A stretch of 64,000 nucleotides of DNA from Micromonospora sp. DSM 45708 (lineage in GTDB: Bacteria > Actinomycetota > Actinomycetes > Mycobacteriales > Micromonosporaceae), in assembly GCF_039566955.1 (NCBI RefSeq), contig NZ_CP154796.1, positions 2,914,001-2,978,000 on the forward strand. Reading direction: 5' to 3'. A model generated the notes under the pieces. The model had not been told where the DNA came from, searched no databases, and worked only from the letters and a program-made list of their open reading frames with translations. Shown here one piece after another: positions 1-64,000 of the stretch. The translations under genes were made by a program, and so were the position numbers. The stretch's first letter is position 1. Each line of letters begins with the position of its first letter.

Positions 1-25
1 TCACCGCGGGAGAACGGGAGAAGCC

Positions 26-1525
26 ATGGCCTCCGACCACGTCGACGTTCTCATCGTCGGCGCCGGCCTGTCCGGCATCGGCGCCGCCGTCCACCTGGGA
101 CGCGAGTGTCCCGGGAAGACCTACGCGGTGCTGGAGGCCCGGGGCGTCATCGGCGGCACCTGGGACCTGTTCCGCTACCCGGGCGTCCGCTCCGACTCGG
201 ACATGTACACGCTCGGCTACTCGTTCAAGCCGTGGACCGACCCGAAGGCGATCGCCGACGGCGGATCGATCCGCCGGTACGTCCGGCAGACCGCCCGCGA
301 GTACGACGTGGAACGCCACATCCGCTTTCGGCACCGGGTCACCCGCGCCGAGTGGGACAGCGCCACCGCCCGCTGGACCGTGCACGCCCACCGCGACGAC
401 ACCGGCGAGGACACCACGGTCACCTGCGGCTTCCTGTTCACCAACTCCGGTTACTACCGCTACGACGAGGGCTACACACCCCCGCTGCCGGGCGTCGAGC
501 GGTACGCCGGCACGCTGGTGCACCCGCAGCACTGGCCGGAGCGGCTGGACTTCACCGGCAAGCGGGTGGTGGTGATCGGCAGCGGCGCCACCGCGGTGAC
601 CCTGGTCCCGGCCATGGCGGAGCGGGCCGCCCACGTCACCATGCTCCAGCGCTCCCCGACGTACGTCATCGCGCTGCCGTCGCGCGACAGGTTCGCCGAG
701 GCCGCGCGGCGCTGGCTGCCCCCGAGGACCGCGTACGCGGTGGCGCGCGGGAAGAACGTCGCGCTGGGGGTGGCGAACTTCCAGCTCAGCCGCCGGGCGC
801 CCGGTCTGGTGAAGCGGTTCCTGCGCCGCGCCGCGAAGGGTCAACTGCCGGTCGGGTACGACGTCGACCGCCACTTCTCGCCCCGCTACGACCCCTGGGA
901 CCAGCGGCTGTGCGTGGTGCCGGACGGTGACCTGTTCACCGCGCTGGCCGAGGGCCGGGCGTCGGTGGTCACCGACACCATCGACACGTTCACCGAGCGC
1001 GGCCTCCGGCTCGCCTCCGGCGACGAGTTGCCGGCCGACCTCGTGGTCACCGCCACCGGCCTCAACCTGCTGGCGCTCGGCGGCATGACGCTGACCGTCG
1101 ACGGCGCCGACGTCGACCTCGCCGCCACCATCGCCTACAAGGGCATGATGCTCTCCGGCGTGCCGAACTTCGCCATGACGATCGGCTACACCAACGCGTC
1201 CTGGACGCTGAAGGCCGATCTGGTCGCCACGTACGTCTGCCGGCTGGTGCGTCACCTCGACGACACCGGGCAGCAGATCGTCACCCCGCTCGCCCCGGAC
1301 ACCGACGACCTGGTGCCGATCATCGACCTGAAGTCCGGGTACGTGCTGCGCGCGGTCGACCAGTTGCCGAAGCAGGGCCCGCGCGCGCCGTGGCGGCTGC
1401 ACCAGAACTACCCTCGCGACGTACGCCTGATGCGGCACGGGCCGCTGACCGACGGCGTCCGGTTCGCCCGTGCCGGCGCGCCGGCCACCGCGGCCGTGGC
1501 CGCCTCCGGAGGTACCGATGCGTGA
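26..1525 (+). CDS. FAD-dependent class B monooxygenase (FMO/Baeyer-Villiger type)
   Basis: This is probably a flavoprotein monooxygenase that uses NADPH and oxygen to insert one oxygen atom into a ketone, aldehyde or heteroatom substrate in the cytoplasm. The 499-residue protein has an N-terminal FAD-binding GxGxxG (residues 12-17), a second dinucleotide-binding GxGxxA (185-190) and, between them, a near-perfect class B fingerprint (Y160-x-G162-x3-H166-x3-W170, with Tyr in place of the usual Phe). Length is normal for EthA/MymA-like enzymes. A GGAGAA box precedes the ATG. The stop lies inside the next gene, an SDR, and a hydrolase follows, so the three are probably one operon. The gene order recalls the mycobacterial mymA-lipR-sadH set. 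The substrate is unknown. Confidence 0.88.
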   Translation: MASDHVDVLIVGAGLSGIGAAVHLGRECPGKTYAVLEARGVIGGTWDLFRYPGVRSDSDMYTLGYSFKPWTDPKAIADGGSIRRYVRQTAREYDVERHIRFRHRVTRAEWDSATARWTVHAHRDDTGEDTTVTCGFLFTNSGYYRYDEGYTPPLPGVERYAGTLVHPQHWPERLDFTGKRVVVIGSGATAVTLVPAMAERAAHVTMLQRSPTYVIALPSRDRFAEAARRWLPPRTAYAVARGKNVALGVANFQLSRRAPGLVKRFLRRAAKGQLPVGYDVDRHFSPRYDPWDQRLCVVPDGDLFTALAEGRASVVTDTIDTFTERGLRLASGDELPADLVVTATGLNLLALGGMTLTVDGADVDLAATIAYKGMMLSGVPNFAMTIGYTNASWTLKADLVATYVCRLVRHLDDTGQQIVTPLAPDTDDLVPIIDLKSGYVLRAVDQLPKQGPRAPWRLHQNYPRDVRLMRHGPLTDGVRFARAGAPATAAVAASGGTDA

Positions 1526-2540
1526 TCTCGACTTTCCCGGCGGCACCGCGGTCGTCACCGGCGCGGCCAGCGGCATCGGCGCGGCGCTGGCCGACGGCCT
1601 GGCCCGGCGCGGCGCCGACCTGGTCCTGCTCGACCGGGACGCCGAGGGGCTGGCCGCGGTGGTCGCGTCGATCCGGGCCCGGCACCCGGACCGGGAGATC
1701 CACACCTACGTGGTCGACCTCGCCGACGCTGACGCCACCGACCGGGTCGCCGCCGAGATCCGTCGGGCCCATCCCCGGATCCGACTGCTGATCAACAACG
1801 CCGGCGTCGCGTTGGGCGGCCGGTTCGACCAGGTCACGCTGGACGAGTTCCTCTGGGTCATTGAGATCAACTTCCGGGCCGTGGTGCGGCTGACCCACGC
1901 GCTGCTGCCCTCGCTCAAGGCCGAGCCGGGCTCCCACCTGGTCAACGTGTCCAGTCTTTTCGGCCTCATCGCCCCGGCCGGGCAGACCGCGTACGCGGCC
2001 AGCAAGTTCGCCGTGCGCGGGTTCACCGAGGCGCTGCGGCACGAGCTGGTCGACGACGGGGTCGGCGTCACCTCGGTGCACCCGGGCGGCATCCGGACCC
2101 GCATCGCCGCCAGCGCGCGGGTGGGCAGCGGCGTCTCCCGGGAGGAGTACGAGGTCGGCCGCCGGCAGTTCGAGAAGCTGCTGACCATCGACCCGGCGGT
2201 CGCCGCCGAGGTCATCCTGCACGCTGCGCGGCGGCGGCGCGGCCGGGTGCTGATCGGCTGGTCGGCCAAGCTGCCCGACCTGCTCGCCCGCATCGCCCCC
2301 GCCGGCTTCGGCCGGGTGTTGGCCCTGGCCATGCGCCCACGACCGGCCCGGGTCCCCGCGCCTCGGCCGGCGTCACCGGCCCCGCCGGCCGGCACCGGTG
2401 ACGCGACCGCGCCGGGCGGTTCTGCTGGCACGACCATGCCGGCGGCTACCGCTGGCATGACCGTGCCGGCCGGTTCCGCCGGCGCGACCGTGCCGATCTC
2501 CGGCGACACGGTCGGGCGGGAGCCGGGACGCCGGGCGTGA
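1518..2540 (+). CDS. Short-chain dehydrogenase/reductase with repetitive C-terminal tail
   Basis: A classical NAD(P)-dependent short-chain dehydrogenase (340 residues) that likely interconverts an alcohol and a ketone for the neighbouring monooxygenase. It has the TGxxxGIG cofactor motif near residue 15, an NNAG segment and the catalytic Y-x3-K (TAYAASK). I chose the ATG at 1518 because a GGAGG lies just upstream; it overlaps the end of the monooxygenase gene by 8 bases. The Rossmann domain ends near residue 280. The remainder is a Pro/Ala/Gly-rich tail with three near-identical nine-residue units, not part of the family fold and possibly a linker. The next gene starts on the overlapping GTGA, so translation is probably coupled. 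Confidence 0.87.
   Translation: MRDLDFPGGTAVVTGAASGIGAALADGLARRGADLVLLDRDAEGLAAVVASIRARHPDREIHTYVVDLADADATDRVAAEIRRAHPRIRLLINNAGVALGGRFDQVTLDEFLWVIEINFRAVVRLTHALLPSLKAEPGSHLVNVSSLFGLIAPAGQTAYAASKFAVRGFTEALRHELVDDGVGVTSVHPGGIRTRIAASARVGSGVSREEYEVGRRQFEKLLTIDPAVAAEVILHAARRRRGRVLIGWSAKLPDLLARIAPAGFGRVLALAMRPRPARVPAPRPASPAPPAGTGDATAPGGSAGTTMPAATAGMTVPAGSAGATVPISGDTVGREPGRRA
2421..2495 (+). repeat. Three tandem 27-bp (9-codon) repeats inside the SDR gene
   Basis: Codons 302-326 of the SDR encode three consecutive versions of a nine-residue unit of the pattern [S/T]-A-G-x-T-[M/V]-P-A-x; the last is cut to seven residues. The units are in frame and lie in a low-complexity tail after the catalytic domain. 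Copy number could vary between strains. Confidence 0.75.
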
Positions 2541-3388
2541 CCGTCGGACTGCTGCCGGCCGACGAGCGCGTCGTGGCCGGTCTGCGGATGCGCTGCCGGA
2601 TCACCGGCGACGGGCCTACGGTGGTGCTGCTGCACGGCATCGGCCGTACCCTCGACGACTTCACCGCGCTGCACGCCGCGCTGGCCCGCGACCACCGCGT
2701 GCTCGCCGTGGACCTGCCCGGCCACGGCGGCTCCGCGCCGCTGCCCGGACCGCACACGCTGCCCGCCCTGGCCGGCGCGGTCGCCGGGTTCCTCGACGCC
2801 GCCGGGGTCACCGGCCCGGCCCGGCTGGTCGGCAACTCGCTCGGCGGGGCGGTGGCCATGCGCCTGGCCGCCGACGCGCCGCACCGGGTGGCCGGTCTGG
2901 CGCTGCTCAACAGCGCCGGCTTCGGCCGGGAGGTGACCGTGGCGCTGCGGCTGCTCGCGGTGCCCCCGCTGGCGCGGCTGCTGCTGCGTCCCCATCCGGC
3001 GATCGCCCGCCGTGCCGAGCGGGTGATCTTCGTCGACCCGGCCCACGTCACCGAGGAGCGGATCGCCACCGCGCTCGCGGTGGCCCGGCAGCCGCACGCG
3101 GCCCGGGTGATGCGGGAACTGGTCCGCGACCTGGGGACATGGCGTGGGGTACGCCCCCGCTGGCGCGCCGAACTGCTCGACGCGGTGGCCGCGCTCGACC
3201 TGCCCACGCTGCTGGTCTGGGGCGACCGCGACCTGATCCTGCCGGCCGCGCACCTGGCGTACGCCCGGACCCGGCTGCCGGGGACGCGTAGTCACCTGTT
3301 CCGCGACACCGGGCACATGCCGCAGATCGAGCGGACCGCCGAGGTGGCGGCGCTGCTGCGCGACTTCTGGGCGTCGCCCGGCGGGTGA
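2537..3388 (+). CDS. Alpha/beta-fold hydrolase
   Basis: A 283-residue alpha/beta hydrolase, probably an esterase, lipase or lactonase acting in the cytoplasm. An HGIG oxyanion motif sits near residue 35, the nucleophile elbow GNSLGG places the serine at residue 101, the acid is Asp230 or Asp232 in WGDRD, and the histidine is His260 in GHMPQIE. It starts with a GTG overlapping the stop of the upstream SDR (GTGA). It is the third gene of a coupled monooxygenase-SDR-hydrolase operon and could hydrolyse the ester or lactone made by a Baeyer-Villiger step. That pathway order is inference. Confidence 0.86.
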   Translation: MTVGLLPADERVVAGLRMRCRITGDGPTVVLLHGIGRTLDDFTALHAALARDHRVLAVDLPGHGGSAPLPGPHTLPALAGAVAGFLDAAGVTGPARLVGNSLGGAVAMRLAADAPHRVAGLALLNSAGFGREVTVALRLLAVPPLARLLLRPHPAIARRAERVIFVDPAHVTEERIATALAVARQPHAARVMRELVRDLGTWRGVRPRWRAELLDAVAALDLPTLLVWGDRDLILPAAHLAYARTRLPGTRSHLFRDTGHMPQIERTAEVAALLRDFWASPGG

Positions 3389-3462
3389 CGCTGCGGCCCG
3401 ACGTGGTCCAGGCCACCCGCCGGTACGCCGCCGGCGACTCCCGAGCGGCCCGGCGCATCATA

Positions 3463-3477
3463 GATACATGACGTATC
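3463..3477. promoter_or_regulatory. Candidate GntR autoregulatory operator overlapping the start codon
   Basis: A perfect 5-bp inverted repeat, GATAC-ATGAC-GTATC, spans the ATG of the GntR-family gene. Short palindromes of this size are typical operators of FCD-type GntR proteins, and a site over the start of the regulator's own gene suggests autoregulation. The assignment rests on symmetry and position only. Confidence 0.5.
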
Positions 3478-4122
3478 CCAGCAGCGTGGCCGGCCTGTCC
3501 GCCGCCGAGCGGGCCTACCGGCACCTCAAGCGGGCCGTGCTGGAGCAGGTCTACCCGGGCGGCCGGTTGGTGAGCGAGGGGGAGATCGCGGAGGCGACCG
3601 GGGTGTCGCGTACCCCGGTCCGGGAGGCGCTGCTGCGGCTGGAGACCGAGGGCCTGGTCAAGCTCTACCCGAAGCGCGGCGCGCTGATCCGGCCGGTGTC
3701 CGCCCGGGAGATCGTCGACGTGATCGAGGCCCGCCGCCTGGTGGAGCTGCACGCCGCCGAGCGGGGTGTGGCCGCGCCGCGCCGCGCTCCGCGGCGAGCT
3801 GGCCGACCGGCTCGACGAGATGCGCCGGGCGCACGCCGCCGGGGACCTCACCGCCCTGATGGCCGCCGACCGGGCCTTCCACGCGGCGGTCGTCGAGGCG
3901 GCCGGCAACGAGATCCTCGCCGAGCTCTACCACCGGCTGCGTGACCGGCAGCTGCGGATGGGCGAGGCCGGCTTCCGGCTCTCGCCCGGCTGGGCCGAGG
4001 TCGCCCTCGCCGAGCACGCCGGCCAGCTCGCCGCGCTCGACGGCGACGACCCGGCGGTGTGGCGCGACGCGGTGGCGGGGCACATCGACTCCGCCGCCAC
4101 CATGCTCGGGACGCTCCGGTGA
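3468..4122 (+). pseudogene. GntR/FadR-type (FCD) transcriptional regulator with an apparent frameshift
   Basis: The first part (from 3468) encodes a typical GntR winged helix, with the signature around TGVSRTPVREALLRLE at residues about 44-59 and then the start of an FCD ligand-binding domain. The rest of that domain (REL/ADRLDEM through AGHIDSAATML) continues in the +1 frame to 4122. Removing one G from the GGGG run at 3763-3766 restores one reading frame of about 217 residues, the usual family length. The gene is therefore either recently inactivated or carries a sequencing indel. The repaired frame's stop overlaps the GTG of the following MFS transporter, so the regulator likely controls that transporter. 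Confidence 0.8.
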
Positions 4123-5396
4123 CCGTCGCCCGCCGGCCCGCCGCGCTGATCTACGCGGTGGCCGTGACCGCGTACGTGGCCGCCGTGTTCCACCGCAGCT
4201 CGCTCGGCGTCACCGGGGTCGACGCGGCGGACCGCTTCGGCATCAACGCCGCCGCGCTGGCCACCTTCTCCGTGGCCCAGCTCGCCGTCTACGCGGCCAT
4301 GCAGGTTCCGGTCGGGGTGCTGCTGGACCGCTACGGGTCGCGCCGGTTGCTGCTGGCCGGCGGCGCGCTCATGGTGGCCGGGCAGCTCGTGTTCGCGGTC
4401 GCCACCGACGTGCGCCTCGCCGTCGCCGCCCGGGTGCTGGTCGGTCTCGGGGACGCGATGACGTTCATCAGCGTCCTGCGGATCGTGGCGTTCTGGTTCC
4501 CGGGCCGGCGCAACCCGCTGCTGGTGCAGCTCACCGGCACCATCGGCCAGCTCGGCGCGGTGCTCGGCGCCGTACCCCTGGTGGCGCTGCTGCACCACGC
4601 GGGCTGGACCCCGGCGTTCCTGACCGCGGCGGCGCTCGGCGGCACCGTGCTGCTGCTGGTCCTCGCCGCGGTCCGGGACACCCCGCACGCCGCGCACGTC
4701 ACCGCGCCGGCTCCCGGCCCGGCGGCCGTACGCCGGCAGCTCGCCGACGCGTGGGCGCAGCCCGGCACCCGGCTGGGCCTGTGGACGCACTTCGTCACCC
4801 AGTTCTCCGGCGCGGTGTTCGCGCTGCTCTGGGGCTACCCGTTCCTGGTGCAGGGGCAGGGCTTCACGCCGACCGCCGCGGCCGGGCTGCTCACCCTGAT
4901 GACCGTGGTGACGCTGGTCTGCGGGCCGGTGATCGCGCACCTGTGCGCCCGGCACCCGTTCCACCGCTCGGTGCTGGTCTTCAGCATCACCGCCGCCACC
5001 GCCGCGGTCTGGGCGGTGGTGCTGCTCTGGCCCGGCCGCGCCCCGCACGCGCTGCTGGTCGCGCTGGTCGTGGTGCTCGCGGTCAACGGCCCCGGATCGG
5101 TGATCGGCTTCGACTACGCCCGCACGTTCAACCCGGTGCACCGCATCGGCAGCGCCACCGGCATCGTCAACGTCGGCGGATTCGTCGCCTCCATCGTGCT
5201 GATCCTGGCCGTCGGCGTGGTGCTCGACCTGGCCACCCCGGCCGGCCGGGACACCCCGCCGCTGTCCGCGTTCCGGTGGGCGTTCGCGGTGCAGTACCTG
5301 CTCTGGGCACTCGGGGCGGTGCAGGTGCTGCGCTACCGCAACGCCGCCCGCCGCCGGTTGGCCGACGAACGGGTGCCGGTGGCGGTGCCGGCCTGA
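4119..5396 (+). CDS. MFS transporter, 12-TM type
   Basis: A 425-residue major facilitator protein of the inner membrane. It has about 12 hydrophobic segments and the characteristic loop-2/3 signature around VGVLLDRYGSRRLL (residues about 67-80). I placed the start at the GTG at 4119, which overlaps the stop of the GntR regulator gene by four bases (GTGA). The overlap implies co-transcription and translational coupling with a metabolite-responsive FCD regulator. The substrate cannot be read from the sequence; a small organic acid or related metabolite is a guess based on FCD regulators. Confidence 0.85.
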   Translation: MTVARRPAALIYAVAVTAYVAAVFHRSSLGVTGVDAADRFGINAAALATFSVAQLAVYAAMQVPVGVLLDRYGSRRLLLAGGALMVAGQLVFAVATDVRLAVAARVLVGLGDAMTFISVLRIVAFWFPGRRNPLLVQLTGTIGQLGAVLGAVPLVALLHHAGWTPAFLTAAALGGTVLLLVLAAVRDTPHAAHVTAPAPGPAAVRRQLADAWAQPGTRLGLWTHFVTQFSGAVFALLWGYPFLVQGQGFTPTAAAGLLTLMTVVTLVCGPVIAHLCARHPFHRSVLVFSITAATAAVWAVVLLWPGRAPHALLVALVVVLAVNGPGSVIGFDYARTFNPVHRIGSATGIVNVGGFVASIVLILAVGVVLDLATPAGRDTPPLSAFRWAFAVQYLLWALGAVQVLRYRNAARRRLADERVPVAVPA

Positions 5397-5518
5397 GCGG
5401 GCCGACGACCCCGCCGCCGGACAATCCGCCCAGCGGACACGTCAATCGGCGGGCGTCGCGCCGTCGGTCATGATCGGCGGTAGGTTCGGTGGGGGACCGA
5501 GACCGAAGGAGAACTGCC

Positions 5519-6607
5519 GTGGGTCAGGAAGTCCGGGGAGTCGTGTCGCGGCGCAAGGGCGCGCCGGTGGAGGTCACCACCATCGTGGTGCCCGACCCGG
5601 GGCCGGGTGAGGCGGTGGTCCGCGTCCAGTCCTGCGGCGTCTGCCACACCGACCTGCACTACCGCGAGGGCGGCATCAACGACGACTACCCGTTCCTGCT
5701 CGGTCACGAGGCCGCCGGCATCGTCGAGCAGGTCGGCGACGGCGTCACCGACGTGGCCCCCGGCGACTTCGTGGTGCTCAACTGGCGGGCCGTCTGCGGG
5801 CAGTGCCGGGCCTGCCGGCGCGGCCGTCCCTGGTACTGCTTCGCCACCCACAACGCGGCGCAGCTGATGACGCTCACCGACGGCACCGAGCTGACGCCCG
5901 CACTGGGCATCGGCGCGTTCGCCGAGAAGACGCTCGTGCACGCCGGCCAGTGCACCAAGGTCGACCCGTCCGCGCGGCCCGCCGCCGTCGGCCTGCTCGG
6001 CTGCGGCGTCATGGCGGGTCTCGGCGCGGCCATGAACACCGGCAACGTGACCCGGGGCGACTCCGTCGCGGTGATCGGCTGCGGCGGTGTCGGCGACGCG
6101 GCGGTGGCCGGCGCGGCCCTGGCCGGCGCGACGACGATCGTCGCGGTCGACACCGACTCCCGCAAGCTCGACTGGGCGCGGAAGTTCGGCGCCACGCACA
6201 CCGTCAACGCCTCCGAGGACGACCCGGTCGAGGCGATCCGCGCGGTCACCGGCGGGTTCGGCGCCGACGTGGTGATCGACGCGGTGGGCCGCCCGGAGAC
6301 GTGGAAGCAGGCGTTCTACGCACGGGACCTCGCCGGCACGGTCGTGCTGGTCGGCGTGCCGACCCCGGAGATGACGCTGGAGCTGCCGCTGCTCGACGTG
6401 TTCGGTCGCGGCGGCGCGCTCAAGTCCAGCTGGTACGGCGACTGCCTGCCCAGCCGCGACTTCCCGATGCTCACCGAGCTCTACCGTCAGGGCCGGCTCG
6501 ACCTGGACGCGTTCGTCACCGAGGAGATCGCCCTCGACCAGGTCGAGGAGGCGTTCACCCGGATGCACCACGGCGACGTGCTCCGCTCGGTGGTGGTCTT
6601 CCCGTGA
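5519..6607 (+). CDS. mscR: S-(hydroxymethyl)mycothiol dehydrogenase / S-nitrosomycothiol reductase
   Basis: A zinc- and NAD-dependent medium-chain dehydrogenase (362 residues) that oxidises the formaldehyde-mycothiol adduct to S-formylmycothiol and, in characterised homologues, also reduces S-nitrosomycothiol. Catalytic zinc ligands are visible at Cys42, His63 and Glu64, and the structural zinc is held by Cys93, Cys96, Cys99 and Cys107 (x2, x2, x7 spacing). The Rossmann motif is GCGGVG near residue 180. The GTG at 5519 follows a GAAGGAGA box. The gene overlaps the following hydrolase gene (GTGA), the usual actinobacterial pairing for formaldehyde detoxification. Presence of this enzyme implies a mycothiol-producing host. 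Confidence 0.92.
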
Positions 6608-7233
6608 CCGCGCACGTGGACCACACCGTCACCTCCGGGACGTTCTCGCTGGACGGGCAGACGTTCGACGTCGACAACAACGTCTGGGTGATCGGCGACG
6701 ACCACGAGTGCGTGGTGGTCGACGCGCCGCACGACGTGGCCGCCATCCGGAAGGTGGTCGGCGACCGGCGGGTGCTGGCGATCCTGGCCACCCACGCCCA
6801 CGACGACCACGTCCGGGTCGCCCCCGAACTGGCCCGTGTCACCGGCGCGCCGGTGCTGCTGCACCCGGCCGACCGGGTGCTGTGGGACCTGGTCCACCCG
6901 GACACACTGCCGGACGGCGACCTCACCGACGGGCAGACCGTCACCGTCGGCGGCACCACGCTGCGGGTCCTGCACACGCCCGGCCACAGCCCGGGAGCGT
7001 GCAGCCTGTACGCCCCGGAACTGGGCGTGGTCTTCACCGGCGACACGCTCTTCGCCGGCGGGCCGGGCGCGACCGGCCGCTCCCACAGCGACTTCGGCCT
7101 CATCGTCGAGTCGATCCGCACCCGGCTGCTCACGCTGCCGCCGGAGACGGTGGTGCACACCGGCCACGGCGACGACACCACCGTCGCCGCGGAGGCGCCG
7201 CACCTGCACGAGTGGATCGCGCGCGGTCACTGA
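6604..7233 (+). CDS. Metallo-beta-lactamase-fold hydrolase, partner of MscR
   Basis: A 209-residue glyoxalase-II-like metallo-hydrolase with the metal motif THAHDDH near residue 61, a later HTPGHSPG histidine segment and FTGDTLF. It overlaps mscR by four bases and is found beside mscR in many actinobacteria. It is therefore thought to hydrolyse S-formylmycothiol, the product of MscR, to formate and free mycothiol. That role rests on family context; the fold and metal site are seen directly. Formate made here could feed the selenoprotein formate dehydrogenase encoded about 16 kb downstream. Confidence 0.88.
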
Positions 7234-7259
7234 CCACCCCGCCGGCCCCGACGAACGGC

Positions 7260-7291
7260 GCGGCCACCGCTGACGCACCGGCGGTGGCCGC
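7260..7291. terminator. Hairpin between convergent genes
   Basis: An 11-bp perfect stem (GCGGCCACCGC with GCGGTGGCCGC) encloses a 10-base loop. It lies between the convergent mscR operon and the MEDS-STAS gene. No T-run follows, so it may act as a GC-rich bidirectional terminator. Confidence 0.55.
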
Positions 7292-7331
7292 CGCCACCGG
7301 CTCGGGTCGCGGGCCCGTACCGGTGGCGGGC

Positions 7332-8171
7332 TCAGGCCGGCACGCCGTCCAACACGCGCAACAGCCGGTCCAGCGCCGGACGGCAACCCACCAGCCGGAT
7401 GCCGGCGCGGCTGACCCGGCCGGCCCGCGACAGCTCGGAGGCGGCGCCGGCGTCGGCGAAGCTCAGCTCCGTCAGGTCCAGCACCGGGGCCGGGCCGGCC
7501 CCGGACGTCAGCTCACCCAGCAACGCGACGAACGCGTCGCGGTTGCTGCGGTCCACCTGTCCCACCAGCCGTAACCCGCGCGGATCACCGGTGCGGTACG
7601 CGCGCAGCAGCGGCGACCAGGTGCGCGGGGTGTGCGGACCGGCGGTGCCCGGGTGGGCCGCGGTGAGCAGTCGGAGCTGCTCGGCGGGGAAGCGTCGGCG
7701 GTCGTACAGACACAGGCCGGCGATCCGACCCTCGGGGAAGAGCGGGGCGAGCGCCTGCTCGTAGCGTCGCAGATCGTCCAGGCTGACGCCGGACCGCAGC
7801 ACCCACGCCATGTCGCCGCTGAGGCGTACCCCCGGGTAGCCCTCGCGTCGGGCCCGGTCGACCTCGCGGCGGACCGTCTCGGCCAGGGCGGTCGGGGTGG
7901 CTCGCCCGTCGACCGGGAACGCGTCCACGGCGGGCAGGATCCGTAGCTGCCCCGCGGCCACGGCGGCCTCGGTGGGGACCCCGACGGCGTCGACCCGGAG
8001 GCGGACCGCCTGCGGGGTCGACGTCTCGGTGAAGCAGATCACCTTGTGGCCGCTGCGGAGACCGGTGGCGGCGAAGCGGGCGACGGCATCCAGCGCGTCG
8101 GTGTCGTCGTCGTGGATCCAGCAGACGTGATCGCCCAGATCGACCTGGTCGACCACGGTCGTAGCAGTCAC
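7332..8171 (-). CDS. MEDS (DcmR sensory) domain protein with C-terminal STAS-like domain
   Basis: A 279-residue signalling protein. The N-terminal part (GDHVCWIHDDDTD onward, to about residue 185) matches the MEDS/DcmR sensory domain, a RecA-like ligand-sensing module. The last roughly 85 residues resemble a STAS domain of anti-sigma factor antagonists (LRLVGQVDRSNRD ... LDLTELSFADAGAA). Such fusions are common in actinobacteria and are thought to couple sensing to sigma-factor partner switching. No anti-sigma kinase lies next to it. I chose the GTG at 8171; the frame stays open further upstream, where the sequence looks non-coding. Confidence 0.75.
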   Translation of the reverse strand: MTATTVVDQVDLGDHVCWIHDDDTDALDAVARFAATGLRSGHKVICFTETSTPQAVRLRVDAVGVPTEAAVAAGQLRILPAVDAFPVDGRATPTALAETVRREVDRARREGYPGVRLSGDMAWVLRSGVSLDDLRRYEQALAPLFPEGRIAGLCLYDRRRFPAEQLRLLTAAHPGTAGPHTPRTWSPLLRAYRTGDPRGLRLVGQVDRSNRDAFVALLGELTSGAGPAPVLDLTELSFADAGAASELSRAGRVSRAGIRLVGCRPALDRLLRVLDGVPA

Positions 8172-8246
8172 GGTGCGGGCCTTCCCGGTGCGGCGGCTGC
8201 CCTTCACTCTAACGAAGCGTCGTGCGCGACCGCACCGGTGATCCGC

Positions 8247-8275
8247 TTGCCCACCGGGGCGGGCCGGGTTAGCCT
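8247..8275 (+). promoter_or_regulatory. Predicted sigma-70-type promoter for the Rho-like gene
   Basis: TTGCCC (8247-8252), a 17-base spacer and TAGCCT (8270-8275) fit the actinobacterial housekeeping promoter pattern. It implies a start near 8282 and a leader of about 205 nt before the Rho-like gene. Confidence 0.5.
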
Positions 8276-8281
8276 GCTCGT

Positions 8282-8487
8282 GGACCCCGGATGCCGGCGC
8301 CATGCGCCGCCCGCCGTCCGACGATTCCCCTGTGGCCGGTCGCTGACCGTCCTCTCCGCCTCTTGGCCCTCCGCCGACCGGCCTCTCCGCCGCGGCGACA
8401 CCCCGGCCCCCGCGCCGGGCCGTCCCCGACCGCGGCCCTTCCCCGGTGTCCGCGTCCGCCGACACCGCTCTCGACGAAAGGCCACCC
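8282..8487 (+). other. C-rich untranslated leader of the Rho-like gene
   Basis: This stretch upstream of the Rho-like gene is visibly C/T-rich on the sense strand with few G, most clearly at 8325-8400 with repeated CTC, TCC and CCG. C-rich, G-poor RNA is the known loading signal (rut) for Rho. I find no convincing gene in it. It could allow autogenous termination, as known for the E. coli rho leader; this is inference. Confidence 0.4.
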
Positions 8488-9606
8488 ATGCCCCCCACGC
8501 ACCGTCCCGTCAGCGGTGTCCTCGACACCGTCGGTGGGCACCACACGCTCCGGGTGGACGGATACCTGCCGTCCACCGCCGACGTCCACGTCAGCGCCGG
8601 TCAGGTCCGCCGGTACGGCCTGCGCCGCGGCGACCTGATCACCGGCGGGGTCACCGGCGACTCCCGCCCGGGTCGGCCGGTCCCGCTGGACCGGCTGGAC
8701 ACCGTCAACGGCCTCGTCGCCGACCAGGCCCGGCGGCGTCGCGACTTCCACCAGCTCACCCCCGTGCACCCGCGCGAGCGGCTGCGGCTGGAGACCGAGC
8801 CGCACGTGTTGACCACCCGGGTCATCGACCTGGTCATGCCGATCGGCAAGGGCCAGCGGGCGTTGGTCGTGTCACCGCCGAAAGCCGGCAAGACGATGGT
8901 CCTGCAGGCGAGCGCGAACGCGATCACCGTCAACCATCCCGACTGCCACCTGATGGTGGTGCTGGTGGACGAGCGGCCCGAAGAGGTCACCGACATGTCC
9001 CGGTCGATCAAGGGCGAGGTCGTCGCGGCCACGTTCGACCGTCCGCCCCGGGACCACACCGCGGTGGCGGAGCTGGCGATCGAGCGGGCGAAGCGCCTGG
9101 TCGAGCTGGGACACGACGTGGTCGTGCTGCTCGACTCGCTGACCCGGCTCGGCCGCGCCTACAACCTCACCGTCCGCTCCGCCGGGCGTACGCTCTCCGG
9201 CGGCATCGACGTGGCCGCGCTCACTCCGCCCAAACAGCTGCTCGCGGCGGCCCGCGCGGTCGAGGAGGGCGGCTCGCTGACCATCCTGGCCTCCGCGCTG
9301 GTGGAGACCGGCTCCGCCGCCGACACCCTCATCTTCGAGGAGTTCAAGAGCACCGGCAACGCGGAGCTGAAACTGGACCGGGGGCTCGCCGACCGCCGTA
9401 CGTTCCCGGCCGTCGACGTGCGCGCCTCCGGCACCCGGCGGGAGGAGGCGCTGCTGTCCGACCCGGATCGGCAACGCCTGCGCGCGTTGCGGTCCGCGTT
9501 GTCCACACTGGACCGGCAGGCCGCCCTGGAACACCTGCTGCGCCAGCTCGGCACCACCGGCGGCAACGCGCACCTGCTCGCCCGCCTCGGCGCGGCCGGC
9601 CGGTAG
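8488..9606 (+). CDS. Compact transcription termination factor Rho paralogue
   Basis: A 372-residue RNA-dependent ATPase of the Rho family. An OB-fold-like primary RNA-binding region (residues about 8-60) is followed by the RecA-type motor: Walker A PPKAGKT ending at Lys135/Thr136, Walker B with DSLTRLGRAYN, and the R-loop region EEFKSTGNAEL. It lacks the N-terminal helical bundle of E. coli Rho (419 residues) and the long basic N-terminal insertion usual in actinobacterial Rho. It is thus likely a second, short Rho rather than the main one. The ATG at 8488 has a GAAAGG six bases upstream; an in-frame ATG at 8446 is possible. The role is unknown and could be autoregulated or stress-specific termination. 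Confidence 0.85.
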   Translation: MPPTHRPVSGVLDTVGGHHTLRVDGYLPSTADVHVSAGQVRRYGLRRGDLITGGVTGDSRPGRPVPLDRLDTVNGLVADQARRRRDFHQLTPVHPRERLRLETEPHVLTTRVIDLVMPIGKGQRALVVSPPKAGKTMVLQASANAITVNHPDCHLMVVLVDERPEEVTDMSRSIKGEVVAATFDRPPRDHTAVAELAIERAKRLVELGHDVVVLLDSLTRLGRAYNLTVRSAGRTLSGGIDVAALTPPKQLLAAARAVEEGGSLTILASALVETGSAADTLIFEEFKSTGNAELKLDRGLADRRTFPAVDVRASGTRREEALLSDPDRQRLRALRSALSTLDRQAALEHLLRQLGTTGGNAHLLARLGAAGR

Positions 9607-9650
9607 CCGCACGTCGCGGAAACCCCCTCGCCCCTCGGGCCCGTCCCGGC

Positions 9651-9656
9651 GATACT
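9651..9656 (+). promoter_or_regulatory. -10 element of a leaderless-type promoter (DUF3626 gene)
   Basis: GATACT ends seven bases before the ATG at 9664, and no Shine-Dalgarno box is present, as expected for a leaderless transcript. No clear -35 is seen. Confidence 0.45.
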
Positions 9657-9663
9657 CGCCGGC

Positions 9664-10749
9664 ATGCCCGGACCGACCCTGACCGCCGCGCAGTCCGCCG
9701 CCCTGCGACACGTGTGCGACATCGCGCTGCGCGACCGTCCGGCCGCGCTCGCCGTGATCGCGGAACACCTCGCCGGCTCCGGGGCCACCGTCCGCTGCGA
9801 CGAGGTCGGCGCGGCCGTGACCGGGTACGGCCGGCTGACCGTCAACTTCCACCCCGACCGGCTGCTGCCCGACGGTCGCACCGTGGTCGAGGCGCTCGAC
9901 GCCGAGGGCGTGTACCGCAGCCAGTTCGAGACCGGCGTCGGCAACGGCGGACTGACCGCGTTCCCCGGCGGCGACCGGGACATCTGGGAGAAGGCGATGT
10001 TCGGCGGCGCGTACCAACGTCCGGGCGTGTCCGCCGCCCAGCGCCCGAAGTACGGCGGCCTCAACCTGCTCGAGCATCCCGACGGCGCCTGCCCCCGGTT
10101 CGGCTCCTGCCACCTGCGGCTGCGTCCGGAGGTGCTGGCCCGGACCACGTTCACCTTCGGTGACAGCCACCTCGGGCCGACCGAGGTCGGCACCGCCACC
10201 GTCTTCGAGCCGGTCCTCGCCGCGTTGCTCGTCGCCACCGCCGGCACCGGCGTGAGCCTGGGCGTGTCCGGGATGGACACCGCCACGCTGCTGCGGACGC
10301 TGCTGTCCCGCCGGGAACGGGCGTCCGAGCGGGCCGGCCGCGCCCTGGACGACTACGTCGAGGCGCAGCTGCACGGCGAGCTGCGTCTCGCCCGCGACGT
10401 CGAGGCCCTCGTGGTCGACCCGTCGTTCCGCGACACCGACGCCGGCCGCCGCCTCGCCGGGCTCGCCGGCCGGTACGGGTTCCCGCTGCGCTGGCATCCC
10501 GGCTTCCAGCTATCCGTCGACGGCGTCGATGCCGATTTTCGCGGACCGGACATCCCGCCGCTGGCCGTCCGTGTGCACGCCGAGTTCGGCCGGCCGGGGG
10601 AGCCGCTGCACGCCGCCCTGATCGGCCGCGCCGCCGCCTCCCTGGTACGCGAGCCGCACCGCTGGGCCGACCGCGGGCCGGCGGAGCTGACCCGGCAGCA
10701 CCTCAAGCAGCTCTGGCACGTCCTGGTCCGCTCCGGCCAGCCGGCCTGA
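9664..10749 (+). CDS. DUF3626 domain protein
   Basis: A 361-residue protein matching the DUF3626 family along its length, with conserved segments such as TVNFHPDR, YRSQFETGVGNGG, YGGLNLL and TFTFGDSHLGP. No signal peptide or membrane segment is visible, so it is probably cytoplasmic. The function of the family is not established. The many conserved His, Asp and Glu residues would suit a metal-dependent or ADP-ribosylating enzyme, but that is speculation. It follows the Rho-like gene in the same direction with a 57-base gap and its own leaderless-type -10. Confidence 0.72.
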   Translation: MPGPTLTAAQSAALRHVCDIALRDRPAALAVIAEHLAGSGATVRCDEVGAAVTGYGRLTVNFHPDRLLPDGRTVVEALDAEGVYRSQFETGVGNGGLTAFPGGDRDIWEKAMFGGAYQRPGVSAAQRPKYGGLNLLEHPDGACPRFGSCHLRLRPEVLARTTFTFGDSHLGPTEVGTATVFEPVLAALLVATAGTGVSLGVSGMDTATLLRTLLSRRERASERAGRALDDYVEAQLHGELRLARDVEALVVDPSFRDTDAGRRLAGLAGRYGFPLRWHPGFQLSVDGVDADFRGPDIPPLAVRVHAEFGRPGEPLHAALIGRAAASLVREPHRWADRGPAELTRQHLKQLWHVLVRSGQPA

Positions 10750-10934
10750 TCGTCCCGTTTCCTGCGGTTCCCGGAGTGACCCGGACCGCAGCTCCGGCCC
10801 TGCCTGACATTTCCGGAATGACCGACAGGCCGACCTGGTTGTGACCCCGGTACGCCCGGCACCCGACCGATGCTGGCAACCCCCGAGGGGCGCTCACCCC
10901 GGAGCGCGTCGTGACGACCGAAAGGGCAACCATC

Positions 10935-11660
10935 GTGCAGCAGCACCTCACTCGATGGCTCCCCGCCATCGCGAAGACCGCCGTCGCGAGGACCACCGCC
11001 GTCGCCCAGAACCGCCGCGCCGCACTCACCGTCGCGGGCGTGGCCGCCCTGGGCGGACTGGCCTTCGCGCCCACCGCCGTCGCCGCGCCGGTGACCAGCG
11101 GACCCCACGCCGGCGCCAAGGCCGCCATCGACCTCGCCACCGGCAAGAAGACCGCCGCCGAGGCGGCGAAGTCCGGCCTGACCACCGGCAGCGACAAGGT
11201 GCCCACGAAGGCCGACCGGCCCGCCCGGGAGAAGCTCATGCCGCACGGCGTCGAAGGCGCGCAGTCGCGCATCCCGCTCGACGACGCGCAGCTCGACAAC
11301 GCCAAGGCCATCGTCCGGGCGGCCAAGGAGACCGGCGTGGGGGAGCGGGGCGCCGTGATCGGCGTCGCCACCTCCCTCCAGGAGTCCAAGCTGTACAACC
11401 TGGGTCACCTGGGCGCGTACAACGACCACGACTCGGAGGGCCTGTTCCAGCAGCGCCCGTCGTCCGGTTGGGGCACGTCCGAGCAGATCACCGACCCGGA
11501 GTACGCCAGCAAGGCGTTCTTCGGCGCGCTGAAGAACGTCGGCGGCTGGCGGGACCTGCCGCTGACCAGCGCGGCCCAGACCGTCCAGGTGTCCGCCTAC
11601 CCGTACGCGTACGCGCAGTGGGAGGAGCAGGCGGCGGACATCGTCCAGCAGCTCTGGTGA
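10935..11660 (+). CDS. Secreted lysozyme-like (transglycosylase-fold) protein, copy 1
   Basis: An exported protein of about 241 residues. A long N-terminal signal region (basic residues, then AALTVAGVAALGGLAFAPTA and an A-x-A site) is followed by a linker of about 60 residues and a C-terminal domain of about 125 residues. That domain contains SLQESKL, the position of the catalytic glutamate in lysozyme/SLT-type folds, plus GLFQQRPSSGWG. It likely acts on peptidoglycan. The GTG at 10935 has GAAAGGG nine bases upstream; an upstream GTG at 10911 is an alternative. The domain is closely similar to that of the gene at 12149, so the pair arose by duplication. Confidence 0.8.
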   Translation: MQQHLTRWLPAIAKTAVARTTAVAQNRRAALTVAGVAALGGLAFAPTAVAAPVTSGPHAGAKAAIDLATGKKTAAEAAKSGLTTGSDKVPTKADRPAREKLMPHGVEGAQSRIPLDDAQLDNAKAIVRAAKETGVGERGAVIGVATSLQESKLYNLGHLGAYNDHDSEGLFQQRPSSGWGTSEQITDPEYASKAFFGALKNVGGWRDLPLTSAAQTVQVSAYPYAYAQWEEQAADIVQQLW

Positions 11661-11674
11661 CACGTCGTCCACAA

Positions 11675-11703
11675 CCGGCCGGCCCCGATGCGGGGCCGGC
11701 CGG
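11675..11703 (+). terminator. Strong GC-rich hairpin terminator
   Basis: A perfect 12-bp stem (CCGGCCGGCCCC and its complement) with a five-base loop lies 14 bases after the stop of the first lysozyme-like gene. Confidence 0.8.
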
Positions 11704-12148
11704 TCCGTCTCTCCGCCGCCGACCGCCGACCGGCCGGCGGCGCGTCACGGAATGTCCGGACCGTGGCGTTCCACTCGTGGTCGATCGTCGGCGGGTGGAT
11801 CGCCATGGGCGTCTGGGGCGGTTTGTGGGCATCGGTGGTGTGTCACTGAGTGTGCCGGGTGGGTGGAATGTCTGGTTTCGGGGTGGTGGGTGGCACCCTG
11901 GCGGTGGAATGGGTCGGGGGGTCGCGGCGTTGTATCCCGGTGCACGGCCGAGGAAGGCGAGCGCCCCCGCGCCGCCGACCCCCCGCCGGGAATGATGGTG
12001 GGCCCCCGGTCGTTGGACAGTCTTCCGGCGCCGCGTAGAGGCCCTGCCCCGTGAGTAGCCGGATCCCCCGTGAACCTTTCTTGTGCGCCTGACGGTGCCA
12101 CGCGCCCCCACCCCCGGGGGTGTGTCGACCCCCGAATGGAGCCTCCTC
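11704..12148 (+). other. Intergenic region between the two lysozyme-like paralogues
   Basis: About 445 bases with no convincing gene. The first half is markedly G/T-rich on the + strand (around 11860-11940), and the last 100 bases hold C- and G-runs able to form local hairpins, including CCCCCGGGGG at 12113-12122, before the start at 12149. The length and base pairing suggest a structured leader or riboswitch, as secreted peptidoglycan hydrolases in actinobacteria often have, but I could not match a known class. Confidence 0.35.
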
Positions 12149-12703
12149 GTGAACACGATTCTGCGTAAGAGCGTTCTGGGTATTGCTGGTCTGGCGTTTA
12201 CCGGTGGTGTGTTCGCCGGTCCGATCGCCGCGCACGCCGACACCGCCCACGCCGCCACGGCTGGTAAGCCGGTCGCGGTTGCCGCGGTGCAGGGTGAGCA
12301 GTCGACGATCGGTCTGGACGACGAGCAGACCGCCAACGTGAAGGCGATCATCGCGGCGACGAAGAAGGCCGGGTTGCCGGAGCGGGCGGCGGTCATCTCG
12401 ATCGCGACGAGCTTGCAGGAGTCGAAGTTGGAGAACCTGGGCCATCTCGGCGACCGTAATGACCACGACTCGCTGGGGCTGTTCCAGCAGCGTCCGTCCA
12501 GTGGTTGGGGTACGGCCGAGCAGATCACCGATCCCGAGTACTCGACGCTTGCGTTCCTGAAGGGCCTGAAGCAGGTCGACGGTTGGCAGGACATGCCGCT
12601 GACCGAGGCCGCCCAGACCGTGCAGGTGTCGGCCTACCCGGATGCGTACGCGCAGTGGGAGAAGCAGGCCACCGACCTGGTCGCCAAGTACTGGAACAGC
12701 TAA
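12149..12703 (+). CDS. Secreted lysozyme-like (transglycosylase-fold) protein, copy 2
   Basis: A 184-residue exported protein. The signal peptide (MNTILRKSVLGIAG to AHADT) has a signal-peptidase-I-like A-x-A site, followed by a short linker and the same roughly 125-residue domain as the gene at 10935, including SLQESKL with the putative catalytic Glu, NDHDSLGLFQQRPSSGWG and a C-terminal YAQWEKQATDL. I chose the GTG at 12149 with GGAG upstream; the open frame begins further up in non-coding-looking sequence. It uses more T-containing codons (GGT, GTT, TTG) than the paralogue and its neighbours. A perfect terminator follows. Confidence 0.85.
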   Translation: MNTILRKSVLGIAGLAFTGGVFAGPIAAHADTAHAATAGKPVAVAAVQGEQSTIGLDDEQTANVKAIIAATKKAGLPERAAVISIATSLQESKLENLGHLGDRNDHDSLGLFQQRPSSGWGTAEQITDPEYSTLAFLKGLKQVDGWQDMPLTEAAQTVQVSAYPDAYAQWEKQATDLVAKYWNS

Positions 12704-12710
12704 GACGGCA

Positions 12711-12746
12711 TGAAGGCCGGCACCCGGTAACGGGTGCCGGCCTTCA
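12711..12746 (+). terminator. Perfect 16-bp hairpin terminator
   Basis: A 16-bp uninterrupted stem beginning TGAAGGCCGG with a GTAA tetraloop sits 7 bases after the stop of the second lysozyme-like gene. It also precedes the end of the convergent drug exporter gene and may serve both. Confidence 0.85.
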
Positions 12747-12760
12747 GCGCGCCGTACGTG

Positions 12761-14239
12761 TCAAGCGGGGCCCGTTCCTCTACCGGAGGCGTGAACAGGG
12801 GGCCCCTCCTTCCGGCGGCGGCCGGCGATGATGTCGACCACGGCGGCTACCAGCGCCAGCACGATGATGCCGGCGGCCAGCAGCAGCGAGTGCCGGAACG
12901 CCACCGACCAGTCGCCCCGGTTGTCGGCCAGCGTGGAGAAGAACAGCGCGCCCACCGCCGCGATGCCGGCGGCCGAGCCGATCCGTTGTCCGGTCTGGAG
13001 CATGCCGGCGCCGCTGCCGGCCATCGGCACCGGCACCTCCGACAGCGTGAGCGTCTGGTTGGGCGCGATCACCAGGCCGCTGCCCAGCCCGGCGACGAGC
13101 AGCGGCAACGCGGTACGCAGTGGCACGTTCTGGTGCGGCCCGCCGGTCAGCACCAGGTCGGTGGCGACCAGCCCGACCACCACGGCGAACAGTCCGATCG
13201 CGACCAGCGGTCGGCCGTACCGGGTCACCACGCGTCCGCCCAGCGCGGAGGCGACCGCCGAGCCGAGCGCGAACGGGGTGATCGCCAGGCCGGCGACCAG
13301 CGCGCTGTAGTCCAACCCGATCTGGAGATAGAGCGTGAAGATGAAGAAGATCGCGGTGAAGCCGGCGAAGTAGACCAGCCCGATCAGCGAGCCCAGCGTG
13401 TACGAGCGCAGCCCGAACAGCCGCAGGTCGAACAGGGGCGTGGTGTGCCGGGCGTACCGGCGTTCCCAGAGCGCGAAGCCGGCCAGCAGCAGCAGGCCGA
13501 GCGGGATGAGCAGCCACTTCGTCGAGCCCTGCCACTGTTCCCGCTGCACCAGCGGCAGCAGGACCACGGTGACCCCGGCACCGAGCAGCAGCACGCCGAC
13601 CGGGTCGAGCCGGTGCCGGTCGGGCTGGCCGGCGGGCCGGGCCGGAATCAGCCGCCAGCCGAGCACCATCGCGAGGATGCCGACCGGGATGTTGACGAAG
13701 AACACCCACCGCCAGCCGTGCTCGGCGCCGCCGAGCTGGATGAGCAGCCCGCCCAGCAGCGGCCCGACCGCGGTGGAGATGCCGATGGTGGCGCCGAGCA
13801 GCCCGAACGCGCGCCCCCGGTCGGCGCCCCGGAACAGTTGCTGGATCATGCCGCTGACCTGCGGGTTCACCACGCCAGCCGCGGCGCCCTGCACGAGCCG
13901 GGCGACGATCAGCCAGGTCGCCGACGTGGCCAGCCCGGCGAGCGCGCTGGTCAGCGTGAACAGTCCCACCCCGACCACGAACGCGGTCCGCCGGCCGCGC
14001 GCGTCCCCGAACCGCCCGGCCGGCACCAGCACCAGGCCGAAGGTCAACGCGTACCCGGACAGCACCCATTGCAGGTCGCTCGGGGTGGCGTGCAGCGCCC
14101 GGTCGATCGACGGGACGGCGACGTTGACGATGCTGACGTCCAGCAGCGTCATGAACGCCGCGACCAGGCCGACGCTCAGCGCCCGCCAGCGTCGCCGGTC
14201 GTCGTACCCGGTGTCCGCCGACGGCCGGTTCCCGCTCAT
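12761..14239 (-). CDS. MFS drug exporter, DHA2 (14-TM, EmrB/QacA) family
   Basis: A 492-residue proton-driven drug efflux transporter of the cytoplasmic membrane. Motif C-like and DHA2 signatures are visible: FMTLLDVSIVNVAVP in helix 1, QWVLSGYALTFGLVL in helix 2, and the GRFGDARGRR loop. The hydrophobic profile and length fit 14 segments. I chose the ATG at 14239 (MSGNRP), preceded by a G-run, over an ATG ten codons upstream. No regulator is adjacent except a small winged-helix protein encoded upstream in the same direction, which could be related. Substrate unknown. Confidence 0.87.
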   Translation of the reverse strand: MSGNRPSADTGYDDRRRWRALSVGLVAAFMTLLDVSIVNVAVPSIDRALHATPSDLQWVLSGYALTFGLVLVPAGRFGDARGRRTAFVVGVGLFTLTSALAGLATSATWLIVARLVQGAAAGVVNPQVSGMIQQLFRGADRGRAFGLLGATIGISTAVGPLLGGLLIQLGGAEHGWRWVFFVNIPVGILAMVLGWRLIPARPAGQPDRHRLDPVGVLLLGAGVTVVLLPLVQREQWQGSTKWLLIPLGLLLLAGFALWERRYARHTTPLFDLRLFGLRSYTLGSLIGLVYFAGFTAIFFIFTLYLQIGLDYSALVAGLAITPFALGSAVASALGGRVVTRYGRPLVAIGLFAVVVGLVATDLVLTGGPHQNVPLRTALPLLVAGLGSGLVIAPNQTLTLSEVPVPMAGSGAGMLQTGQRIGSAAGIAAVGALFFSTLADNRGDWSVAFRHSLLLAAGIIVLALVAAVVDIIAGRRRKEGPPVHASGRGTGPA

Positions 14240-14310
14240 CGTGCCCCCCACAGACCGTCGATCACGCATCCCCGATCGCTACCCGGACCCCGGTGGGGCA
14301 AACGACGCGG

Positions 14311-14547
14311 TCAGGCCGTCTGGCGCGCGCACCACCGGGGCCCGAAGTCCAGGCCTGTCATCGGTGAGTCCTCGCGGTGCAGCAGTCCCCGCTCGGTGAG
14401 CGTGTGCAGCGGCTCGCGCAGCTCCTCCTCGGTCATCTGGGCCTCCTCGGCGATCAGATCCGGGTAGGGGACGTGTCCCCGCACCTCCAGCGCGGTGACC
14501 GCCTGGTAGACCCGCTCCTCGACCGCGGACAACTGGACCTGCGGCAT
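14311..14547 (-). CDS. Small winged-helix protein
   Basis: A 78-residue hydrophilic protein starting at an ATG with a GAGGAGGG box about 4-11 bases upstream. Its pattern (ERVYQAVTALEVRG ... EEELREPLHTLTERGLL) fits a single helix-turn-helix with a wing, as in small MarR-like or archaeal-type DNA-binding proteins. It carries no ligand domain. It lies upstream of the DHA2 exporter gene in the same direction with a 71-base gap, so it could regulate it. Not recognised as a named family. Confidence 0.6.
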   Translation of the reverse strand: MPQVQLSAVEERVYQAVTALEVRGHVPYPDLIAEEAQMTEEELREPLHTLTERGLLHREDSPMTGLDFGPRWCARQTA

Positions 14548-14673
14548 CGGTTTCCCTCCTCGGCGTGGACCGCCCGGCCGCCGGACGGTCGGCAACCGGC
14601 GCTTACCCGGGCGGCCGGCGATGATGCCCACCCGATCGAGGGTCGTGCCGGGCCGTCCGGCCCGCCGGTGCCC

Positions 14674-14679
14674 TAGGCT
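14674..14679 (+). promoter_or_regulatory. -10 element of a leaderless-type promoter
   Basis: TAGGCT ends six bases before the GTG at 14686, with no Shine-Dalgarno box between. This is the usual geometry of an actinobacterial leaderless transcript. Confidence 0.5.
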
Positions 14680-14685
14680 GCATCC

Positions 14686-15822
14686 GTGATCATCTGGGAT
14701 CTCGTCGTGGTCGGTGGCGGGCCCGCCGGACTCTCCGCCGCACGCACCGCGGCCCGGGCCGGCGTGCGCACGCTGGTGGTCGAGCGGGCCACCCACCCCC
14801 GGTACAAGACGTGCGGCGGCGGCCTGATCGGCACGTCGCTGGCCGAGGCCGGCGACGTGATCGAGGTGCCCGCGCAGGACCGGGTCGACCGGGTCACGTT
14901 CACCCGGGACGGGCGACGCGCGTTCACCCGCCGTCACGCCACGCCGGTGGTCACGATGATCCGCCGGGAGGAGTTCGACGACCGGCTGCGTGCCGCCGCG
15001 GTGTCCGCCGGCGTCGAGGTCCGCGAGGGGGTCACGGTCCGCGCCGTGGAGCAGGACCCCGACGAGGTACGCCTGCGGCTGGCCGACGGCGAGGTGGTGC
15101 GCGCCCGCGCGGTGGTCGGCGCGGACGGCTCCTCCGGGGTGACCGCCCGACACGTGGGGGTGCGCTTCCGCCAGGTCGACCTGGGGCTGGAACTGGAGCT
15201 GCCGGTGCCCGCCGTCGAGCGGGACCGGTGGCGGGGCCGGGTGCTGCTCGACTGGGGCCCGGTTCCCGGCTCGTACGCCTGGGTCTTCCCGAAGGGGGAC
15301 CGGCTGACCGTCGGCGTCATCTCCGCCCGCGGCGACGGCGAGCGGACCCGCGCCTACCTGCGGGACTTCGTGGCCCGGTTGGGGCTGTCCGGGGTCGCGC
15401 CCGAGCACGACTCCGGTCACCTGACCCGCTGCCGCGCCGAGGACTCCCCGCTGCGTCACGGCCGGGTGCTTGTCGCCGGCGACGCGGCCGGCCTGCTGGA
15501 GCCGTGGAGCCGGGAGGGCATCAGTTACGCGTTGCGTTCCGGCCGGCTGGCCGGCGCGGCGGTCGCCGCCGGTGACCTGGACGCGTACCCGCGGGAGGTG
15601 GCGCGGCTGCTGACGCCGGAGATGCGGGCCGGGCACCGGCTGCTGGACGCGTTCGAGCGGCGACCGGACGTGTTCCACGCGATGCTGGCCAGCCCGTCCG
15701 GCTGGCGGATGTTCGTCCGTTTCTGTCAGGGGCGGGTCGGCTTCGCCGAGGCGCTCGACCGGCGGCCGGTGCGGGCCGGGCTGGCGCTGATCGACCGTCT
15801 GCCCCCGGTCAGGGGACGATGA
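14686..15822 (+). CDS. Geranylgeranyl-reductase-family FAD oxidoreductase
   Basis: A 378-residue flavoprotein with an N-terminal FAD motif GGGPAG (residues 9-14), the conserved YKTCGGG segment typical of the geranylgeranyl reductase family, and the second FAD motif GDAAGL. Family members reduce isoprenoid double bonds, for example in menaquinone or membrane lipids, using NADPH or ferredoxin. Reduction of a polyprenyl or quinone side chain is the best guess. The GTG start lies directly downstream of a leaderless-type -10. The 3' end overlaps the convergent alcohol dehydrogenase gene by 14 bases. Confidence 0.85.
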   Translation: MIIWDLVVVGGGPAGLSAARTAARAGVRTLVVERATHPRYKTCGGGLIGTSLAEAGDVIEVPAQDRVDRVTFTRDGRRAFTRRHATPVVTMIRREEFDDRLRAAAVSAGVEVREGVTVRAVEQDPDEVRLRLADGEVVRARAVVGADGSSGVTARHVGVRFRQVDLGLELELPVPAVERDRWRGRVLLDWGPVPGSYAWVFPKGDRLTVGVISARGDGERTRAYLRDFVARLGLSGVAPEHDSGHLTRCRAEDSPLRHGRVLVAGDAAGLLEPWSREGISYALRSGRLAGAAVAAGDLDAYPREVARLLTPEMRAGHRLLDAFERRPDVFHAMLASPSGWRMFVRFCQGRVGFAEALDRRPVRAGLALIDRLPPVRGR

Positions 15823-16843
15823 CCGCCCGCCCGTGGATGTCGCCCCGGCGCAACGCCTCGTACGCCTGCGGCGCCTCGTCCAGCGGGAACGTCTGCGTGT
15901 CGGCCCGCAGCCGGCCGTCCCGGGCCAGCGCGATGACCTCCTGGAGTTCGGCGCGGGTGCCCCAGAACGGCACCACCACGCCGGTCTCCAACGGCACCGG
16001 GGGCGGCGCGTCGGCGACCGGCCGGACCGGCAACGTGCCACCGGCCAGGCCGACCAGCAGCAGCTGACCACCGGTGGCGACGACCTGCCGGGCGGTGTCC
16101 AGGCTGGGTTGCGCGCCGACGAAGTCGAGCACCACGTCCGCGCCGTCCGGCGGCGGGCCGACCAGCTCGCGGATCTTCTCCACCGCGTCCGCGCCGGCCC
16201 GCACCACGTGGTGGGCGCCGAGCCGGTCGGCGAGGTCCAGCGCGGCGACGCTGGTGTCCACCGCGACGATCCGCACCGCGGTGGTGGCGAGCAGGATCTG
16301 GAGCGCCATGTGCCCCAGCCCGCCGATGCCGATCACCACGCAGGTGGTGCCGGGACGCAGCCGGGGCCGGGCCAGCTCCACCGCGTGGTACGGGGTCAGC
16401 CCGGCGTCGGTCAGCGGCGCGGCCTGGGTCAGGTCCATGTCGCCCACGTGCAGGAGCCGGGACGCCGGCACCACGACGTGGTCGGCCAGCCCGCCGTCGC
16501 GGCTGAGCCCGATGCCGCCGACCGGGGTGACCCGGCAGCGGTTCTCCTCGCCGCGCAGGCAGGCCCGGCACCGGCCGCAGCCGATGATGCCGTAGACCGC
16601 GGCCCGGTCCCCGGGTGACCAGCCGTCCACGCCGGGACCGGCGGCCTCCACCGTGCCGGCGATCTCGTGGCCCAACGTCATCGGGGTGGGGAACACCCCC
16701 GCCTCGGCGTCGAGGATGTGCAGGTCGGAGTGGCAGGCGCCGACCGCGCCGACGCGCAGCAGCACCTCGCCGGGTCCGGGCTCCGGCGTGGGCACCTCGG
16801 TCAGCTCCAGCACCCCCGGAGCGGTCATCCGTACCGCGCGCAT
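15809..16843 (-). CDS. Zinc-dependent alcohol dehydrogenase (medium-chain)
   Basis: A 344-residue NAD-dependent alcohol dehydrogenase of the MDR superfamily. Catalytic zinc ligands are in GACHSD (Cys) and GHE (His, Glu); the structural-zinc cysteines are in CGRCRACLRGEENRC; the NAD motif is GIGGLG. A GGGAGG box precedes the chosen ATG. It probably oxidises small primary alcohols or reduces aldehydes. It converges with the geranylgeranyl-reductase-like gene and is not in an operon. Confidence 0.88.
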   Translation of the reverse strand: MRAVRMTAPGVLELTEVPTPEPGPGEVLLRVGAVGACHSDLHILDAEAGVFPTPMTLGHEIAGTVEAAGPGVDGWSPGDRAAVYGIIGCGRCRACLRGEENRCRVTPVGGIGLSRDGGLADHVVVPASRLLHVGDMDLTQAAPLTDAGLTPYHAVELARPRLRPGTTCVVIGIGGLGHMALQILLATTAVRIVAVDTSVAALDLADRLGAHHVVRAGADAVEKIRELVGPPPDGADVVLDFVGAQPSLDTARQVVATGGQLLLVGLAGGTLPVRPVADAPPPVPLETGVVVPFWGTRAELQEVIALARDGRLRADTQTFPLDEAPQAYEALRRGDIHGRAVIVP

Positions 16844-16940
16844 GGCGCCCTCCCACCTCGTCGCCGACGACCGTCGCGGCGGCATACCCGCACCGTCACG
16901 GTTGATACCGGCGCGGGGCGGGCGGGCGCACAATGCGGGC

Positions 16941-17126
16941 ATGAGCGAACCGGTCGCGTCGTTCACCGACGAGGAGTACGCGTTCCTGCGGCATGTCCGC
17001 TTCGGCGAGCTGCCCGCCCCGGTGCGTCCGGAGGAACGAATGGAGTCCGCCGAGACCGAGGTCCCCCCGGGCCGGCCCGACCCGGTCGGCGGCGAGTCGG
17101 AGTGGCACCTGCGCGCCGGGGGCTGA
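16941..17126 (+). CDS. Small acidic hypothetical protein
   Basis: A 61-residue, acidic, proline-rich protein starting MSEPVASFTDEEYAFLRHVRFG. It is divergent from the alcohol dehydrogenase gene with a 97-base gap. No known domain is recognised. The compositional pattern (conserved-looking N-terminal helix, variable C-terminus) suits a small actinobacterial protein. Confidence that it is expressed is moderate. Confidence 0.5.
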   Translation: MSEPVASFTDEEYAFLRHVRFGELPAPVRPEERMESAETEVPPGRPDPVGGESEWHLRAGG

Positions 17127-17214
17127 CACGCACGCCACGAAGACGCCTCGACCGACCTGCCGACGCTTGCTCCGGCGCCGCCGTCGCGTACGGCATCTGG
17201 ACGCTGGGACGCGG

Positions 17215-17245
17215 CGAGGGCCCCGGCGCGACGCCGGGGCCCTCG
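17215..17245 (-). terminator. Hairpin terminator after the 5'-nucleotidase gene
   Basis: A perfect 13-bp stem (CGAGGGCCCCGGC with its complement) and a five-base loop lie 8 bases beyond the stop of the 5'-nucleotidase gene. Confidence 0.75.
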
Positions 17246-17253
17246 CCCGAGGA

Positions 17254-19044
<1,791 letters not shown>

Positions 19045-19193
19045 GAGGTGCCTTTCCATGGGGGTACGCGCCTCGTGGGCGCCGCTGCGCACCATAACCA
19101 CCGGCTGTCACGCACGCCACAACACCCCCAAATGTTTCCGATCCCGTCACCCACCGCTGTTTTCCGGGGACCCGCCGGGGTAGGGGCGCTGAT

Positions 19194-20096
19194 ATGACCG
19201 AGGACCAGTACACCCCGCAGGACCCCACCGAGCAGTACGGCCAGCAGCAGGGGCAGGCCGCTCAGCAGCAGTCCACCCCCGGCTCGACGCAGGAGATGGG
19301 CCCGAAGCCGGATCACGGCGAGGAGTCGTACCGGGGCGCCGACCGGCTCGCCGGCAATCGGGCGGTGATCACCGGCGGTGACTCCGGCATCGGCCGCGCC
19401 GTCGCCATCGCGTTCGCCCGGGAGGGCGCCGACGTGCTCGTCTCCTACCTGGGCGAGGAGGAGGAGGCGGACGCCCGCGAGACGGTCGGGCTGATCGAGC
19501 GGGCCGGCCGCCGGGGCGTGGCGGTCCGCACCGACCTGCGCGAGGAGGCGAACTGCCGGGAGCTGATCGACCGGGCGGTCACCGACCTGGGCGGCATCGA
19601 CATCCTGGTCAACAACGCGGCCTACCAGATGGCGCAGGACAACGGCATCGACGACATCACCACCGAGCAGTTCGACCGGGTGTTCAAGACCAACGTGTAC
19701 GCGATGTTCTGGCTCAGCAAGTTCGCGGTGCCGCACCTGAAGGAGGGCTCGGCGATCATCAACACCTCGTCGATCCAGGCGTTCGACCCGTCGCCGCAGC
19801 TACTCGACTACGCCACCACCAAGGCAGCCATCGCCAACTTCACCAAGGCGCTAGCGTTGAACCTGGCCGAGCGCGGGATCCGGGTCAACGCGGTCGCGCC
19901 CGGCCCGATCTGGACCCCGCTGATCCCGGCCACCATGCCGCCGGAGAAGGTGCAGCAGTTCGGCACCGACGTGCCGATGGGCCGCCCCGGCCAGCCGGCC
20001 GAGCTGGCCCCGGCGTACGTCTTCTTCGCCTCCCAGGAGTCCAGCTACGTCACCGGGGAGATCCTCGGCGTCACCGGCGGCAAGCCGACGAAGTGA
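19194..20096 (+). CDS. SDR oxidoreductase (general-stress-protein-39/YghA type)
   Basis: A 300-residue short-chain dehydrogenase. The first 45 or so residues are Gln/Pro-rich (TPQDPTEQYGQQQGQ), typical of the YghA/GSP39 subgroup, followed by the Rossmann motif TGGDSGIGRA, NNAAYQ and the catalytic Y-x3-K in DYATTK. Family members are stress-induced glucose/ribitol-dehydrogenase-like enzymes of uncertain substrate. It is divergent from the 5'-nucleotidase gene (149-base gap) and convergent with the ArsR-type regulator gene. Confidence 0.85.
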   Translation: MTEDQYTPQDPTEQYGQQQGQAAQQQSTPGSTQEMGPKPDHGEESYRGADRLAGNRAVITGGDSGIGRAVAIAFAREGADVLVSYLGEEEEADARETVGLIERAGRRGVAVRTDLREEANCRELIDRAVTDLGGIDILVNNAAYQMAQDNGIDDITTEQFDRVFKTNVYAMFWLSKFAVPHLKEGSAIINTSSIQAFDPSPQLLDYATTKAAIANFTKALALNLAERGIRVNAVAPGPIWTPLIPATMPPEKVQQFGTDVPMGRPGQPAELAPAYVFFASQESSYVTGEILGVTGGKPTK

Positions 20097-20126
20097 CCCG
20101 GTCGGCGGTCCGTCCCGGCCCGTCGC

Positions 20127-21170
20127 TCAGCGGGCGGCGGAATCCGCCTCGCGCGAATTCGCGTGATCATGCCCGGGCGCGGCCTGGAGCAGCGACATGC
20201 CGGCCTGGGTCGGTACGTGCAACGCGGTCTGCCGGCGGCGCGCCGTGACGATGAGCCCGGCGGTACGCAGCACCGTCGCGTGTTCGCTGGCGGTGGACGG
20301 GCTGACGCCCGTCGCCGCCGCGAGTTCGTTCGTGGAACGGCCAGGTCGTTCGGCGACGGCGTGGAGGATGGTGGCGCGGGTGCGGCCCAGCAGCGCGGCG
20401 ACGTGCGTGGGGGGTCTGCTGGCGTCGTCGGTCTGTCCGACCTGGCCCAGCGGAGCGCCCCGGTAGCCGACGGGGTAGCTGAGACAGGGGACGTCCCCGG
20501 CGACGTCGTCGCTGACGGTGGGACTCTGGTGACCGAACACCGACGGGATCAGCAACAGCCCACGTCCGCCCAGGTGTAGATCCAGGTCGGCCCGGGATGC
20601 CGTGGCGACGTGGAGTACGGGTGGGGCCCAGCGGATCAGTGGCGGGCACAGTCCGCTCAGCAGGCGGTTCAGGCCGCCGTCGAGGAGGTCCCGCCCCCGG
20701 ACCGCCTTGTCCGCCGCGACCTGGGCCTCCACCTGGGGCCAGTACGGCTCGATCATGGTGCCGTGCAGCTCGCCGAGGGTGTCGACGAGTTGTTGCAGCA
20801 CCGTCGGATCGTCGCCGAGCCGGCGTGCCCAGCCGGGTACCGGCCGGTGCTCGGCGAAACGGGTCATCTGGTCGTCGATCCGCGATCGAGGTGTGCGCCG
20901 GACCCACTCCAGTTGTTCTTTCACGTCGACAGGCCGGGTGGGCGACAGGAAACACGGTGTGTAACCACCGATGGGCGCGAGGTCGAACACCATGCGCGCC
21001 CGCGCCGGCAGACGGGTGACGACCTGCTGCCGCCAGGCGGCCAGGCGGGCCGGCTGGCTCCGGCGTCGCAGGGCCCACGCTGCCAGGACCAGTTCCGTCA
21101 GGGGTCGTGGCGACTCGACCATCCGGGTGCGAGCCAGGTCGTCGATGGTGAAGTGGATCCGGTAGACCAT
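20127..21170 (-). CDS. ArsR-type winged-helix regulator with DUF5937-like N-terminal region
   Basis: A 347-residue transcription factor with a large N-terminal region of the DUF5937 type (MVYRIHFTIDDLARTR...) and a C-terminal ArsR/HTH_20 winged helix (residues about 255-325: LGRTRATIL ... STNELAAATGVSPSTASEHATVLRTAGLI). The ATG at 21170 has a GAGGAGCG box. The N-terminal part may sense a ligand. It is divergent, across 170 bases, from a small secreted cysteine-containing protein, and a TCGAA/TTCGA inverted repeat lies between them, so it may control that gene and itself. Confidence 0.8.
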   Translation of the reverse strand: MVYRIHFTIDDLARTRMVESPRPLTELVLAAWALRRRSQPARLAAWRQQVVTRLPARARMVFDLAPIGGYTPCFLSPTRPVDVKEQLEWVRRTPRSRIDDQMTRFAEHRPVPGWARRLGDDPTVLQQLVDTLGELHGTMIEPYWPQVEAQVAADKAVRGRDLLDGGLNRLLSGLCPPLIRWAPPVLHVATASRADLDLHLGGRGLLLIPSVFGHQSPTVSDDVAGDVPCLSYPVGYRGAPLGQVGQTDDASRPPTHVAALLGRTRATILHAVAERPGRSTNELAAATGVSPSTASEHATVLRTAGLIVTARRRQTALHVPTQAGMSLLQAAPGHDHANSREADSAAR

Positions 21171-21212
21171 GCGGGACGCTCCTCGTGGACAGGTGGCGTT
21201 CGACCGACTTGC

Positions 21213-21231
21213 TCGAATAGTCCTCCTTCGA
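21213..21231. promoter_or_regulatory. Candidate operator between regulator and secreted-protein genes
   Basis: TCGAA and TTCGA form an inverted repeat with a 9-base spacer, so the half-sites are 14 bases apart start to start. It lies in the divergent region between the ArsR-type regulator and the secreted-protein gene. Supported only by symmetry and location. Confidence 0.35.
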
Positions 21232-21340
21232 TCTGCCCCGAAACAAGGCGACATCGCCTTCCCGACACCCCGATGGTGGCTCTGAGAAGGTCGGCACCCC
21301 ACCGGCGCCGTCCGACACCCACCCAGGGAAGGACCATCAG

Positions 21341-21745
21341 ATGAAGATCAAGCGCGGAGTGTCCGTCGCCACCGCGGCCCTGACGACGATCGCGGGCCTC
21401 GCGGTGGCGGCACCGGCGAGCGCCGCCGCCGGGGCGTCCCGGCAGGCCGATGTCGCGTCGATGGAGCTGTGCAACTACGGGCACTACAACGGAGACGCCG
21501 ACTTCGGATACGTCAACGCGAGCGCTCTGGCCCGTCGCTCCGGCCCCTACCTGCACTGCGACTCCCTCGGGCAGGCGGCGCGGGGCACGAAGATCTACTA
21601 CCACTGCTTCGAATACGGCAGCGCGGTCACCGGCCCGAACGGCTCGTATTCGAGCTGGACCTACGGGCGGATCGCCGGCACCACTCAGGAGGGGTGGTTC
21701 GCCGACGCCTACCTCAGCGACCTGGGATCCGCCGTTCCGTGCTGA
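21341..21745 (+). CDS. Small secreted cysteine-containing protein
   Basis: A 134-residue exported protein with a clear signal peptide (MKIKRGVSVATAALTTIAGL, cleavage after an A-x-A near residue 30) and GGGAAGGA upstream of the ATG. The mature part has four cysteines (residues 44, 73, 88 and 134, the last being the C-terminal residue), consistent with two disulfides. It is rich in Tyr, Gly and Ser in a pattern resembling bacterial SH3-like domains. No enzymatic motif is seen. It is divergent from an ArsR-type regulator that may control it. Confidence 0.75.
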   Translation: MKIKRGVSVATAALTTIAGLAVAAPASAAAGASRQADVASMELCNYGHYNGDADFGYVNASALARRSGPYLHCDSLGQAARGTKIYYHCFEYGSAVTGPNGSYSSWTYGRIAGTTQEGWFADAYLSDLGSAVPC

Positions 21746-21808
21746 CCGGGTGCCGGGGTACCGGGCTGGCGGAGTTCCGGTGCCCCGGCCGTCGGCGGTG
21801 ACGCTCGC

Positions 21809-22459
21809 TCAGCGGGGCCAGACGGACATCCGGCGGCGCACCTCGGCGATGCGGGCCGCGTCCAGGCCGTAGCGGGTGAACCGGCGGTCGGTCAGCCCGT
21901 CGAGGTAGCGGCCGGCCGCCCGGACGTCCTCCTCCTCCAGTGCCGGGTCCACCTGGCGGGCCAGCTCCAGCAGCTCGGCCACCGCGTACCGGTCCAGCGC
22001 GGCGGCGACGTCGATGTAGTCGCGGACCTCCCGGCGGTTGACCAGCGCGGCGGTCTTGTTGGCGAGCAGATCCCGGACGTCCATCACCGGGCCGAAGTCC
22101 ATCACCACCGGGCTGCGGTGCCGGTCCAACCGGGCCAGGCTGAGCCGGATCCGCCGGTCGCCGCGGCTCACCACGAAGTCCCGCAGGTCGCGGTCGAAGC
22201 CGTCGAACACCTCGCCCAGGCCGCCCGGGTCCGCGTCGTCGACCCGGTAGCCGGCCCGTTCCAGCGCGGCGCGTACGTCGGCCGCCGCCGCCGCGGCGGC
22301 GCCCTCCACGTCGGCGAACAGGTCGACGTCCTCGGTCGGGCGGGTGACCAGACCGTGCGCTGCCCAGGCCACGCCGCCGCCGAGCACGAAGCGGTGCGGG
22401 CCGGCGGCGGCGAGCGCCACCCGGGCCACCTCCCGGTAGAAGTCGTGCGGGTGCGTCAC
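21809..22459 (-). CDS. AbiEii/AbiGii-family nucleotidyltransferase (toxin-like)
   Basis: A 216-residue nucleotidyltransferase of the AbiEii/AbiGii family, whose studied members are toxins of type IV toxin-antitoxin or abortive-infection systems. The active-site motif is visible as LGGGVAWAAHGLVTRPTEDVD, with G-G and D-x-D at residues about 24-45, followed by the family motif DLLANKTAALVNRREVRDYID containing the conserved Lys and Asp. Its GTG overlaps the stop of the upstream 108-residue gene (GTGA), so the two are co-translated as a module. Confidence 0.8.
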   Translation of the reverse strand: MTHPHDFYREVARVALAAAGPHRFVLGGGVAWAAHGLVTRPTEDVDLFADVEGAAAAAAADVRAALERAGYRVDDADPGGLGEVFDGFDRDLRDFVVSRGDRRIRLSLARLDRHRSPVVMDFGPVMDVRDLLANKTAALVNRREVRDYIDVAAALDRYAVAELLELARQVDPALEEEDVRAAGRYLDGLTDRRFTRYGLDAARIAEVRRRMSVWPR

Positions 22460-22782
22460 GCGGTACGCAGACTCCGGTGCCGGCCCTCCCAGGCCAGGCG
22501 GACGCCCCGGGGCAGGTTGAGCAGCGGCCACACCCGGCGCAGCGTCCCCGCGTGGATCAACTCCCGCAGGTCCTCCACCCGGCTGGTCTCGCGCAGCACG
22601 TTCTCGTACATCCAGAGCAGCTCGTCGGGGTCGGCGAGGTCGAAGGCGCGCTCGCTGTTCCACATCAGGCGCACCGGCAGCTCGACGATGCCGACGGTAG
22701 GCCCGGCCAGCTCGTCCAGCGTGCGCGCGACCACGGCGGGACGCCCGGGACGGGCGAGATACGCGCTGGCGGCGGCCGACAT
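22456..22782 (-). CDS. Small partner of the AbiEii-like protein (possible antitoxin)
   Basis: A 108-residue protein, acidic in the middle and basic at the C-terminus (PLLNLPRGVRLAWEGRH), coupled by a four-base overlap to the AbiEii-like gene. It does not look like the winged-helix AbiEi antitoxin usually seen with AbiEii and matches no family I recognise. The ATG at 22782 lacks a usable Shine-Dalgarno box but sits six bases after a TACCCT element, so it is probably leaderless. By position it would be the antitoxin or an accessory protein; that is inference. Confidence 0.65.
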   Translation of the reverse strand: MSAAASAYLARPGRPAVVARTLDELAGPTVGIVELPVRLMWNSERAFDLADPDELLWMYENVLRETSRVEDLRELIHAGTLRRVWPLLNLPRGVRLAWEGRHRSLRTA

Positions 22783-22788
22783 GGCCTC

Positions 22789-22794
22789 AGGGTA
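22789..22794 (-). promoter_or_regulatory. -10 element of a leaderless-type promoter (AbiEii-like pair)
   Basis: On the minus strand TACCCT ends six bases before the ATG at 22782, the spacing expected of a leaderless transcript. Confidence 0.45.
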
Positions 22795-22869
22795 ACCCGT
22801 GCCCGGCCTTCCGGGCGCCATCGTCGGTGACCGGCGTCACGACGACCGGCGGAAGAAGGACCTCCCCGG

Positions 22870-23036
22870 TACCGTTGTGCAGAGCGTCGGTGTGACCAGT
22901 GTCCCCGGGCCTCACCTAAATTGCCTTCGCGGAATTCCGTTCGGCTGGAGCCGCGTCGCGCCACTCGCCGAGAGGCGACCTGCACACCGACGCCCAGCGC
23001 CGCCCCGACCTTCCGGTCGGGGCGGCGCTGTTTCGC
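22870..23036 (+). other. Gene-free region ending in a strong terminator: possible small RNA
   Basis: Nothing protein-coding is evident between 22783 and 23112. Yet on the + strand, pairing-prone sequence (for example TTGCCTTCGCGGAATTCCGTTCGG around 22920-22943, given here in parts only by position) leads into a perfect terminator at 22995-23030 followed by TTT. A + strand terminator with no + strand gene before it suggests a short non-coding RNA, or insulation of the formate dehydrogenase operon. The 5' end given is only a guess. Confidence 0.3.
22995..23030 (+). terminator. Perfect 16-bp stem with TTCC loop and T-run
   Basis: CAGCGCCGCCCCGACC pairs perfectly with its complement across a TTCC tetraloop and is followed by TTTCG, the best intrinsic-terminator shape in the window. 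It lies 82 bases upstream of the formate dehydrogenase start and about 250 bases after the divergent AbiEii module, so the transcript it ends is unknown. Confidence 0.85.
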
Positions 23037-23075
23037 GCTCGGCTCGCGGGCGCCGGACGGCTGGCCTAGTGTGCT

Positions 23076-23081
23076 TAGGGT
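23076..23081 (+). promoter_or_regulatory. Predicted -10 element of the formate dehydrogenase operon
   Basis: TAGGGT lies 31 bases before the GTG start of the large subunit, with the GGAGGGGG ribosome-binding site between them. No good -35 is visible. Confidence 0.4.
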
Positions 23082-23112
23082 CAGCCGTTCGCAGTGTGGA
23101 GGGGGTGCCCGG

Positions 23113-26100
23113 GTGGGTCTGAAGACGTTCATCCAGGGCTGGCCGGTCTACCGGCAACTCACCGGCACCGACCCGCTGGGGCGCGGCGTCGCCGCCCGCT
23201 CGGCGCGGTCCGCCGAGCTGACCGCCCGCACCGAGACCGCCGACGGCATGGCCCGCTCGGTCTGCCCCTACTGCGCGGTCGGCTGCGGGCAGCGCGTCTT
23301 CCACGCCGACGGCCGGGTCACCCAGATCGAGGGCGACCCGGACAGCCCGATCTCCCGCGGCCGGCTCTGCCCGAAGGGCTCCGCCAGCAAGAGCCTGGTG
23401 ACCAGTCCGCTGCGTCAGACCACGGTCCGCTACCGCCGGCCGTACGCGACGGAGTGGGAGGATCTGGACCTCGACGTCGCGCTCGACATGATCGCCGACC
23501 GGATCCTCGCCGCCCGCGACGAGACCTGGGAGGACGTCGACGACGCCGGTCGTCCGCTCAACCGGACGCTGGGCATCTCCAGCCTGGGCGGCGCGACGCT
23601 GGACAACGAGGAGAACTACCTCATCAAGAAGCTGTTCACGGCGATGGGGGCACTCCAGATCGAGAACCAGGCGCGCATTTGACACTCCGCCACCGTCCCC
23701 GGTCTGGGGACCAGCTTCGGTCGCGGCGGCGCGACGGACTTCCAGCAGGACCTCGCCAACGCTGACGTCATCGTCATCCAGGGCTCGAACATGGCCGAGG
23801 CCCACCCGGTGGGCTTCCAGTGGGTGATGGAGGCGAAGAAGCGCGGCGCGAAGGTCTTCCACGTGGACCCGCGGTTCACCCGCACCAGCGCGCTCGCCGA
23901 CACGTACCTGCCGATCCGGGCGGGCACCGACATCGCGCTGCTCGGCGGCGTGGTGCGGTACATCCTGGACAACGAGCTGGACTTCCGGGAGTACGTGCTG
24001 GCGTACACCAACGCGGCGACCATCGTCAGCGAGCAGTTCGCCGACACCGAGGACCTGGACGGTCTCTTCTCCGGCTACAACCCGGAGACCGGCTCCTACG
24101 ACCACGTCAGCTGGCAGTACGAGGGGCAGGAGGAGCACACCAAGGTCCGGGGCACCGGCAAGGAGCGTGACTCGGCCTCCGGGCTGGAGCACGAGTCGCA
24201 CGGCGAGCCGGTGCCGGCGCAGACCCGGCGGGACGAGACGTTGCGGCATCCGCGCTGCGTCTACCAGATCCTCAAGCGGCACTTCGCCCGCTACACCCCG
24301 GAGATGGTGGCCCGGGTCTGCGGCATTCCGGAGGAGAAGTTCCTGGAGCTGGCCCGCGCCTGGACGGAGAACTCCGGCCGGGAGCGCACCGGCGCGCTCG
24401 TCTACTCGGTCGGGTGGACGCAGCACAGCGTCGGCGTGCAGTACATCCGCACCGGGTCGATCATCCAGACGCTGCTGGGCAACATGGGCCGGCCGGGCGG
24501 CGGCATCCTGGCGCTGCGCGGGCACGCCAGCATCCAGGGCTCCACCGACATCCCGACGTTGTTCAACCTGCTGCCCGGCTACCTGCCGATGCCGCACCAC
24601 GCCGACCACCCGACGTTCGACAAGTGGGTGGACAGCATCCGGCACCCCGGCCAGAAGGGTTTCTGGGGCAACTCGGGCGCGTTCGCGGCCAGCCTGCTCA
24701 AGGCGTACTGGGGTGACGCGGCCACGCCGGAAAACGACTTCTGCTACGGCTACCTGCCCCGGATGACCGGCGACCACGGGACGTACCAGCAGGTCCTCAA
24801 CATGATCGACGGGCACGTGAAGGGCTACTTCCTGCTCGGCCAGAACCCGGCGGTCGGCTCCGCGCACGGCCGGGCCCAGCGCCTCGGCATGGCCAACCTC
24901 GACTGGCTGGTGGTCCGCGACCTGTTCCTGATCGAGAGCGCCACGTTCTGGAAGAACAGCCCGGAGATCGCCACCGGGGAGATCGTGCCGGAGGAGTGCC
25001 GCACCGAGGTGTTCTTCCTGCCGGCGGCCTCGCACGTGGAGAAGGAGGGCACCTTCACCCAGACCCAGCGGCTGTTGCAGTGGCGGGAGAAGGCCGTCAA
25101 CCCGCCCGGCGACGCCCGCTCCGAGCTGTGGTTCTTCTACCACCTCGGCCGGGTGCTGCGGGAGAAGCTGGCCGGCTCCACCACGCCCCGCGACCGCGCG
25201 CTGCTGGATCTGACCTGGGACTATCCGACGCACGGCGTGCACGCCGAGCCGAGCGCCGAGGCGGTGCTCAGGGAGATCAACGGCTACGACGTCGCGACCG
25301 GCCGTCCGCTGAACGCGTTCGCCGAGGCGAAGGACGACGGCTCCACCGCGATCGGCTGCTGGATCTACACCGGCGTCTACGCCGACGGGGTGAACCAGGC
25401 GGCCCGCCGCATCTCCCGGCACGAGCAGGACTGGGTGGCCGCCGAGTGGGGCTGGGCCTGGCCGGCGAACCGGCGCACGCTCTACAACCGCGCGTCCGCC
25501 GACCCGGAGGGCCGGCCGTGGAGCGACCGCAAGAAGTACGTCTGGTGGGACCCGGACGCCGGCGAGTGGACCGGCTACGACGTGCCGGACTTCGAGAAGA
25601 CCAAACCGCCGTCGTACCGGCCGCCGGACGACGCCTCCGGCCCGGAGGCGCTCGCCGGTGACGATCCGTTCGTCATGCAGGGCGACGGCAAGGCCTGGCT
25701 GTACGCGCCGAGCGGCGTCCTCGACGGCCCGCTGCCGACGCACTACGAGCCGGCCGAGTCGCCGATGCGCAACCCGCTCTACGGGCAGCAGGCCAACCCG
25801 ACCCGCAAGATCTACGAGCACCCGGTGAACCGGATCAACCCGAGCCCCCCGGAGCCACACAGCGAGGTCTTCCCGTACGTGTTCACGGTCAGCCGGCTCA
25901 CCGAGCACCACACGGCCGGCGGGATGAGCCGGACGGTGCCGCGCCTGGCCGAGCTGCAACCGGAGATGTTCGTCGAGGTGTCCCCGGAGCTGGCCGCCGA
26001 GGTCGGGCTGGCGCATCTCGGCTGGGCCCACCTGATCAGCGGGCGGGCCGCCATCGAGGCGCGGGTGCTGGTCACCGACCGGCTCACCCCGCTGCGGGTG

Positions 26101-26439
26101 GACGGGCGGATCATCCACCAGGTGTGGCTGCCCTACCACTTCGGCAGCGAGGGCCTGGTCACCGGCGACTCGGCGAACGACCTGTTCGGCATCACGCTGG
26201 ACCCGAACGTGCTCATCCAGGAGAGCAAGATCGGCACGTGTGACATCCGGCCGGGCCGGCGGCCCACCGGGCCGGCGTTGCTCGACCTGGTCGGTGACTA
26301 CCAGCGGCGGGCCGGGATGACGGCGGACCGGAAGGTGCCGATCGTGACCACCGACGTGTTGGGCGGCGAGAACGCGGCCGGCAGCACCGACGAGCAGACG
26401 CCCGAGGCCGCGGCGCGCGACGGAGAAGACCATGCCTGA
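23113..26439 (+). CDS. fdhG: Formate dehydrogenase large subunit, selenocysteine-containing (Sec at TGA 23680-23682)
   Basis: The Mo/W-bisMGD catalytic subunit that oxidises formate to CO2. It is one gene of about 1108 residues read through an in-frame TGA as selenocysteine 190. The flanking sequence (IENQARI, Sec, HSATVPGLGTSFGRGG) aligns with the active site of E. coli FdnG, including the conserved His after Sec. A [4Fe-4S] site is formed by Cys51, Cys54, Cys58 and Cys86, with the conserved Lys88. The MGD-binding domains follow (for example AEAHPVGFQW, LLGNMGRPGGG, CWIYTG, RLTEHHTAGG). The GTG start follows GGAGGGGG. Unlike FdnG there is no twin-arginine signal, so the active site may face the cytoplasm. 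It overlaps fdhH, and selC-selA-selB lie just downstream. Confidence 0.95.
23680..23718 (+). promoter_or_regulatory. SECIS element directing selenocysteine insertion
   Basis: Immediately after the TGA codon (23680-23682), exactly 18 bases precede a GGTCT apical loop closed by the 6-bp stem GTCCCC/GGGGAC (23695-23711). The well-studied E. coli fdhF SECIS has the same 18-base spacing and the same GGUCU loop, which is bound by SelB. Together with the conserved protein context this marks the TGA as selenocysteine rather than stop. Confidence 0.9.
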
Positions 26440-27478
26440 CGCCAACAGCCTGTACGGACCGCTCGACCCGGCCCCGGACGCGGGCTGGGTCGCCGCGCCG
26501 CCCCGGATGGGCTTCTTCACCGACACCAGCGTCTGCATCGGCTGCAAGGCGTGCGAGGTCGCCTGCAAGGAGTGGAACGGCGTCCCGGATTCGGGCTTCG
26601 ACCTGCTCGGCATGTCGTACGACAACACCGGCGCGTTGACCGCGAACTCGTGGCGGCACGTGGCGTTCATCGAGCAGCCCCGCCCGGCCGGGCACCGGAC
26701 GCCGCCGTTCGCGGGCGACCCCACCGGCCCGACGGCCGGCAGCCCGGCATCGGCGGCGGTGGGCGCCGGCACGGCCACCGACACCGGCACGAACCCGGGA
26801 CTGCCGGCGGGGCGCGGCGAGCCGGCGGCGCGGATGGCGGCCGGGCCGGAGTTCCTCGGCATGCCCGGGGCGCAGCCACCGGGGCGGGGCACCGGCGCGG
26901 AGAGCCGCACCGACTTCCGCTGGCTGATGATGTCCGACGTCTGCAAGCACTGCACGCACGCGGCCTGCCTGGACGTCTGCCCGACCGGTTCGCTGTTCCG
27001 CACCGAGTTCGGCACCGTCGTGGTGCAGGAGGACATCTGCAACGGCTGCGGTTACTGCATCTCCGCCTGCCCGTACGGCGTGATCGACCAGCGCAAGGAC
27101 GACGGCCGGGCGTGGAAGTGCACGCTCTGCTACGACCGGCTGGGCGCGGGCATGACGCCGGCGTGCGCGCAGGCGTGCCCCACCGAGTCCATCCAGTACG
27201 GGCCGCTCGACGAGCTGCGGGAGCGGGCCGCCGAGCGGGTCGCCACGCTGCACGAACGCGGCGTGCCGGAGGCCCGGCTCTACGGCCACGACCCGACCGA
27301 CGGGGTGGGCGGCGACGGCGCGTTCTTCCTGCTGCTCGACCAGCCGGAGGTGTACGGGCTGCCGCCGGACCCGGTGGTCACCACCCGGGACCTGCCGAAG
27401 ATGTGGAAGCGGGCCGGCCTGGCCGCGTTGGCCATGGCGGCGGCGACCGTCGCCGCGTTCGTCGGAGGATCGTCGTGA
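26432..27478 (+). CDS. fdhH: Formate dehydrogenase iron-sulfur (electron-transfer) subunit
   Basis: A 348-residue ferredoxin-like subunit that carries electrons from the catalytic subunit to the membrane partner. Four cysteine clusters are visible: Cys35-38-41-45, then CKHCTHAACLDVC, CNGCGYCISAC, and the CTLC...CAQAC set, enough for four [4Fe-4S] centres as in E. coli FdnH. A Gly/Pro/Ala-rich insertion of about 70 residues (roughly 95-160) separates the first cluster from the rest and is unusual. The C-terminus ends in a hydrophobic segment (AGLAALAMAAATVAAFVGG), like the membrane-anchoring helix of FdnH. The ATG overlaps the end of the large-subunit gene. Confidence 0.93.
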   Translation: MPDANSLYGPLDPAPDAGWVAAPPRMGFFTDTSVCIGCKACEVACKEWNGVPDSGFDLLGMSYDNTGALTANSWRHVAFIEQPRPAGHRTPPFAGDPTGPTAGSPASAAVGAGTATDTGTNPGLPAGRGEPAARMAAGPEFLGMPGAQPPGRGTGAESRTDFRWLMMSDVCKHCTHAACLDVCPTGSLFRTEFGTVVVQEDICNGCGYCISACPYGVIDQRKDDGRAWKCTLCYDRLGAGMTPACAQACPTESIQYGPLDELRERAAERVATLHERGVPEARLYGHDPTDGVGGDGAFFLLLDQPEVYGLPPDPVVTTRDLPKMWKRAGLAALAMAAATVAAFVGGSS

Positions 27479-28680
27479 ACCCGGACCGTCCGGTGGGTGC
27501 CCTGTTCCGCCGCTTCCGCGAGCGCCTGGCCGCCGAGCGGACCTCCGCCGCCGGGCCGCGGCAGGCCACCGGCGAGCGCCGCGCGCTCGTGTCGACCGGC
27601 CGCGAGAGCGACAGCCGGGCCACCGGCACCGGGCCGGGCGTCGGTCGCACCGATGCGGGCGCCCACGACGCGGGGCTGACCCCGCACCCGCCCCGCGACG
27701 CCGCGCCGACCGTCGGCCGCCGACGCGGCGGCCGGGGCGGCGAGCAGCTCAACGTGCCCCCGGCGGAGTTCACCTCCTACTACGGCCGGCCGGTCCTCAA
27801 GCCACCGGTGTGGCGGTGGGACATCGCCGCGTACCTGTTCACCGGCGGGCTCGCCGCCGGGTCCTCGCTGCTGGCCGCCGGCGGGCAGCTCACAGGCCGC
27901 CCGGCGTTGCGCCGCGGCGGCCGGGTCGCGTCGCTGGCGGCGGTGAGCGCCAGCGCGTACTTCCTCATCAACGACCTGGGCCGGCCCAGCCGGTTCCACC
28001 ACATGCTGCGGGTGGCGAAGGTGACCTCGCCGATGTCGGTGGGCACCTGGATCCTCAGCGTGTTCGGCCCGGCCGCCGGCCTGGCCGCGATCGCCGAGGG
28101 CGCGCCCCGCCTGCCGGAGCGCGGGGTGCTCGGGCTGGGCCGCCGGCTGCTGCCCCCGGCCGGGCACGCGGCCGGGCCGGTCGCCGCCGTCACCGCGCCG
28201 GCGCTGGCCACGTACACCGGGGTGCTGCTGGCCGACACGGCGGTGCCGTCGTGGCACGAGGCGTACCCGGAACTGCCGGTCATCTTCGCGGGCAGCGCGC
28301 TGGCCAGCGGCGCCGGCGTCGGGCTGCTGGCCGCGCCGCCCGCGCAGGCCGGCCCGGCGCGACGCATGGCGGTCGCCGGCGCGGCGCTGGAGCTGTGGGG
28401 CGCGCACCGGGTGGAGAACCGGCTCGGCCTGCTCAGCGAGCCCTACGCCGACGGCACGCCGGGGAAGCTGCTGCGCGCCGGCCGCGTGCTCACCGCCGCC
28501 GGGGTGGCCGGCGCGCTGGTCGGCCGCCGCAGCCGGCTGCTGTCCGCGGCCTCCGGCGGCGCGCTGCTCGCCGCCGCCGTCTGCACCCGCTTCGGCATCT
28601 TCCACGGCGGGGTCGCCTCGGCACGGGACCCGAAGTACACGGTGGTGCCGCAGCGCGAGCGCGCCGACCGGCGGGCCTGA
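27475..28680 (+). CDS. NrfD/PsrC-type membrane subunit of formate dehydrogenase
   Basis: A 401-residue integral membrane protein starting at a GTG that overlaps the stop of the Fe-S subunit gene, with GGAGG upstream. The first 90 residues are hydrophilic and low-complexity; then come about eight hydrophobic segments with NrfD-like features (PPVWRWDIAAYLFTGGLAAG, INDLGRPSRFHHML, SPMSVGTWIL, ELWGAHRVEN). NrfD-type subunits pass electrons to the quinone pool without haem, unlike the cytochrome b subunit FdnI. It completes a three-subunit membrane-bound formate:quinone oxidoreductase. Confidence 0.88.
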   Translation: MNPDRPVGALFRRFRERLAAERTSAAGPRQATGERRALVSTGRESDSRATGTGPGVGRTDAGAHDAGLTPHPPRDAAPTVGRRRGGRGGEQLNVPPAEFTSYYGRPVLKPPVWRWDIAAYLFTGGLAAGSSLLAAGGQLTGRPALRRGGRVASLAAVSASAYFLINDLGRPSRFHHMLRVAKVTSPMSVGTWILSVFGPAAGLAAIAEGAPRLPERGVLGLGRRLLPPAGHAAGPVAAVTAPALATYTGVLLADTAVPSWHEAYPELPVIFAGSALASGAGVGLLAAPPAQAGPARRMAVAGAALELWGAHRVENRLGLLSEPYADGTPGKLLRAGRVLTAAGVAGALVGRRSRLLSAASGGALLAAAVCTRFGIFHGGVASARDPKYTVVPQRERADRRA

Positions 28681-28725
28681 CACCTCACCGGGCGGCAGGT
28701 GGGCCGCTGTGGTTGACTGCTGCGT

Positions 28726-28821
28726 GGAGGCGTTCAGGCGGCTGGTGCCCCTCCCGGTCTTCAAAACCGGTGTGGTCCGGGATCCGGGCCAGGCGGGTTC
28801 GATTCCCGTCCGTCTCCGCCA
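28726..28821 (+). tRNA. selC: tRNA-Sec (anticodon TCA)
   Basis: A 96-base gene for the selenocysteine tRNA. The anticodon TCA at 28761-28763 sits in loop CTTCAAA closed by CCGGT/ACCGG. A very long variable arm (GGTCCGG-GAT-CCGGGCC), the T-arm GCGGGTTCGATTCCCGT, a long acceptor stem (GGAGGCG pairing with the strand before GCCA) and an encoded CCA end are all visible. The eighth acceptor pair appears mismatched. It lies between the formate dehydrogenase genes and selA, so the decoding tRNA travels with its target gene. Confidence 0.95.
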
Positions 28822-28842
28822 CATCATCCCGGGGGAGCGCCG

Positions 28843-30135
<1,293 letters not shown>

Positions 30136-30140
30136 GCGCC

Positions 30141-31904
30141 GTGTGGGTGGTGGCCACCGCCGGGCACGTCGACCACGGCAAGTCGACGCTGGTCCGGGCG
30201 TTGACCGGGATGGAACCGGACCGTTGGGCGGAGGAACGCCGCCGGGGCATGACCATCGACCTGGGCTTCGCGTGGACCACGTTGCCCTCCGGCGGCACGC
30301 TGGCGTTCGTCGACGTGCCCGGGCACGAGCGGTTCGTGCCGAACATGCTGGCCGGTGTGGGGCCGGTGCCGGCCGCGCTGATCGTGGTCGGCGCCGACGA
30401 GGGCTGGATGCCGCAGTCCGCCGAGCACCTGGCCGCGCTGGACGCGCTGGGCGTGTCGTACGGGCTGCTGGCGGTGACCCGCGCGGACCTGGCCGACCCG
30501 GCGCCGGCGACGACGCGGGCCCGGAAGGAGATCGCCGCGACCTCGCTCGGCCAGGTGGAGGCGGTGCCGGTCTCCGCGGTCACCGGCGCGGGTCTGCCCG
30601 AGCTGCGCGCCGCGCTGGACCGCCTGGTGGCCCAGCTGCCCGACCCGGCCCACGACGCCCCGGTCCGGCTCTGGGTGGACCGGTCCTTCACGGTGCACGG
30701 CAGCGGCACGGTGGTCACCGGCACGCTCGGCGGCGGTCGGCTGCGCGTCGGCGACGAACTCGAACTCGCCGCCACCGGCGAGCCGGTGCGGGTGCGCGGC
30801 CTGCACGCGCTGGGCGCCGCGTACCGCGAGGTCGACGCGGTGGCGCGGGTGGCGGTGAACCTGCGCGGCCTGCCCCGGGACCGGGTGGGACGCGGCGACG
30901 CGCTGCTGAGCCCCGGCCGGTTCGGCCGCACCGACCTGCTCGACGTGCGGCTGGCCGGCGACCCGGCCGCCGACCTGCCGGCCACCCTCACGCTGCACGT
31001 CGGTTCCGCGGCGGTGCCGGCGCGGGTCCGGCCGTTGGGCCCGGACACGGTACGACTGCGTCTGGCCCGCCCGCTGCCGCTGCTGGTCGGCGACCGGGCG
31101 CTGCTGCGCGACCCGGGCCGGCACCACGTGGCCGGCGGCGTGACGGTGCTGGACGTGGACCCGCCGCCGCTGCGTCGCCGGGGCGCGGCGTCCGCCCGCG
31201 CCGCCGTGCTGGCCGGGCTGGACGGGCGGCCCGACCCGGTCGGCGAGCTGCGCCGGCGGCGGCTGGTCCGGGCCGGGCAGCTCACCCGGATGGGCGTGCC
31301 GCCGGCCGCCACGCCGGTGGCCGGCGACTGGCTGGCCGACCCCGAGCACTGGCGTGACCTGGGCCGCCGGCTCACCGAGGAGGTCGCCCGGTACGCCGCC
31401 GAGCACCCGCTCGCCGCCGGCGTGCCGGTCGACGCGCTGCGCCACCGCCTCGGCCTGCCCGACCGGGCGCTGGTGACCGCGTTGCTGCGCCCGCCGCTGC
31501 GGCTGCACGCCGGCCTGGTCACCCCCGCCCCGGCCGGGACGCTGCCCGACCCGGTCGCCCGCGCGGTGGCGAAGGTCCGCGCCGAGTACGGTGACCGGCC
31601 GTTCCAGGCGCCCGAGGCGCACCACCTCGCCGGCCTCGGCCTGGGCCCGAAGGAGATCGGCGCGGCCGTACGGGCCGGGGCGTTGCTCAAACTGGCCGAG
31701 AACGTGGTGCTGCTGCCCGGCGCGCCGGACGACGCGGCGCGGGTCCTGGCCGGGCTGCCGCAGCCGTTCACGCTCAGCGCCGCCCGGCAGGCGCTGGGCA
31801 CCACCCGCCGGGTGGCGGTGCCGCTGCTGGAGCTGCTGGACCGGCGCGGTCTCACCCGCCGGCTGCCCGACGACGCCCGCGAGGTGGTCCGCCGGCCGGG
31901 CTGA
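30141..31904 (+). CDS. selB: Selenocysteine-specific elongation factor
   Basis: A 587-residue GTPase that delivers Sec-tRNA(Sec) to UGA codons carrying a SECIS. The EF-Tu-like domain has GHVDHGKST (G1, residues 8-16), DVPGHE (G3) and a TRAD motif in the G4 position. Domains II-III follow (SFTVHGSGTVVTGTLGGG), and the C-terminal half contains the winged-helix repeats that bind the SECIS (for example ARAVAKVRAEYGDRPFQAPEAHHLAGLGL). I chose the GTG at 30141, which directly begins VWVVATAGHVDHGK. It is the last gene of the selenocysteine island. Confidence 0.95.
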   Translation: MWVVATAGHVDHGKSTLVRALTGMEPDRWAEERRRGMTIDLGFAWTTLPSGGTLAFVDVPGHERFVPNMLAGVGPVPAALIVVGADEGWMPQSAEHLAALDALGVSYGLLAVTRADLADPAPATTRARKEIAATSLGQVEAVPVSAVTGAGLPELRAALDRLVAQLPDPAHDAPVRLWVDRSFTVHGSGTVVTGTLGGGRLRVGDELELAATGEPVRVRGLHALGAAYREVDAVARVAVNLRGLPRDRVGRGDALLSPGRFGRTDLLDVRLAGDPAADLPATLTLHVGSAAVPARVRPLGPDTVRLRLARPLPLLVGDRALLRDPGRHHVAGGVTVLDVDPPPLRRRGAASARAAVLAGLDGRPDPVGELRRRRLVRAGQLTRMGVPPAATPVAGDWLADPEHWRDLGRRLTEEVARYAAEHPLAAGVPVDALRHRLGLPDRALVTALLRPPLRLHAGLVTPAPAGTLPDPVARAVAKVRAEYGDRPFQAPEAHHLAGLGLGPKEIGAAVRAGALLKLAENVVLLPGAPDDAARVLAGLPQPFTLSAARQALGTTRRVAVPLLELLDRRGLTRRLPDDAREVVRRPG

Positions 31905-31933
31905 GCGTTGCGCCGGGATGGCAGGGTGGCGGC

Positions 31934-32722
31934 ATGACCGACGCGCGTCGCGCCATGCGGGCCGACCGGGCGTGGCTGAACCGGGTGTTTCCGCTGGCGG
32001 TGCTGCTCTGCTGGCTGGCCTGGGCGGCGCTCGCCTGGTGGTCGGCCCCGCGCTCGGTCGACGCGGCCGAACTGGAACGTGACCTCGCCGCCGGCCGGGT
32101 GCTGACGATCGCGCGGGCCGACGGGTGGGACGACTCCGGCCCGTGGGCCCGCCGCCCCGAGCCCCGGTACGCCCAGGGCGGCTCGACGGTGGTCTGGGCC
32201 CGTCCCGACGGCCAGTTCCGCTACGCCTACGTGCCCGCGTCGGTCCCGGACGGCGGCTCCGTCGAGGGCGACCCGGACGCCGGCGACGCCACCCCGGCCA
32301 GCGGCGCCCCGACCGCCGGCGACGACGCCCGGTGGCCCGCCCCGGACCCCGACCCGCTGGCCGATCCTCGGGCCCGGGACGCCACCACCCACGGCGGCGA
32401 CACCCGCGCCGACACGATCGCGACCACGGCCGCGCTGTTCGCCCTGGTGATCGGCGTCGGCTGGCTGCTCGCGCTGGTCGCCGGCCCGCCACCGGTGCTC
32501 GGGACGCGCTGGTACTGGTTCTGGATCGGGTTGCTGCCGTTCGGCCTCGGCGCGCTCGCCTGGGCGTACCGGGAACGGTGGCGCGCGGACGTGCCCACCG
32601 CCCGGCCGCGCCGCACCGGCTGGGCCGGGCTGGGCTGGTGGCTCGTCGGCGGCATCGCGGTGTCGATCGCGGTGGCGGTGCTCCGCATGCTGCTCGGCGG
32701 GTACGTCGTTCCGGGCGGGTGA
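31934..32722 (+). CDS. Membrane protein of unknown function (about 4 TM)
   Basis: A 262-residue protein with a hydrophobic helix near residues 18-36, a soluble extracytoplasmic-type region (about 40-155) ending in an acidic Pro/Asp/Ala-rich stretch, and three further hydrophobic segments (about 162-180, 191-210, 227-250). I do not recognise the family. It starts 29 bases after selB but on its own CAGGGT-like -10 and ATG, so it may be separately expressed. Confidence 0.65.
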   Translation: MTDARRAMRADRAWLNRVFPLAVLLCWLAWAALAWWSAPRSVDAAELERDLAAGRVLTIARADGWDDSGPWARRPEPRYAQGGSTVVWARPDGQFRYAYVPASVPDGGSVEGDPDAGDATPASGAPTAGDDARWPAPDPDPLADPRARDATTHGGDTRADTIATTAALFALVIGVGWLLALVAGPPPVLGTRWYWFWIGLLPFGLGALAWAYRERWRADVPTARPRRTGWAGLGWWLVGGIAVSIAVAVLRMLLGGYVVPGG

Positions 32723-32755
32723 GCCAACCGGCGACGACGGCCCGGCCCGGTCACC

Positions 32756-32761
32756 TACCGT
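32756..32761 (+). promoter_or_regulatory. -10 element of a leaderless-type promoter
   Basis: TACCGT ends six bases before the ATG at 32768, and no ribosome-binding site is present. Confidence 0.4.
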
Positions 32762-32767
32762 GACGCC

Positions 32768-32965
32768 ATGGACCCTTCCGCGGTCTGGCGGGACAAGAAC
32801 CACAAGTGGCGGATCGAGGCGTACCGGGCCCCGGACCTGCGGTTCGCCATCTTCGCCACGAACGGCACCACCGAGTCGGCGCCGCTGTGGCTGTTCGGGA
32901 TGGCCGCGCTGGCCCGCTGGCTGATGACCCACGCCATCTCCCTCGACGACCTGATGACGGACTGA
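32768..32965 (+). CDS. Small hypothetical protein (65 aa)
   Basis: A 65-residue protein beginning MDPSAVWRDKNHKWRIEAYR, with a mix of charged N-terminal half and a more hydrophobic helix (ALARWLMTHAISLDDLMTD). It has no recognised domain. Support comes from coding-type third positions and a leaderless-type -10 at the proper distance. Confidence 0.5.
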   Translation: MDPSAVWRDKNHKWRIEAYRAPDLRFAIFATNGTTESAPLWLFGMAALARWLMTHAISLDDLMTD

Positions 32966-33018
32966 CCCGGACGGGGGACAACCGGGGCGAACCGGTCCGT
33001 CGCCGCCGCCGGTGGCCG

Positions 33019-33024
33019 TACCGT
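33019..33024 (+). promoter_or_regulatory. -10 element of a leaderless-type promoter
   Basis: A second TACCGT, seven bases before the GTG at 33032, repeats the arrangement seen at 32756. The two small genes in tandem thus have near-identical promoters. Confidence 0.4.
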
Positions 33025-33031
33025 CCGGGGC

Positions 33032-33217
33032 GTGAAGGACCGAGGCATGCGGACGTTCGTCACCGTGCTCGCCGGGCTGGCGGTGATCTACTTCGGCGCC
33101 ACCGGGCACCGCGCGAGCGGCGGGGAGGGCGGTGGCGTCTCCGGCGGGGTGGTGCTGCTCGCGCTGCTCGCCTCGCTGCTGGCCTGGCACCTGACCCGGC
33201 CCGGCCCGGCGAAGTAG
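33032..33217 (+). CDS. Small membrane protein (61 aa, 2 TM)
   Basis: A 61-residue protein with two hydrophobic segments (VTVLAGLAVIYFGATG and GVVLLALLASLLAWHL) joined by a Gly/Ser/Glu-rich turn. It looks like a small membrane hairpin protein of unknown function. The GTG lies just downstream of a TACCGT -10. Confidence 0.5.
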   Translation: MKDRGMRTFVTVLAGLAVIYFGATGHRASGGEGGGVSGGVVLLALLASLLAWHLTRPGPAK

Positions 33218-33226
33218 CCCGCCGGC

Positions 33227-33883
33227 TCAGCGGGCCGCCGCGGCCGACCGGCTCACCTCGCCGGCCGACTCCTCGCCGAGCGCCACCCGGACCAGCGCCG
33301 AGGCCAACCGCCCGAAGTCGGCCTCCCCGACCAGGCCGACCAGGCTGCCCGGATTCGCCGGCAGGCCCAACCGCCGCGCCCCGGCCAGCGTGCGACGGTC
33401 CGCGTACGGGCGCACGTCGGACCAGACCGCCTGCACCTCGCGCAGAAAGATGTCCGCCCCGGTCGGGCCGATGCCGGGGAACTCGGTGAGGAACCGGCGC
33501 AGCACCGTCCGCTCCGCGCCGGCCTCCCGGTGCAGCCGGCGCAGGTCGCCGTGCCACCGGTCCAGGCACAGTCGGGCGCCGGTGCCGAGCATGGTGGCGG
33601 TCCGCTCGTCGTAGCGCCGGTAGTGGCCCCGGCCCAACGCGTCGACCCGGTCCTGCCAGCTCGCCGCCTCCATCGCCTGCGGGGTCCGCCAGCCGGCGGA
33701 GAACAGCTCCCGGGCCGCGGCGACCGCCACGCTCGCCCGGATCCGGGTGCTCAGCAGCGTGGTGAGCACCAGCAGTTGGTAGAGCGGGCCGGGCCGGTCC
33801 GCGAGCGTGATCCCGGCCTCCTCCGCGTACGTGCGGGACTGCCGGTCCAGCAGGGCCCGCGCCACGTTCCGATCGTCCGGCAT
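33227..33883 (-). CDS. Endonuclease-III-like HhH-GPD protein
   Basis: A 218-residue helix-hairpin-helix GPD protein of the DNA base-excision repair superfamily. The hairpin reads FPGIGPTGADIF, where the usual catalytic Lys position (GRKTA in Nth) appears as Thr. The Asp in YADRRT matches the conserved catalytic Asp. No C-terminal Fe-S cysteine loop is present. It may therefore be a monofunctional glycosylase or a degenerate relative. The ATG at 33883 (MPDDRN) is the likely start. It converges with the small membrane protein gene. Confidence 0.75.
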   Translation of the reverse strand: MPDDRNVARALLDRQSRTYAEEAGITLADRPGPLYQLLVLTTLLSTRIRASVAVAAARELFSAGWRTPQAMEAASWQDRVDALGRGHYRRYDERTATMLGTGARLCLDRWHGDLRRLHREAGAERTVLRRFLTEFPGIGPTGADIFLREVQAVWSDVRPYADRRTLAGARRLGLPANPGSLVGLVGEADFGRLASALVRVALGEESAGEVSRSAAAAR

Positions 33884-34014
33884 TCGACCGGGATACCCGC
33901 CCGGGGCCGGCCCAGACCCCGCGGCGACATCGGAATGCGTCGGGCGGCGACGGGTACCCCGGGTCAGGGTGCGTGGTCGACGGCCACGCGCTCCCACCGG
34001 GAAGGGAGAGACCT

Positions 34015-34221
34015 GTGGTCAAGCCCCAGCAGGAGGAGTTGCGCCGCAACGATCTCGGCGCGACCAGTCAGGACAGCCGGAAGTCCGCCGTCGGCGGCGG
34101 TGACCGCTCACGCGGCGGGGGCACCTCCAACGCCGACGCCGGTCGGCCGGTGCCCAAGGGCCAGGTGTCGCCGTACGGCCCGGCCGGCGAGCCGGTGGCC
34201 GAGGACGACAGCGACCGCTAG
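34015..34221 (+). CDS. Small hydrophilic hypothetical protein
   Basis: A 68-residue, Gly/Ser/Asp-rich, probably disordered protein (VKPQQEELRRNDLGATSQDSR...). The GTG at 34015 has GAAGGGAGAG just upstream, which supports translation. The 3' end overlaps the convergent membrane-protein gene by four bases. Function unknown. Confidence 0.55.
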   Translation: MVKPQQEELRRNDLGATSQDSRKSAVGGGDRSRGGGTSNADAGRPVPKGQVSPYGPAGEPVAEDDSDR

Positions 34222-34691
34222 CCGCGGGGCGACGACGGCCGCAGCCTCCGCCAGGTGGCTGCGGCCGTCAGCCCGTACGCCAGGTGCGGCACCAGGTCGG
34301 AGACCCAGTCGGCCCGCCGCCAGGTGCGCGGGTCGGTCACCTTGAGCAGCGTCATCGAGGTGTCCGAGGTGGCCATCACGCCGCCGCCGAGCAGCGTCAC
34401 GGCCAGCGGCAGCGGCACCCGGCGTCGCGCGGCGAGCAGGCCGAACGCGGCGCCGGCGAGAATGCCGGTGGCGTAGCCGAGCACCGGCCCGAGACCGGCG
34501 CGGCGGTTCGCCGCCGCCTCGGCGGGCCCGAGGTCGACGTGCGTCACGTCCGCGAGGCGACCGGCCGTCGTCTCCGGGGTGCTGCTGGCCGGACGCGCCC
34601 GCACCGTCATGTCCAGGTAGCTGACCACGTTGAGCACGGCACTGCCGACGGCGCCCGCAATGGCGCCGTCGACAAGGGGTGCCGCCCTCAC
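34218..34691 (-). CDS. Small membrane protein of unknown function
   Basis: A 157-residue protein with hydrophobic segments around residues 8-26, 68-86, 91-110 and 134-146, and a conserved-looking DVTHVDLGPAEAAANRRAGLG stretch (20 or fewer residues shown in parts: DVTHVDLG, then AEAAANRRAGLG). The GTG start overlaps the stop of the upstream 69-residue gene. No known family recognised. Confidence 0.6.
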   Translation of the reverse strand: MRAAPLVDGAIAGAVGSAVLNVVSYLDMTVRARPASSTPETTAGRLADVTHVDLGPAEAAANRRAGLGPVLGYATGILAGAAFGLLAARRRVPLPLAVTLLGGGVMATSDTSMTLLKVTDPRTWRRADWVSDLVPHLAYGLTAAATWRRLRPSSPRG

Positions 34692-34897
34692 TTCGGGTCG
34701 CCCGGTTCGCGTTCGCCCTTGGGCCCGTAGGTCCGTTCGCCCCGGACGACGCCGCGCTGACCCCGGTCGTCCTGCAGGATCCGGTTGGCCACCTGGTTCG
34801 CCTCCTGGTCGGCGGCCCGCCCGGACTGCTCGATGCGGTCGCGCAACCGTGCCCGCTGCTTGTCGTACGCGTTGCTGCCCGGCCGTGGTCCTGGCAT
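34688..34897 (-). CDS. Small charged hypothetical protein (69 aa)
   Basis: A 69-residue, highly charged protein (MPGPRPGSNAYDKQRARLRD...) predicted to be one helix plus a disordered tail. A GGAGGCGG box precedes the ATG at 34897. It overlaps the next gene, so the two form a small operon. Similar short proteins are common in actinobacteria without known function. Confidence 0.6.
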   Translation of the reverse strand: MPGPRPGSNAYDKQRARLRDRIEQSGRAADQEANQVANRILQDDRGQRGVVRGERTYGPKGEREPGDPK

Positions 34898-35001
34898 CGC
34901 CGCCTCCTCCGGTCGCTGTGGCTGTCCGCCCCGTCTACCCGCCCGGGCCGGGCCCAACCGTGGCCGGACGCCGCGGGCGCGGGGCACCGCTGCGCCGCCG
35001 C

Positions 35002-35883
35002 TCAGTCGAGGGCGCGGACCACCGCCACCGGGCAGTCGGCGTGGTGCAGCAGCCCCTGGCTCACGGAGCCCAGCAGCAGCCCGGTGAACTCGCCGCGACC
35101 CTGCCGGCCCACCACCACCAGTTGGGCGTCGCGTGCGGCCGCGGTGAGCGCTTTCACCGGCCGGGCGTGCGCCACCTCGCGGGTCACCGGCACGTCCGGC
35201 CAGCGCTCCGCGATCCCGGCCAGCGCCTCGACCAGCACCCGGTCCTCCTCGTCGCGGAGCTGGCCCTCGTCGTGCACCAGGGGCTGCATGTCGCCGGGCC
35301 CGGTCGAGCCCGGGTGCGTGTAGGCGTGCACCGCGTGCAGCCGGGCGCCGCGCGAGGACGCGGTGCCGGCGGCGAACTCGACGGCGGCGCGCGACAGCGG
35401 GGAGCCGTCCACGCCGACCACCACCGGGCCGGCGTCGCGGACCGTCCCGCGGGCGACCAGCACCGGGCAGTCGGCGTACGAGGCGACCTGCACCGCCACC
35501 GAGCCGAGCACCAGCGCGGCGAAACCGCCGAGGCCCCGGTCGCCGAGCACCACCAGGGCGGCGCTGGGGGACTCGCCGAGCAGCACGGCGGCGGCCTCCC
35601 CGTCGATGATCTCACCGGTGATCCGCAGCCCGGGGCACTCCGCCTCGGCCGTCGCGACCGCGTCGCCGACCAGCTGCTCGGCCTGGTGGCGCAGGCCGGC
35701 GCCGGGTGGCGCCTGGGCAGGGGCCGACACCGGCACCCGCAGCAGCGGCCAGATGAAGCCGTGCACCACCCGCAGCGGCCGGTTCCGGCGACCGGCCTCC
35801 CGGGCGGCCAGCCGGACCGCCCGCGACGCCGACTCGGAGCCGTCCACGCCGACCACCACCGCCGCGCCGTTCGCCGAGTTCAC
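35002..35883 (-). CDS. Tandem-domain universal stress protein
   Basis: A 293-residue cytoplasmic protein made of two UspA domains. Each begins VVVGVDGS and ends with the ATP-binding pattern G-x2-G-x9-G-S (GDRGLGGF...LGS near residue 120; GRQGRGEF...LGS near residue 262). Such proteins bind ATP and help survival in hypoxia or stationary phase. GAGGAGG lies six bases before the chosen GTG at 35883. Confidence 0.9.
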   Translation of the reverse strand: MNSANGAAVVVGVDGSESASRAVRLAAREAGRRNRPLRVVHGFIWPLLRVPVSAPAQAPPGAGLRHQAEQLVGDAVATAEAECPGLRITGEIIDGEAAAVLLGESPSAALVVLGDRGLGGFAALVLGSVAVQVASYADCPVLVARGTVRDAGPVVVGVDGSPLSRAAVEFAAGTASSRGARLHAVHAYTHPGSTGPGDMQPLVHDEGQLRDEEDRVLVEALAGIAERWPDVPVTREVAHARPVKALTAAARDAQLVVVGRQGRGEFTGLLLGSVSQGLLHHADCPVAVVRALD

Positions 35884-36021
35884 CCCGTACCTCCTCGCCG
35901 CCGGCCGCCCCGCCGGCCCGCGCCGCCAGTATCGCGGCCGGCGCTGCTGCGTCGGGGCGATACCGCGCGAGTCGGCCGGTCGGTACGCTGGCGGCAGCGC
36001 GCAGGGGAGGGAGCCCCGTCG

Positions 36022-36768
36022 ATGGTCGAGCCGGACCGGCCCAGCACCGCCCGCATGATCGACCACTGGCTCGGCGGCCGGGACCACCGACCGGTGGACG
36101 TGGCGGCGGCGACCGCGTTCGAGGCGGCGTACGGGCCGTGCGCGGCGATCTTCCGCTCGTTGCGCGCCTTTCTGGGCCGCACGGTGCGGGCCGTCGCCGA
36201 CGCGGGGGTGGGCGAGTTCCTCGTCTTCGGTGCCGGCGTGCCGACCTGTGGAAACGTGCACGAGGTGGCGCCGGGGGCGACCGTCCTCTACACCGACGCG
36301 GACCCGGGGACGGTCGCGCTCGGCCAGCGCCTGTTGGCCGGCAGCGACCGGGCCGGCTACGGCTACGGTGACGCCACCGACATCGGTACGCTCGACCCGG
36401 CCCAACTGCGTCGTTTCGTGCCGGGCTGGGGGAGCGGACCGGTCGGGGTGGTCTTCCTCGGCCTGGCCGCGTTCCTGGACGACGACACGCTCGCCCGGAC
36501 CCTCGACGAGCTCTACGAGGCGGCGGCGCCGGGCAGTTGGCTGGCGATCGACTTCGACGGCACGGAGCTCGCCGCGTACCCGGAGGCGTTGGCCATGATG
36601 GGGCCGGCGTTCCGGATGCGCGAGCCCGGGCGGTTCCCGCCGCTGCTCGGCCGGTGGCGTCCGACGGTCGAGGGTGTGGTGCCGGTGGCGCGGTGGCGGC
36701 CGGTGGGCGAGCCGGAGCGGGTGCCGGACGCGTTCCACGGCGCGCTGGCGTGGCGACCGGCCGACTGA
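36022..36768 (+). CDS. SAM-dependent methyltransferase, DUF574 family
   Basis: A 248-residue protein of the actinobacterial DUF574 S-adenosyl-methyltransferase family. Its hallmark start (RPSTARMIDHWLGGRDHRPVD), the SAM-binding region (FLVFGAGVPTCGNVHEVA and VLYTDADPGTV) and a C-terminal WRP motif are visible. The family is abundant in actinomycetes, often beside regulators, but substrates are mostly unknown. GGGGAGGG precedes the ATG. Confidence 0.85.
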   Translation: MVEPDRPSTARMIDHWLGGRDHRPVDVAAATAFEAAYGPCAAIFRSLRAFLGRTVRAVADAGVGEFLVFGAGVPTCGNVHEVAPGATVLYTDADPGTVALGQRLLAGSDRAGYGYGDATDIGTLDPAQLRRFVPGWGSGPVGVVFLGLAAFLDDDTLARTLDELYEAAAPGSWLAIDFDGTELAAYPEALAMMGPAFRMREPGRFPPLLGRWRPTVEGVVPVARWRPVGEPERVPDAFHGALAWRPAD

Positions 36769-36814
36769 GTCCCCGCCCGTCCGAGGTGGCGCGTCCGGTG
36801 TCGGCTGTCCTCCG

Positions 36815-36820
36815 TATGAT
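36815..36820 (+). promoter_or_regulatory. Predicted -10 element upstream of the phosphatase-MarR pair
   Basis: TATGAT, close to the consensus TATAAT, lies 38 bases before the ATG at 36859. No obvious -35 is present. Confidence 0.4.
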
Positions 36821-36858
36821 GTTTGCCCTGTAGCAATAGTCGTCATCGGAGGATGAGC

Positions 36859-38046
36859 ATGCCGGAGGCGTCCGGATCGGTGTCGCGTGCCCTGCGCACG
36901 GCACCACCCGACCAGTTGGCGGAGACCGCGGACGCGGTGCTGCGCCACACGCTCGGCGCCGCGCGTGCGGAGGTGTTCGTCGCCGACTACCGTTCCAGCG
37001 GGCTGTGGCCGGTGCTGGATCCGGAGCGCCCGGACGGCGGCCCACTCCGTTCCCACGGTGTGGCGCAGCGCTGCTTCAGCAGCCAGGAGCCGGTGTTGGA
37101 CACCGCGGACGACGGCCGGTGCCGTGCCTACCTGCCGCTGTCGGTGTGGGGCGAACGGCTCGGGGTGCTGATGGTCGATCTGCCCGCCGTGCCGGACGCG
37201 GCGACGGTGGCGGCGGCCCGCGACGCCGCCGGCGACCTGGCGGTGGCGATCCGGGCGGCCGACCGGGAGACCGACCGCTACCGTCGGGCGCGTCGCCGGG
37301 AGCGGCTCAGCATGGCCGCCGAGATGCAGTGGGACCTGCTGCCGGGGCGCAGCGTCCGGCACGGTGACGTGCTGCTGGCCGGGCAACTCGAACCGGCGTA
37401 CACGGTGGGCGGTGACCACTTCGACTGGTCCGTCGACGGGGACCGGCTCACCGTGACGGTGCTCAACGGCGCCGGCAACGGGCTGTCCGCGTCCCTGCTC
37501 ACCGCCGTGACCGTCAACGCGATGCGCAACGCGCGCCGCTCCGGCGGCAGCCTGGTGGAGCAGGCGGAGCTGGCCTCCGACACGATCTTCTACCAGCACC
37601 GGGGGAGCCGGCACGTGGCCACGCTGCTGTTGGAGCTGGACGGGCGGCGGGGCGTGGTCCGGGCGGTGGACGCCGGTTCCCCGCACGTGCTGCGGCTGCG
37701 CGGCGGCCGGGTCACCCCGGTCACATTGGACCAGCAGTTGCCGCTGGGCATGTTCGCCGAGACGCGTTACGCGGTGCAGGAGTTCGGTCTGGAGCCGGGC
37801 GACCGGCTCTTCGTGGTCAGCGACGGGGTGTACGCGGCGGAGCCGGACGAGCAGGAGCCCTACGGCACGCGGGCGATGGCGCGGGCGATGCGGTCCACTC
37901 GGTTGCAGCCGGCCACCGAGGCAGTTGGTACGGTGATGCGCGAACTGCACGCGTACCATGCCGACGCGGATCTCCGCGACGACGCGGTCGTCGTCTGCCT
38001 GGACTGGCGCGGTTCCAGCCGGCCGGACGACGCCTCGCGGCGGTGA
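36859..38046 (+). CDS. SpoIIE/RsbU-type PP2C phosphatase with GAF-like N-terminus
   Basis: A 395-residue serine phosphatase of the partner-switching type. The N-terminal 150 or so residues resemble a GAF sensor (VFVADYRSSGLWPVLDP ... YLPLSVWGERLGVLMVDLP). The C-terminal PP2C_SIIE domain (GDVLLAGQLEPAYTVGGDHFDW ... DRLFVVSDGVYAAEPDEQ) shows the metal-binding Asp residues. A GGAGG six bases before the ATG at 36859 fixes the start. It likely dephosphorylates a STAS-domain antagonist to release a sigma factor; no such antagonist is adjacent. It overlaps the MarR gene (GTGA). Confidence 0.85.
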   Translation: MPEASGSVSRALRTAPPDQLAETADAVLRHTLGAARAEVFVADYRSSGLWPVLDPERPDGGPLRSHGVAQRCFSSQEPVLDTADDGRCRAYLPLSVWGERLGVLMVDLPAVPDAATVAAARDAAGDLAVAIRAADRETDRYRRARRRERLSMAAEMQWDLLPGRSVRHGDVLLAGQLEPAYTVGGDHFDWSVDGDRLTVTVLNGAGNGLSASLLTAVTVNAMRNARRSGGSLVEQAELASDTIFYQHRGSRHVATLLLELDGRRGVVRAVDAGSPHVLRLRGGRVTPVTLDQQLPLGMFAETRYAVQEFGLEPGDRLFVVSDGVYAAEPDEQEPYGTRAMARAMRSTRLQPATEAVGTVMRELHAYHADADLRDDAVVVCLDWRGSSRPDDASRR

Positions 38047-38564
38047 CCGGAGCGGCGGGGCGAACACGAGCGGGACGATCGCAGGGGACAACGGTGGAGC
38101 GACCTCCGAATCTTGCCGCGGCCGTCGAGGCGGCTGCCGAGGCGCTCGTCGGTGTGCTCGACTCGGCCACCTCGCGGCACAACCTCAGCGTCTCGCCCAC
38201 CCAGTTGCGGGTGCTGTCGCTGATCATGTCGCACCCCGACACCAACGTGAACCGGCTGGCCGAGCTGCTGGACGTGGTGCCCTCGTCGGCGAGCCGGCTC
38301 TGCGACCGGTTGGAGGCGGTGGGGTTGCTGCGCCGGGTCGCCGACCCGCGGGACCGGCGCGAGGTGCGGCTCCTGCCCACGAACGCGGCGGAGTCGCTGC
38401 TGCGCGAGTTGCAGGAGCGGCGGCACCGGGCGGTGCAGGCGGTGCTCGACCGGATGCCCAACCGGGTGCAGCACGAGTTGTTGCTGGCGTTGCTGGCGTT
38501 CGGTCAGGCGGCGAGCGTGACCGCGCCGCAGGCCGGTTCCGACTCCACCGCCCGCACGGCCTGA
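38043..38564 (+). CDS. MarR-family transcriptional regulator
   Basis: A MarR-type winged-helix protein (173 residues from the GTG at 38043, or 156 from the GTG at 38094, which has GGGGA upstream). The DNA-binding core is PTQLRVLSLIMSHPDTN ... VVPSSASRLCDRLEAVGLL, and the wing is DPRDRREVRL. The overlap with the phosphatase gene suggests one regulatory unit in which the phosphatase signals and the MarR protein acts on transcription. The later GTG is equally plausible as start. Confidence 0.82.
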   Translation: MTGAAGRTRAGRSQGTTVERPPNLAAAVEAAAEALVGVLDSATSRHNLSVSPTQLRVLSLIMSHPDTNVNRLAELLDVVPSSASRLCDRLEAVGLLRRVADPRDRREVRLLPTNAAESLLRELQERRHRAVQAVLDRMPNRVQHELLLALLAFGQAASVTAPQAGSDSTARTA

Positions 38565-38683
38565 CCAGCGCGCCCGTCCGCTCCATCACTATCCTAGGAC
38601 GCTCTACGCGATGTGACGGTCCCCACCGTCGCCACGCTGAGCAGCCACGCAGCACGGCACCGGGGACGGAGCGGGAAGCCCGA

Positions 38684-38689
38684 TATAGT
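38684..38689 (+). promoter_or_regulatory. Predicted -10 element for the phosphatidyltransferase-led cluster
   Basis: TATAGT is one of the best -10 matches in the 292-base gap before the CDP-alcohol phosphatidyltransferase gene and would give a leader of about 165 nt containing a long inverted repeat. Confidence 0.45.
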
Positions 38690-38719
38690 GGCAGCGCAAC
38701 TGGCCGGCCCGTGATCGCA

Positions 38720-38761
38720 GCGATCCCGGGCCGCATCGGGAAGGTCCCAGCCCGGGATCGC
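38720..38761 (+). repeat. Inverted repeat in the leader of the phosphatidyltransferase gene
   Basis: GCGATCCCGGGC and GCCCGGGATCGC form a perfect 12-bp stem around an 18-base loop, within the predicted leader and 96 bases before the start codon. It may be a regulatory RNA hairpin or an operator. It is not followed by a T-run and is far from an upstream stop, so it is unlikely to be a simple terminator. Confidence 0.55.
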
Positions 38762-38856
38762 AGAAGCTGCCGGCGTCTGACCGGCCGGCAACGCGCACGT
38801 TCCTCCGGCGGCCGTTCGTTCGGCTGCCGGACCGTGCTGCGGAGGGAGGGTGAGGG

Positions 38857-39492
38857 GTGTCGCGTCGGCCGGCTCCAGAGGAGCACCCGGGGGATGCGGC
38901 GACGGTCGCGGCGGATCGCGTCCTCACGTTGCCGAACCTGATCAGCTTCGTCCGGCTGCTGGGCGTGCCGCTGTTCCTCTACCTCTTCCTGGTGGTCCGC
39001 GCCGACGTGGTCGCCATCGTGGTGCTGGCCGTGGGCGGCACCAGCGACTGGGTGGACGGCTGGATCGCCCGTCGCCTGCGACAGGTGAGCCGGTTGGGGG
39101 AGCTGCTGGACCCGCTGGCCGACCGGCTGTACATCCTCGCCACGTTGCTCGCGTTCACCGCCCGGGACGTGGTGCCCTGGCAGTTCACCGCGGCGCTGCT
39201 GGCCCGGGAGCTGCTGCTGCTCGGCTCGCTGGGGGTGCTGCGCCGGTACGGCTACGGCCCGCCGCCGGTGCACTACGTGGGCAAGACCGCGACGTTCCTG
39301 CTGCTGGCGGCGTTCCCGCTCCTGCTGCTCGCCGACGCCGCGCCGGGCGTGGCCACCGCCGCCGGGGCGATCGGCTGGGGGCTGGCCTGGTGGGGCCTGG
39401 TCCTCTACTGGGCCGCCGGGGCGATGTACGTGGTGCAGGCGCGCCGGCTGGTGCGGGCGATGCGGGCCCGGCGCGCGGGAGCGCCGGCGTGA
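38857..39492 (+). CDS. CDP-alcohol phosphatidyltransferase
   Basis: A 211-residue membrane enzyme that transfers a phosphatidyl group from CDP-diacylglycerol to an alcohol such as glycerol phosphate or inositol phosphate. The CDP-OH-P motif D-x2-D-G-x2-A-R-x8-G-x3-D-x3-D is intact: SDWVDGWIARRLRQVSRLG, then LLDPLAD. Several hydrophobic helices follow. It opens a run of closely spaced or overlapping genes (DUF881, small basic protein, DUF881, then gcvH), starting with a stop/start overlap into the first DUF881 gene. The exact alcohol acceptor cannot be told. Confidence 0.88.
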   Translation: MSRRPAPEEHPGDAATVAADRVLTLPNLISFVRLLGVPLFLYLFLVVRADVVAIVVLAVGGTSDWVDGWIARRLRQVSRLGELLDPLADRLYILATLLAFTARDVVPWQFTAALLARELLLLGSLGVLRRYGYGPPPVHYVGKTATFLLLAAFPLLLLADAAPGVATAAGAIGWGLAWWGLVLYWAAGAMYVVQARRLVRAMRARRAGAPA

Positions 39493-40439
39493 CGGCGGCG
39501 CCGCCGCGGGACGGGGAACGCGACCCGTCGGCGCGGGTGTACGCACCGGACTTCCTGACCGAACTGTTCCGTAATCCGCTGGACCCGGGGTACGGGGACG
39601 CCGCGGCGCGGCGTGCGACCGGCCCGGTGTCCCGGGTGCGGCAGGTGCTGGCCCGACCGGTGGGTCTGGTGGTCCTGGCGGTGATCGGGTTCCTGTTCGC
39701 GGTGGCGTACCAGGAGACGATGGCGGAGGAGCCGAGTCGGGCGACGGCGCGGGCCGGGTTGATCGCGGAGATCAAGCAGCGGGAGGCGGAGACCGACCGG
39801 TTGACCCAGCGGGCCGAGCAGTTGCGTGAGGAGGTCGGCCGGCAGCGGGACGCGGCGTTGAGCGGCTCGCAGGCGTCCCGGTTGCGCACTCTTGAGGCGG
39901 GGACCGGTCTGGGGCGGGTGCGGGGCGACGGTGTGGTGGTGCGGTTGGTGGACGCGCCGCGTGACAAGGACGCGGTCACGGGTGCGGAGGCGGGCCCGTC
40001 GCAGGTGTTGTACTCGGACCTGCAGAAGGTGGCGAACGGTCTGTGGGCGGCGGGCGCGGAGGCCGTGGCGATCAACGGGCAGCGGCTGACGGCGACGTCG
40101 ACGATCCGGCAGGCCGGTGAGGCGATCCTGGTGGACTACCGGCCGGTGACGAGTCCGTACGAGGTGCAGGCGATCGGGCCGGGGTCGATGCGGGACCGGT
40201 TCGACGAGGGTCGGGCGGCGGCGTTGATGCGTGAGGTCGCGAAGACGACGGGGTTGTCGTTCGGGGTGAAGGAGGTCGACGACCTCACCCTGCCGGCGGC
40301 TCCTGAGCCACGGCTACGCTACGCCGAGCCGTCGGCGAGTCCGAGTCCGGTGCCGTCGGGTTCGGGTGTCGCGGGCTCGTCCAGTCCCGGGCCGTCCGGC
40401 TCGGGTGTTTCTCCCAGTCCCTCCGGAGGTGGCCGATGA
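39489..40439 (+). CDS. DUF881 membrane-anchored coiled-coil protein, first copy
   Basis: A 316-residue protein with a cytoplasmic N-terminus, one transmembrane helix (about residues 58-76), a coiled coil (EIKQREAETDRLTQRAEQL) and the DUF881 domain (GDGVVVRLVDAP ... AINGQRLTATSTIRQAG ... ILVDY). The C-terminus is a Ser/Pro/Gly-rich tail with repeated SPSPVPSGSG-like units. DUF881 proteins cluster with small-basic-protein genes and are thought to act in division or envelope processes. GTG start overlaps the preceding stop. Confidence 0.85.
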   Translation: MTAAPPRDGERDPSARVYAPDFLTELFRNPLDPGYGDAAARRATGPVSRVRQVLARPVGLVVLAVIGFLFAVAYQETMAEEPSRATARAGLIAEIKQREAETDRLTQRAEQLREEVGRQRDAALSGSQASRLRTLEAGTGLGRVRGDGVVVRLVDAPRDKDAVTGAEAGPSQVLYSDLQKVANGLWAAGAEAVAINGQRLTATSTIRQAGEAILVDYRPVTSPYEVQAIGPGSMRDRFDEGRAAALMREVAKTTGLSFGVKEVDDLTLPAAPEPRLRYAEPSASPSPVPSGSGVAGSSSPGPSGSGVSPSPSGGGR

Positions 40440-40768
40440 TCGCGGTGCTGGCGTTGCTCGCCGGGGTGGTGCTGGGGGTGTATCTGGACCCCACGGTGCC
40501 GGCGGCGTTGCAGCCGTATCTGCCGATCGCGGTGGTGGCCGCGTTGGACGCGGTGTTCGGTGGGGTGCGGGCGAAGCTGGACCGGATCTTCGACGACAAG
40601 CAGTTCGTGGTGTCGTTCATCTCGAACGTGCTGGTGGCGGGGCTGATCGTGTATCTGGGTGACCAGTTGGGGGTGGGCGGTCAGTTGTCCACCGGTGTGG
40701 TGGTCGTGCTCGGGGTGCGCATCTTCGGGAATGTGGCGGCGATCCGCCGGCACCTGTTCCGGGCGTAG
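40436..40768 (+). CDS. Small basic membrane protein (DUF1290/Sbp)
   Basis: A 110-residue, strongly hydrophobic protein with three membrane segments and the family core AALDAVFGGVRAKLDRIFDDKQF. DUF1290 proteins always accompany DUF881 genes in Gram-positive bacteria and are linked to cell division in Bacillus and Mycobacterium. Its ATG overlaps the end of the first DUF881 gene. Confidence 0.9.
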   Translation: MIAVLALLAGVVLGVYLDPTVPAALQPYLPIAVVAALDAVFGGVRAKLDRIFDDKQFVVSFISNVLVAGLIVYLGDQLGVGGQLSTGVVVVLGVRIFGNVAAIRRHLFRA

Positions 40769-40778
40769 GTTGGTGGCG

Positions 40779-41687
40779 ATGAGCGAGGAGCACAGGGAGA
40801 CGGGTACGGGTTGGCCGTCGCCGGCGGGGCCGGAGCGGCCGGCGGGTCCGGCGGGTGAGCCGGACCCGCGTCCGGACGCGCCCGATCCGGACGAGTTGAG
40901 CCCGTTGGCGCCGGTCGAGCCGGTCGAGCGGGAGGACGTGCCGGCGCCGGCGGAGGAGCCGGGGGCCGCGGCGGATCGTGCGCCGGTGTCCCGGCGGTTG
41001 ACGTCGGCGGGCGCGATGATCGCGGTGCTGCTGGCGTTGTTGGGGTTCACGTTGGTGGTGCAGTTGAAGACGACGTCGACGGATCCGACGCTCGCGGCGA
41101 CGCGGGAGGAGGACCTGGTCCGGATCTCGTCGGATCTGGATTCGCGGGAGCGGCGGCTGCGGCAGGACATCGAGGCGTTGGAGGAGAGTCAGCGCCAGTT
41201 GCGCTCGGGTGAGCAGGGTCGGCAGGCGGCGTTGGAGGAGGCGACGCGGCGGGCGGACGAGCTGGGCATCCTGGCGGGGACGCTGCCGGCGGTGGGCCCG
41301 GGGCTGGAGGTGCGGTTCTCGGGGCCGGACAAGGCGATGTCGTCGACGCGGATCCTGGACGCGGTGCAGGAGTTGCGGGGTGCCGGCGCGGAGGCGATGC
41401 AGATCCAGGGTGCGGACGGCACCGCGGTGCGGATCATCGCGTCGACGTATTTCGTGGACGCGTCGGGTGGGGGTCTGGTGGTGGACGGGCGGCGGTTGAA
41501 CGGTCCGTACACGATCCTGGTGATCGGTGACCCGGCGACGATGCGTACGGCGTTGAACATTCCGGGCGGGGTGGTCTCATCGGTGCGGGACGCCGCCGGT
41601 AACGTGACGTCCGAGGATCGTGAGGTTGTGGAGGTTTCGCAGCTGCACGCGCCGATCAAGCTGGACCATGCCCGGCCGGTTTCCTGA
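40779..41687 (+). CDS. DUF881 membrane-anchored coiled-coil protein, second copy
   Basis: A 302-residue paralogue of the protein encoded at 39489. It has an acidic Pro-rich cytoplasmic tail of about 75 residues, one membrane helix (AGAMIAVLLALLGFTLVVQL), a coiled coil (SDLDSRERRLRQDIEALEE) and the DUF881 fold (GPGLEVRFSGPD ... STRILDAVQELRGAGAEAM). The two copies flank the small basic protein gene, the usual layout of this cluster in actinobacteria. Confidence 0.87.
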   Translation: MSEEHRETGTGWPSPAGPERPAGPAGEPDPRPDAPDPDELSPLAPVEPVEREDVPAPAEEPGAAADRAPVSRRLTSAGAMIAVLLALLGFTLVVQLKTTSTDPTLAATREEDLVRISSDLDSRERRLRQDIEALEESQRQLRSGEQGRQAALEEATRRADELGILAGTLPAVGPGLEVRFSGPDKAMSSTRILDAVQELRGAGAEAMQIQGADGTAVRIIASTYFVDASGGGLVVDGRRLNGPYTILVIGDPATMRTALNIPGGVVSSVRDAAGNVTSEDREVVEVSQLHAPIKLDHARPVS

Positions 41688-41742
41688 CCGGTCGCGGCCC
41701 GCGCCGGTTCTCCCGGTGCACCGATGACGAAGGACGCAGTTG

Positions 41743-42123
41743 GTGATTCCTGAGGATCTGCGGTACACCGCCGAGCACGAGTGGGTCGTCGGTGGTGACG
41801 GTGGTGTCGTCCGCGTCGGTATCACGCACTTCGCGCAGGACGCCCTGGGTGACATCGTGTTCGTGCAGCTGCCGGACCCCGGTGCGGTGGTGGCGGCCGG
41901 TGAGTCGCTGGGGGAGATCGAGTCGACGAAGAGCGTGTCGGAGATCTACGCGCCGTTGGGCGGCACGGTGTCGGCGCGCAACGAGGCGTTGGTCGACACA
42001 CCGGAGGTGATCAACACGGATCCGTACGGTGCGGGTTGGTTGGTGGAGATCACTCCGGATGATCCGGCGGCGGTCGAGGGTCTGTTGACCGCTGACGCGT
42101 ACCGCGAGCTCACCGAGAGCTGA
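41743..42123 (+). CDS. gcvH: Glycine cleavage system H protein
   Basis: A 126-residue lipoyl carrier that shuttles the aminomethyl group from P to T protein in glycine cleavage. The lipoylated lysine is Lys63 in ESTKSVSEIY, and the N-terminal YTAEHEWV is typical. A GAAGGA box fits the GTG at 41743 (spacing 8) better than the TTG one codon upstream. The P-protein gene lies about 8 kb downstream behind a glycine riboswitch; the T-protein gene is not in the window. In actinobacteria gcvH commonly sits beside garA. Confidence 0.93.
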   Translation: MIPEDLRYTAEHEWVVGGDGGVVRVGITHFAQDALGDIVFVQLPDPGAVVAAGESLGEIESTKSVSEIYAPLGGTVSARNEALVDTPEVINTDPYGAGWLVEITPDDPAAVEGLLTADAYRELTES

Positions 42124-42164
42124 GTTCGTGTCGTGCCGGGCGGCGGTTGGTTCCGCGCGTCCGG

Positions 42165-42193
42165 TTGCCCTGCATTTCGGCGCTGGCTAGGCT
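42165..42193 (+). promoter_or_regulatory. Predicted sigma-70-type promoter for garA
   Basis: TTGCCC (42165-42170), 17 bases and TAGGCT (42188-42193) match the same pattern as the promoter at 8247, giving a leader of about 140 nt before garA. Confidence 0.5.
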
Positions 42194-42339
42194 CGCCCAG
42201 TCGACCGAGAACCCAATAGTTTGAGCGTTGCGGAATGCGCCTTCCCGGGCATGGGGAGCCAGCCGCCGGGTGTGGGTTCGCCCGGCGGCCAGACCCGCCA
42301 TTCCCCGACGCCGACCGAACAGATCCGTGAGGTGGTCCC

Positions 42340-42792
42340 ATGACGCGGCCCGACGACGAGTTCCCCCCGCTCGACGTCACTTCGACGCTCAATCTCGGTT
42401 CGCTCGACGAAGTGCTGGAGGGGCCGGACACCGATGTGGTGCCGAGCCGCATGTCCGGTTCGTTGCCGCCGGGAATGGCGTTGCTGGTGGTTCGGCGGGG
42501 CCCGAATGCGGGTGCCCGGTTCCTGTTGGATCACGATGTGACGACCAGTGGTCGGCACCCGGACAGTGACATCTTCCTCGACGACGTGACGGTGTCGCGG
42601 CGGCATGCGGAGTTCCACCGGGACGGTGGCACGTTCACGGTGCGGGATGTGGGCAGCCTGAACGGCACGTACGTGAATCGTGAGCGGGTCGAGGCGGCGA
42701 CGTTGAGCAACGGTGACGAGGTGCAGATCGGCAAGTTCCGGGTGGTGTTCATCGCCGGTCCGCGCCCGGAGGAGGAGGCCGGCCGGGGGTGA
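42340..42792 (+). CDS. garA: FHA-domain regulator, GarA/OdhI family
   Basis: A 150-residue phosphopeptide-binding protein that in mycobacteria and corynebacteria inhibits 2-oxoglutarate dehydrogenase and glutamate dehydrogenase, controlled by PknB/PknG. The N-terminus has a threonine-bearing segment (DVTSTLNLGSLDEVL) in the position of the phosphorylated ETTS motif, here altered. The FHA core follows (TSGRHPDSDIFLDDVTVSRRHAEF ... SLNGTYVN, cited in parts). GAGGTGG precedes the ATG. It overlaps the ftsR gene. Confidence 0.87.
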   Translation: MTRPDDEFPPLDVTSTLNLGSLDEVLEGPDTDVVPSRMSGSLPPGMALLVVRRGPNAGARFLLDHDVTTSGRHPDSDIFLDDVTVSRRHAEFHRDGGTFTVRDVGSLNGTYVNRERVEAATLSNGDEVQIGKFRVVFIAGPRPEEEAGRG

Positions 42793-43544
42793 ACGAGCCT
42801 GCGGCTTCGAGGCCGGCCGGGGCGGCGCGTGCGCCTGCGCTGATGAGTATCGGCGAGGTGTTGGCGCAGTTGCGGGCGGAGTTTCCGGACGTGACGATCT
42901 CGAAGTTGCGGTTCCTGGAGGCCGAGGGCCTGGTGGAGCCGCAGCGGACGCCGTCGGGTTACCGGAAGTACGGCTGGGACGACGTGGCGCGGTTGCGGTT
43001 CGTGTTGGCCGCGCAGCGGGATCAGTATCTGCCGTTGCGGGTGATCCGGGATCAGTTGGCGCAGTGGGACGGCTCGGATGTGCCGTCGGGGCGGGCGCGG
43101 CCGAATCTGGTGGCGGTCGGTCCGGGTGGCGTGGTGCCGGGTCGGGAGTCGGCGGAGCCGGTGGAGTCGCCGGAGGTGCGGCTGGGCCGGGCGGAGTTGA
43201 TCGCCCGCAGCGGGGTCGACGAGTCGACGTTGGTCGAGTTGGAGCGGCTCGGTGTGCTGGTGTCGGATCCGCCGGGGTGGTACGACGCGGATGCGTTGAT
43301 CATCGCGAGTGCGGTGGCGGGGTTGGCGGCGTACGGGTTCCAGCCGCGGCATCTGCGGGCGTACCGGTCGGCGGCGGATCGGGAGGTCGGTCTGTTCGCG
43401 CAGTTGGTGGCGCCGTTGGCGCGGCAGAGTGATCCGGCGGCGCGGGCGCGGGCGGCGGAGACGGCGCGGGAGTTGATGGCGTTGTCGCAGCAGTTGCACG
43501 CGGCGTTGGTGCGGGTGGGGCTGCGGTCGACGTTGGGTCGGTGA
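42789..43544 (+). CDS. ftsR: MerR-type regulator, FtsR family
   Basis: A 251-residue MerR-family DNA-binding protein. The winged helix is ISKLRFLEAEGLVEPQRTPS...YRKYGWDDVARLRFV (residues about 38-75), and a long C-terminal region is rich in Arg/Ala. The homologue in Corynebacterium (FtsR) activates the division gene ftsZ. The position after garA and before a bifunctional-nuclease gene and a second MerR gene is the usual actinobacterial order. The GTG overlaps the garA stop. Confidence 0.82.
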   Translation: MNEPAASRPAGAARAPALMSIGEVLAQLRAEFPDVTISKLRFLEAEGLVEPQRTPSGYRKYGWDDVARLRFVLAAQRDQYLPLRVIRDQLAQWDGSDVPSGRARPNLVAVGPGGVVPGRESAEPVESPEVRLGRAELIARSGVDESTLVELERLGVLVSDPPGWYDADALIIASAVAGLAAYGFQPRHLRAYRSAADREVGLFAQLVAPLARQSDPAARARAAETARELMALSQQLHAALVRVGLRSTLGR

Positions 43545-43760
43545 GGTGGTCGGTGGGGGTCGGGTGCCGGTGGGTGCCCGGCCCCTTTCGTCGTGGGTGG
43601 GCGCGGAAAGATCGGGCGGGGGTGGGCGTGTCGTAGGCTTGCCGGGGTAAGCCCGTCTGTCGAGGCGTGGTGCACGTAGCGCGTGGGACTCTCGCGTCCT
43701 GGTCCGTGTACCGTGCAGGGAAGGGCGCGGTGCGCAGGTGACGACGACACGGAGGCGGCG

Positions 43761-44225
43761 GTGCGCGAGCTGAGCGTGGTCGGAGTTCGGGTGGAGTTGC
43801 CGAGCAACCAGCCGATCGTCCTGCTGCGGGAGGTCGAGGGGGACCGCTATCTGCCGATCTGGATCGGCGCGGTCGAGGCGACGGCCATCGCCTATGAGCA
43901 GCAGGGGGTCAAGCCGGCGCGGCCGTTGACGCATGATCTTCTGCGGGATGTGTTGGCGGCGTTGCAGGCGCCGTTGCAGGCGGTGGAGATCACCGAGTTG
44001 AAGGAGAACGTCTTCTACGCGGACCTGCTGCTGGGTGACGGGGTGCGGGTGTCGGCGCGGCCGAGTGACTCCATCGCGTTGGCGTTGCGGGTGGGTGCGC
44101 CGATTCGTTGTGCGGAGCAGGTCCTGAGTGAGGCGGGGATCGTGATTCCGGACGAGCAGGAGGACGAGGTGGAGAAGTTCCGGGAGTTCCTGGAGCAGGT
44201 GCGTCCGGAGGATTTCGCGGGCTGA
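43761..44225 (+). CDS. Bifunctional nuclease domain protein (DUF151)
   Basis: A 154-residue protein with the DUF151 fold seen along its length: LPSNQPIVLLREVEGDRYLPIWIG ... PLTHDLL ... ENVFYADLLL ... RPSDSIALALRVGAPI (cited in short parts). The family is annotated as a bifunctional DNase/RNase from a plant homologue; its bacterial role is unclear. GGAGG lies before the GTG at 43761. It stands between two MerR-family genes. Confidence 0.87.
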   Translation: MRELSVVGVRVELPSNQPIVLLREVEGDRYLPIWIGAVEATAIAYEQQGVKPARPLTHDLLRDVLAALQAPLQAVEITELKENVFYADLLLGDGVRVSARPSDSIALALRVGAPIRCAEQVLSEAGIVIPDEQEDEVEKFREFLEQVRPEDFAG

Positions 44226-44436
44226 CCGGTGGCCGGCCGGGTGGCCGGGGGTGCGCGGCGGTGGTTGTCACGGTGGTGGCGGCTGGCCGCCGTGTGTGCT
44301 GTCGTGGTTCGGTGGCGCGGCGTGTCGGGTGTCTCCTGTCGGCGTTGTCGGTGGCGCGGCGTTAGGGTTGCCGTGTCGAGGGGTGCGCGTACGGGGAAGT
44401 CGACGTGGCACCGCACGGGCGGGGAGGTTGGTCCGG

Positions 44437-45027
44437 ATGCACGAGCCGCGGGATCCTGGTCCGAATTCGGAGCAGCAGGCGGGTGTGGGGCCCGAGTCGT
44501 TCGGTGACGGCGAGGTGGGTTACCGGGGTGTGACCGCGTGTTCGGCGGTGGGCATCAGTTACCGGCAGTTGGACTACTGGGCGCGGACGTCGCTGGTGGT
44601 GCCGAGTGTGCGGGACGCGTCGGGTTCGGGGACGTCCCGGTTGTATTCGTTCCGCGACCTGGTGGTGTTGAAGGTCGTGAAGCGGTTGTTGGATGCCGGG
44701 GTGTCGTTGCAGAACATCCGTCGGGCGATCGAGGCGTTGCGGTCGCGTGGGGTGGACGATCTGGCGGGCATCACGTTGATCTCCGATGGGACGACGGTGT
44801 ACGAGTGCCGGTCGCCGGAGGAGGTGGTCGATCTGTTGCAGGGTGGCCAGGGCGTGTTCGGCATCGCGATCGGTGGGGCGTTCAAGGAGATCCAGGGTTC
44901 GTTGTCGCATCTGCCGGCGGAGCCGGTGGGTGGGTCGGGTCGGGAGGTTCCGGTGGAGCCGGAGCCGGAGGCGGATTCGGTGGGGGACGAGTTGGCGGCG
45001 CGTCGTGCGCGGCGTCGGGCCGGGTGA
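44437..45027 (+). CDS. MerR-family transcriptional regulator (second in cluster)
   Basis: A 196-residue MerR-type protein with the winged helix GVTACSAVGISYRQLDYWARTSLV (residues about 31-54, quoted at its limit in two parts: GVTACSAVGISYR and QLDYWARTSLV), a RLYSFRDLVVLKV wing and a dimer helix. The C-terminal part is Glu/Pro-rich. GGGGAGG precedes the ATG at 44437, and a TAGGGT -10 lies at 44363. Such proteins next to ftsR/DUF151 genes are conserved in actinobacteria, but the targets are unknown. Confidence 0.82.
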   Translation: MHEPRDPGPNSEQQAGVGPESFGDGEVGYRGVTACSAVGISYRQLDYWARTSLVVPSVRDASGSGTSRLYSFRDLVVLKVVKRLLDAGVSLQNIRRAIEALRSRGVDDLAGITLISDGTTVYECRSPEEVVDLLQGGQGVFGIAIGGAFKEIQGSLSHLPAEPVGGSGREVPVEPEPEADSVGDELAARRARRRAG

Positions 45028-45444
45028 TTCGTCAGCGTCTCGTATGTGGGATCGCGTCGTGGCTTTTCGGCCCGGCGCGATCTGTCGTTTGATGACGGTG
45101 CGTGGTCGTGGTGGGGTGTGCGGGGTGGGTCCGGGGGTCGGTGTCGGGTCGCGTCGGTGGTGGGCGGGATGTGCGCAGGTCGCGATGGGTAGCCGCGCAG
45201 TGTCCGAAAGAGACGGTGGGTGGGCCGGATGGGTGGGGTGGGTGCGTCGCCTCGGGCCGTTTCGTTGACTGTCCGTAGTTGAGGGTTGTCGGGATTCTGA
45301 TAGGGCCGGCGTGAACGGTGGCGGCGGGCACGCTATGGTCCGTCACTGTCGTCGACGTGTTGATGTCACGGTGTGTGATGTTGCGTCGACTGGCGTTGTC
45401 CCTGCCGCGGCGTTGCCGCGGACCCCTTGGCGGAAGGACCGAGC
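45028..45444 (+). other. Gene-free region before the globin genes
   Basis: About 417 bases, strongly G/T-rich on the + strand, with no convincing gene. A TATGGT -10-like element at 45334-45339 lies about 105 bases before the first globin gene and is the best promoter candidate. I see no regulator binding site. Confidence 0.4.
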
Positions 45445-45834
45445 ATGACGGTGACGAATGAGACCACCCCGATCTCCCACTACGACCGCATCGGCGGCGC
45501 GGCGGCGGTGAAGGCGGCGGTGGAGCTGTTCTACGACCGGGTGTTGGCGGATCGGGAGTTGGCCGGCTACTTCGCCGACGTGGACATGGTGGCGCAGCGG
45601 CGGCATCTGGCGTTGATGCTGGCGGTGGTGCTGGGTGGGCCGAACGAGTACGCGGGCCGGGAGTTGGCCGAGGCGCACCAGCCGTTGGGTATTCCGGGGG
45701 CGCACTACGCGAAGGTCGGTGAGCACCTGAGCGCCACGTTGGTGGAGTTGGGGGTGCCGGCGGAGGTGATCGCCGACGTGCAGGTGGTGTTGGGCCAGGT
45801 GCGGGGTCAGATCGTGTCGGCGGGGAACGCCTGA
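45445..45834 (+). CDS. glbN: Truncated haemoglobin, group I (TrHbN-like)
   Basis: A 129-residue 2-on-2 globin. The N-terminal HYDRIGGAAAVKAAVELFYDRV, the phenylalanine-bearing ADRELAGYF, and the proximal-helix segment AHQPLGIPGAHYAKVGEHL fit group I truncated globins, which in mycobacteria scavenge nitric oxide. GGAAGGA precedes the ATG at 45445. The gene is followed two bases after its stop by a flavohaemoglobin-like gene, so both are probably co-transcribed for NO or oxygen chemistry. Confidence 0.85.
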   Translation: MTVTNETTPISHYDRIGGAAAVKAAVELFYDRVLADRELAGYFADVDMVAQRRHLALMLAVVLGGPNEYAGRELAEAHQPLGIPGAHYAKVGEHLSATLVELGVPAEVIADVQVVLGQVRGQIVSAGNA

Positions 45835-45836
45835 GC

Positions 45837-47003
45837 GTGGACGCGGATCGGCTCAAGCAGAGCTGGTCGGTGGTCGCCGGGCACGGTGACCAGGTGCCGC
45901 TCTACTTCTATTCGACGTTGTTCCTGGCGCATCCGGAAACCCGGCAGATGTTCCCGACGAACATGGCCGGGCAGCGGGACCGGCTGGTGTCGGCGTTGGG
46001 GCACATCGTGTCGCATGTGGACCAGGTGGATCGGCTGGTCGGTTTCCTGCGGCAGCTGGGCGCGGATCACCGCAAGTTCGCGGTGCGCGCCGAGCATTAC
46101 CCGGCGGTCGGCGAGGCGCTGGTGGAGACGCTGCGGCATTTCTGCGGTGACGGCTGGTCCGAGGAGTTGGCCGCCGACTGGGCGGCGGCGTACGGGTTGG
46201 TCGCCCGGGTGATGACGGAGGCCGCGCAGGCGGCGGAGGCGCATTCGCCGCCGTGGTGGGTGGCGGAGGTGTTGACCCATGAGCAGCGCACGTTCGACGT
46301 GGCGGTGTTGACGGTGCGACCGCAGTACCTGTTGCCGTTCACGCCGGGTCAGTCGATCGGGGTGTCGCATCCGGCGGTGCGGTCGTGGCGGTACTACTCG
46401 CCGGCGAACGCGCCGCGCGCGGACGGCACGGTGGAGTTGCACGTGCGGGCCGCGCCGGGGGGCGCGGTGTCGTCGCGGTTGGTGTACGGGTGCGCGGCGG
46501 GTGACCAGATCCATCTGGCGGCGCCGGTGGGGGACGGGTTGACGTTGCGGCGGGCCGGGTCGTCGGATCTGCTGTTGTTGGCCGGTGGGACCGGTTGGGC
46601 GCCGGTGAAGGCGTTGGTGGAGCAGGTCGCGGCGGAGGGTTCGGGCCGGCGGGTGGACCTGTATGTGGGGGCGCGGTCGAGGTTGGAGTTCTACGACAGC
46701 GAGGCGATCGACAAGGTGGCCGCGTCGCATCCGTGGTTGCGGGTGTCGTATGTGGCGGGGTCGGATCCGGTGCGGCCGGGTGAGCCGGCGCGGGTCGTGG
46801 ACCGGGTGTTGGCCGACGGGGACTGGCGGTCACGGCACGTGTACCTGTGCGGGTCCGACGAGATGGTGAGTCATTCGGTGGCGGCGTTGACGGGGGCCGG
46901 TTACCGGTCGGGTCAGCTGCACCACGAGGGTTTCGGCAAGCAGTGGTACGGGCCGGCGTGGCGTGCCGTGGCGGCCTCTGACGAGTCCGGAGCGGCCCGG
47001 TGA
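45837..47003 (+). CDS. Flavohaemoglobin-like globin-reductase fusion (NO dioxygenase family)
   Basis: A 388-residue protein with a globin domain (residues about 1-135; proximal-helix segment RAEHYPAVGEAL), an FAD-binding domain with the R-x-Y-S motif (RYYSPAN) and an NAD-binding domain (LAGGTGWAP ... YLCGSDEMV). This is the architecture of Hmp-type nitric oxide dioxygenases, which convert NO to nitrate using NAD(P)H. It starts two bases after the truncated haemoglobin gene. Its last codons (Ala-Arg-stop) lie inside the first unit of a 59-bp direct repeat. Confidence 0.85.
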   Translation: MDADRLKQSWSVVAGHGDQVPLYFYSTLFLAHPETRQMFPTNMAGQRDRLVSALGHIVSHVDQVDRLVGFLRQLGADHRKFAVRAEHYPAVGEALVETLRHFCGDGWSEELAADWAAAYGLVARVMTEAAQAAEAHSPPWWVAEVLTHEQRTFDVAVLTVRPQYLLPFTPGQSIGVSHPAVRSWRYYSPANAPRADGTVELHVRAAPGGAVSSRLVYGCAAGDQIHLAAPVGDGLTLRRAGSSDLLLLAGGTGWAPVKALVEQVAAEGSGRRVDLYVGARSRLEFYDSEAIDKVAASHPWLRVSYVAGSDPVRPGEPARVVDRVLADGDWRSRHVYLCGSDEMVSHSVAALTGAGYRSGQLHHEGFGKQWYGPAWRAVAASDESGAAR

Positions 47004-47110
47004 GCGTGAGGAGTGAGCCGGGGTTGCGTGCCCCGCAGTCGCGAACGGAGACGGCCCGGTGAGCGTGAGGAGTGAGCTGGGTTTGCGAGCCCCGCAGTCG
47101 CGAACGGAGA
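46993..47110 (+). repeat. Two tandem copies of a 59-bp repeat
   Basis: Copy 1 (46993-47051) and copy 2 (47052-47110) begin CGGCCCGGTGAGCGTGAGGA and end CGCAGTCGCGAACGGAGA, and differ at only three of 59 positions. Copy 1 contains the stop codon of the flavohaemoglobin-like gene, and copy 2 ends seven bases before the start codon of the DivIVA-like gene. The units look like a dispersed intergenic repeat family rather than coding sequence. Confidence 0.9.
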
Positions 47111-47117
47111 TGGTCCG

Positions 47118-47798
47118 ATGAGTGCGGCCCCGATCAGTGGTTACGACGCGCAGCAGGTGTCCGGCGCGGTGCAGGTGCGGTTGACCTCGGACCGGGTGCG
47201 GCGGTGGGAGTTCGGGTCGGCGGCGTTCACCCGCCGTGGCTATGAGCAGGCCGACGTGGACCGGTTCCGGATGCAGGTGGCCGACGAGTTGGATCTGCTG
47301 GCCACCCAGGTGGCGAATCTGCGGGCGGAGAACGAGCGGCTCAACGACCATCTGGAGTTGCACCGGCACGGGGTGATTCCGAGTGCCGACAAGCCGGTGC
47401 GGCCGGCGGCCAAGGAGGTCAATCTGTTGTCGGCGGCGCAGCGGGAGGCGGAGCAGATCATCGCGCAGGCTCACGACTACGCCCGTCGGGTCGCCGAGTA
47501 CGCCCGGGCGCAGTACGAGAGTTATCTGCGGGCGGCGGCGGAGGAGGCGAAGCAGGAGGCCGAGCGGGCGGTGATGGAGTATCGGCGTGCCGCCGGTGGC
47601 GATGCGGACGATTCGGTGGCCACGCGGGAGGCGTTGCGGATCTTCGGGGAGATGATGATGTCGCACATGCGGGCGGCGGCCCGGCATCTCGACGACGGCA
47701 GTGAGCAGTTGGCGCGGACGATGGAGCGTCTCGCGCGGGAGGCGCCGCCGGTTGGCGGGGGTGCGCCGCAGCCGGCGTTGCCGCGTCACCAGCGGTGA
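47118..47798 (+). CDS. DivIVA-like coiled-coil protein
   Basis: A 226-residue cytoplasmic protein with a DivIVA-type N-terminal segment (VRRWEFGSAAFTRRGYEQADVDRF, residues about 27-50, quoted at its limit in parts: EFGSAAFTRR, then GYEQADVDRF) followed by coiled coil (ELDLLATQVANLRAENERL) and a long Ala/Glu/Arg-rich helix (AAQREAEQIIAQAHDYARRV). It is shorter than the main polar-growth DivIVA/Wag31 and is likely a paralogue in polarity, septation or cytoskeletal scaffolding. The start is 7 bases after the 59-bp repeats, which therefore form its 5' leader. Confidence 0.78.
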   Translation: MSAAPISGYDAQQVSGAVQVRLTSDRVRRWEFGSAAFTRRGYEQADVDRFRMQVADELDLLATQVANLRAENERLNDHLELHRHGVIPSADKPVRPAAKEVNLLSAAQREAEQIIAQAHDYARRVAEYARAQYESYLRAAAEEAKQEAERAVMEYRRAAGGDADDSVATREALRIFGEMMMSHMRAAARHLDDGSEQLARTMERLAREAPPVGGGAPQPALPRHQR

Positions 47799-47800
47799 GT

Positions 47801-47840
47801 GCCGGTCCGGCCCGCCGTGGGGCGGGTGGGCCGGACCGGC
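47801..47840. terminator. Hairpin between convergent genes
   Basis: A 13-bp perfect stem (GCCGGTCCGGCCC with its complement) and a 14-base loop lie just after the DivIVA-like gene and before the end of the convergent SDR gene; it can serve both. Confidence 0.65.
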
Positions 47841-47859
47841 GGGGGCCGGACGTGGTGGG

Positions 47860-48516
47860 TCAGCCGGTGAGCGCGTCGACGGCGTCGGCGATGGGGGTGT
47901 CGCCGGCGACGAGTTCGAGGGTGTGCCCGGCGGTGTCGGGGTTCTGGAGCAGGGCCAGCAGCACCCGGGCGACGTCGGCGCGGCTGATCGCGCCGGGTGG
48001 GACGTGCCGGGCGAGGGTGATGCGGCCGGCGGGTTCGTCGTCGGTGAGCCGGCCGGGCCGTAGCACGGTGACGTCGAGGTCGCGGCCGGTGACGTCGTCT
48101 TCGGCGGCTTTCTTGGCCCGCAGGTAGGCCGCCCATACGTCGTCGGTGTCGGGGGCGGGTGGGTCGTCGACGCCCATGGCGGACACCAGCAGGTAGCGGC
48201 GGACGCCGGCGCGGACGGCGGCGTCGGCGAGCAGCACGGCGGCGCCCCGGTCGACGGTGTCCTTGCGGTCGGCGCCGCTGCCGGGGCCGGCGCCGGCGGC
48301 GAACACCACCGCGTCCGCGTCGGTGAGGTGCGTGGCGAGGGTGTCGACGTCGGTGTGTTCGAGGTCGCAGACGACGGGTTCGGCGCCGGCGGCGCGCAGC
48401 GCGGCGGCGTGGTCGGGGTTGCGGATCAGTCCGAGTGGGGTGTCGCCGCGTCCGGCGAGGTCCCGTTCCAGCAGCTTGGCGATCTTGCCGTGGCCTCCGG
48501 CGATGACGACGCGCAT
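47860..48516 (-). CDS. NAD(P)-binding atypical SDR (SDR_a5 type)
   Basis: A 218-residue NAD(P)-binding protein with the N-terminal motif GGHGKIA (residues 7-13), VVFAAGAGPGSG and a Tyr/Lys pair in AAYLRAKKAAED. Family members are nucleoside-diphosphate-sugar-epimerase-like reductases of unclear substrate. The ATG at 48516 has no Shine-Dalgarno box but follows TAGGTT by six bases, so it is probably leaderless. The coding strand is opposite to all its neighbours. Confidence 0.82.
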   Translation of the reverse strand: MRVVIAGGHGKIAKLLERDLAGRGDTPLGLIRNPDHAAALRAAGAEPVVCDLEHTDVDTLATHLTDADAVVFAAGAGPGSGADRKDTVDRGAAVLLADAAVRAGVRRYLLVSAMGVDDPPAPDTDDVWAAYLRAKKAAEDDVTGRDLDVTVLRPGRLTDDEPAGRITLARHVPPGAISRADVARVLLALLQNPDTAGHTLELVAGDTPIADAVDALTG

Positions 48517-48522
48517 GTGCTC

Positions 48523-48528
48523 AACCTA
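48523..48528 (-). promoter_or_regulatory. -10 element of a leaderless-type promoter
   Basis: On the minus strand TAGGTT ends six bases before the ATG at 48516 of the SDR gene, without a ribosome-binding site. Confidence 0.45.
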
Positions 48529-48683
48529 GCCCGCCGGTGGCTGCCGTGCCGGGTGACCGGCTTCGGTGATCGTGAGGTTGGCGGCACGATCCGCCGCGCG
48601 TCACCCACCGCCAACTTCATGATCAACGCCGGGGGTGGGGGCGAAGGGTGGGCGGGCGGGGGCGGGCGAGGCAGCATGGTGGG

Positions 48684-49523
48684 GTGAGTGAGGCGTTCGA
48701 GGTGTTGGCCGGGCTGGTGGCCGGCGGGGGTGTGGTGGTGCTCAGCGGCGCCGGCTTGTCCACCGAGTCGGGCATTCCGGACTATCGGGGGCCCAGTGGC
48801 GCGGCGCGCCGGCACACCCCGATGACCTACCAGGCGTTCACCCGGGACCCGGCGGCGCGGCGGCGCTACTGGGCGCGCAGCCACCTGGGGTGGCGGACCA
48901 TCGTCCGGGCGGCGCCCAACGACGGGCACCGGGCGGTGGCCCGGTTGCAGCACGCGGGGCTGCTCGGCGGCATCATCACGCAGAACGTCGACGGGCTGCA
49001 CACCGCCGCCGGCGCGACCGGTGTGATCGAGTTGCACGGCCGGCTCGACGAGGTGACGTGCCTGCACTGCGGCAACCTGACCGGCCGTGACGAGCTGCAC
49101 CGGCGGTTGACCGAGGCGAACCCGGGGTTCGACGCGCGGGTGGCGCACGTCAACCCCGACGGCGACGTGGAGCTGCCGGACGAGGCGGTGGCCGGGTTCC
49201 GGGTCGTCGATTGCGGGGTGTGCGGCGGCGGCATGCTCAAACCGGACGTGGTGTTCTTCGGCGAGACGGTGCCGGCGCCCCGGGTGGCGGACTGTTTCGC
49301 CCTGGTGCAGGAGGCCCGGGCGTTGCTGGTGCTGGGGTCGTCGTTGACGGTCATGTCGGGGCGCCGGTTCGTGTTGCGGGCGGCGAAGCTCGGCGTTCCG
49401 GTGGCGATCGTCAACCAGGGCGTCACCCGTGGTGACGGGTACGCGACGGTGCGGCTGGACGCGCCGTTGGGCGCCACGCTGACCGCGTTGGCCGCCGGGC
49501 TGGCCGAGCCGGCGCCGGTGTGA
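48684..49523 (+). CDS. Sir2-family NAD-dependent protein deacylase (sirtuin)
   Basis: A 279-residue sirtuin that removes acyl groups from lysines using NAD. The GAGLSTESGIPDYRG motif (NAD binding) is near residue 22, the catalytic His is in ELHG, TQNVDGLH is present, and the zinc site is two C-x2-C pairs (CLHC and CGVC). GSS near residue 224 and the VNQG segment complete the fold. The GTG at 48684 is the likely start. In actinobacteria sirtuins control acyl-CoA synthetases, among others. Confidence 0.9.
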   Translation: MSEAFEVLAGLVAGGGVVVLSGAGLSTESGIPDYRGPSGAARRHTPMTYQAFTRDPAARRRYWARSHLGWRTIVRAAPNDGHRAVARLQHAGLLGGIITQNVDGLHTAAGATGVIELHGRLDEVTCLHCGNLTGRDELHRRLTEANPGFDARVAHVNPDGDVELPDEAVAGFRVVDCGVCGGGMLKPDVVFFGETVPAPRVADCFALVQEARALLVLGSSLTVMSGRRFVLRAAKLGVPVAIVNQGVTRGDGYATVRLDAPLGATLTALAAGLAEPAPV

Positions 49524-49585
49524 TCACACACCCTGGGACATGAGCCGGAAACACGGCCGCTGGTAGCGTGGGGGGTGCCGGTACC

Positions 49586-49672
49586 ACCCACGTGGGAGAG
49601 ACCGTCGACCCGACGGCGCCGAAGGGGCAGATTCTCCCCGGAACCTCTCAGGCAAAAGGACCACGTGGGCAG
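49586..49672 (+). promoter_or_regulatory. Glycine riboswitch controlling gcvP
   Basis: The aptamer core is plain: CCACGTGGGAGAG, then GCCGAAGGGGCAG, then AACCTCTCAGGCAAAAGGACC, closed by CCACGTGGG. I see one full aptamer. Between it and the ribosome-binding site lies a hairpin-forming stretch at 49701-49730 that could be the expression platform. Glycine binding would be expected to switch on gcvP, the glycine decarboxylase gene 75 bases downstream. Confidence 0.95.
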
Positions 49673-49746
49673 GCGCTGTGGAGCGCGTCAGCGCGACTCA
49701 GGGGGAGGCCGACCCGTCGACCTCGCCCCCGCAAGGAGCGCCGCGC

Positions 49747-52569
49747 ATGACCGCTGAGCAGTTCGCCGACCGGCACATCGGCCCCGGCCCGGACGACGAG
49801 CGCCGCATGTTGGAGGCCGTCGGCTACGGCTCCGTCGACGAGCTGATGGACGCGGCGATCCCCGAGGTGATCCGCTGGCACGGCACCCTGGACCTGCCGG
49901 CGCCGGCCAGTGAGCGGGAGGCGATCGCCGAGCTGCGCGCGCTCGCCGCCCGCAACACGGTCGCCGTGTCGATGATCGGCCTGGGCTACCACGGCACGCA
50001 CACCCCGGCGGTGATCCGCCGCAACGTGTTGGAGAACCCGGCCTGGTACACCGCCTACACGCCGTACCAGCCGGAGATCAGTCAGGGCCGGCTGGAGGCG
50101 TTGCTGAACTTCCAGACCATGGTCACCGATCTGACCGGGTTGGCCACGGCGAACGCGTCGATGCTCGACGAGGGCACCGCCGCGGCGGAGGCGATGACTC
50201 TCGCCCGCCGCGCGTCGAAGAGCAGGAGCCCGGTGTACGTGGTGGACGCCGACGCGTTGCCGCAGACCATCGCCGTGATCACCAGTCGCGCCGAGCCGCT
50301 CGGTATCCAGGTGCGGGTCGTCGACGTGGACGCCGAGGAGTTGCCGGCGGAGTTCTTCGGCCTGCACCTGCAGTACCCGGGCGCGTCCGGGGTGGTCCGG
50401 GACCACGCGCCGCTGGTCGAGGCGGCGCACGCCGCGGGCGCGTTGGTGACCGTCGCGGCGGACCTGTTGGCGTTGATGCTGCTGCGTGCGCCCGGGGAGA
50501 TCGGCGCGGACATCGCCGCCGGCACCACCCAGCGGTTCGGGGTGCCGATGGGCTTCGGTGGGCCGCACGCCGGCTACCTGGCGGTGCGCGCCGGCCTGGA
50601 GCGGATGCTGCCGGGCCGCCTCGTCGGGGTGTCCCGCGACGCGGACGGCAACCCGGCGTACCGGCTGGCGTTGCAGACCCGCGAGCAGCACATCCGGCGG
50701 GAGAAGGCGACCAGCAACATCTGCACCGCGCAGGTGCTCCTGGCGGTGATGGCCGGCATGTACGCGGTCTACCACGGTCCGGACGGGCTGCGTGCCATCG
50801 CCCGGCGTACCCATGGGGCGGCGGCGCGGTTGGCGGCCGGGCTGCGCGCCGGTGGCGTGCAGGTCGCGAACGTCGCGTTCTTCGACACGGTCACCGCGAC
50901 CGTGCCGGGTCGCGCCGCCGAGGTGGTGGCCGCGGCGGCGGCCCGCACGGTGAACCTGCGGCTGGTCGACGCCGACCGGGTCGGGGTGTCCTGCGACGAG
51001 ACGACCACCGACGCGCACCTTCGGGCGGTGTGGGCGGCGTTCGGCGTCGACGGTGTCGACGGTGACGTGGAGGTGGCGCTGCCCGACGGGTTGGCCCGCA
51101 CCGGCGACGTGCTCACCCACCCGGTGTTCCGCAGTCACCACTCGGAGACGGCGATGCTGCGGTACCTGCGGCGGCTGGCCGACTTCGACTACGCGCTGGA
51201 CCGGGGCATGATCCCGTTGGGGTCGTGCACGATGAAGCTCAACGCCACCACCGAGATGGAGCCGGTCACCTGGCCGGAGTTCGCGCACCTGCATCCGTTC
51301 GCGCCGGACGCGCAGACCGCCGGCTACCGGGAGCTGATCGGCCAGTTGGAGGGTTGGCTGGCGGAGGTGACCGGCTACGACGCGGTCAGTGTGCAGCCCA
51401 ACGCCGGGTCGCAGGGGGAGCTGGCCGGGCTGCTGGCGATCCGCGCCTACCACCGGGAGCGCGGTGCGGGGCACCGCGACGTGTGTCTGATCCCGTCGTC
51501 GGCGCACGGCACGAACGCCGCGTCGGCGGTGATGGCCGGCATGCGGGTGGTCGTGGTGGGCTGCGACGCCGACGGCAACGTCGACCTGGTCGACCTCGAC
51601 GCGAAGATCGACAAGCATCGGGACGCCCTCGCGGCGATCATGGTGACGTACCCGTCGACGCACGGGGTGTACGAGACGGGCATCGCGCAGTTGTGCGCGA
51701 AGGTCCACGACGCCGGCGGTCAGGTGTACGTCGACGGGGCGAACCTCAACGCGCTGGTCGGGTTCGCCAAGCCGGGGAAGTTCGGGGCGGACGTGTCGCA
51801 CCTGAACCTGCACAAGACGTTCTGCATTCCGCACGGCGGCGGCGGCCCGGGGGTGGGTCCGGTGGCGGTGCGCGCGCACCTGGCGCCGTTTCTGCCCGGC
51901 GATCCGGTCGGCGCGTCCGTCGACGGCCGGCCGGCGATCTCCGCGGCCCGGTACGGGTCGGCGGGGATCCTGCCGATCCCGTGGGCGTACCTGCGGATGA
52001 TGGGCGCGGACGGCCTGGCGCGGGCCACCGGCGTGGCGGTGCTGGCCGCGAACTACGTGGCGGTGCGGCTGCGGGCGCACTTCCCGGTGCTGTACGCCGG
52101 CAACAAGGGCCTGGTGGCGCACGAGTGCATCCTGGATCTGCGGCCGTTGACGAAGGCGACCGGGGTGAGCGTCGACGACGTGGCGAAGCGGCTGATCGAC
52201 TACGGGTTCCACGCGCCGACGATGTCGTTCCCGGTGGCCGGCACGTTGATGGTGGAGCCGACCGAGAGTGAGGACCTGGCCGAGCTGGACCGGTTCTGCG
52301 ACGCGATGATCGCCATCCGCGCGGAGATCGACAAGGTGGGCTCGGGGGAGTGGCCGGCGGGCGACAACCCGCTGTCGAACGCGCCGCACACGGCGGCGAT
52401 GGTGTCCGGCGACGAGTGGCCGCACGCGTATCCGCGGTCGGTGGGCGCCTACCCGGGGGCGGTGGAGCGGGCGGGGAAGTACTGGCCTCCGGTGCGGCGC
52501 GTCGACGGCGCGTACGGCGACCGGAACCTGGTCTGCTCGTGTCCGGCGCCGGAGGCGTTCGAGGATTGA
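49747..52569 (+). CDS. gcvP: Glycine dehydrogenase (decarboxylating), P protein
   Basis: A 940-residue PLP enzyme of the glycine cleavage system that decarboxylates glycine and passes the aminomethyl group to the H-protein lipoate. The PLP lysine is Lys690 in [16 protein letters not shown]. Both halves of the long single-chain P protein are present (N-terminal [19 protein letters not shown]-terminal ECILDLRPL). AAGGAG fits the ATG at 49747. A glycine riboswitch lies upstream and a terminator downstream, so it forms a one-gene unit. Confidence 0.96.
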
Positions 52570-52579
52570 GGGCGTTCAC

Positions 52580-52609
52580 GCCGGGGCGGTGGTGGATCGC
52601 CGCCCCGGC
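52580..52609 (+). terminator. Hairpin terminator of gcvP
   Basis: A perfect 10-bp stem (GCCGGGGCGG with its complement) and a 10-base loop start 11 bases after the gcvP stop. Confidence 0.7.
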
Positions 52610-52664
52610 CGGCGCGCCGACGGTGTCCGTTCGGCGCGTACGCTCACTGACGCTGCGTGAGCGC

Positions 52665-52865
52665 TCAGGCGACGAGGGCGTGGCGGGCCGGTCCCCGGTG
52701 CGGGGCGATGGTCCGCCCGTCGGGGAGCAGCTCACCGGTGTCCTCGAAGATGATGACGCCGTTGCAGAGCAGGCTCCAGCCCTGCTCAGGAAAGCAGGCG
52801 AGGACGCGGGCGGCTTCGCGGTCGGTCGCGTCGGCGGAGGGGCAGGTGGGTTGGTGCTGACACAT
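52665..52865 (-). CDS. DUF5999 family small protein
   Basis: A 66-residue protein that matches the actinobacterial DUF5999 family: MCQHQPTCPSAD at the start, then PEQGWSLLCNGVIIFEDTGELLPDG. Two near-terminal Cys and a later Cys, with a His, could bind a metal, though no function is known. I chose the ATG at 52865, which has GGAGAA upstream, over an ATG 11 codons earlier. Confidence 0.82.
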   Translation of the reverse strand: MCQHQPTCPSADATDREAARVLACFPEQGWSLLCNGVIIFEDTGELLPDGRTIAPHRGPARHALVA

Positions 52866-52988
52866 CGGGTTCTCCGGACTGTGGGGGCACTGTGTCATGG
52901 TTCACATGACCAGTGACGCACAGTACCAAGCGAAACCGCGCGCCATCGAGCAAGGTCGCGGCTTGTTCACCCAGAATCGGCTGAACGG

Positions 52989-54176
52989 ATGAGGCGGAAC
53001 GGTCCACACGGTGTGGAAGCGCTCCCACACGTGCCGGTCGCGGTGCCCGGCGCGCCCCCCGGCTGTCGGTCCCGACTGGTCGAGACCGCCCGGTTGCAGT
53101 GGCGCGTCGGCGACGGCGGCGACCCCGCCGACCTGGCGCAACGCTTCCTCACCGCGCACGGCGTCGGCGTCGACGACCTGACCCGGCCCGGCCGGCACAC
53201 CCCCGACGGGCCGTGCGGGGCGGCGCTGTTCCTGTCCGCCGCCGCCGGCGCGTACGCCGTCGGCGCGCCGACCGGTGCGCCCACGCCCGTGCCGGCGCTG
53301 CCCGACCTGGTCGTGGTGGTCTACCACCACGGCGACCGCCCGCACCGGGCGCCGCCGCCGACCCGCTGGCGACTGGGGGACTGGCGGGACAGTTGGACCC
53401 CGGCCGCGCACGCCGCCGCCGTCGAGGCGGTCCGCGCCGCCATCGCCCGCGGCGACGTCTACCAGGTCAACGTCGTCGGGCACGCCGCCGCCGACTACGC
53501 CGGCGACCCCCGTCCGGCGCTGCTCCGCCTCGCCGCGCTGCCCGGCGCCCGCTACGGCGGCGCCCTCACCGGGCCCGGCTGGGCGTTGGGCTGCGCCTCC
53601 CCGGAGACGCTCGTCGCGATCGAACACGGCCGGCTGGTCACCCGCCCGATCAAGGGCACCCGCCCGGCCACCGCCGCCGGCCGCCGTGACCTGCTCACCT
53701 CCGCCAAGGAACGCGCCGAACACGTCATGATCGTCGACCTGGAACGCAACGACCTGGCCCGGGTGGCCCGCACCGGCTCCGTCCGCGTCGACGAGCTGTT
53801 CGCCGTACGCCGCTGGTGCGACCTGTGGCAGGCCGAGTCGACGGTGTCCGCGGCGCCCGCCGACGGCCTGGGCCTGGCCGACCTGCTGCGCGCGCTGTGC
53901 CCCGGCGGGTCGGTCACCGGCGCGCCCAAGCACGCCGCGCTCGCCCAGGTGGCGGCGCGGGAGCCGGTCGGCCGCGGCGCCGGCATGGGCGCGCTGGGCT
54001 GGGTCGGGCCGGACCGGCTCGACCTGGGACTGACCATCCGCACCGCCGCCGCCGACGCCCACCGGCTGCACCTGTGGGCCGGCGGCGGCATCACCTGGGA
54101 CAGCGACCCCGCCGCCGAGGTCGCCGAGGCCGCCGCGAAGGCCGCCCCGGTACGCGCGCTGCTGGCCGCCGGCTGA
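52989..54176 (+). CDS. pabB: Chorismate-binding aminodeoxychorismate synthase component I
   Basis: A 395-residue enzyme of the chorismate-utilising TrpE/PabB family that adds ammonia to chorismate to make 4-amino-4-deoxychorismate for folate. Motifs are GDVYQVNVV, ALGCASPETLV, PIKGTRP (Lys marks the PabB type), MIVDLERNDLARV and the C-terminal GGSVTGAPK. The first 40 residues are less conserved and the exact start is less sure. It stands alone here; the glutaminase (PabA) and lyase (PabC) are not beside it. Confidence 0.88.
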   Translation: MRRNGPHGVEALPHVPVAVPGAPPGCRSRLVETARLQWRVGDGGDPADLAQRFLTAHGVGVDDLTRPGRHTPDGPCGAALFLSAAAGAYAVGAPTGAPTPVPALPDLVVVVYHHGDRPHRAPPPTRWRLGDWRDSWTPAAHAAAVEAVRAAIARGDVYQVNVVGHAAADYAGDPRPALLRLAALPGARYGGALTGPGWALGCASPETLVAIEHGRLVTRPIKGTRPATAAGRRDLLTSAKERAEHVMIVDLERNDLARVARTGSVRVDELFAVRRWCDLWQAESTVSAAPADGLGLADLLRALCPGGSVTGAPKHAALAQVAAREPVGRGAGMGALGWVGPDRLDLGLTIRTAAADAHRLHLWAGGGITWDSDPAAEVAEAAAKAAPVRALLAAG

Positions 54177-54187
54177 CCGCCGGCGGT

Positions 54188-55135
54188 TCAGGCGGCGGCG
54201 AACGCGTCCAGGGCGGCCACGACCCGCTCGCCGATGCCGTGGCCCTGGCCGTGCCCGCCGGACTCGACGATCTCCAGCCGGGCGTCCGGCCAGTCCTGGG
54301 TCAACCGCCACGCGATGTCGGGCGGACCGCTGACGTCCAGCCGGCCCTGCACGAGGACCCCGGGGATGCCGGTGAGCCGGCCGGCGTCGCGCAGCAACTG
54401 CCCGTCGGTCAGGAAACCCAGGTTCGCGAAGTGGTGGGTGACCAGCCGGGTGAACCCGTACCGGAACACCGGGTCGGCGTAGCGCAGGCTGGGCGCGTAC
54501 CCGCCGGCGAGCGAGACGTGCACGTCCTCCCAGTCACACCAGTCGCGCGCCGCCCGCTCCCGCACCGCCGGGTCGGGATCGTTGACCAGCCGGGCGTACG
54601 CGGCGGCCAGGTCGCCGTCCCGGTCGGCCTCGGGCACCCCGTCGCGGAAGCGCGCCCACTCCTGCGGGAACACCCGGCCCATGTCCCGGGTCACCCACTC
54701 GATCTCGCGGCGGGTGTTGGCCACCACGCTGAACAGCACCAACGCGGTGACCCGCCGCGGGTGCGCCTGCGCGTACGCCAGGGACAACGCCGAACCCCAC
54801 GACGCGCCGCACAGCAGCCACCGGTCCACGCCCAGGTGCGCGCGCAGCGCCTCCATGTCGGCCACCAGGTGGGCGGTGGTGTTCACCGACAGGTCGGTCG
54901 CCGGGTCGGCGGCCGGCGGGGTGCTGCGCCCGCAGCCACGCTGGTCGAACAGCACGACCCGGTAGGCGGCCGGGTCGAACAGCTGCCGCCACGACGCGCC
55001 GGCGCCCGAGCCGGGACCGCCGTGCACGACCAGCGCCGGCCGCCCGTCCGGATTGCCACAGGTTTCCCAGTACACGCGTTGGCCGTCGCCGACGTCCAGG
55101 TGACCCGACGCGTACGGCTCGATCGGGGGATACAT
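54188..55135 (-). CDS. pip: Proline iminopeptidase
   Basis: A 315-residue alpha/beta-hydrolase peptidase (S33 family) that removes N-terminal proline from peptides. The oxyanion motif HGGPGSG is near residue 40, the catalytic serine is in CGASWGS, and Asp/His are near the C-terminus (QGRLDVSGP and ESGGHGQ). The gene diverges from a MarR regulator gene, and a palindrome lies in the shared 51-base gap, so the MarR protein may control it. Confidence 0.9.
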   Translation of the reverse strand: MYPPIEPYASGHLDVGDGQRVYWETCGNPDGRPALVVHGGPGSGAGASWRQLFDPAAYRVVLFDQRGCGRSTPPAADPATDLSVNTTAHLVADMEALRAHLGVDRWLLCGASWGSALSLAYAQAHPRRVTALVLFSVVANTRREIEWVTRDMGRVFPQEWARFRDGVPEADRDGDLAAAYARLVNDPDPAVRERAARDWCDWEDVHVSLAGGYAPSLRYADPVFRYGFTRLVTHHFANLGFLTDGQLLRDAGRLTGIPGVLVQGRLDVSGPPDIAWRLTQDWPDARLEIVESGGHGQGHGIGERVVAALDAFAAA

Positions 55136-55162
55136 GTCCGCGGTCCTCCCACCACCGGAAAC

Positions 55163-55179
55163 AACAGCGCTGTTACATT
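55163..55179. promoter_or_regulatory. Palindromic operator with overlapping leaderless promoter (marR/pip)
   Basis: AACAGCGCTGTT (55163-55174) is a perfect 12-bp palindrome and its final T is the first base of TACATT (55174-55179), the -10 element seven bases before the MarR gene's GTG at 55187. A MarR dimer binding here would block its own promoter and could also act on the divergent pip gene. Binding is inferred from symmetry and position. Confidence 0.55.
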
Positions 55180-55186
55180 AGCGGAC

Positions 55187-55696
55187 GTGACCGCCCCCCA
55201 CCGCGACGCCCTCGGCACCCTGCTGCGCCACGTCCTGGAACTGCTCGACGGCGACGTCGCCGCCGTCCACGACCGACTCGGCCTCACCGACTACCGGCCC
55301 CGCTACTCACCCGTGGTCCGCGTCCTCGTCACCGACGGACCCCTGCCCATCCGCGACCTCGCCGAGCGCGTCGGCGTCACCCACTCCGCCGCCAGCCAGA
55401 CCGTCGCCGGCATGCGCCGCGCCGGCCTGGTCACCCTCACCCCCGGCACCGACGCCCGCCACCGCATCGTCACCCTCACCGACCGCGCCCGCGCGCTGCT
55501 GCCCGCCGTCGAAGCCGAATGGGCCGCCACCACCGCCGCCATGCGCCACCTCGACACCGAACTGCCCGTCCCGCTCGCCGACGAGCTGTACGCCGTGCTC
55601 ACCGCGCTGCGCCACCGCCCGCTGCGCGACCGCATCGCCGACACCGGGCTGCTCCCACCGGCGGGTGGGCACCCCGGGCCGGTAAGCAACGGATAG
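55187..55696 (+). CDS. MarR-family transcriptional regulator
   Basis: A 169-residue MarR-type protein. The DNA-binding helices are in IRDLAERVGVTHSAASQTVAGMRRAGLV (residues about 53-80, quoted in short parts: RDLAERVGVTHSAASQ, MRRAGLV) and the wing is DARHRIVTLT. It is divergent from proline iminopeptidase and leaderless. Its stop TAG overlaps the -10 element of the following peptide deformylase gene. Ligand unknown. Confidence 0.85.
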   Translation: MTAPHRDALGTLLRHVLELLDGDVAAVHDRLGLTDYRPRYSPVVRVLVTDGPLPIRDLAERVGVTHSAASQTVAGMRRAGLVTLTPGTDARHRIVTLTDRARALLPAVEAEWAATTAAMRHLDTELPVPLADELYAVLTALRHRPLRDRIADTGLLPPAGGHPGPVSNG

Positions 55697-55699
55697 CCT
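55694..55699 (+). promoter_or_regulatory. -10 element of a leaderless-type promoter (def)
   Basis: TAGCCT, whose first three bases are the stop of the MarR gene, ends seven bases before the ATG at 55707. No Shine-Dalgarno box is present. Confidence 0.45.
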
Positions 55700-55706
55700 T
55701 CCGGGC

Positions 55707-56216
55707 ATGACTATGCGCCCGATCCGGATCATCGGCGACCCCGTCCTGCGCACCCCCAGCGAACCGGTCACCACCTTCGACGCCGAACTCCGCGCCCTCG
55801 TCGCGGACCTGATGGACACCCTGCTCGGCGCGCCCGGCCGCGCCGGCGTCGCCGCCCCCCAGATCGGCGTCAACGCCCAGGTCTTCGTCTACGGCGCCGA
55901 CGGCCACCTCGGCCACCTCGTCAACCCCACCTTGGAACTGTCCGAGGAACTCCAGGACGACGACGAGGGCTGCCTGTCCATCCCCGGCCTCTACTTCCCG
56001 ACCCCCCGCGCGTTGCACGCCACCGCCCACGGCCACGACCAGCACGGCGAACCCCTCACCATCACCGGCAGCGGCTTCCTCGCCCGCGCCCTGCAACACG
56101 AGACCGACCACCTGCACGGCCGCCTCTACGTCGACACGCTGCGCGGCGACACCCGCCGCCGGGCGCTACGGGAGATCCGCGCCGGCCGGTTCGACTCACC
56201 CAGCCGGGCCCGCTGA
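55707..56216 (+). CDS. def: Peptide deformylase
   Basis: A 169-residue metalloenzyme that removes the formyl group from the N-terminus of new proteins. All three family motifs are visible: GVAAPQIGV (motif 1), EGCLSIPG (motif 2 with the metal Cys) and QHETDHL (motif 3, H-E-x2-D-H type). The chosen ATG follows a leaderless -10; an in-frame ATG two codons later is possible. The 3' end overlaps the convergent acetyltransferase gene by 21 bases. Confidence 0.94.
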   Translation: MTMRPIRIIGDPVLRTPSEPVTTFDAELRALVADLMDTLLGAPGRAGVAAPQIGVNAQVFVYGADGHLGHLVNPTLELSEELQDDDEGCLSIPGLYFPTPRALHATAHGHDQHGEPLTITGSGFLARALQHETDHLHGRLYVDTLRGDTRRRALREIRAGRFDSPSRAR

Positions 56217-57005
56217 CACCCCGCCCGACCCGCCGGCCACCCGCGTCAACGCGCACTCGGTGAACCCCGCGACCCGGGTGAAACCCAACCGCCCGTACAA
56301 CCGCACCGCCGCGGCGTTGTCCGCCCGCACGTTCAGCGTCACATGATCCACCGACGCCCGCAGCCGCGCGCACAACGCCGCCACCACACCCGCGCCCAGA
56401 CCACGCCCCCGCACGTCCGGATGCGTCGTCACGTTCCCCACCGCCGCCACCCGCCACCGCGGCGACCACACGTGCACCCCCGCCACCGCCACCAACCGGC
56501 CACCCTCGCGCACCCCCACATACTGGCCGGTGTCCACCATCCGCGGATCGAACCAGTTCCCCGGATACGCCACCGCGTACAACTCCCGCAACTGCGGCAG
56601 GTCCGCCCGACCCAACGGCTCACCCACCGCCGGCACCGCCGCCAACCGCACCGGATCCGTCAACACCATCCGATCGTGCGCCGCCGCGTCCGACACCCCG
56701 TACCACCGCGCCACCGTCGCCTCCAGACCAGGGGACAGGTGCGCCCACAACCGCGCCGGCAACACCGGCGCCACCGCCACCAACAACCCCGACAACGCCG
56801 CCACCCGATCCGGCGCCGCGAACGCCAACAACGTCGGCAACTCCACCCCGTGGTACAGCAACACCACCTCGTCACCCGAGCGGAACCACGACGTGTACGG
56901 CCAGAAGAAATCGTCCAGATCACCCAACTGGTACGCGTGCAACACCGGATCCCGACCCAACAACCCGGCCAGCACCGCCCGGTCATGCTCCGCCCGCACC
57001 GCCAT
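56196..57005 (-). CDS. GNAT-family N-acetyltransferase, two-domain
   Basis: A 269-residue protein with a GNAT fold in the C-terminal half: GNVTTHPDVRGRGLGAGVVAAL carries the acetyl-CoA loop R-x2-G-x-G (positions about 195-205, quoted in part: VRGRGLGAG), and VRADNAAAVRLYGRLGF is the usual last motif. The N-terminal half (LGDLDDFFWPYTSW ...) resembles the atypical N-terminal domain of two-domain GNATs. The ATG shares one base with the stop of the TSUP transporter gene upstream, so both are one operon. Substrate unknown. Confidence 0.83.
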   Translation of the reverse strand: MAVRAEHDRAVLAGLLGRDPVLHAYQLGDLDDFFWPYTSWFRSGDEVVLLYHGVELPTLLAFAAPDRVAALSGLLVAVAPVLPARLWAHLSPGLEATVARWYGVSDAAAHDRMVLTDPVRLAAVPAVGEPLGRADLPQLRELYAVAYPGNWFDPRMVDTGQYVGVREGGRLVAVAGVHVWSPRWRVAAVGNVTTHPDVRGRGLGAGVVAALCARLRASVDHVTLNVRADNAAAVRLYGRLGFTRVAGFTECALTRVAGGSGGVSAGPAG

Positions 57006-57781
57006 CACCGCACCGCCGACCACTGGTCGTAACCCAACCGCGCCACCAACGCCAGCACCACCACCAACAACACCACCCGCACGAACCCCGCACCCCGCCG
57101 CAACGCCATCCGCGCACCCACCACCGCCCCGGCCACGTTGCACACCGCCATCGCCGCCCCCAACCACCACCACACGTGCCCCGTCAGCCCGAACACCACC
57201 AGCGCCCCCAGATTCGTCCCCGCGTTCACCACCTTCGCCATCGCCGACGCGTGCACGAAATCCGCACCCACCAACGCCGTGAACACCAACACCAGAAACG
57301 TGCCCGTACCCGGACCGATCAACCCGTCGTACAACGCGACACCCAACCCCGCCACCGCCACCGCCACCACCACCCGCCACCGGGTCCGCCGCGCCGGCGA
57401 CGCCACCACCCCCAACCGCGGCCGGGCCACCACGAACACCGCCACCGCCACCAACACCACGAGCACCACCGGCCGGTACGCCCCCGCCGGCACCGCACCC
57501 GCCAACGCCGCACCCAACCCGGCCGTCACCACCGCCAACCCCGCCGCCGGACCCGCCACCGCCCAGTCCAGCTTCGTCCGCCGCGCATACGTCACCGCCG
57601 CCGTCGACGTACCGAAGATCGCCGCCAACTTGTTCGTCCCCAACGCCGTCGCCACCGGCACCCCCGGCGCCGCCAGCAACAACGCCGGCAACAGCAGCAA
57701 CCCGCCACCACCCACCACCGCGTCCACCCACCCCGCCAACGCGGCAGCGGCCAGCAACGTCGTCAACGACCCGGCATCCAC
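57005..57781 (-). CDS. TSUP (TauE/SafE) family membrane protein
   Basis: A 258-residue membrane protein of the TauE/SafE transporter family, with eight or so hydrophobic segments and the two conserved motifs: GGGLLLLPALL early and LYDGLIGPGTGTFLVLVFT in the second half. Members export or import sulfite, sulfoacetate or other small organosulfur anions. The GTG at 57781 is used. It shares one base with the acetyltransferase gene downstream. Substrate unknown. Confidence 0.85.
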   Translation of the reverse strand: MDAGSLTTLLAAAALAGWVDAVVGGGGLLLLPALLLAAPGVPVATALGTNKLAAIFGTSTAAVTYARRTKLDWAVAGPAAGLAVVTAGLGAALAGAVPAGAYRPVVLVVLVAVAVFVVARPRLGVVASPARRTRWRVVVAVAVAGLGVALYDGLIGPGTGTFLVLVFTALVGADFVHASAMAKVVNAGTNLGALVVFGLTGHVWWWLGAAMAVCNVAGAVVGARMALRRGAGFVRVVLLVVVLALVARLGYDQWSAVR

Positions 57782-57943
57782 GGCCGCATTCTGCCCACCC
57801 CGCCGCCACCGGCGGGCACCCCTGTGGCCAGCCTCACCGCCCCCGACGACGCCGCAACCACAACCCCACCGACGCCACCGCCACGAACACCAGCACCGAA
57901 CAGCACAACAGCTTCAGCATCCGCCCAGCCTGCCACCACCACG

Positions 57944-57949
57944 TAGGGT
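57944..57949 (+). promoter_or_regulatory. -10 element of a leaderless-type promoter
   Basis: TAGGGT ends six bases before the GTG at 57956. An in-frame GTG two codons earlier overlaps the expected transcription start, so the later GTG is the likelier start codon. Confidence 0.45.
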
Positions 57950-57955
57950 GTGCAG

Positions 57956-58735
57956 GTGCGCCTGGCCACCTTCAACCTGCTGCACGGCCGCTCCCTCACC
58001 GACGGGCTCGTCGACCCCGACCGACTCACCGCCGCCGTCACCGCCCTCGACGCCGACGTGCTCGCCCTCCAGGAAGTCGACCGCGACCAGACCCGCAGCG
58101 GCAAACTCGACCTCACCGCCCTCGCCGCCCACGCCCTGCACGCCGACCACCACCGCTTCGCCGCCGCCGTCGTCGGCACCCCCGGCGAACACTTCCGCCC
58201 CCTCACCCACGACGACGACGGCCACGGCGAACCCCTCTACGGCGTCGGCCTCATCAGCCGCCACCCCGTCCGCTCCTGGCAGGTCACCCGCCTACCCGCC
58301 GCGCCCGTCCGCTCACCCATCTACATCCCCGGCCCCGGCGGCGGACTCGTCCTGCTGCGCGACGAACCCCGCGTCGTCCTCGCCGCCGTCCTCGACACCC
58401 CTCACGGCCCGCTCACCGTCGCCGCCACCCACCTGTCCTTCGTCCCCGGCTGGAACGTGTGGCAACTGCGCCGCGTCGTCCGCGCCCTGCGCGCCCTACC
58501 CGCCCCGCGCATCCTGCTCGGCGACCTCAACCTCCCCGCCGGCCCCGCCGCCGCGCTGTCCCGCTGGCGCCCCCTGGCCCGCCGCCCCACCTACCCGGCC
58601 GGACAACCCCGCGTCCAGCTCGACCACATCCTCGCCGACCCCCACCACCTCGACCGGCTCCCACCCGTCACCGCCGTCGCCACGCCACCGTCCACCATCT
58701 CCGACCACCGCCCCCTCGTCGTCGACCTCGGCTGA
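57956..58735 (+). CDS. Endonuclease/exonuclease/phosphatase (EEP) family protein
   Basis: A 259-residue metal-dependent phosphodiesterase/phosphatase fold. The family motifs are VRLATFNLLHG at the start, LALQEVD, VGLISRHPV, ATHLSF, LGDLN and the C-terminal SDHRPLVV, giving the metal and catalytic residues Asn, Glu, Asp and His. It could act on DNA, lipids or inositol phosphates; substrates cannot be told from sequence. It is divergent from the TSUP gene and has a leaderless-type promoter. Confidence 0.86.
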   Translation: MRLATFNLLHGRSLTDGLVDPDRLTAAVTALDADVLALQEVDRDQTRSGKLDLTALAAHALHADHHRFAAAVVGTPGEHFRPLTHDDDGHGEPLYGVGLISRHPVRSWQVTRLPAAPVRSPIYIPGPGGGLVLLRDEPRVVLAAVLDTPHGPLTVAATHLSFVPGWNVWQLRRVVRALRALPAPRILLGDLNLPAGPAAALSRWRPLARRPTYPAGQPRVQLDHILADPHHLDRLPPVTAVATPPSTISDHRPLVVDLG

Positions 58736-58756
58736 CCAGCCGCCGACGACGCCCGG

Positions 58757-60196
58757 TCACCAGTCGTCCACGACCTCGAGCCGGACGGCTCCATCGCGGG
58801 TGCCCACGGCCAGAACGGCCCCGTCGGACGCGTACTCCACGGCGGTGACCGGACCGTACCGGCCGTCGAGAGTGTGCACCGGCAAGCCGTTACTGGCGTC
58901 GAAGATCCGCACCCGGCCGTGGCCGTCGCCCACAGCCATGCTGTTCCTGATCAGCGGATTGAACGCGACGACCGCAGGACCGGCATCGCTGCGCAGAAAA
59001 CGCACCCGACGGCCGTTACTGGCATCCCAGATGCCCGGCGGCGCGCCCGCCGCGACGACGGCAAGGGTGTTCCGGGTCAACGGGTCGAACCGGATCGACG
59101 TGACCCGCCCCGGTATCCGTTCCCCGACGCTGACGCGGGCGCCGTCGCTGCTGCTCCAGACCTCCAGGGCACCGTCGCCGCCGGCCGCCAGATCGCCCTC
59201 GTTGTGGCAGTCGAACGCCAGCGCGGTGATGTCGGCCAGCCCGGTGTGCAGTTCCCGCACGAGCCGGCCGGTGTCCGTCCGCAGGATCCGCACCGTCCCG
59301 CCCCCGCCGACGGTCGCGACGATCCCACGCCGACGCGGATCGAACGCGAAGACCATCCTGCTTCCGGCGGCCCGGCCGGCGATGCTGAGGACAGGCTTGC
59401 CGTCCGTGGTGTTCCACAGCCGCAACAAACCGTTCGTGCCGGCCGTCGCCAGCACATTGCGGTTCAGCGGATCGAACTGCACATCAGTGACCTGCTCGTC
59501 ACCGGTGACGAGAATATGGCGCCGCACGACCGTGCGGGTGTCCCAGACCTCCACCACCCCGCCCGCACCGGTCACGGCGAGATCGCCGGTGGCGAACCTG
59601 CCGAACCGGCTGACGGCCACAAGCGTCGACACTGCCGGCCCGGCGACACGGATCCCGCCGGCGGCGCCGGCCGGATCGTGGCGACCCGTCAACGCCCCGG
59701 GCCGCGGCACGCTCATACCGAACAGCACCAGGACCACCGCCGCCCCCACCCCCAGCACAGGTCGCGGCACCCGCCGCAGCAGCACAGCGCCGGCACGTGC
59801 CCGATGCCGGATCCCGGACCGGCCGCCGCCCGCGCGCGCCCCCACGACCGCCTCCTGACCGGCCGGCTGCGCTGACCCCTCCGGCACCGGATGCGGACGC
59901 GGCGACGACGGCACGGCTCGGGCGCCGCGGGACGCCGCCGCACGCGCCTGCTCCCAGCGCACGACCCACTCCGCCGGATCACCACCGCACGCCCGCACAA
60001 AGGCCTCGACCGTCTCCCACTGCGCAATGTGGTCGCCGCCCGCGGCTTCGGCCAACGCGGTCCGGGAACGCCCGGTCCGGCGAGCCATCTGCAGATACTT
60101 CGGAGACCCGGCGGCGACCCGCAAGGCACGCAACTGCATCGCGAAGGCGGCGGCGGGCCCGGACGACGCATCAAGCGGACGCTCCGTACGCGACAT
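58757..60196 (-). CDS. HTH-TM-WD40 beta-propeller protein
   Basis: A 479-residue protein with an N-terminal helix-turn-helix-like domain (residues about 10-80; GSPKYLQMARRTGRSRTALAEA), one transmembrane helix (about 148-165) and seven or so WD40-type repeats forming a beta-propeller (about 195-475; VEVWDTR, LRLWNTTDG, VEVWSSSDG-type blades). The inside-out layout suggests that DNA or protein binding inside the cell is linked to an external propeller. The ATG at 60196 follows a G-run. It is divergent from a secreted peptidoglycan-binding protein gene 117 bases away, a possible functional partner. Confidence 0.8.
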   Translation of the reverse strand: MSRTERPLDASSGPAAAFAMQLRALRVAAGSPKYLQMARRTGRSRTALAEAAGGDHIAQWETVEAFVRACGGDPAEWVVRWEQARAAASRGARAVPSSPRPHPVPEGSAQPAGQEAVVGARAGGGRSGIRHRARAGAVLLRRVPRPVLGVGAAVVLVLFGMSVPRPGALTGRHDPAGAAGGIRVAGPAVSTLVAVSRFGRFATGDLAVTGAGGVVEVWDTRTVVRRHILVTGDEQVTDVQFDPLNRNVLATAGTNGLLRLWNTTDGKPVLSIAGRAAGSRMVFAFDPRRRGIVATVGGGGTVRILRTDTGRLVRELHTGLADITALAFDCHNEGDLAAGGDGALEVWSSSDGARVSVGERIPGRVTSIRFDPLTRNTLAVVAAGAPPGIWDASNGRRVRFLRSDAGPAVVAFNPLIRNSMAVGDGHGRVRIFDASNGLPVHTLDGRYGPVTAVEYASDGAVLAVGTRDGAVRLEVVDDW

Positions 60197-60313
60197 GCCC
60201 CCAGCGTGCCGATAGGCCGTCGCCCCGCGCAATAGACCGTCGCCGCCGCCGACGGCCACACCGCGGCATACAACCGGTGGAACCTGACCGACAAACGTCA
60301 TCGAGGAGCACCG

Positions 60314-60736
60314 ATGCGCCGATCCCCACGGCTGCTGCACGCCGCCGCAGCACTTGCCCTCTCCACGTCCGCCCTGACCGCCCTGACCAGCACGACCGCC
60401 CACGCCGCGCTGCCCAACTGCAACCAGTGGGCGACGAACTGGGGTAACGAACCCAGGCCGAGGATCCCCACCTACGGCAGCGGCAACTGGGACTGTGTGA
60501 TGGGCTCCGGAAACGTCTCAGAAGGCGTGTGGGCCCTGCAATACACCATGAAGTACTGCTACGAGCAGAACATCACCGTCGACAAGGTGTTCGGAGCCCA
60601 GACCCGCTCGGCGCTGATCAACGTACAACGCCAGGTCGGCGCCACAGCCGACGGCGTCTACGGCCCCGCCACCCGATCCCGGATGCAATGGGCCCGCGCC
60701 ACAGGACCCGACAACAGCTGCATCCCCGTCGGCTGA
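60314..60736 (+). CDS. Secreted peptidoglycan-binding protein
   Basis: A 140-residue exported protein. The signal peptide (MRRSPRLLHAAAALALSTSA to AHAA) is followed by a short region with Cys36 and Cys61 and a C-terminal PG_binding_1 domain (VWALQYTMKYC ... VFGAQTRSALINVQRQVGATADGVYGPATRSRMQWA). The Phe-Gly and Tyr-Gly pairs and the double repeat of this fold are clear. Four cysteines could form two disulfides. It lacks an enzymatic domain, so it probably anchors or modulates cell-wall enzymes. A terminator follows. Confidence 0.87.
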   Translation: MRRSPRLLHAAAALALSTSALTALTSTTAHAALPNCNQWATNWGNEPRPRIPTYGSGNWDCVMGSGNVSEGVWALQYTMKYCYEQNITVDKVFGAQTRSALINVQRQVGATADGVYGPATRSRMQWARATGPDNSCIPVG

Positions 60737-60769
60737 GGCACACCGCCGCCGCGAAACACACCCTGCCCC

Positions 60770-60798
60770 GGCCCGCCGGCCGCCACGACCGGCGGGCC
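60770..60798. terminator. Hairpin between convergent genes
   Basis: A 10-bp stem (GGCCCGCCGG with CCGGCGGGCC) and nine-base loop lie between the stop of the peptidoglycan-binding protein gene and the end of folD on the other strand. Confidence 0.6.
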
Positions 60799-60806
60799 CG
60801 CCCATG

Positions 60807-61697
60807 TCACCCCAACCCCACCCGCCGCCGCGCCGCCTGCACCGCGTTACGGAACAACATCGCCACCGTCGTCGGACCCACCCCGCCCACCCGCGGCGTG
60901 ATCGCACCCGCCACCGCGGCACACGACTCGTCCACATCCGGCAACAACCGCCGCCCCTCGTACCGCACCCCACCACCGACCACCACCGCACCCGGACGCA
61001 CATGCTCCGGCCGCACGATCCCCGGCACCCCCGCCGCCGCCACCAGGATCTCCGCCCGCCGCGTGTACCGAGGCCAGTCCGCCACCCCCGTGTGCACCAC
61101 CGTCACCGCCGCGTTCGCCGTCGGCCGCTTCTGCGCCAACAACATCGCCAACGGCCGACCCAACGTCGCACCCCGACCCAGCACCACCACCTCCCGACCC
61201 GACACCGGCACCCCGTGGAACGCCAACAACGCCTCGATCCCCGCCGGCGTACACGGCAACGGACCCGGCAACCCCAACGCCAACCGGCCCATGTTCACCG
61301 GATGCATCCCGTCCACGTCCTTGTCCGGATCCACCACCGCCAACGCCCGGTCGTAATCCAGACCCCCCGGAATCGGATGCTGCACCAACACCCCGTGCAC
61401 CCCGGAATCGGCGTTGAAATCCGCCACCACCGCATGCAGGTCCGCCTGCGACGCCGACGCCGGCAAATGCACGTGCGGCGACGCGAACCCCAACGCCGCC
61501 GCCTGCCGCTGCTTGATCCGGATGTAACCCGCGCTCGCGTCGTCGTCACCCACCAGCACCGTCGCCAACGCCGGCGTCACCCCCACCGCGCGCAGCTCCG
61601 CCACCGACGCGGCCACCTCACCCAACACCCGCTCCGCCACCGGCCCACCCGGCAACAACCGCGCCGACGAACCCGCGACCACCGAAGAAGAAGACAT
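60807..61697 (-). CDS. folD: Bifunctional methylenetetrahydrofolate dehydrogenase/cyclohydrolase
   Basis: A 296-residue enzyme that interconverts methylene- and formyl-tetrahydrofolate via methenyl-THF, using NADP. The Y-x3-K motif is in GYIRIKQRQ, the active-site Asp/Pro region in VDGMHPVNMGRL and the cofactor loop in GRGATLGRPLAMLL, where the common GRS is GRG. The C-terminal GGVGPTTVAMLF is typical. The ATG at 61697 is used. A ZTP riboswitch lies directly upstream, tying its expression to the level of 10-formyl-THF. Confidence 0.93.
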   Translation of the reverse strand: MSSSSVVAGSSARLLPGGPVAERVLGEVAASVAELRAVGVTPALATVLVGDDDASAGYIRIKQRQAAALGFASPHVHLPASASQADLHAVVADFNADSGVHGVLVQHPIPGGLDYDRALAVVDPDKDVDGMHPVNMGRLALGLPGPLPCTPAGIEALLAFHGVPVSGREVVVLGRGATLGRPLAMLLAQKRPTANAAVTVVHTGVADWPRYTRRAEILVAAAGVPGIVRPEHVRPGAVVVGGGVRYEGRRLLPDVDESCAAVAGAITPRVGGVGPTTVAMLFRNAVQAARRRVGLG

Positions 61698-61713
61698 GCG
61701 ACACCTCGCCCGC

Positions 61714-61792
61714 GGAGGCCCAGGCGGTCGACCCCCACGACGAGCTCCCCGATGGTTCACCCATCCCCGTGCCGCCAGTCGCGTCCCCCTCA
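61714..61792 (-). promoter_or_regulatory. ZTP (pfl) riboswitch upstream of folD
   Basis: Read on the minus strand, the leader contains CGCGACTGGCGG, the pairing stretch ATGGGTGAACCATC, GGGGAGC and, near its 3' end, CCGCCTGGGC. These are the hallmark elements of the pfl motif, which senses ZTP/ZMP and switches on folate one-carbon genes. It begins at the end of the upstream nucleotidyltransferase gene and ends about 17 bases before the folD start. Confidence 0.92.
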
Positions 61793-62815
61793 CCCTGCCA
61801 CAGCCCGCGCCACGATCGCATCCACCACCGACTGCCACCCCGGCAACGACGCCAACACCGCATCCGCCCGCCGCCGCCGATCCGCCACCGACACCACCTG
61901 AAGATCCGCCAACACCGCCACCAACCCCGGCCGCAACGCCCGCTCCCGCTCCGGCGCCACCACCCCCAACACCACCAGACACCGCGCGTACGTCACCACC
62001 ACCCAGAACATCGCCTCCCGGTGCCGCCCCGCCGCCACCAACGCCGCACCACCGTCGAACACCACCGGCCGCCCCGCCACGCTCAGATCCGCCCCGAACG
62101 CGAACCCCTCCCGCGGCAGCCCCGCCACCTCGTCGAACACCACCGCCAAACTCGCCAGATGCTCCCGCACCCGCCCCGCGCCCACCCCACCGCCGTCCAC
62201 CGCCGCCAGCAACCCCGCATACCGCCCACCGAACCCGAACCGCGTCAACACCTCCGACGCCCGCACGAACCGCCGCCGCACCGTCGGATCCACCAACCCC
62301 GCCACCGCCGGCCACACCGCCAACAGCGACGTCGGGAACACCCACGCCAACACCTGCTCCGCGAGCGGCGCCCCGGCGTCCAGCACCCGCAACCCACCCT
62401 CGATCCGCCGCCGCACCCCCGCACAGCGCCGCCGCACCCACACCGGATCCGCGTACCCCGCCGCCACCCGCCGCCGCACCGCCGCCAGCCGCCCCGACGG
62501 ATCCGCGATCACCGCGTCGCGACGGAACATCGGCGCGAACACCCACGACCCCAGCACGTCCTCCGGCTCACCCACCTCCGCCCAGGTGACCGAGCTGACC
62601 TCCAACAGCACCCCCCGATGCACGAACTTGCCCACCTTCACACCGGCGGACTCCCGCACCAACAGCACGTCCACGTCCGACCACACCGGCAGCTCCGCGT
62701 CATCCGGCAACCCCACCGTCGAGCCGCTGAACAACGCCCCCTCCACCGACGGATCCGTACGCATCCGCTCCCGCACCCAGCCGACCGCCACCGCCCGCGC
62801 CGCATCCACCCGCAT
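61790..62815 (-). CDS. Nucleotidyltransferase-domain protein
   Basis: A 341-residue protein with a minimal nucleotidyltransferase motif near the N-terminus: LFSGSTVGLPDDAELPVWSD followed by VDVLL, giving the G-S and D-x-D residues (about 29-50). The rest is largely helical and Arg/Ala-rich, with some resemblance to aminoglycoside or kanamycin nucleotidyltransferases. It is in the same direction as folD and ends at the start of the ZTP riboswitch. The ATG at 62815 (MRVDAA) is the likely start. Substrate unknown. Confidence 0.75.
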   Translation of the reverse strand: MRVDAARAVAVGWVRERMRTDPSVEGALFSGSTVGLPDDAELPVWSDVDVLLVRESAGVKVGKFVHRGVLLEVSSVTWAEVGEPEDVLGSWVFAPMFRRDAVIADPSGRLAAVRRRVAAGYADPVWVRRRCAGVRRRIEGGLRVLDAGAPLAEQVLAWVFPTSLLAVWPAVAGLVDPTVRRRFVRASEVLTRFGFGGRYAGLLAAVDGGGVGAGRVREHLASLAVVFDEVAGLPREGFAFGADLSVAGRPVVFDGGAALVAAGRHREAMFWVVVTYARCLVVLGVVAPERERALRPGLVAVLADLQVVSVADRRRRADAVLASLPGWQSVVDAIVARAVAG

Positions 62816-63046
62816 CCGACCGATCCTGCCACCACCAGCCGCACACCCACGGTTGCCGACCAGACACCAAGCTCCTGTCCGCCATCGACCTGCACACCGA
62901 AGACGCCGTCCTGCTCCTCGACGCCGCCGAGCTACCCTCCGAACACCACCTGACCCCGAGCCGAACCCCTGCCTCGCCCGGGGCACCTCCCACCACCCGG
63001 CCCACGTCGCGAACCACCTCGGCCCGCCCGGCGCGCCCCCAAGCCA
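62816..63046 (-). other. Gene-free gap with a possible coding remnant
   Basis: No intact gene is seen between the nucleotidyltransferase and recombinase genes. A short + strand stretch near 62863-62970 reads as LSAIDLHTEDAVLLLDAAEL with coding-type codons but has neither a good start nor a family match. It may be a decayed fragment or chance. Confidence 0.3.
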
Positions 63047-64000
63047 CTAGAGACCCAACCCCGACAACGCCCGGTTCGTGCGGTTGGCCGCCACCGCCGC
63101 CCGCTGCTGACCCGCCGTCACCTCGATGTACGTCTGCGACGACGCCAACGACGCATGCCCCAGCAACCGCATGATCTCCGCCGCGCTCGCCCCGTCCTCG
63201 GCCAACCGCGTCGCGAACGTGTGCCGCAACGCGTGCAACCGCGCCCCCCGCGGCACCCGGTCACCGATGCCCGCCCGCCGGAAACACGACTCCACCAGAT
63301 ACTGCAGACCACCCCGACGCAACGGCTCACCCCGCCGGTCCACCAGCAACGGCCCGTCCGGACGCACACTGCGCACCCCGAACCGGCGCCGCCTGCTGTC
63401 CAGGTAACCACCCACCACCCGGTCCACGCCCGCCTCGATCGGCACCGTGCGCGGCCGGCCGCCCTTACCGGCCACGTCCACCCGCCGCTCACCGTCGCGA
63501 CCGGCCAGCGACGACACCCGCAGCGCCAGCAACTCCGACAGGCGCAACCCGGCGCACAGCGCCAACGCCAGCACCACCACGTCCCGCTCCGGCCACGGGT
63601 CGCGCTGCCGGCCCTCGGCGCGCGCCACCGCCGCCAGCAGCTCCTCCGGGGTGTCCTCGCCCCGCAGCGGCTTGGGCCGGGGGAGCGGCGTGCGGGGCCG
63701 CCCCACCGCCGGCATCGGGTTCCCGGCCACCACGCCGTCGGCGACCAGGAACGTGAAGAAACTGTTCCAGGTGGACCAGGCGCGGTGGACCGACGCGGCG
63801 GCGCGGGGGGCGGCGAAACGGGCGAACGCCGCGCGCATCAGCCGGGGGGACAGCGCGCCGACCGGCAGTCGGCCCAGGGGGAGGGGAGTGGCGTCACCGT
63901 CGGCCACCTCCAGCGCGGCGACGCCGGTGAGGTCCCGCCGGTACGCGGCGAGGGTGTGCGGGGAGGGCTTGCGGGTGGCCCGGGCGGTCAGGAACTCCTC
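63047..64000 (-). CDS. Tyrosine recombinase (XerC/XerD type), partial: cut by window edge
   Basis: A site-specific recombinase missing its first residues because the reading frame runs open to base 64000. The 317 residues present include the core-binding domain (SPHTLAAYRRDLTG near the edge) and the full catalytic domain: Arg in CAGLRLSEL, a Lys in VAGKGGRPRTVP, H-x2-R in HALRHTFATRL, His in LGHASLASSQ and Tyr in TYIEV. It resembles XerC/D-type enzymes more than phage integrases. No attachment site or mobile-element gene is visible next to it. Confidence 0.88.
   Translation of the reverse strand, partial: EEFLTARATRKPSPHTLAAYRRDLTGVAALEVADGDATPLPLGRLPVGALSPRLMRAAFARFAAPRAAASVHRAWSTWNSFFTFLVADGVVAGNPMPAVGRPRTPLPRPKPLRGEDTPEELLAAVARAEGRQRDPWPERDVVVLALALCAGLRLSELLALRVSSLAGRDGERRVDVAGKGGRPRTVPIEAGVDRVVGGYLDSRRRRFGVRSVRPDGPLLVDRRGEPLRRGGLQYLVESCFRRAGIGDRVPRGARLHALRHTFATRLAEDGASAAEIMRLLGHASLASSQTYIEVTAGQQRAAVAANRTNRALSGLGL

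What the first reader, a model, noticed from the sequence alone, without database searches (positions are those of the whole stretch)
23113..26439. Formate dehydrogenase gene with an in-frame TGA read as selenocysteine
The two parts of the large subunit are separated by a single TGA exactly where E. coli FdnG carries selenocysteine, with the conserved His right after it and both sides matching the family. A SECIS hairpin follows with the same 18-base spacing and GGUCU loop as E. coli fdhF. A standard gene caller would split or truncate this gene. Selenoproteins are uncommon in this lineage.
Basis: partly seen in the sequence, partly recalled or inferred. Interest (0 to 1): 0.78.

Follow-up and report, generated by a model that had tools for sequence, protein, structure and literature searches.

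The report
Ordinary selenium-containing formate dehydrogenase operon
A soil actinobacterium reads an internal stop signal as the selenium amino acid selenocysteine to make a formate-oxidising enzyme, with the decoding genes right beside it; this is well supported, but it is common and already known in this group of bacteria.

Summary
One in-frame TGA (23680-23682, codon 190) lies where solved formate dehydrogenases carry selenocysteine. A hairpin GUCCCC-GGUCU-GGGGAC begins its loop 18 bases later. Its energy is not unusual for this GC-rich DNA (z -0.12), but comparison decides: 69 of 70 distinct relatives with TGA keep all six pairs, with changes on both sides, against 0 of 14 distinct Cys-codon relatives. 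tRNA-Sec, selA and selB follow in the same tight array; selD is elsewhere in the genome.

The claim of rarity is wrong. In this genus (Micromonospora, judged by named relatives) 138 of 151 genomes have a strong tRNA-Sec match and 141 of 151 this enzyme; SelB passes its cut-off in 176 of 296 genomes of the phylum. NCBIfam has a model that fits this protein, NF041513. The same system is described in other actinobacteria, in one case with selenium-dependent formate removal (passages). Verdict: true, ordinary, already known. The oddest by-product: four of the 151 genomes have the decoding genes but no match to this enzyme.

The parts
23113..26439 (+). fdhA: formate dehydrogenase alpha subunit, 1108 residues, GTG start, Sec at codon 190
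   Evidence: read-through translation; NF041513 1978.1 bits, cut-off 1400; TIGR01553 932.3, cut-off 814.2; Molybdopterin, Fe4S4 and dinucleotide-binding domains. The start codon is inferred.
23680..23682 (+). TGA read as selenocysteine (codon 190)
   Evidence: aligned with X in 1h0h_A and 8cm4_A; TGA in 54 of 54 genus loci
23695..23711 (+). SECIS hairpin GUCCCC-GGUCU-GGGGAC
   Evidence: fold; pair counts in Sec and Cys forms; uniqueness in the window
26432..27478 (+). fdhB: iron-sulphur (4x4Fe-4S type) beta subunit, overlaps fdhA by 8 bases
   Evidence: PF13247 84.3 bits; TIGR01582 FDH-beta 182.1 bits, below its cut-off of 334.7
27475..28680 (+). NrfD-type membrane subunit (gamma), overlaps fdhB by 4 bases
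   Evidence: PF03916 NrfD 74.8 bits, cut-off 25.8
28726..28821 (+). selC: tRNA-Sec, anticodon UCA, CCA end encoded
   Evidence: ARAGORN; RF01852 74 bits, gathering 47
28843..30135 (+). selA: selenocysteine synthase
   Evidence: TIGR00474 400.1 bits, cut-off 267.9; PF03841
30141..31904 (+). selB: selenocysteine-specific elongation factor
   Evidence: TIGR00475 268.5 bits, cut-off 242.25; SelB winged helix and beta-barrel

Best explanation
It is a selenocysteine-containing formate dehydrogenase operon of the known actinobacterial kind: fdhA (with an in-frame UGA) - fdhB - NrfD-type subunit - selC - selA - selB. Mechanism: SelD (encoded elsewhere) makes selenophosphate; SelA turns seryl-tRNA-Sec into Sec-tRNA-Sec; SelB carries it to the ribosome and binds the hairpin that starts 12 bases after the UGA, so UGA is read as Sec rather than stop; Sec is then a ligand of the molybdenum or tungsten centre that oxidises formate, and electrons leave through the Fe-S subunit to the NrfD-type membrane subunit and the quinone pool. 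Shown here: gene content, position of the TGA, conservation of the hairpin, presence of the whole decoding set. Inferred from the families: the decoding steps, metal ligation, electron route and the direction formate to CO2.
For: TGA aligned with X in solved enzymes, one named selenocysteine-containing. Family models over cut-off for fdhA, selA and selB. tRNA-Sec by two programs. SelD 381.7 bits elsewhere in the genome, itself a Cys form. All five bacterial SECIS constraints listed in the Fig. 2 legend of PMC13188914 are met: loop 5, stem 6, G in the first two loop positions, spacing 18, energy -12.9. Hairpin pairs: 69 of 70 distinct Sec sequences keep 6 of 6, including C-G to T-A (9) and C-G to G-C (4 at the closing pair, 1 at the third pair); dealing the 3' arms out at random gives a mean of 51.4 and a maximum of 58, 0 of 2000 shuffles reach 69. 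Loop positions 2-3 are GU in 70 of 70. Codon +7 is GGT or AGT in 155 of 155 distinct 120-base sequences, although GGT is 9 of the 106 Gly codons of this gene. Cys forms: 0 of 14 distinct sequences keep six pairs and 12 of 14 have lost the U of the loop. Genomes that have only no-stop forms: 7 of 8 without SelB over cut-off; genomes with both forms: 7 of 7 with SelB.
Against: No direct evidence of expression, selenium content or activity for this strain. Fold energy is not unusual (z -0.12). The pair shuffle does not correct for shared descent, and many rows come from one genus. One of 70 Sec sequences has one non-pair. G225 has SelB but only a no-stop enzyme at this threshold, and four genus genomes have the machinery without the enzyme, so the linkage is not perfect.
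Confidence: 0.97

Rival explanations
1. The TGA is a nonsense mutation or sequencing error in a Cys-type enzyme; the gene is a pseudogene or its true codon is Cys.
For: Such decay does exist in the genus: the copy of G031 (same place as L192, Micromonospora andamanensis) has a further in-frame TAG at codon 182.
Against: 54 of 54 genus loci and 80 of 80 named loci checked have TGA at this codon; both sides stay under protein-level selection (98% to 58% identity); hairpin and decoding set are conserved.
Confidence: 0.01
2. TGA terminates and the two parts act as separate polypeptides, or read-through puts in another amino acid (for example Trp or Cys).
For: An ORF from ATG 23791 exists in the mechanical list; no protein data here.
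Against: The split would fall inside the active-site region and leave out its metal ligand; the ATG at 23791 lies 36 codons after the TGA; a dedicated tRNA-Sec, SelA and SelB sit in the same array; the hairpin is lost exactly in forms with a Cys codon.
Confidence: 0.01
3. The hairpin is just the product of GC-rich codons for a conserved VPGLGT peptide and has no role.
For: Loose geometry fits 867 of 1083 TGA triplets in the window; fold z -0.12; codons are constrained by the peptide.
Against: Two-sided changes at two stem pairs, invariant GU in the loop through a codon that is rare in this gene, and breakdown in the Cys forms although these keep GLG.
Confidence: 0.02

Closest known systems
NCBIfam NF041513 (formate_DH_Act, actinobacterial formate dehydrogenase)
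   Same: 1978.1 bits over residues 6-1066, model 2-1067 of 1067, cut-off 1400
   Different: nothing found; this is a member
FDH1 of A. chiangmaiensis DSM 45062 (PMC7176365, passages read; genus name Actinomycetospora recalled)
   Same: alpha 1078, beta 362 and gamma 366 residues with SelA and SelB listed under FDH1, SelD listed without a cluster label; formate accumulated without selenium and hardly with selenite
   Different: it has an extra permease gene in the list; I did not compare sequences
fdnG region of Corynebacterium aurimucosum (PMC2830990, passages), FDH-O of Streptomyces incarnatus (PMC4498112, passages), FDH of Amycolatopsis mediterranei (PMC4048454, passages)
   Same: Sec-type formate dehydrogenase and sel genes in an actinobacterium; for the first two the papers place them in one cluster or vicinity
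   Different: the papers put selD with the cluster in the first two; here selD is far away
E. coli FdnGHI (1kqf) and fdhF SECIS
   Same: alpha and beta subunits are related; loop GGUCU and 18-base spacing (recalled)
   Different: the third subunit here is of NrfD type rather than cytochrome b (recalled for FdnI); no twin-arginine pair in the first 45 residues; the stem here is uninterrupted, without the bulged U recalled for fdhF

Membership tests
Formate dehydrogenase alpha subunit (NF041513 / TIGR01553) | score over the curated cut-off | tested here: met
   1978.1 against 1400 and 932.3 against 814.2
Selenoprotein gene | in-frame TGA at the active-site position, conserved | tested here: met
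   TGA at this codon in 80 of 80 named loci and 54 of 54 genus loci
Selenoprotein gene | bacterial SECIS by the constraints in PMC13188914 Fig. 2 legend | tested here: met
   The constraints alone are weak here: a loose geometry without the energy limit fits 867 of 1083 TGAs
Sec-decoding trait | selA, selB, selC and selD in the genome | tested here: met
Selenoprotein gene | selenium in the product | not testable with these tools
   needs 75Se labelling or mass spectrometry
Formate dehydrogenase | formate oxidation | not testable with these tools
   inferred from the family
FdnGHI type (E. coli formate dehydrogenase N) | beta subunit over the TIGR01582 cut-off | tested here: not met
   182.1 against 334.7 bits; so the complex is not filed as FdnGHI, although alpha passes TIGR01553
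FdnGHI type (E. coli formate dehydrogenase N) | Tat export signal on alpha | tested here: not met
   no RR pair in the first 45 residues; a crude test

The most novel reading that the evidence does not exclude
The hairpin may stand for a separate mode of SelB recognition in actinobacteria: an uninterrupted six-pair stem whose only fixed loop letters are G and U at positions 2-3 (70 of 70 distinct sequences), without the bulged U that I recall as needed by E. coli SelB. If so, actinobacterial SelB reads a bulge-less element.
Probability: 0.25. Interest if true: 0.35.

Novelty: already known. Interest (0 to 1): 0.12.

Why it matters
As a single locus it matters little: it is a clean, ordinary example. 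The comparison made on the way is useful, because Sec and Cys forms of one enzyme within one family show the hairpin kept with the one and lost with the other, which is better evidence for a SECIS element in GC-rich DNA than any fold energy. It also corrects the impression that selenoproteins are rare in this lineage.

Tried and rejected
A second in-frame TGA in many genus relatives ('2 TGA') looked like a double-Sec enzyme. Of the 20 regions fetched to look at this, the second stop, where the alignment reached it, lay at query position 1092 near the C terminus (L056, L058, L061, L062, L065), that is at the genes' normal end; 14 of the 20 showed only codon 190 and one (L072) an extra stop at 182. 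Rejected.

Fold energy as evidence: rejected (z -0.12). Loose SECIS geometry: rejected as uninformative.

Seven genus genomes with the enzyme but no strong tRNA-Sec (G010, G014, G023, G052, G054, G069, G094) looked like exceptions; their enzyme genes lie on short contigs or near a contig end in most cases, and I take this as assembly gaps. That is inference, not a test.

Selenoprotein of the four genomes without the enzyme: a scan for conserved TGA codons in about 20 kb around their tRNA-Sec gave only places inside the selC-selB stretch or in wrong frames of it; UGSC family and GrdB gave no match, but in both searches no control genome rang, so this does not show absence.

Papers: searches were read as listings; PMC1794560, PMC5029168, PMC5330540, PMC4498112, PMC2830990, PMC4048454 and PMC7176365 as passages; PMC13188914 as passages, section 5, and part 1 of 3 of section 7. 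For Micromonospora with selenocysteine, one search listed 8 papers, none of which concerns this enzyme by title or abstract start.

My own ARAGORN run inside one search found no tRNA-Sec in any locus because the call or its parsing was wrong; it was replaced.

Full report
OBSERVATION. The frame from GTG 23113 to TGA 26439 holds one internal TGA at codon 190, position 23680. Third-position GC is 0.952 before and 0.974 after it, so both halves look coded. The codon aligns with the residue printed X in 1h0h_A and 8cm4_A. The family models NF041513 and TIGR01553 are passed.

HAIRPIN. GUCCCC-GGUCU-GGGGAC at 23695-23711 starts its loop 18 bases after the TGA. By energy it is unremarkable: -12.9 kcal/mol for the 41 bases, z -0.12, 73 of 200 shuffles as good. 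A loose geometry without energy limit fits 867 of 1083 TGA triplets in the window. What is special is the exact element, found at 1 of 127820 positions, at this TGA, and its conservation. The last two are distant enzymes at 32-33% identity and were left out of the pair counts. The set is not random: the Cys loci were fetched on purpose from the no-stop rows, and some genomes occur more than once, so I counted distinct 45-base sequences. Of 70 Sec sequences 69 keep all six pairs; of 14 Cys sequences none does. Two stem pairs vary on both sides (C-G to T-A 9 times and to G-C once; C-G to G-C 4 times). Random re-dealing of the 3' arms reaches 58 at most in 2000 trials; this control keeps columns but not descent.

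CODON USE. The Gly codon at the loop is GGT in 147 and Ser AGT in 8 of 155 distinct 120-base sequences; the codon before the TGA is ATT in 132, ATA in 19, ATC in 3 and ATG in 1. In this gene GGT is 9 of 106 Gly codons and ATT 2 of 43 Ile codons.

DECODING GENES. The array is fdhA, fdhB (8-base overlap), NrfD-type subunit (4-base overlap), 45-base gap, tRNA-Sec, 21-base gap, selA, 5-base gap, selB, all on +. selD lies at 4862099-4863007 of the same 7,016,307-base contig and has the Cys motif GGGCACK. Of 30 named Micromonospora loci with at least 5.5 kb after the enzyme gene, 24 have selA and selB behind it, and in 24 of these 24 tRNA-Sec lies between; the other six (L191, L194, L195, L200, L202, L207) have no selA or selB match in that stretch, and in the three of them examined there is no tRNA-Sec.

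HOW COMMON. Genus sample: strong tRNA-Sec (over 60 bits) in 138 of 151 (140 are over Rfam's cut-off, two of them at 47 bits only); enzyme in 141 of 151. Of 13 genomes without strong tRNA-Sec, seven have the enzyme and six (G015, G062, G077, G083, G089, G114) have neither, and these six have no SelB over cut-off. Family sample: enzyme in 67 of 121 genomes, 73 of 87 match rows with a TGA and 14 without a stop. Phylum sample: SelB over cut-off in 176 of 296, enzyme in 100 of 296, 102 of 107 rows with a TGA. Row counts are mine; that the TGA is at codon 190 was checked only in fetched loci. So selenoproteins are not uncommon in this lineage.

SEC AND CYS FORMS. Eight genomes have only no-stop forms at this threshold: G159, G215, G225, G228, G154, G301, G502, G293; seven have no SelB over cut-off and G225 has one; G154 is 69% and G502 82% complete. 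Seven genomes have both forms (G196, G263, G206, G257, G181, G249, G170), and all seven have SelB (G170 only with neighbouring pieces added). For G154 the codon was read in one of its two pieces.

KNOWN. PMC13188914 (passages and sections) lists FdhA as the most widely distributed bacterial selenoprotein family. PMC1794560 (passages) gives FdhA in 67 of 75 Sec-using organisms and says that fdhA and the decoding genes are often in one operon. Actinobacterial cases. In A. chiangmaiensis formate removal depended on selenium and the FDH, SelA, SelB and SelD proteins were detected. I found no paper on this enzyme in Micromonospora (8 listed).

VERDICT. Confirmed, ordinary, already known. The unexplained remainder is outside the finding: four genus genomes with selC, selB and (L076) selD-selA-selB but no match to the enzyme.

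Noticed in passing
L076-L079 (G043, G073, G113, G145), around tRNA-Sec at 9368-9804: tRNA-Sec (62.7-65.2 bits), a Cys-type SelD motif and SelB (297-313 bits) but no formate dehydrogenase match at E 1e-30. In L076 the order is selC-selD-selA-selB. Machinery without a known client; genome sizes of 5.2-5.6 Mb suggest the former Salinispora (recalled guess).
   Followed up: partly
L143-L154, L156, L162: A Cys-codon paralogue of the enzyme in other genera of the family (and one of the order); in seven genomes it occurs beside the Sec form, which may allow a switch with selenium supply.
   Followed up: partly
L191, L194, L195: Second Sec-type copy of the enzyme in genomes that also have the operon copy, with no selA, selB or tRNA-Sec in the fetched stretch.
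   Followed up: partly
L080 (G118): A second tRNA-Sec (70.9 bits) with a second selB-like gene (ORF 7680-9407, minus) away from the enzyme; ARAGORN also calls a tRNA with anticodon CTA about 1 kb away, unverified.
   Followed up: no
L072 and L192: The copy in Micromonospora andamanensis has a further in-frame TAG at codon 182: decay or sequencing error.
   Followed up: no
window 49294-49391 (+): ARAGORN's tRNA-Pro of 98 bases lies in what reads like a protein-coding stretch; probably a false call.
   Followed up: partly
window 21809-22821 (-): AbiEii-type nucleotidyltransferase (PF08843, 46.8 bits) next to a small gene without a Pfam match, just upstream of the operon on the other strand; possibly a type IV toxin-antitoxin pair.
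   Followed up: no
window 27475-28680 (+): The membrane subunit is of NrfD type and alpha has no twin-arginine pair near its start, so the active site may face the cytoplasm, unlike E. coli FdnG (recalled).
   Followed up: partly
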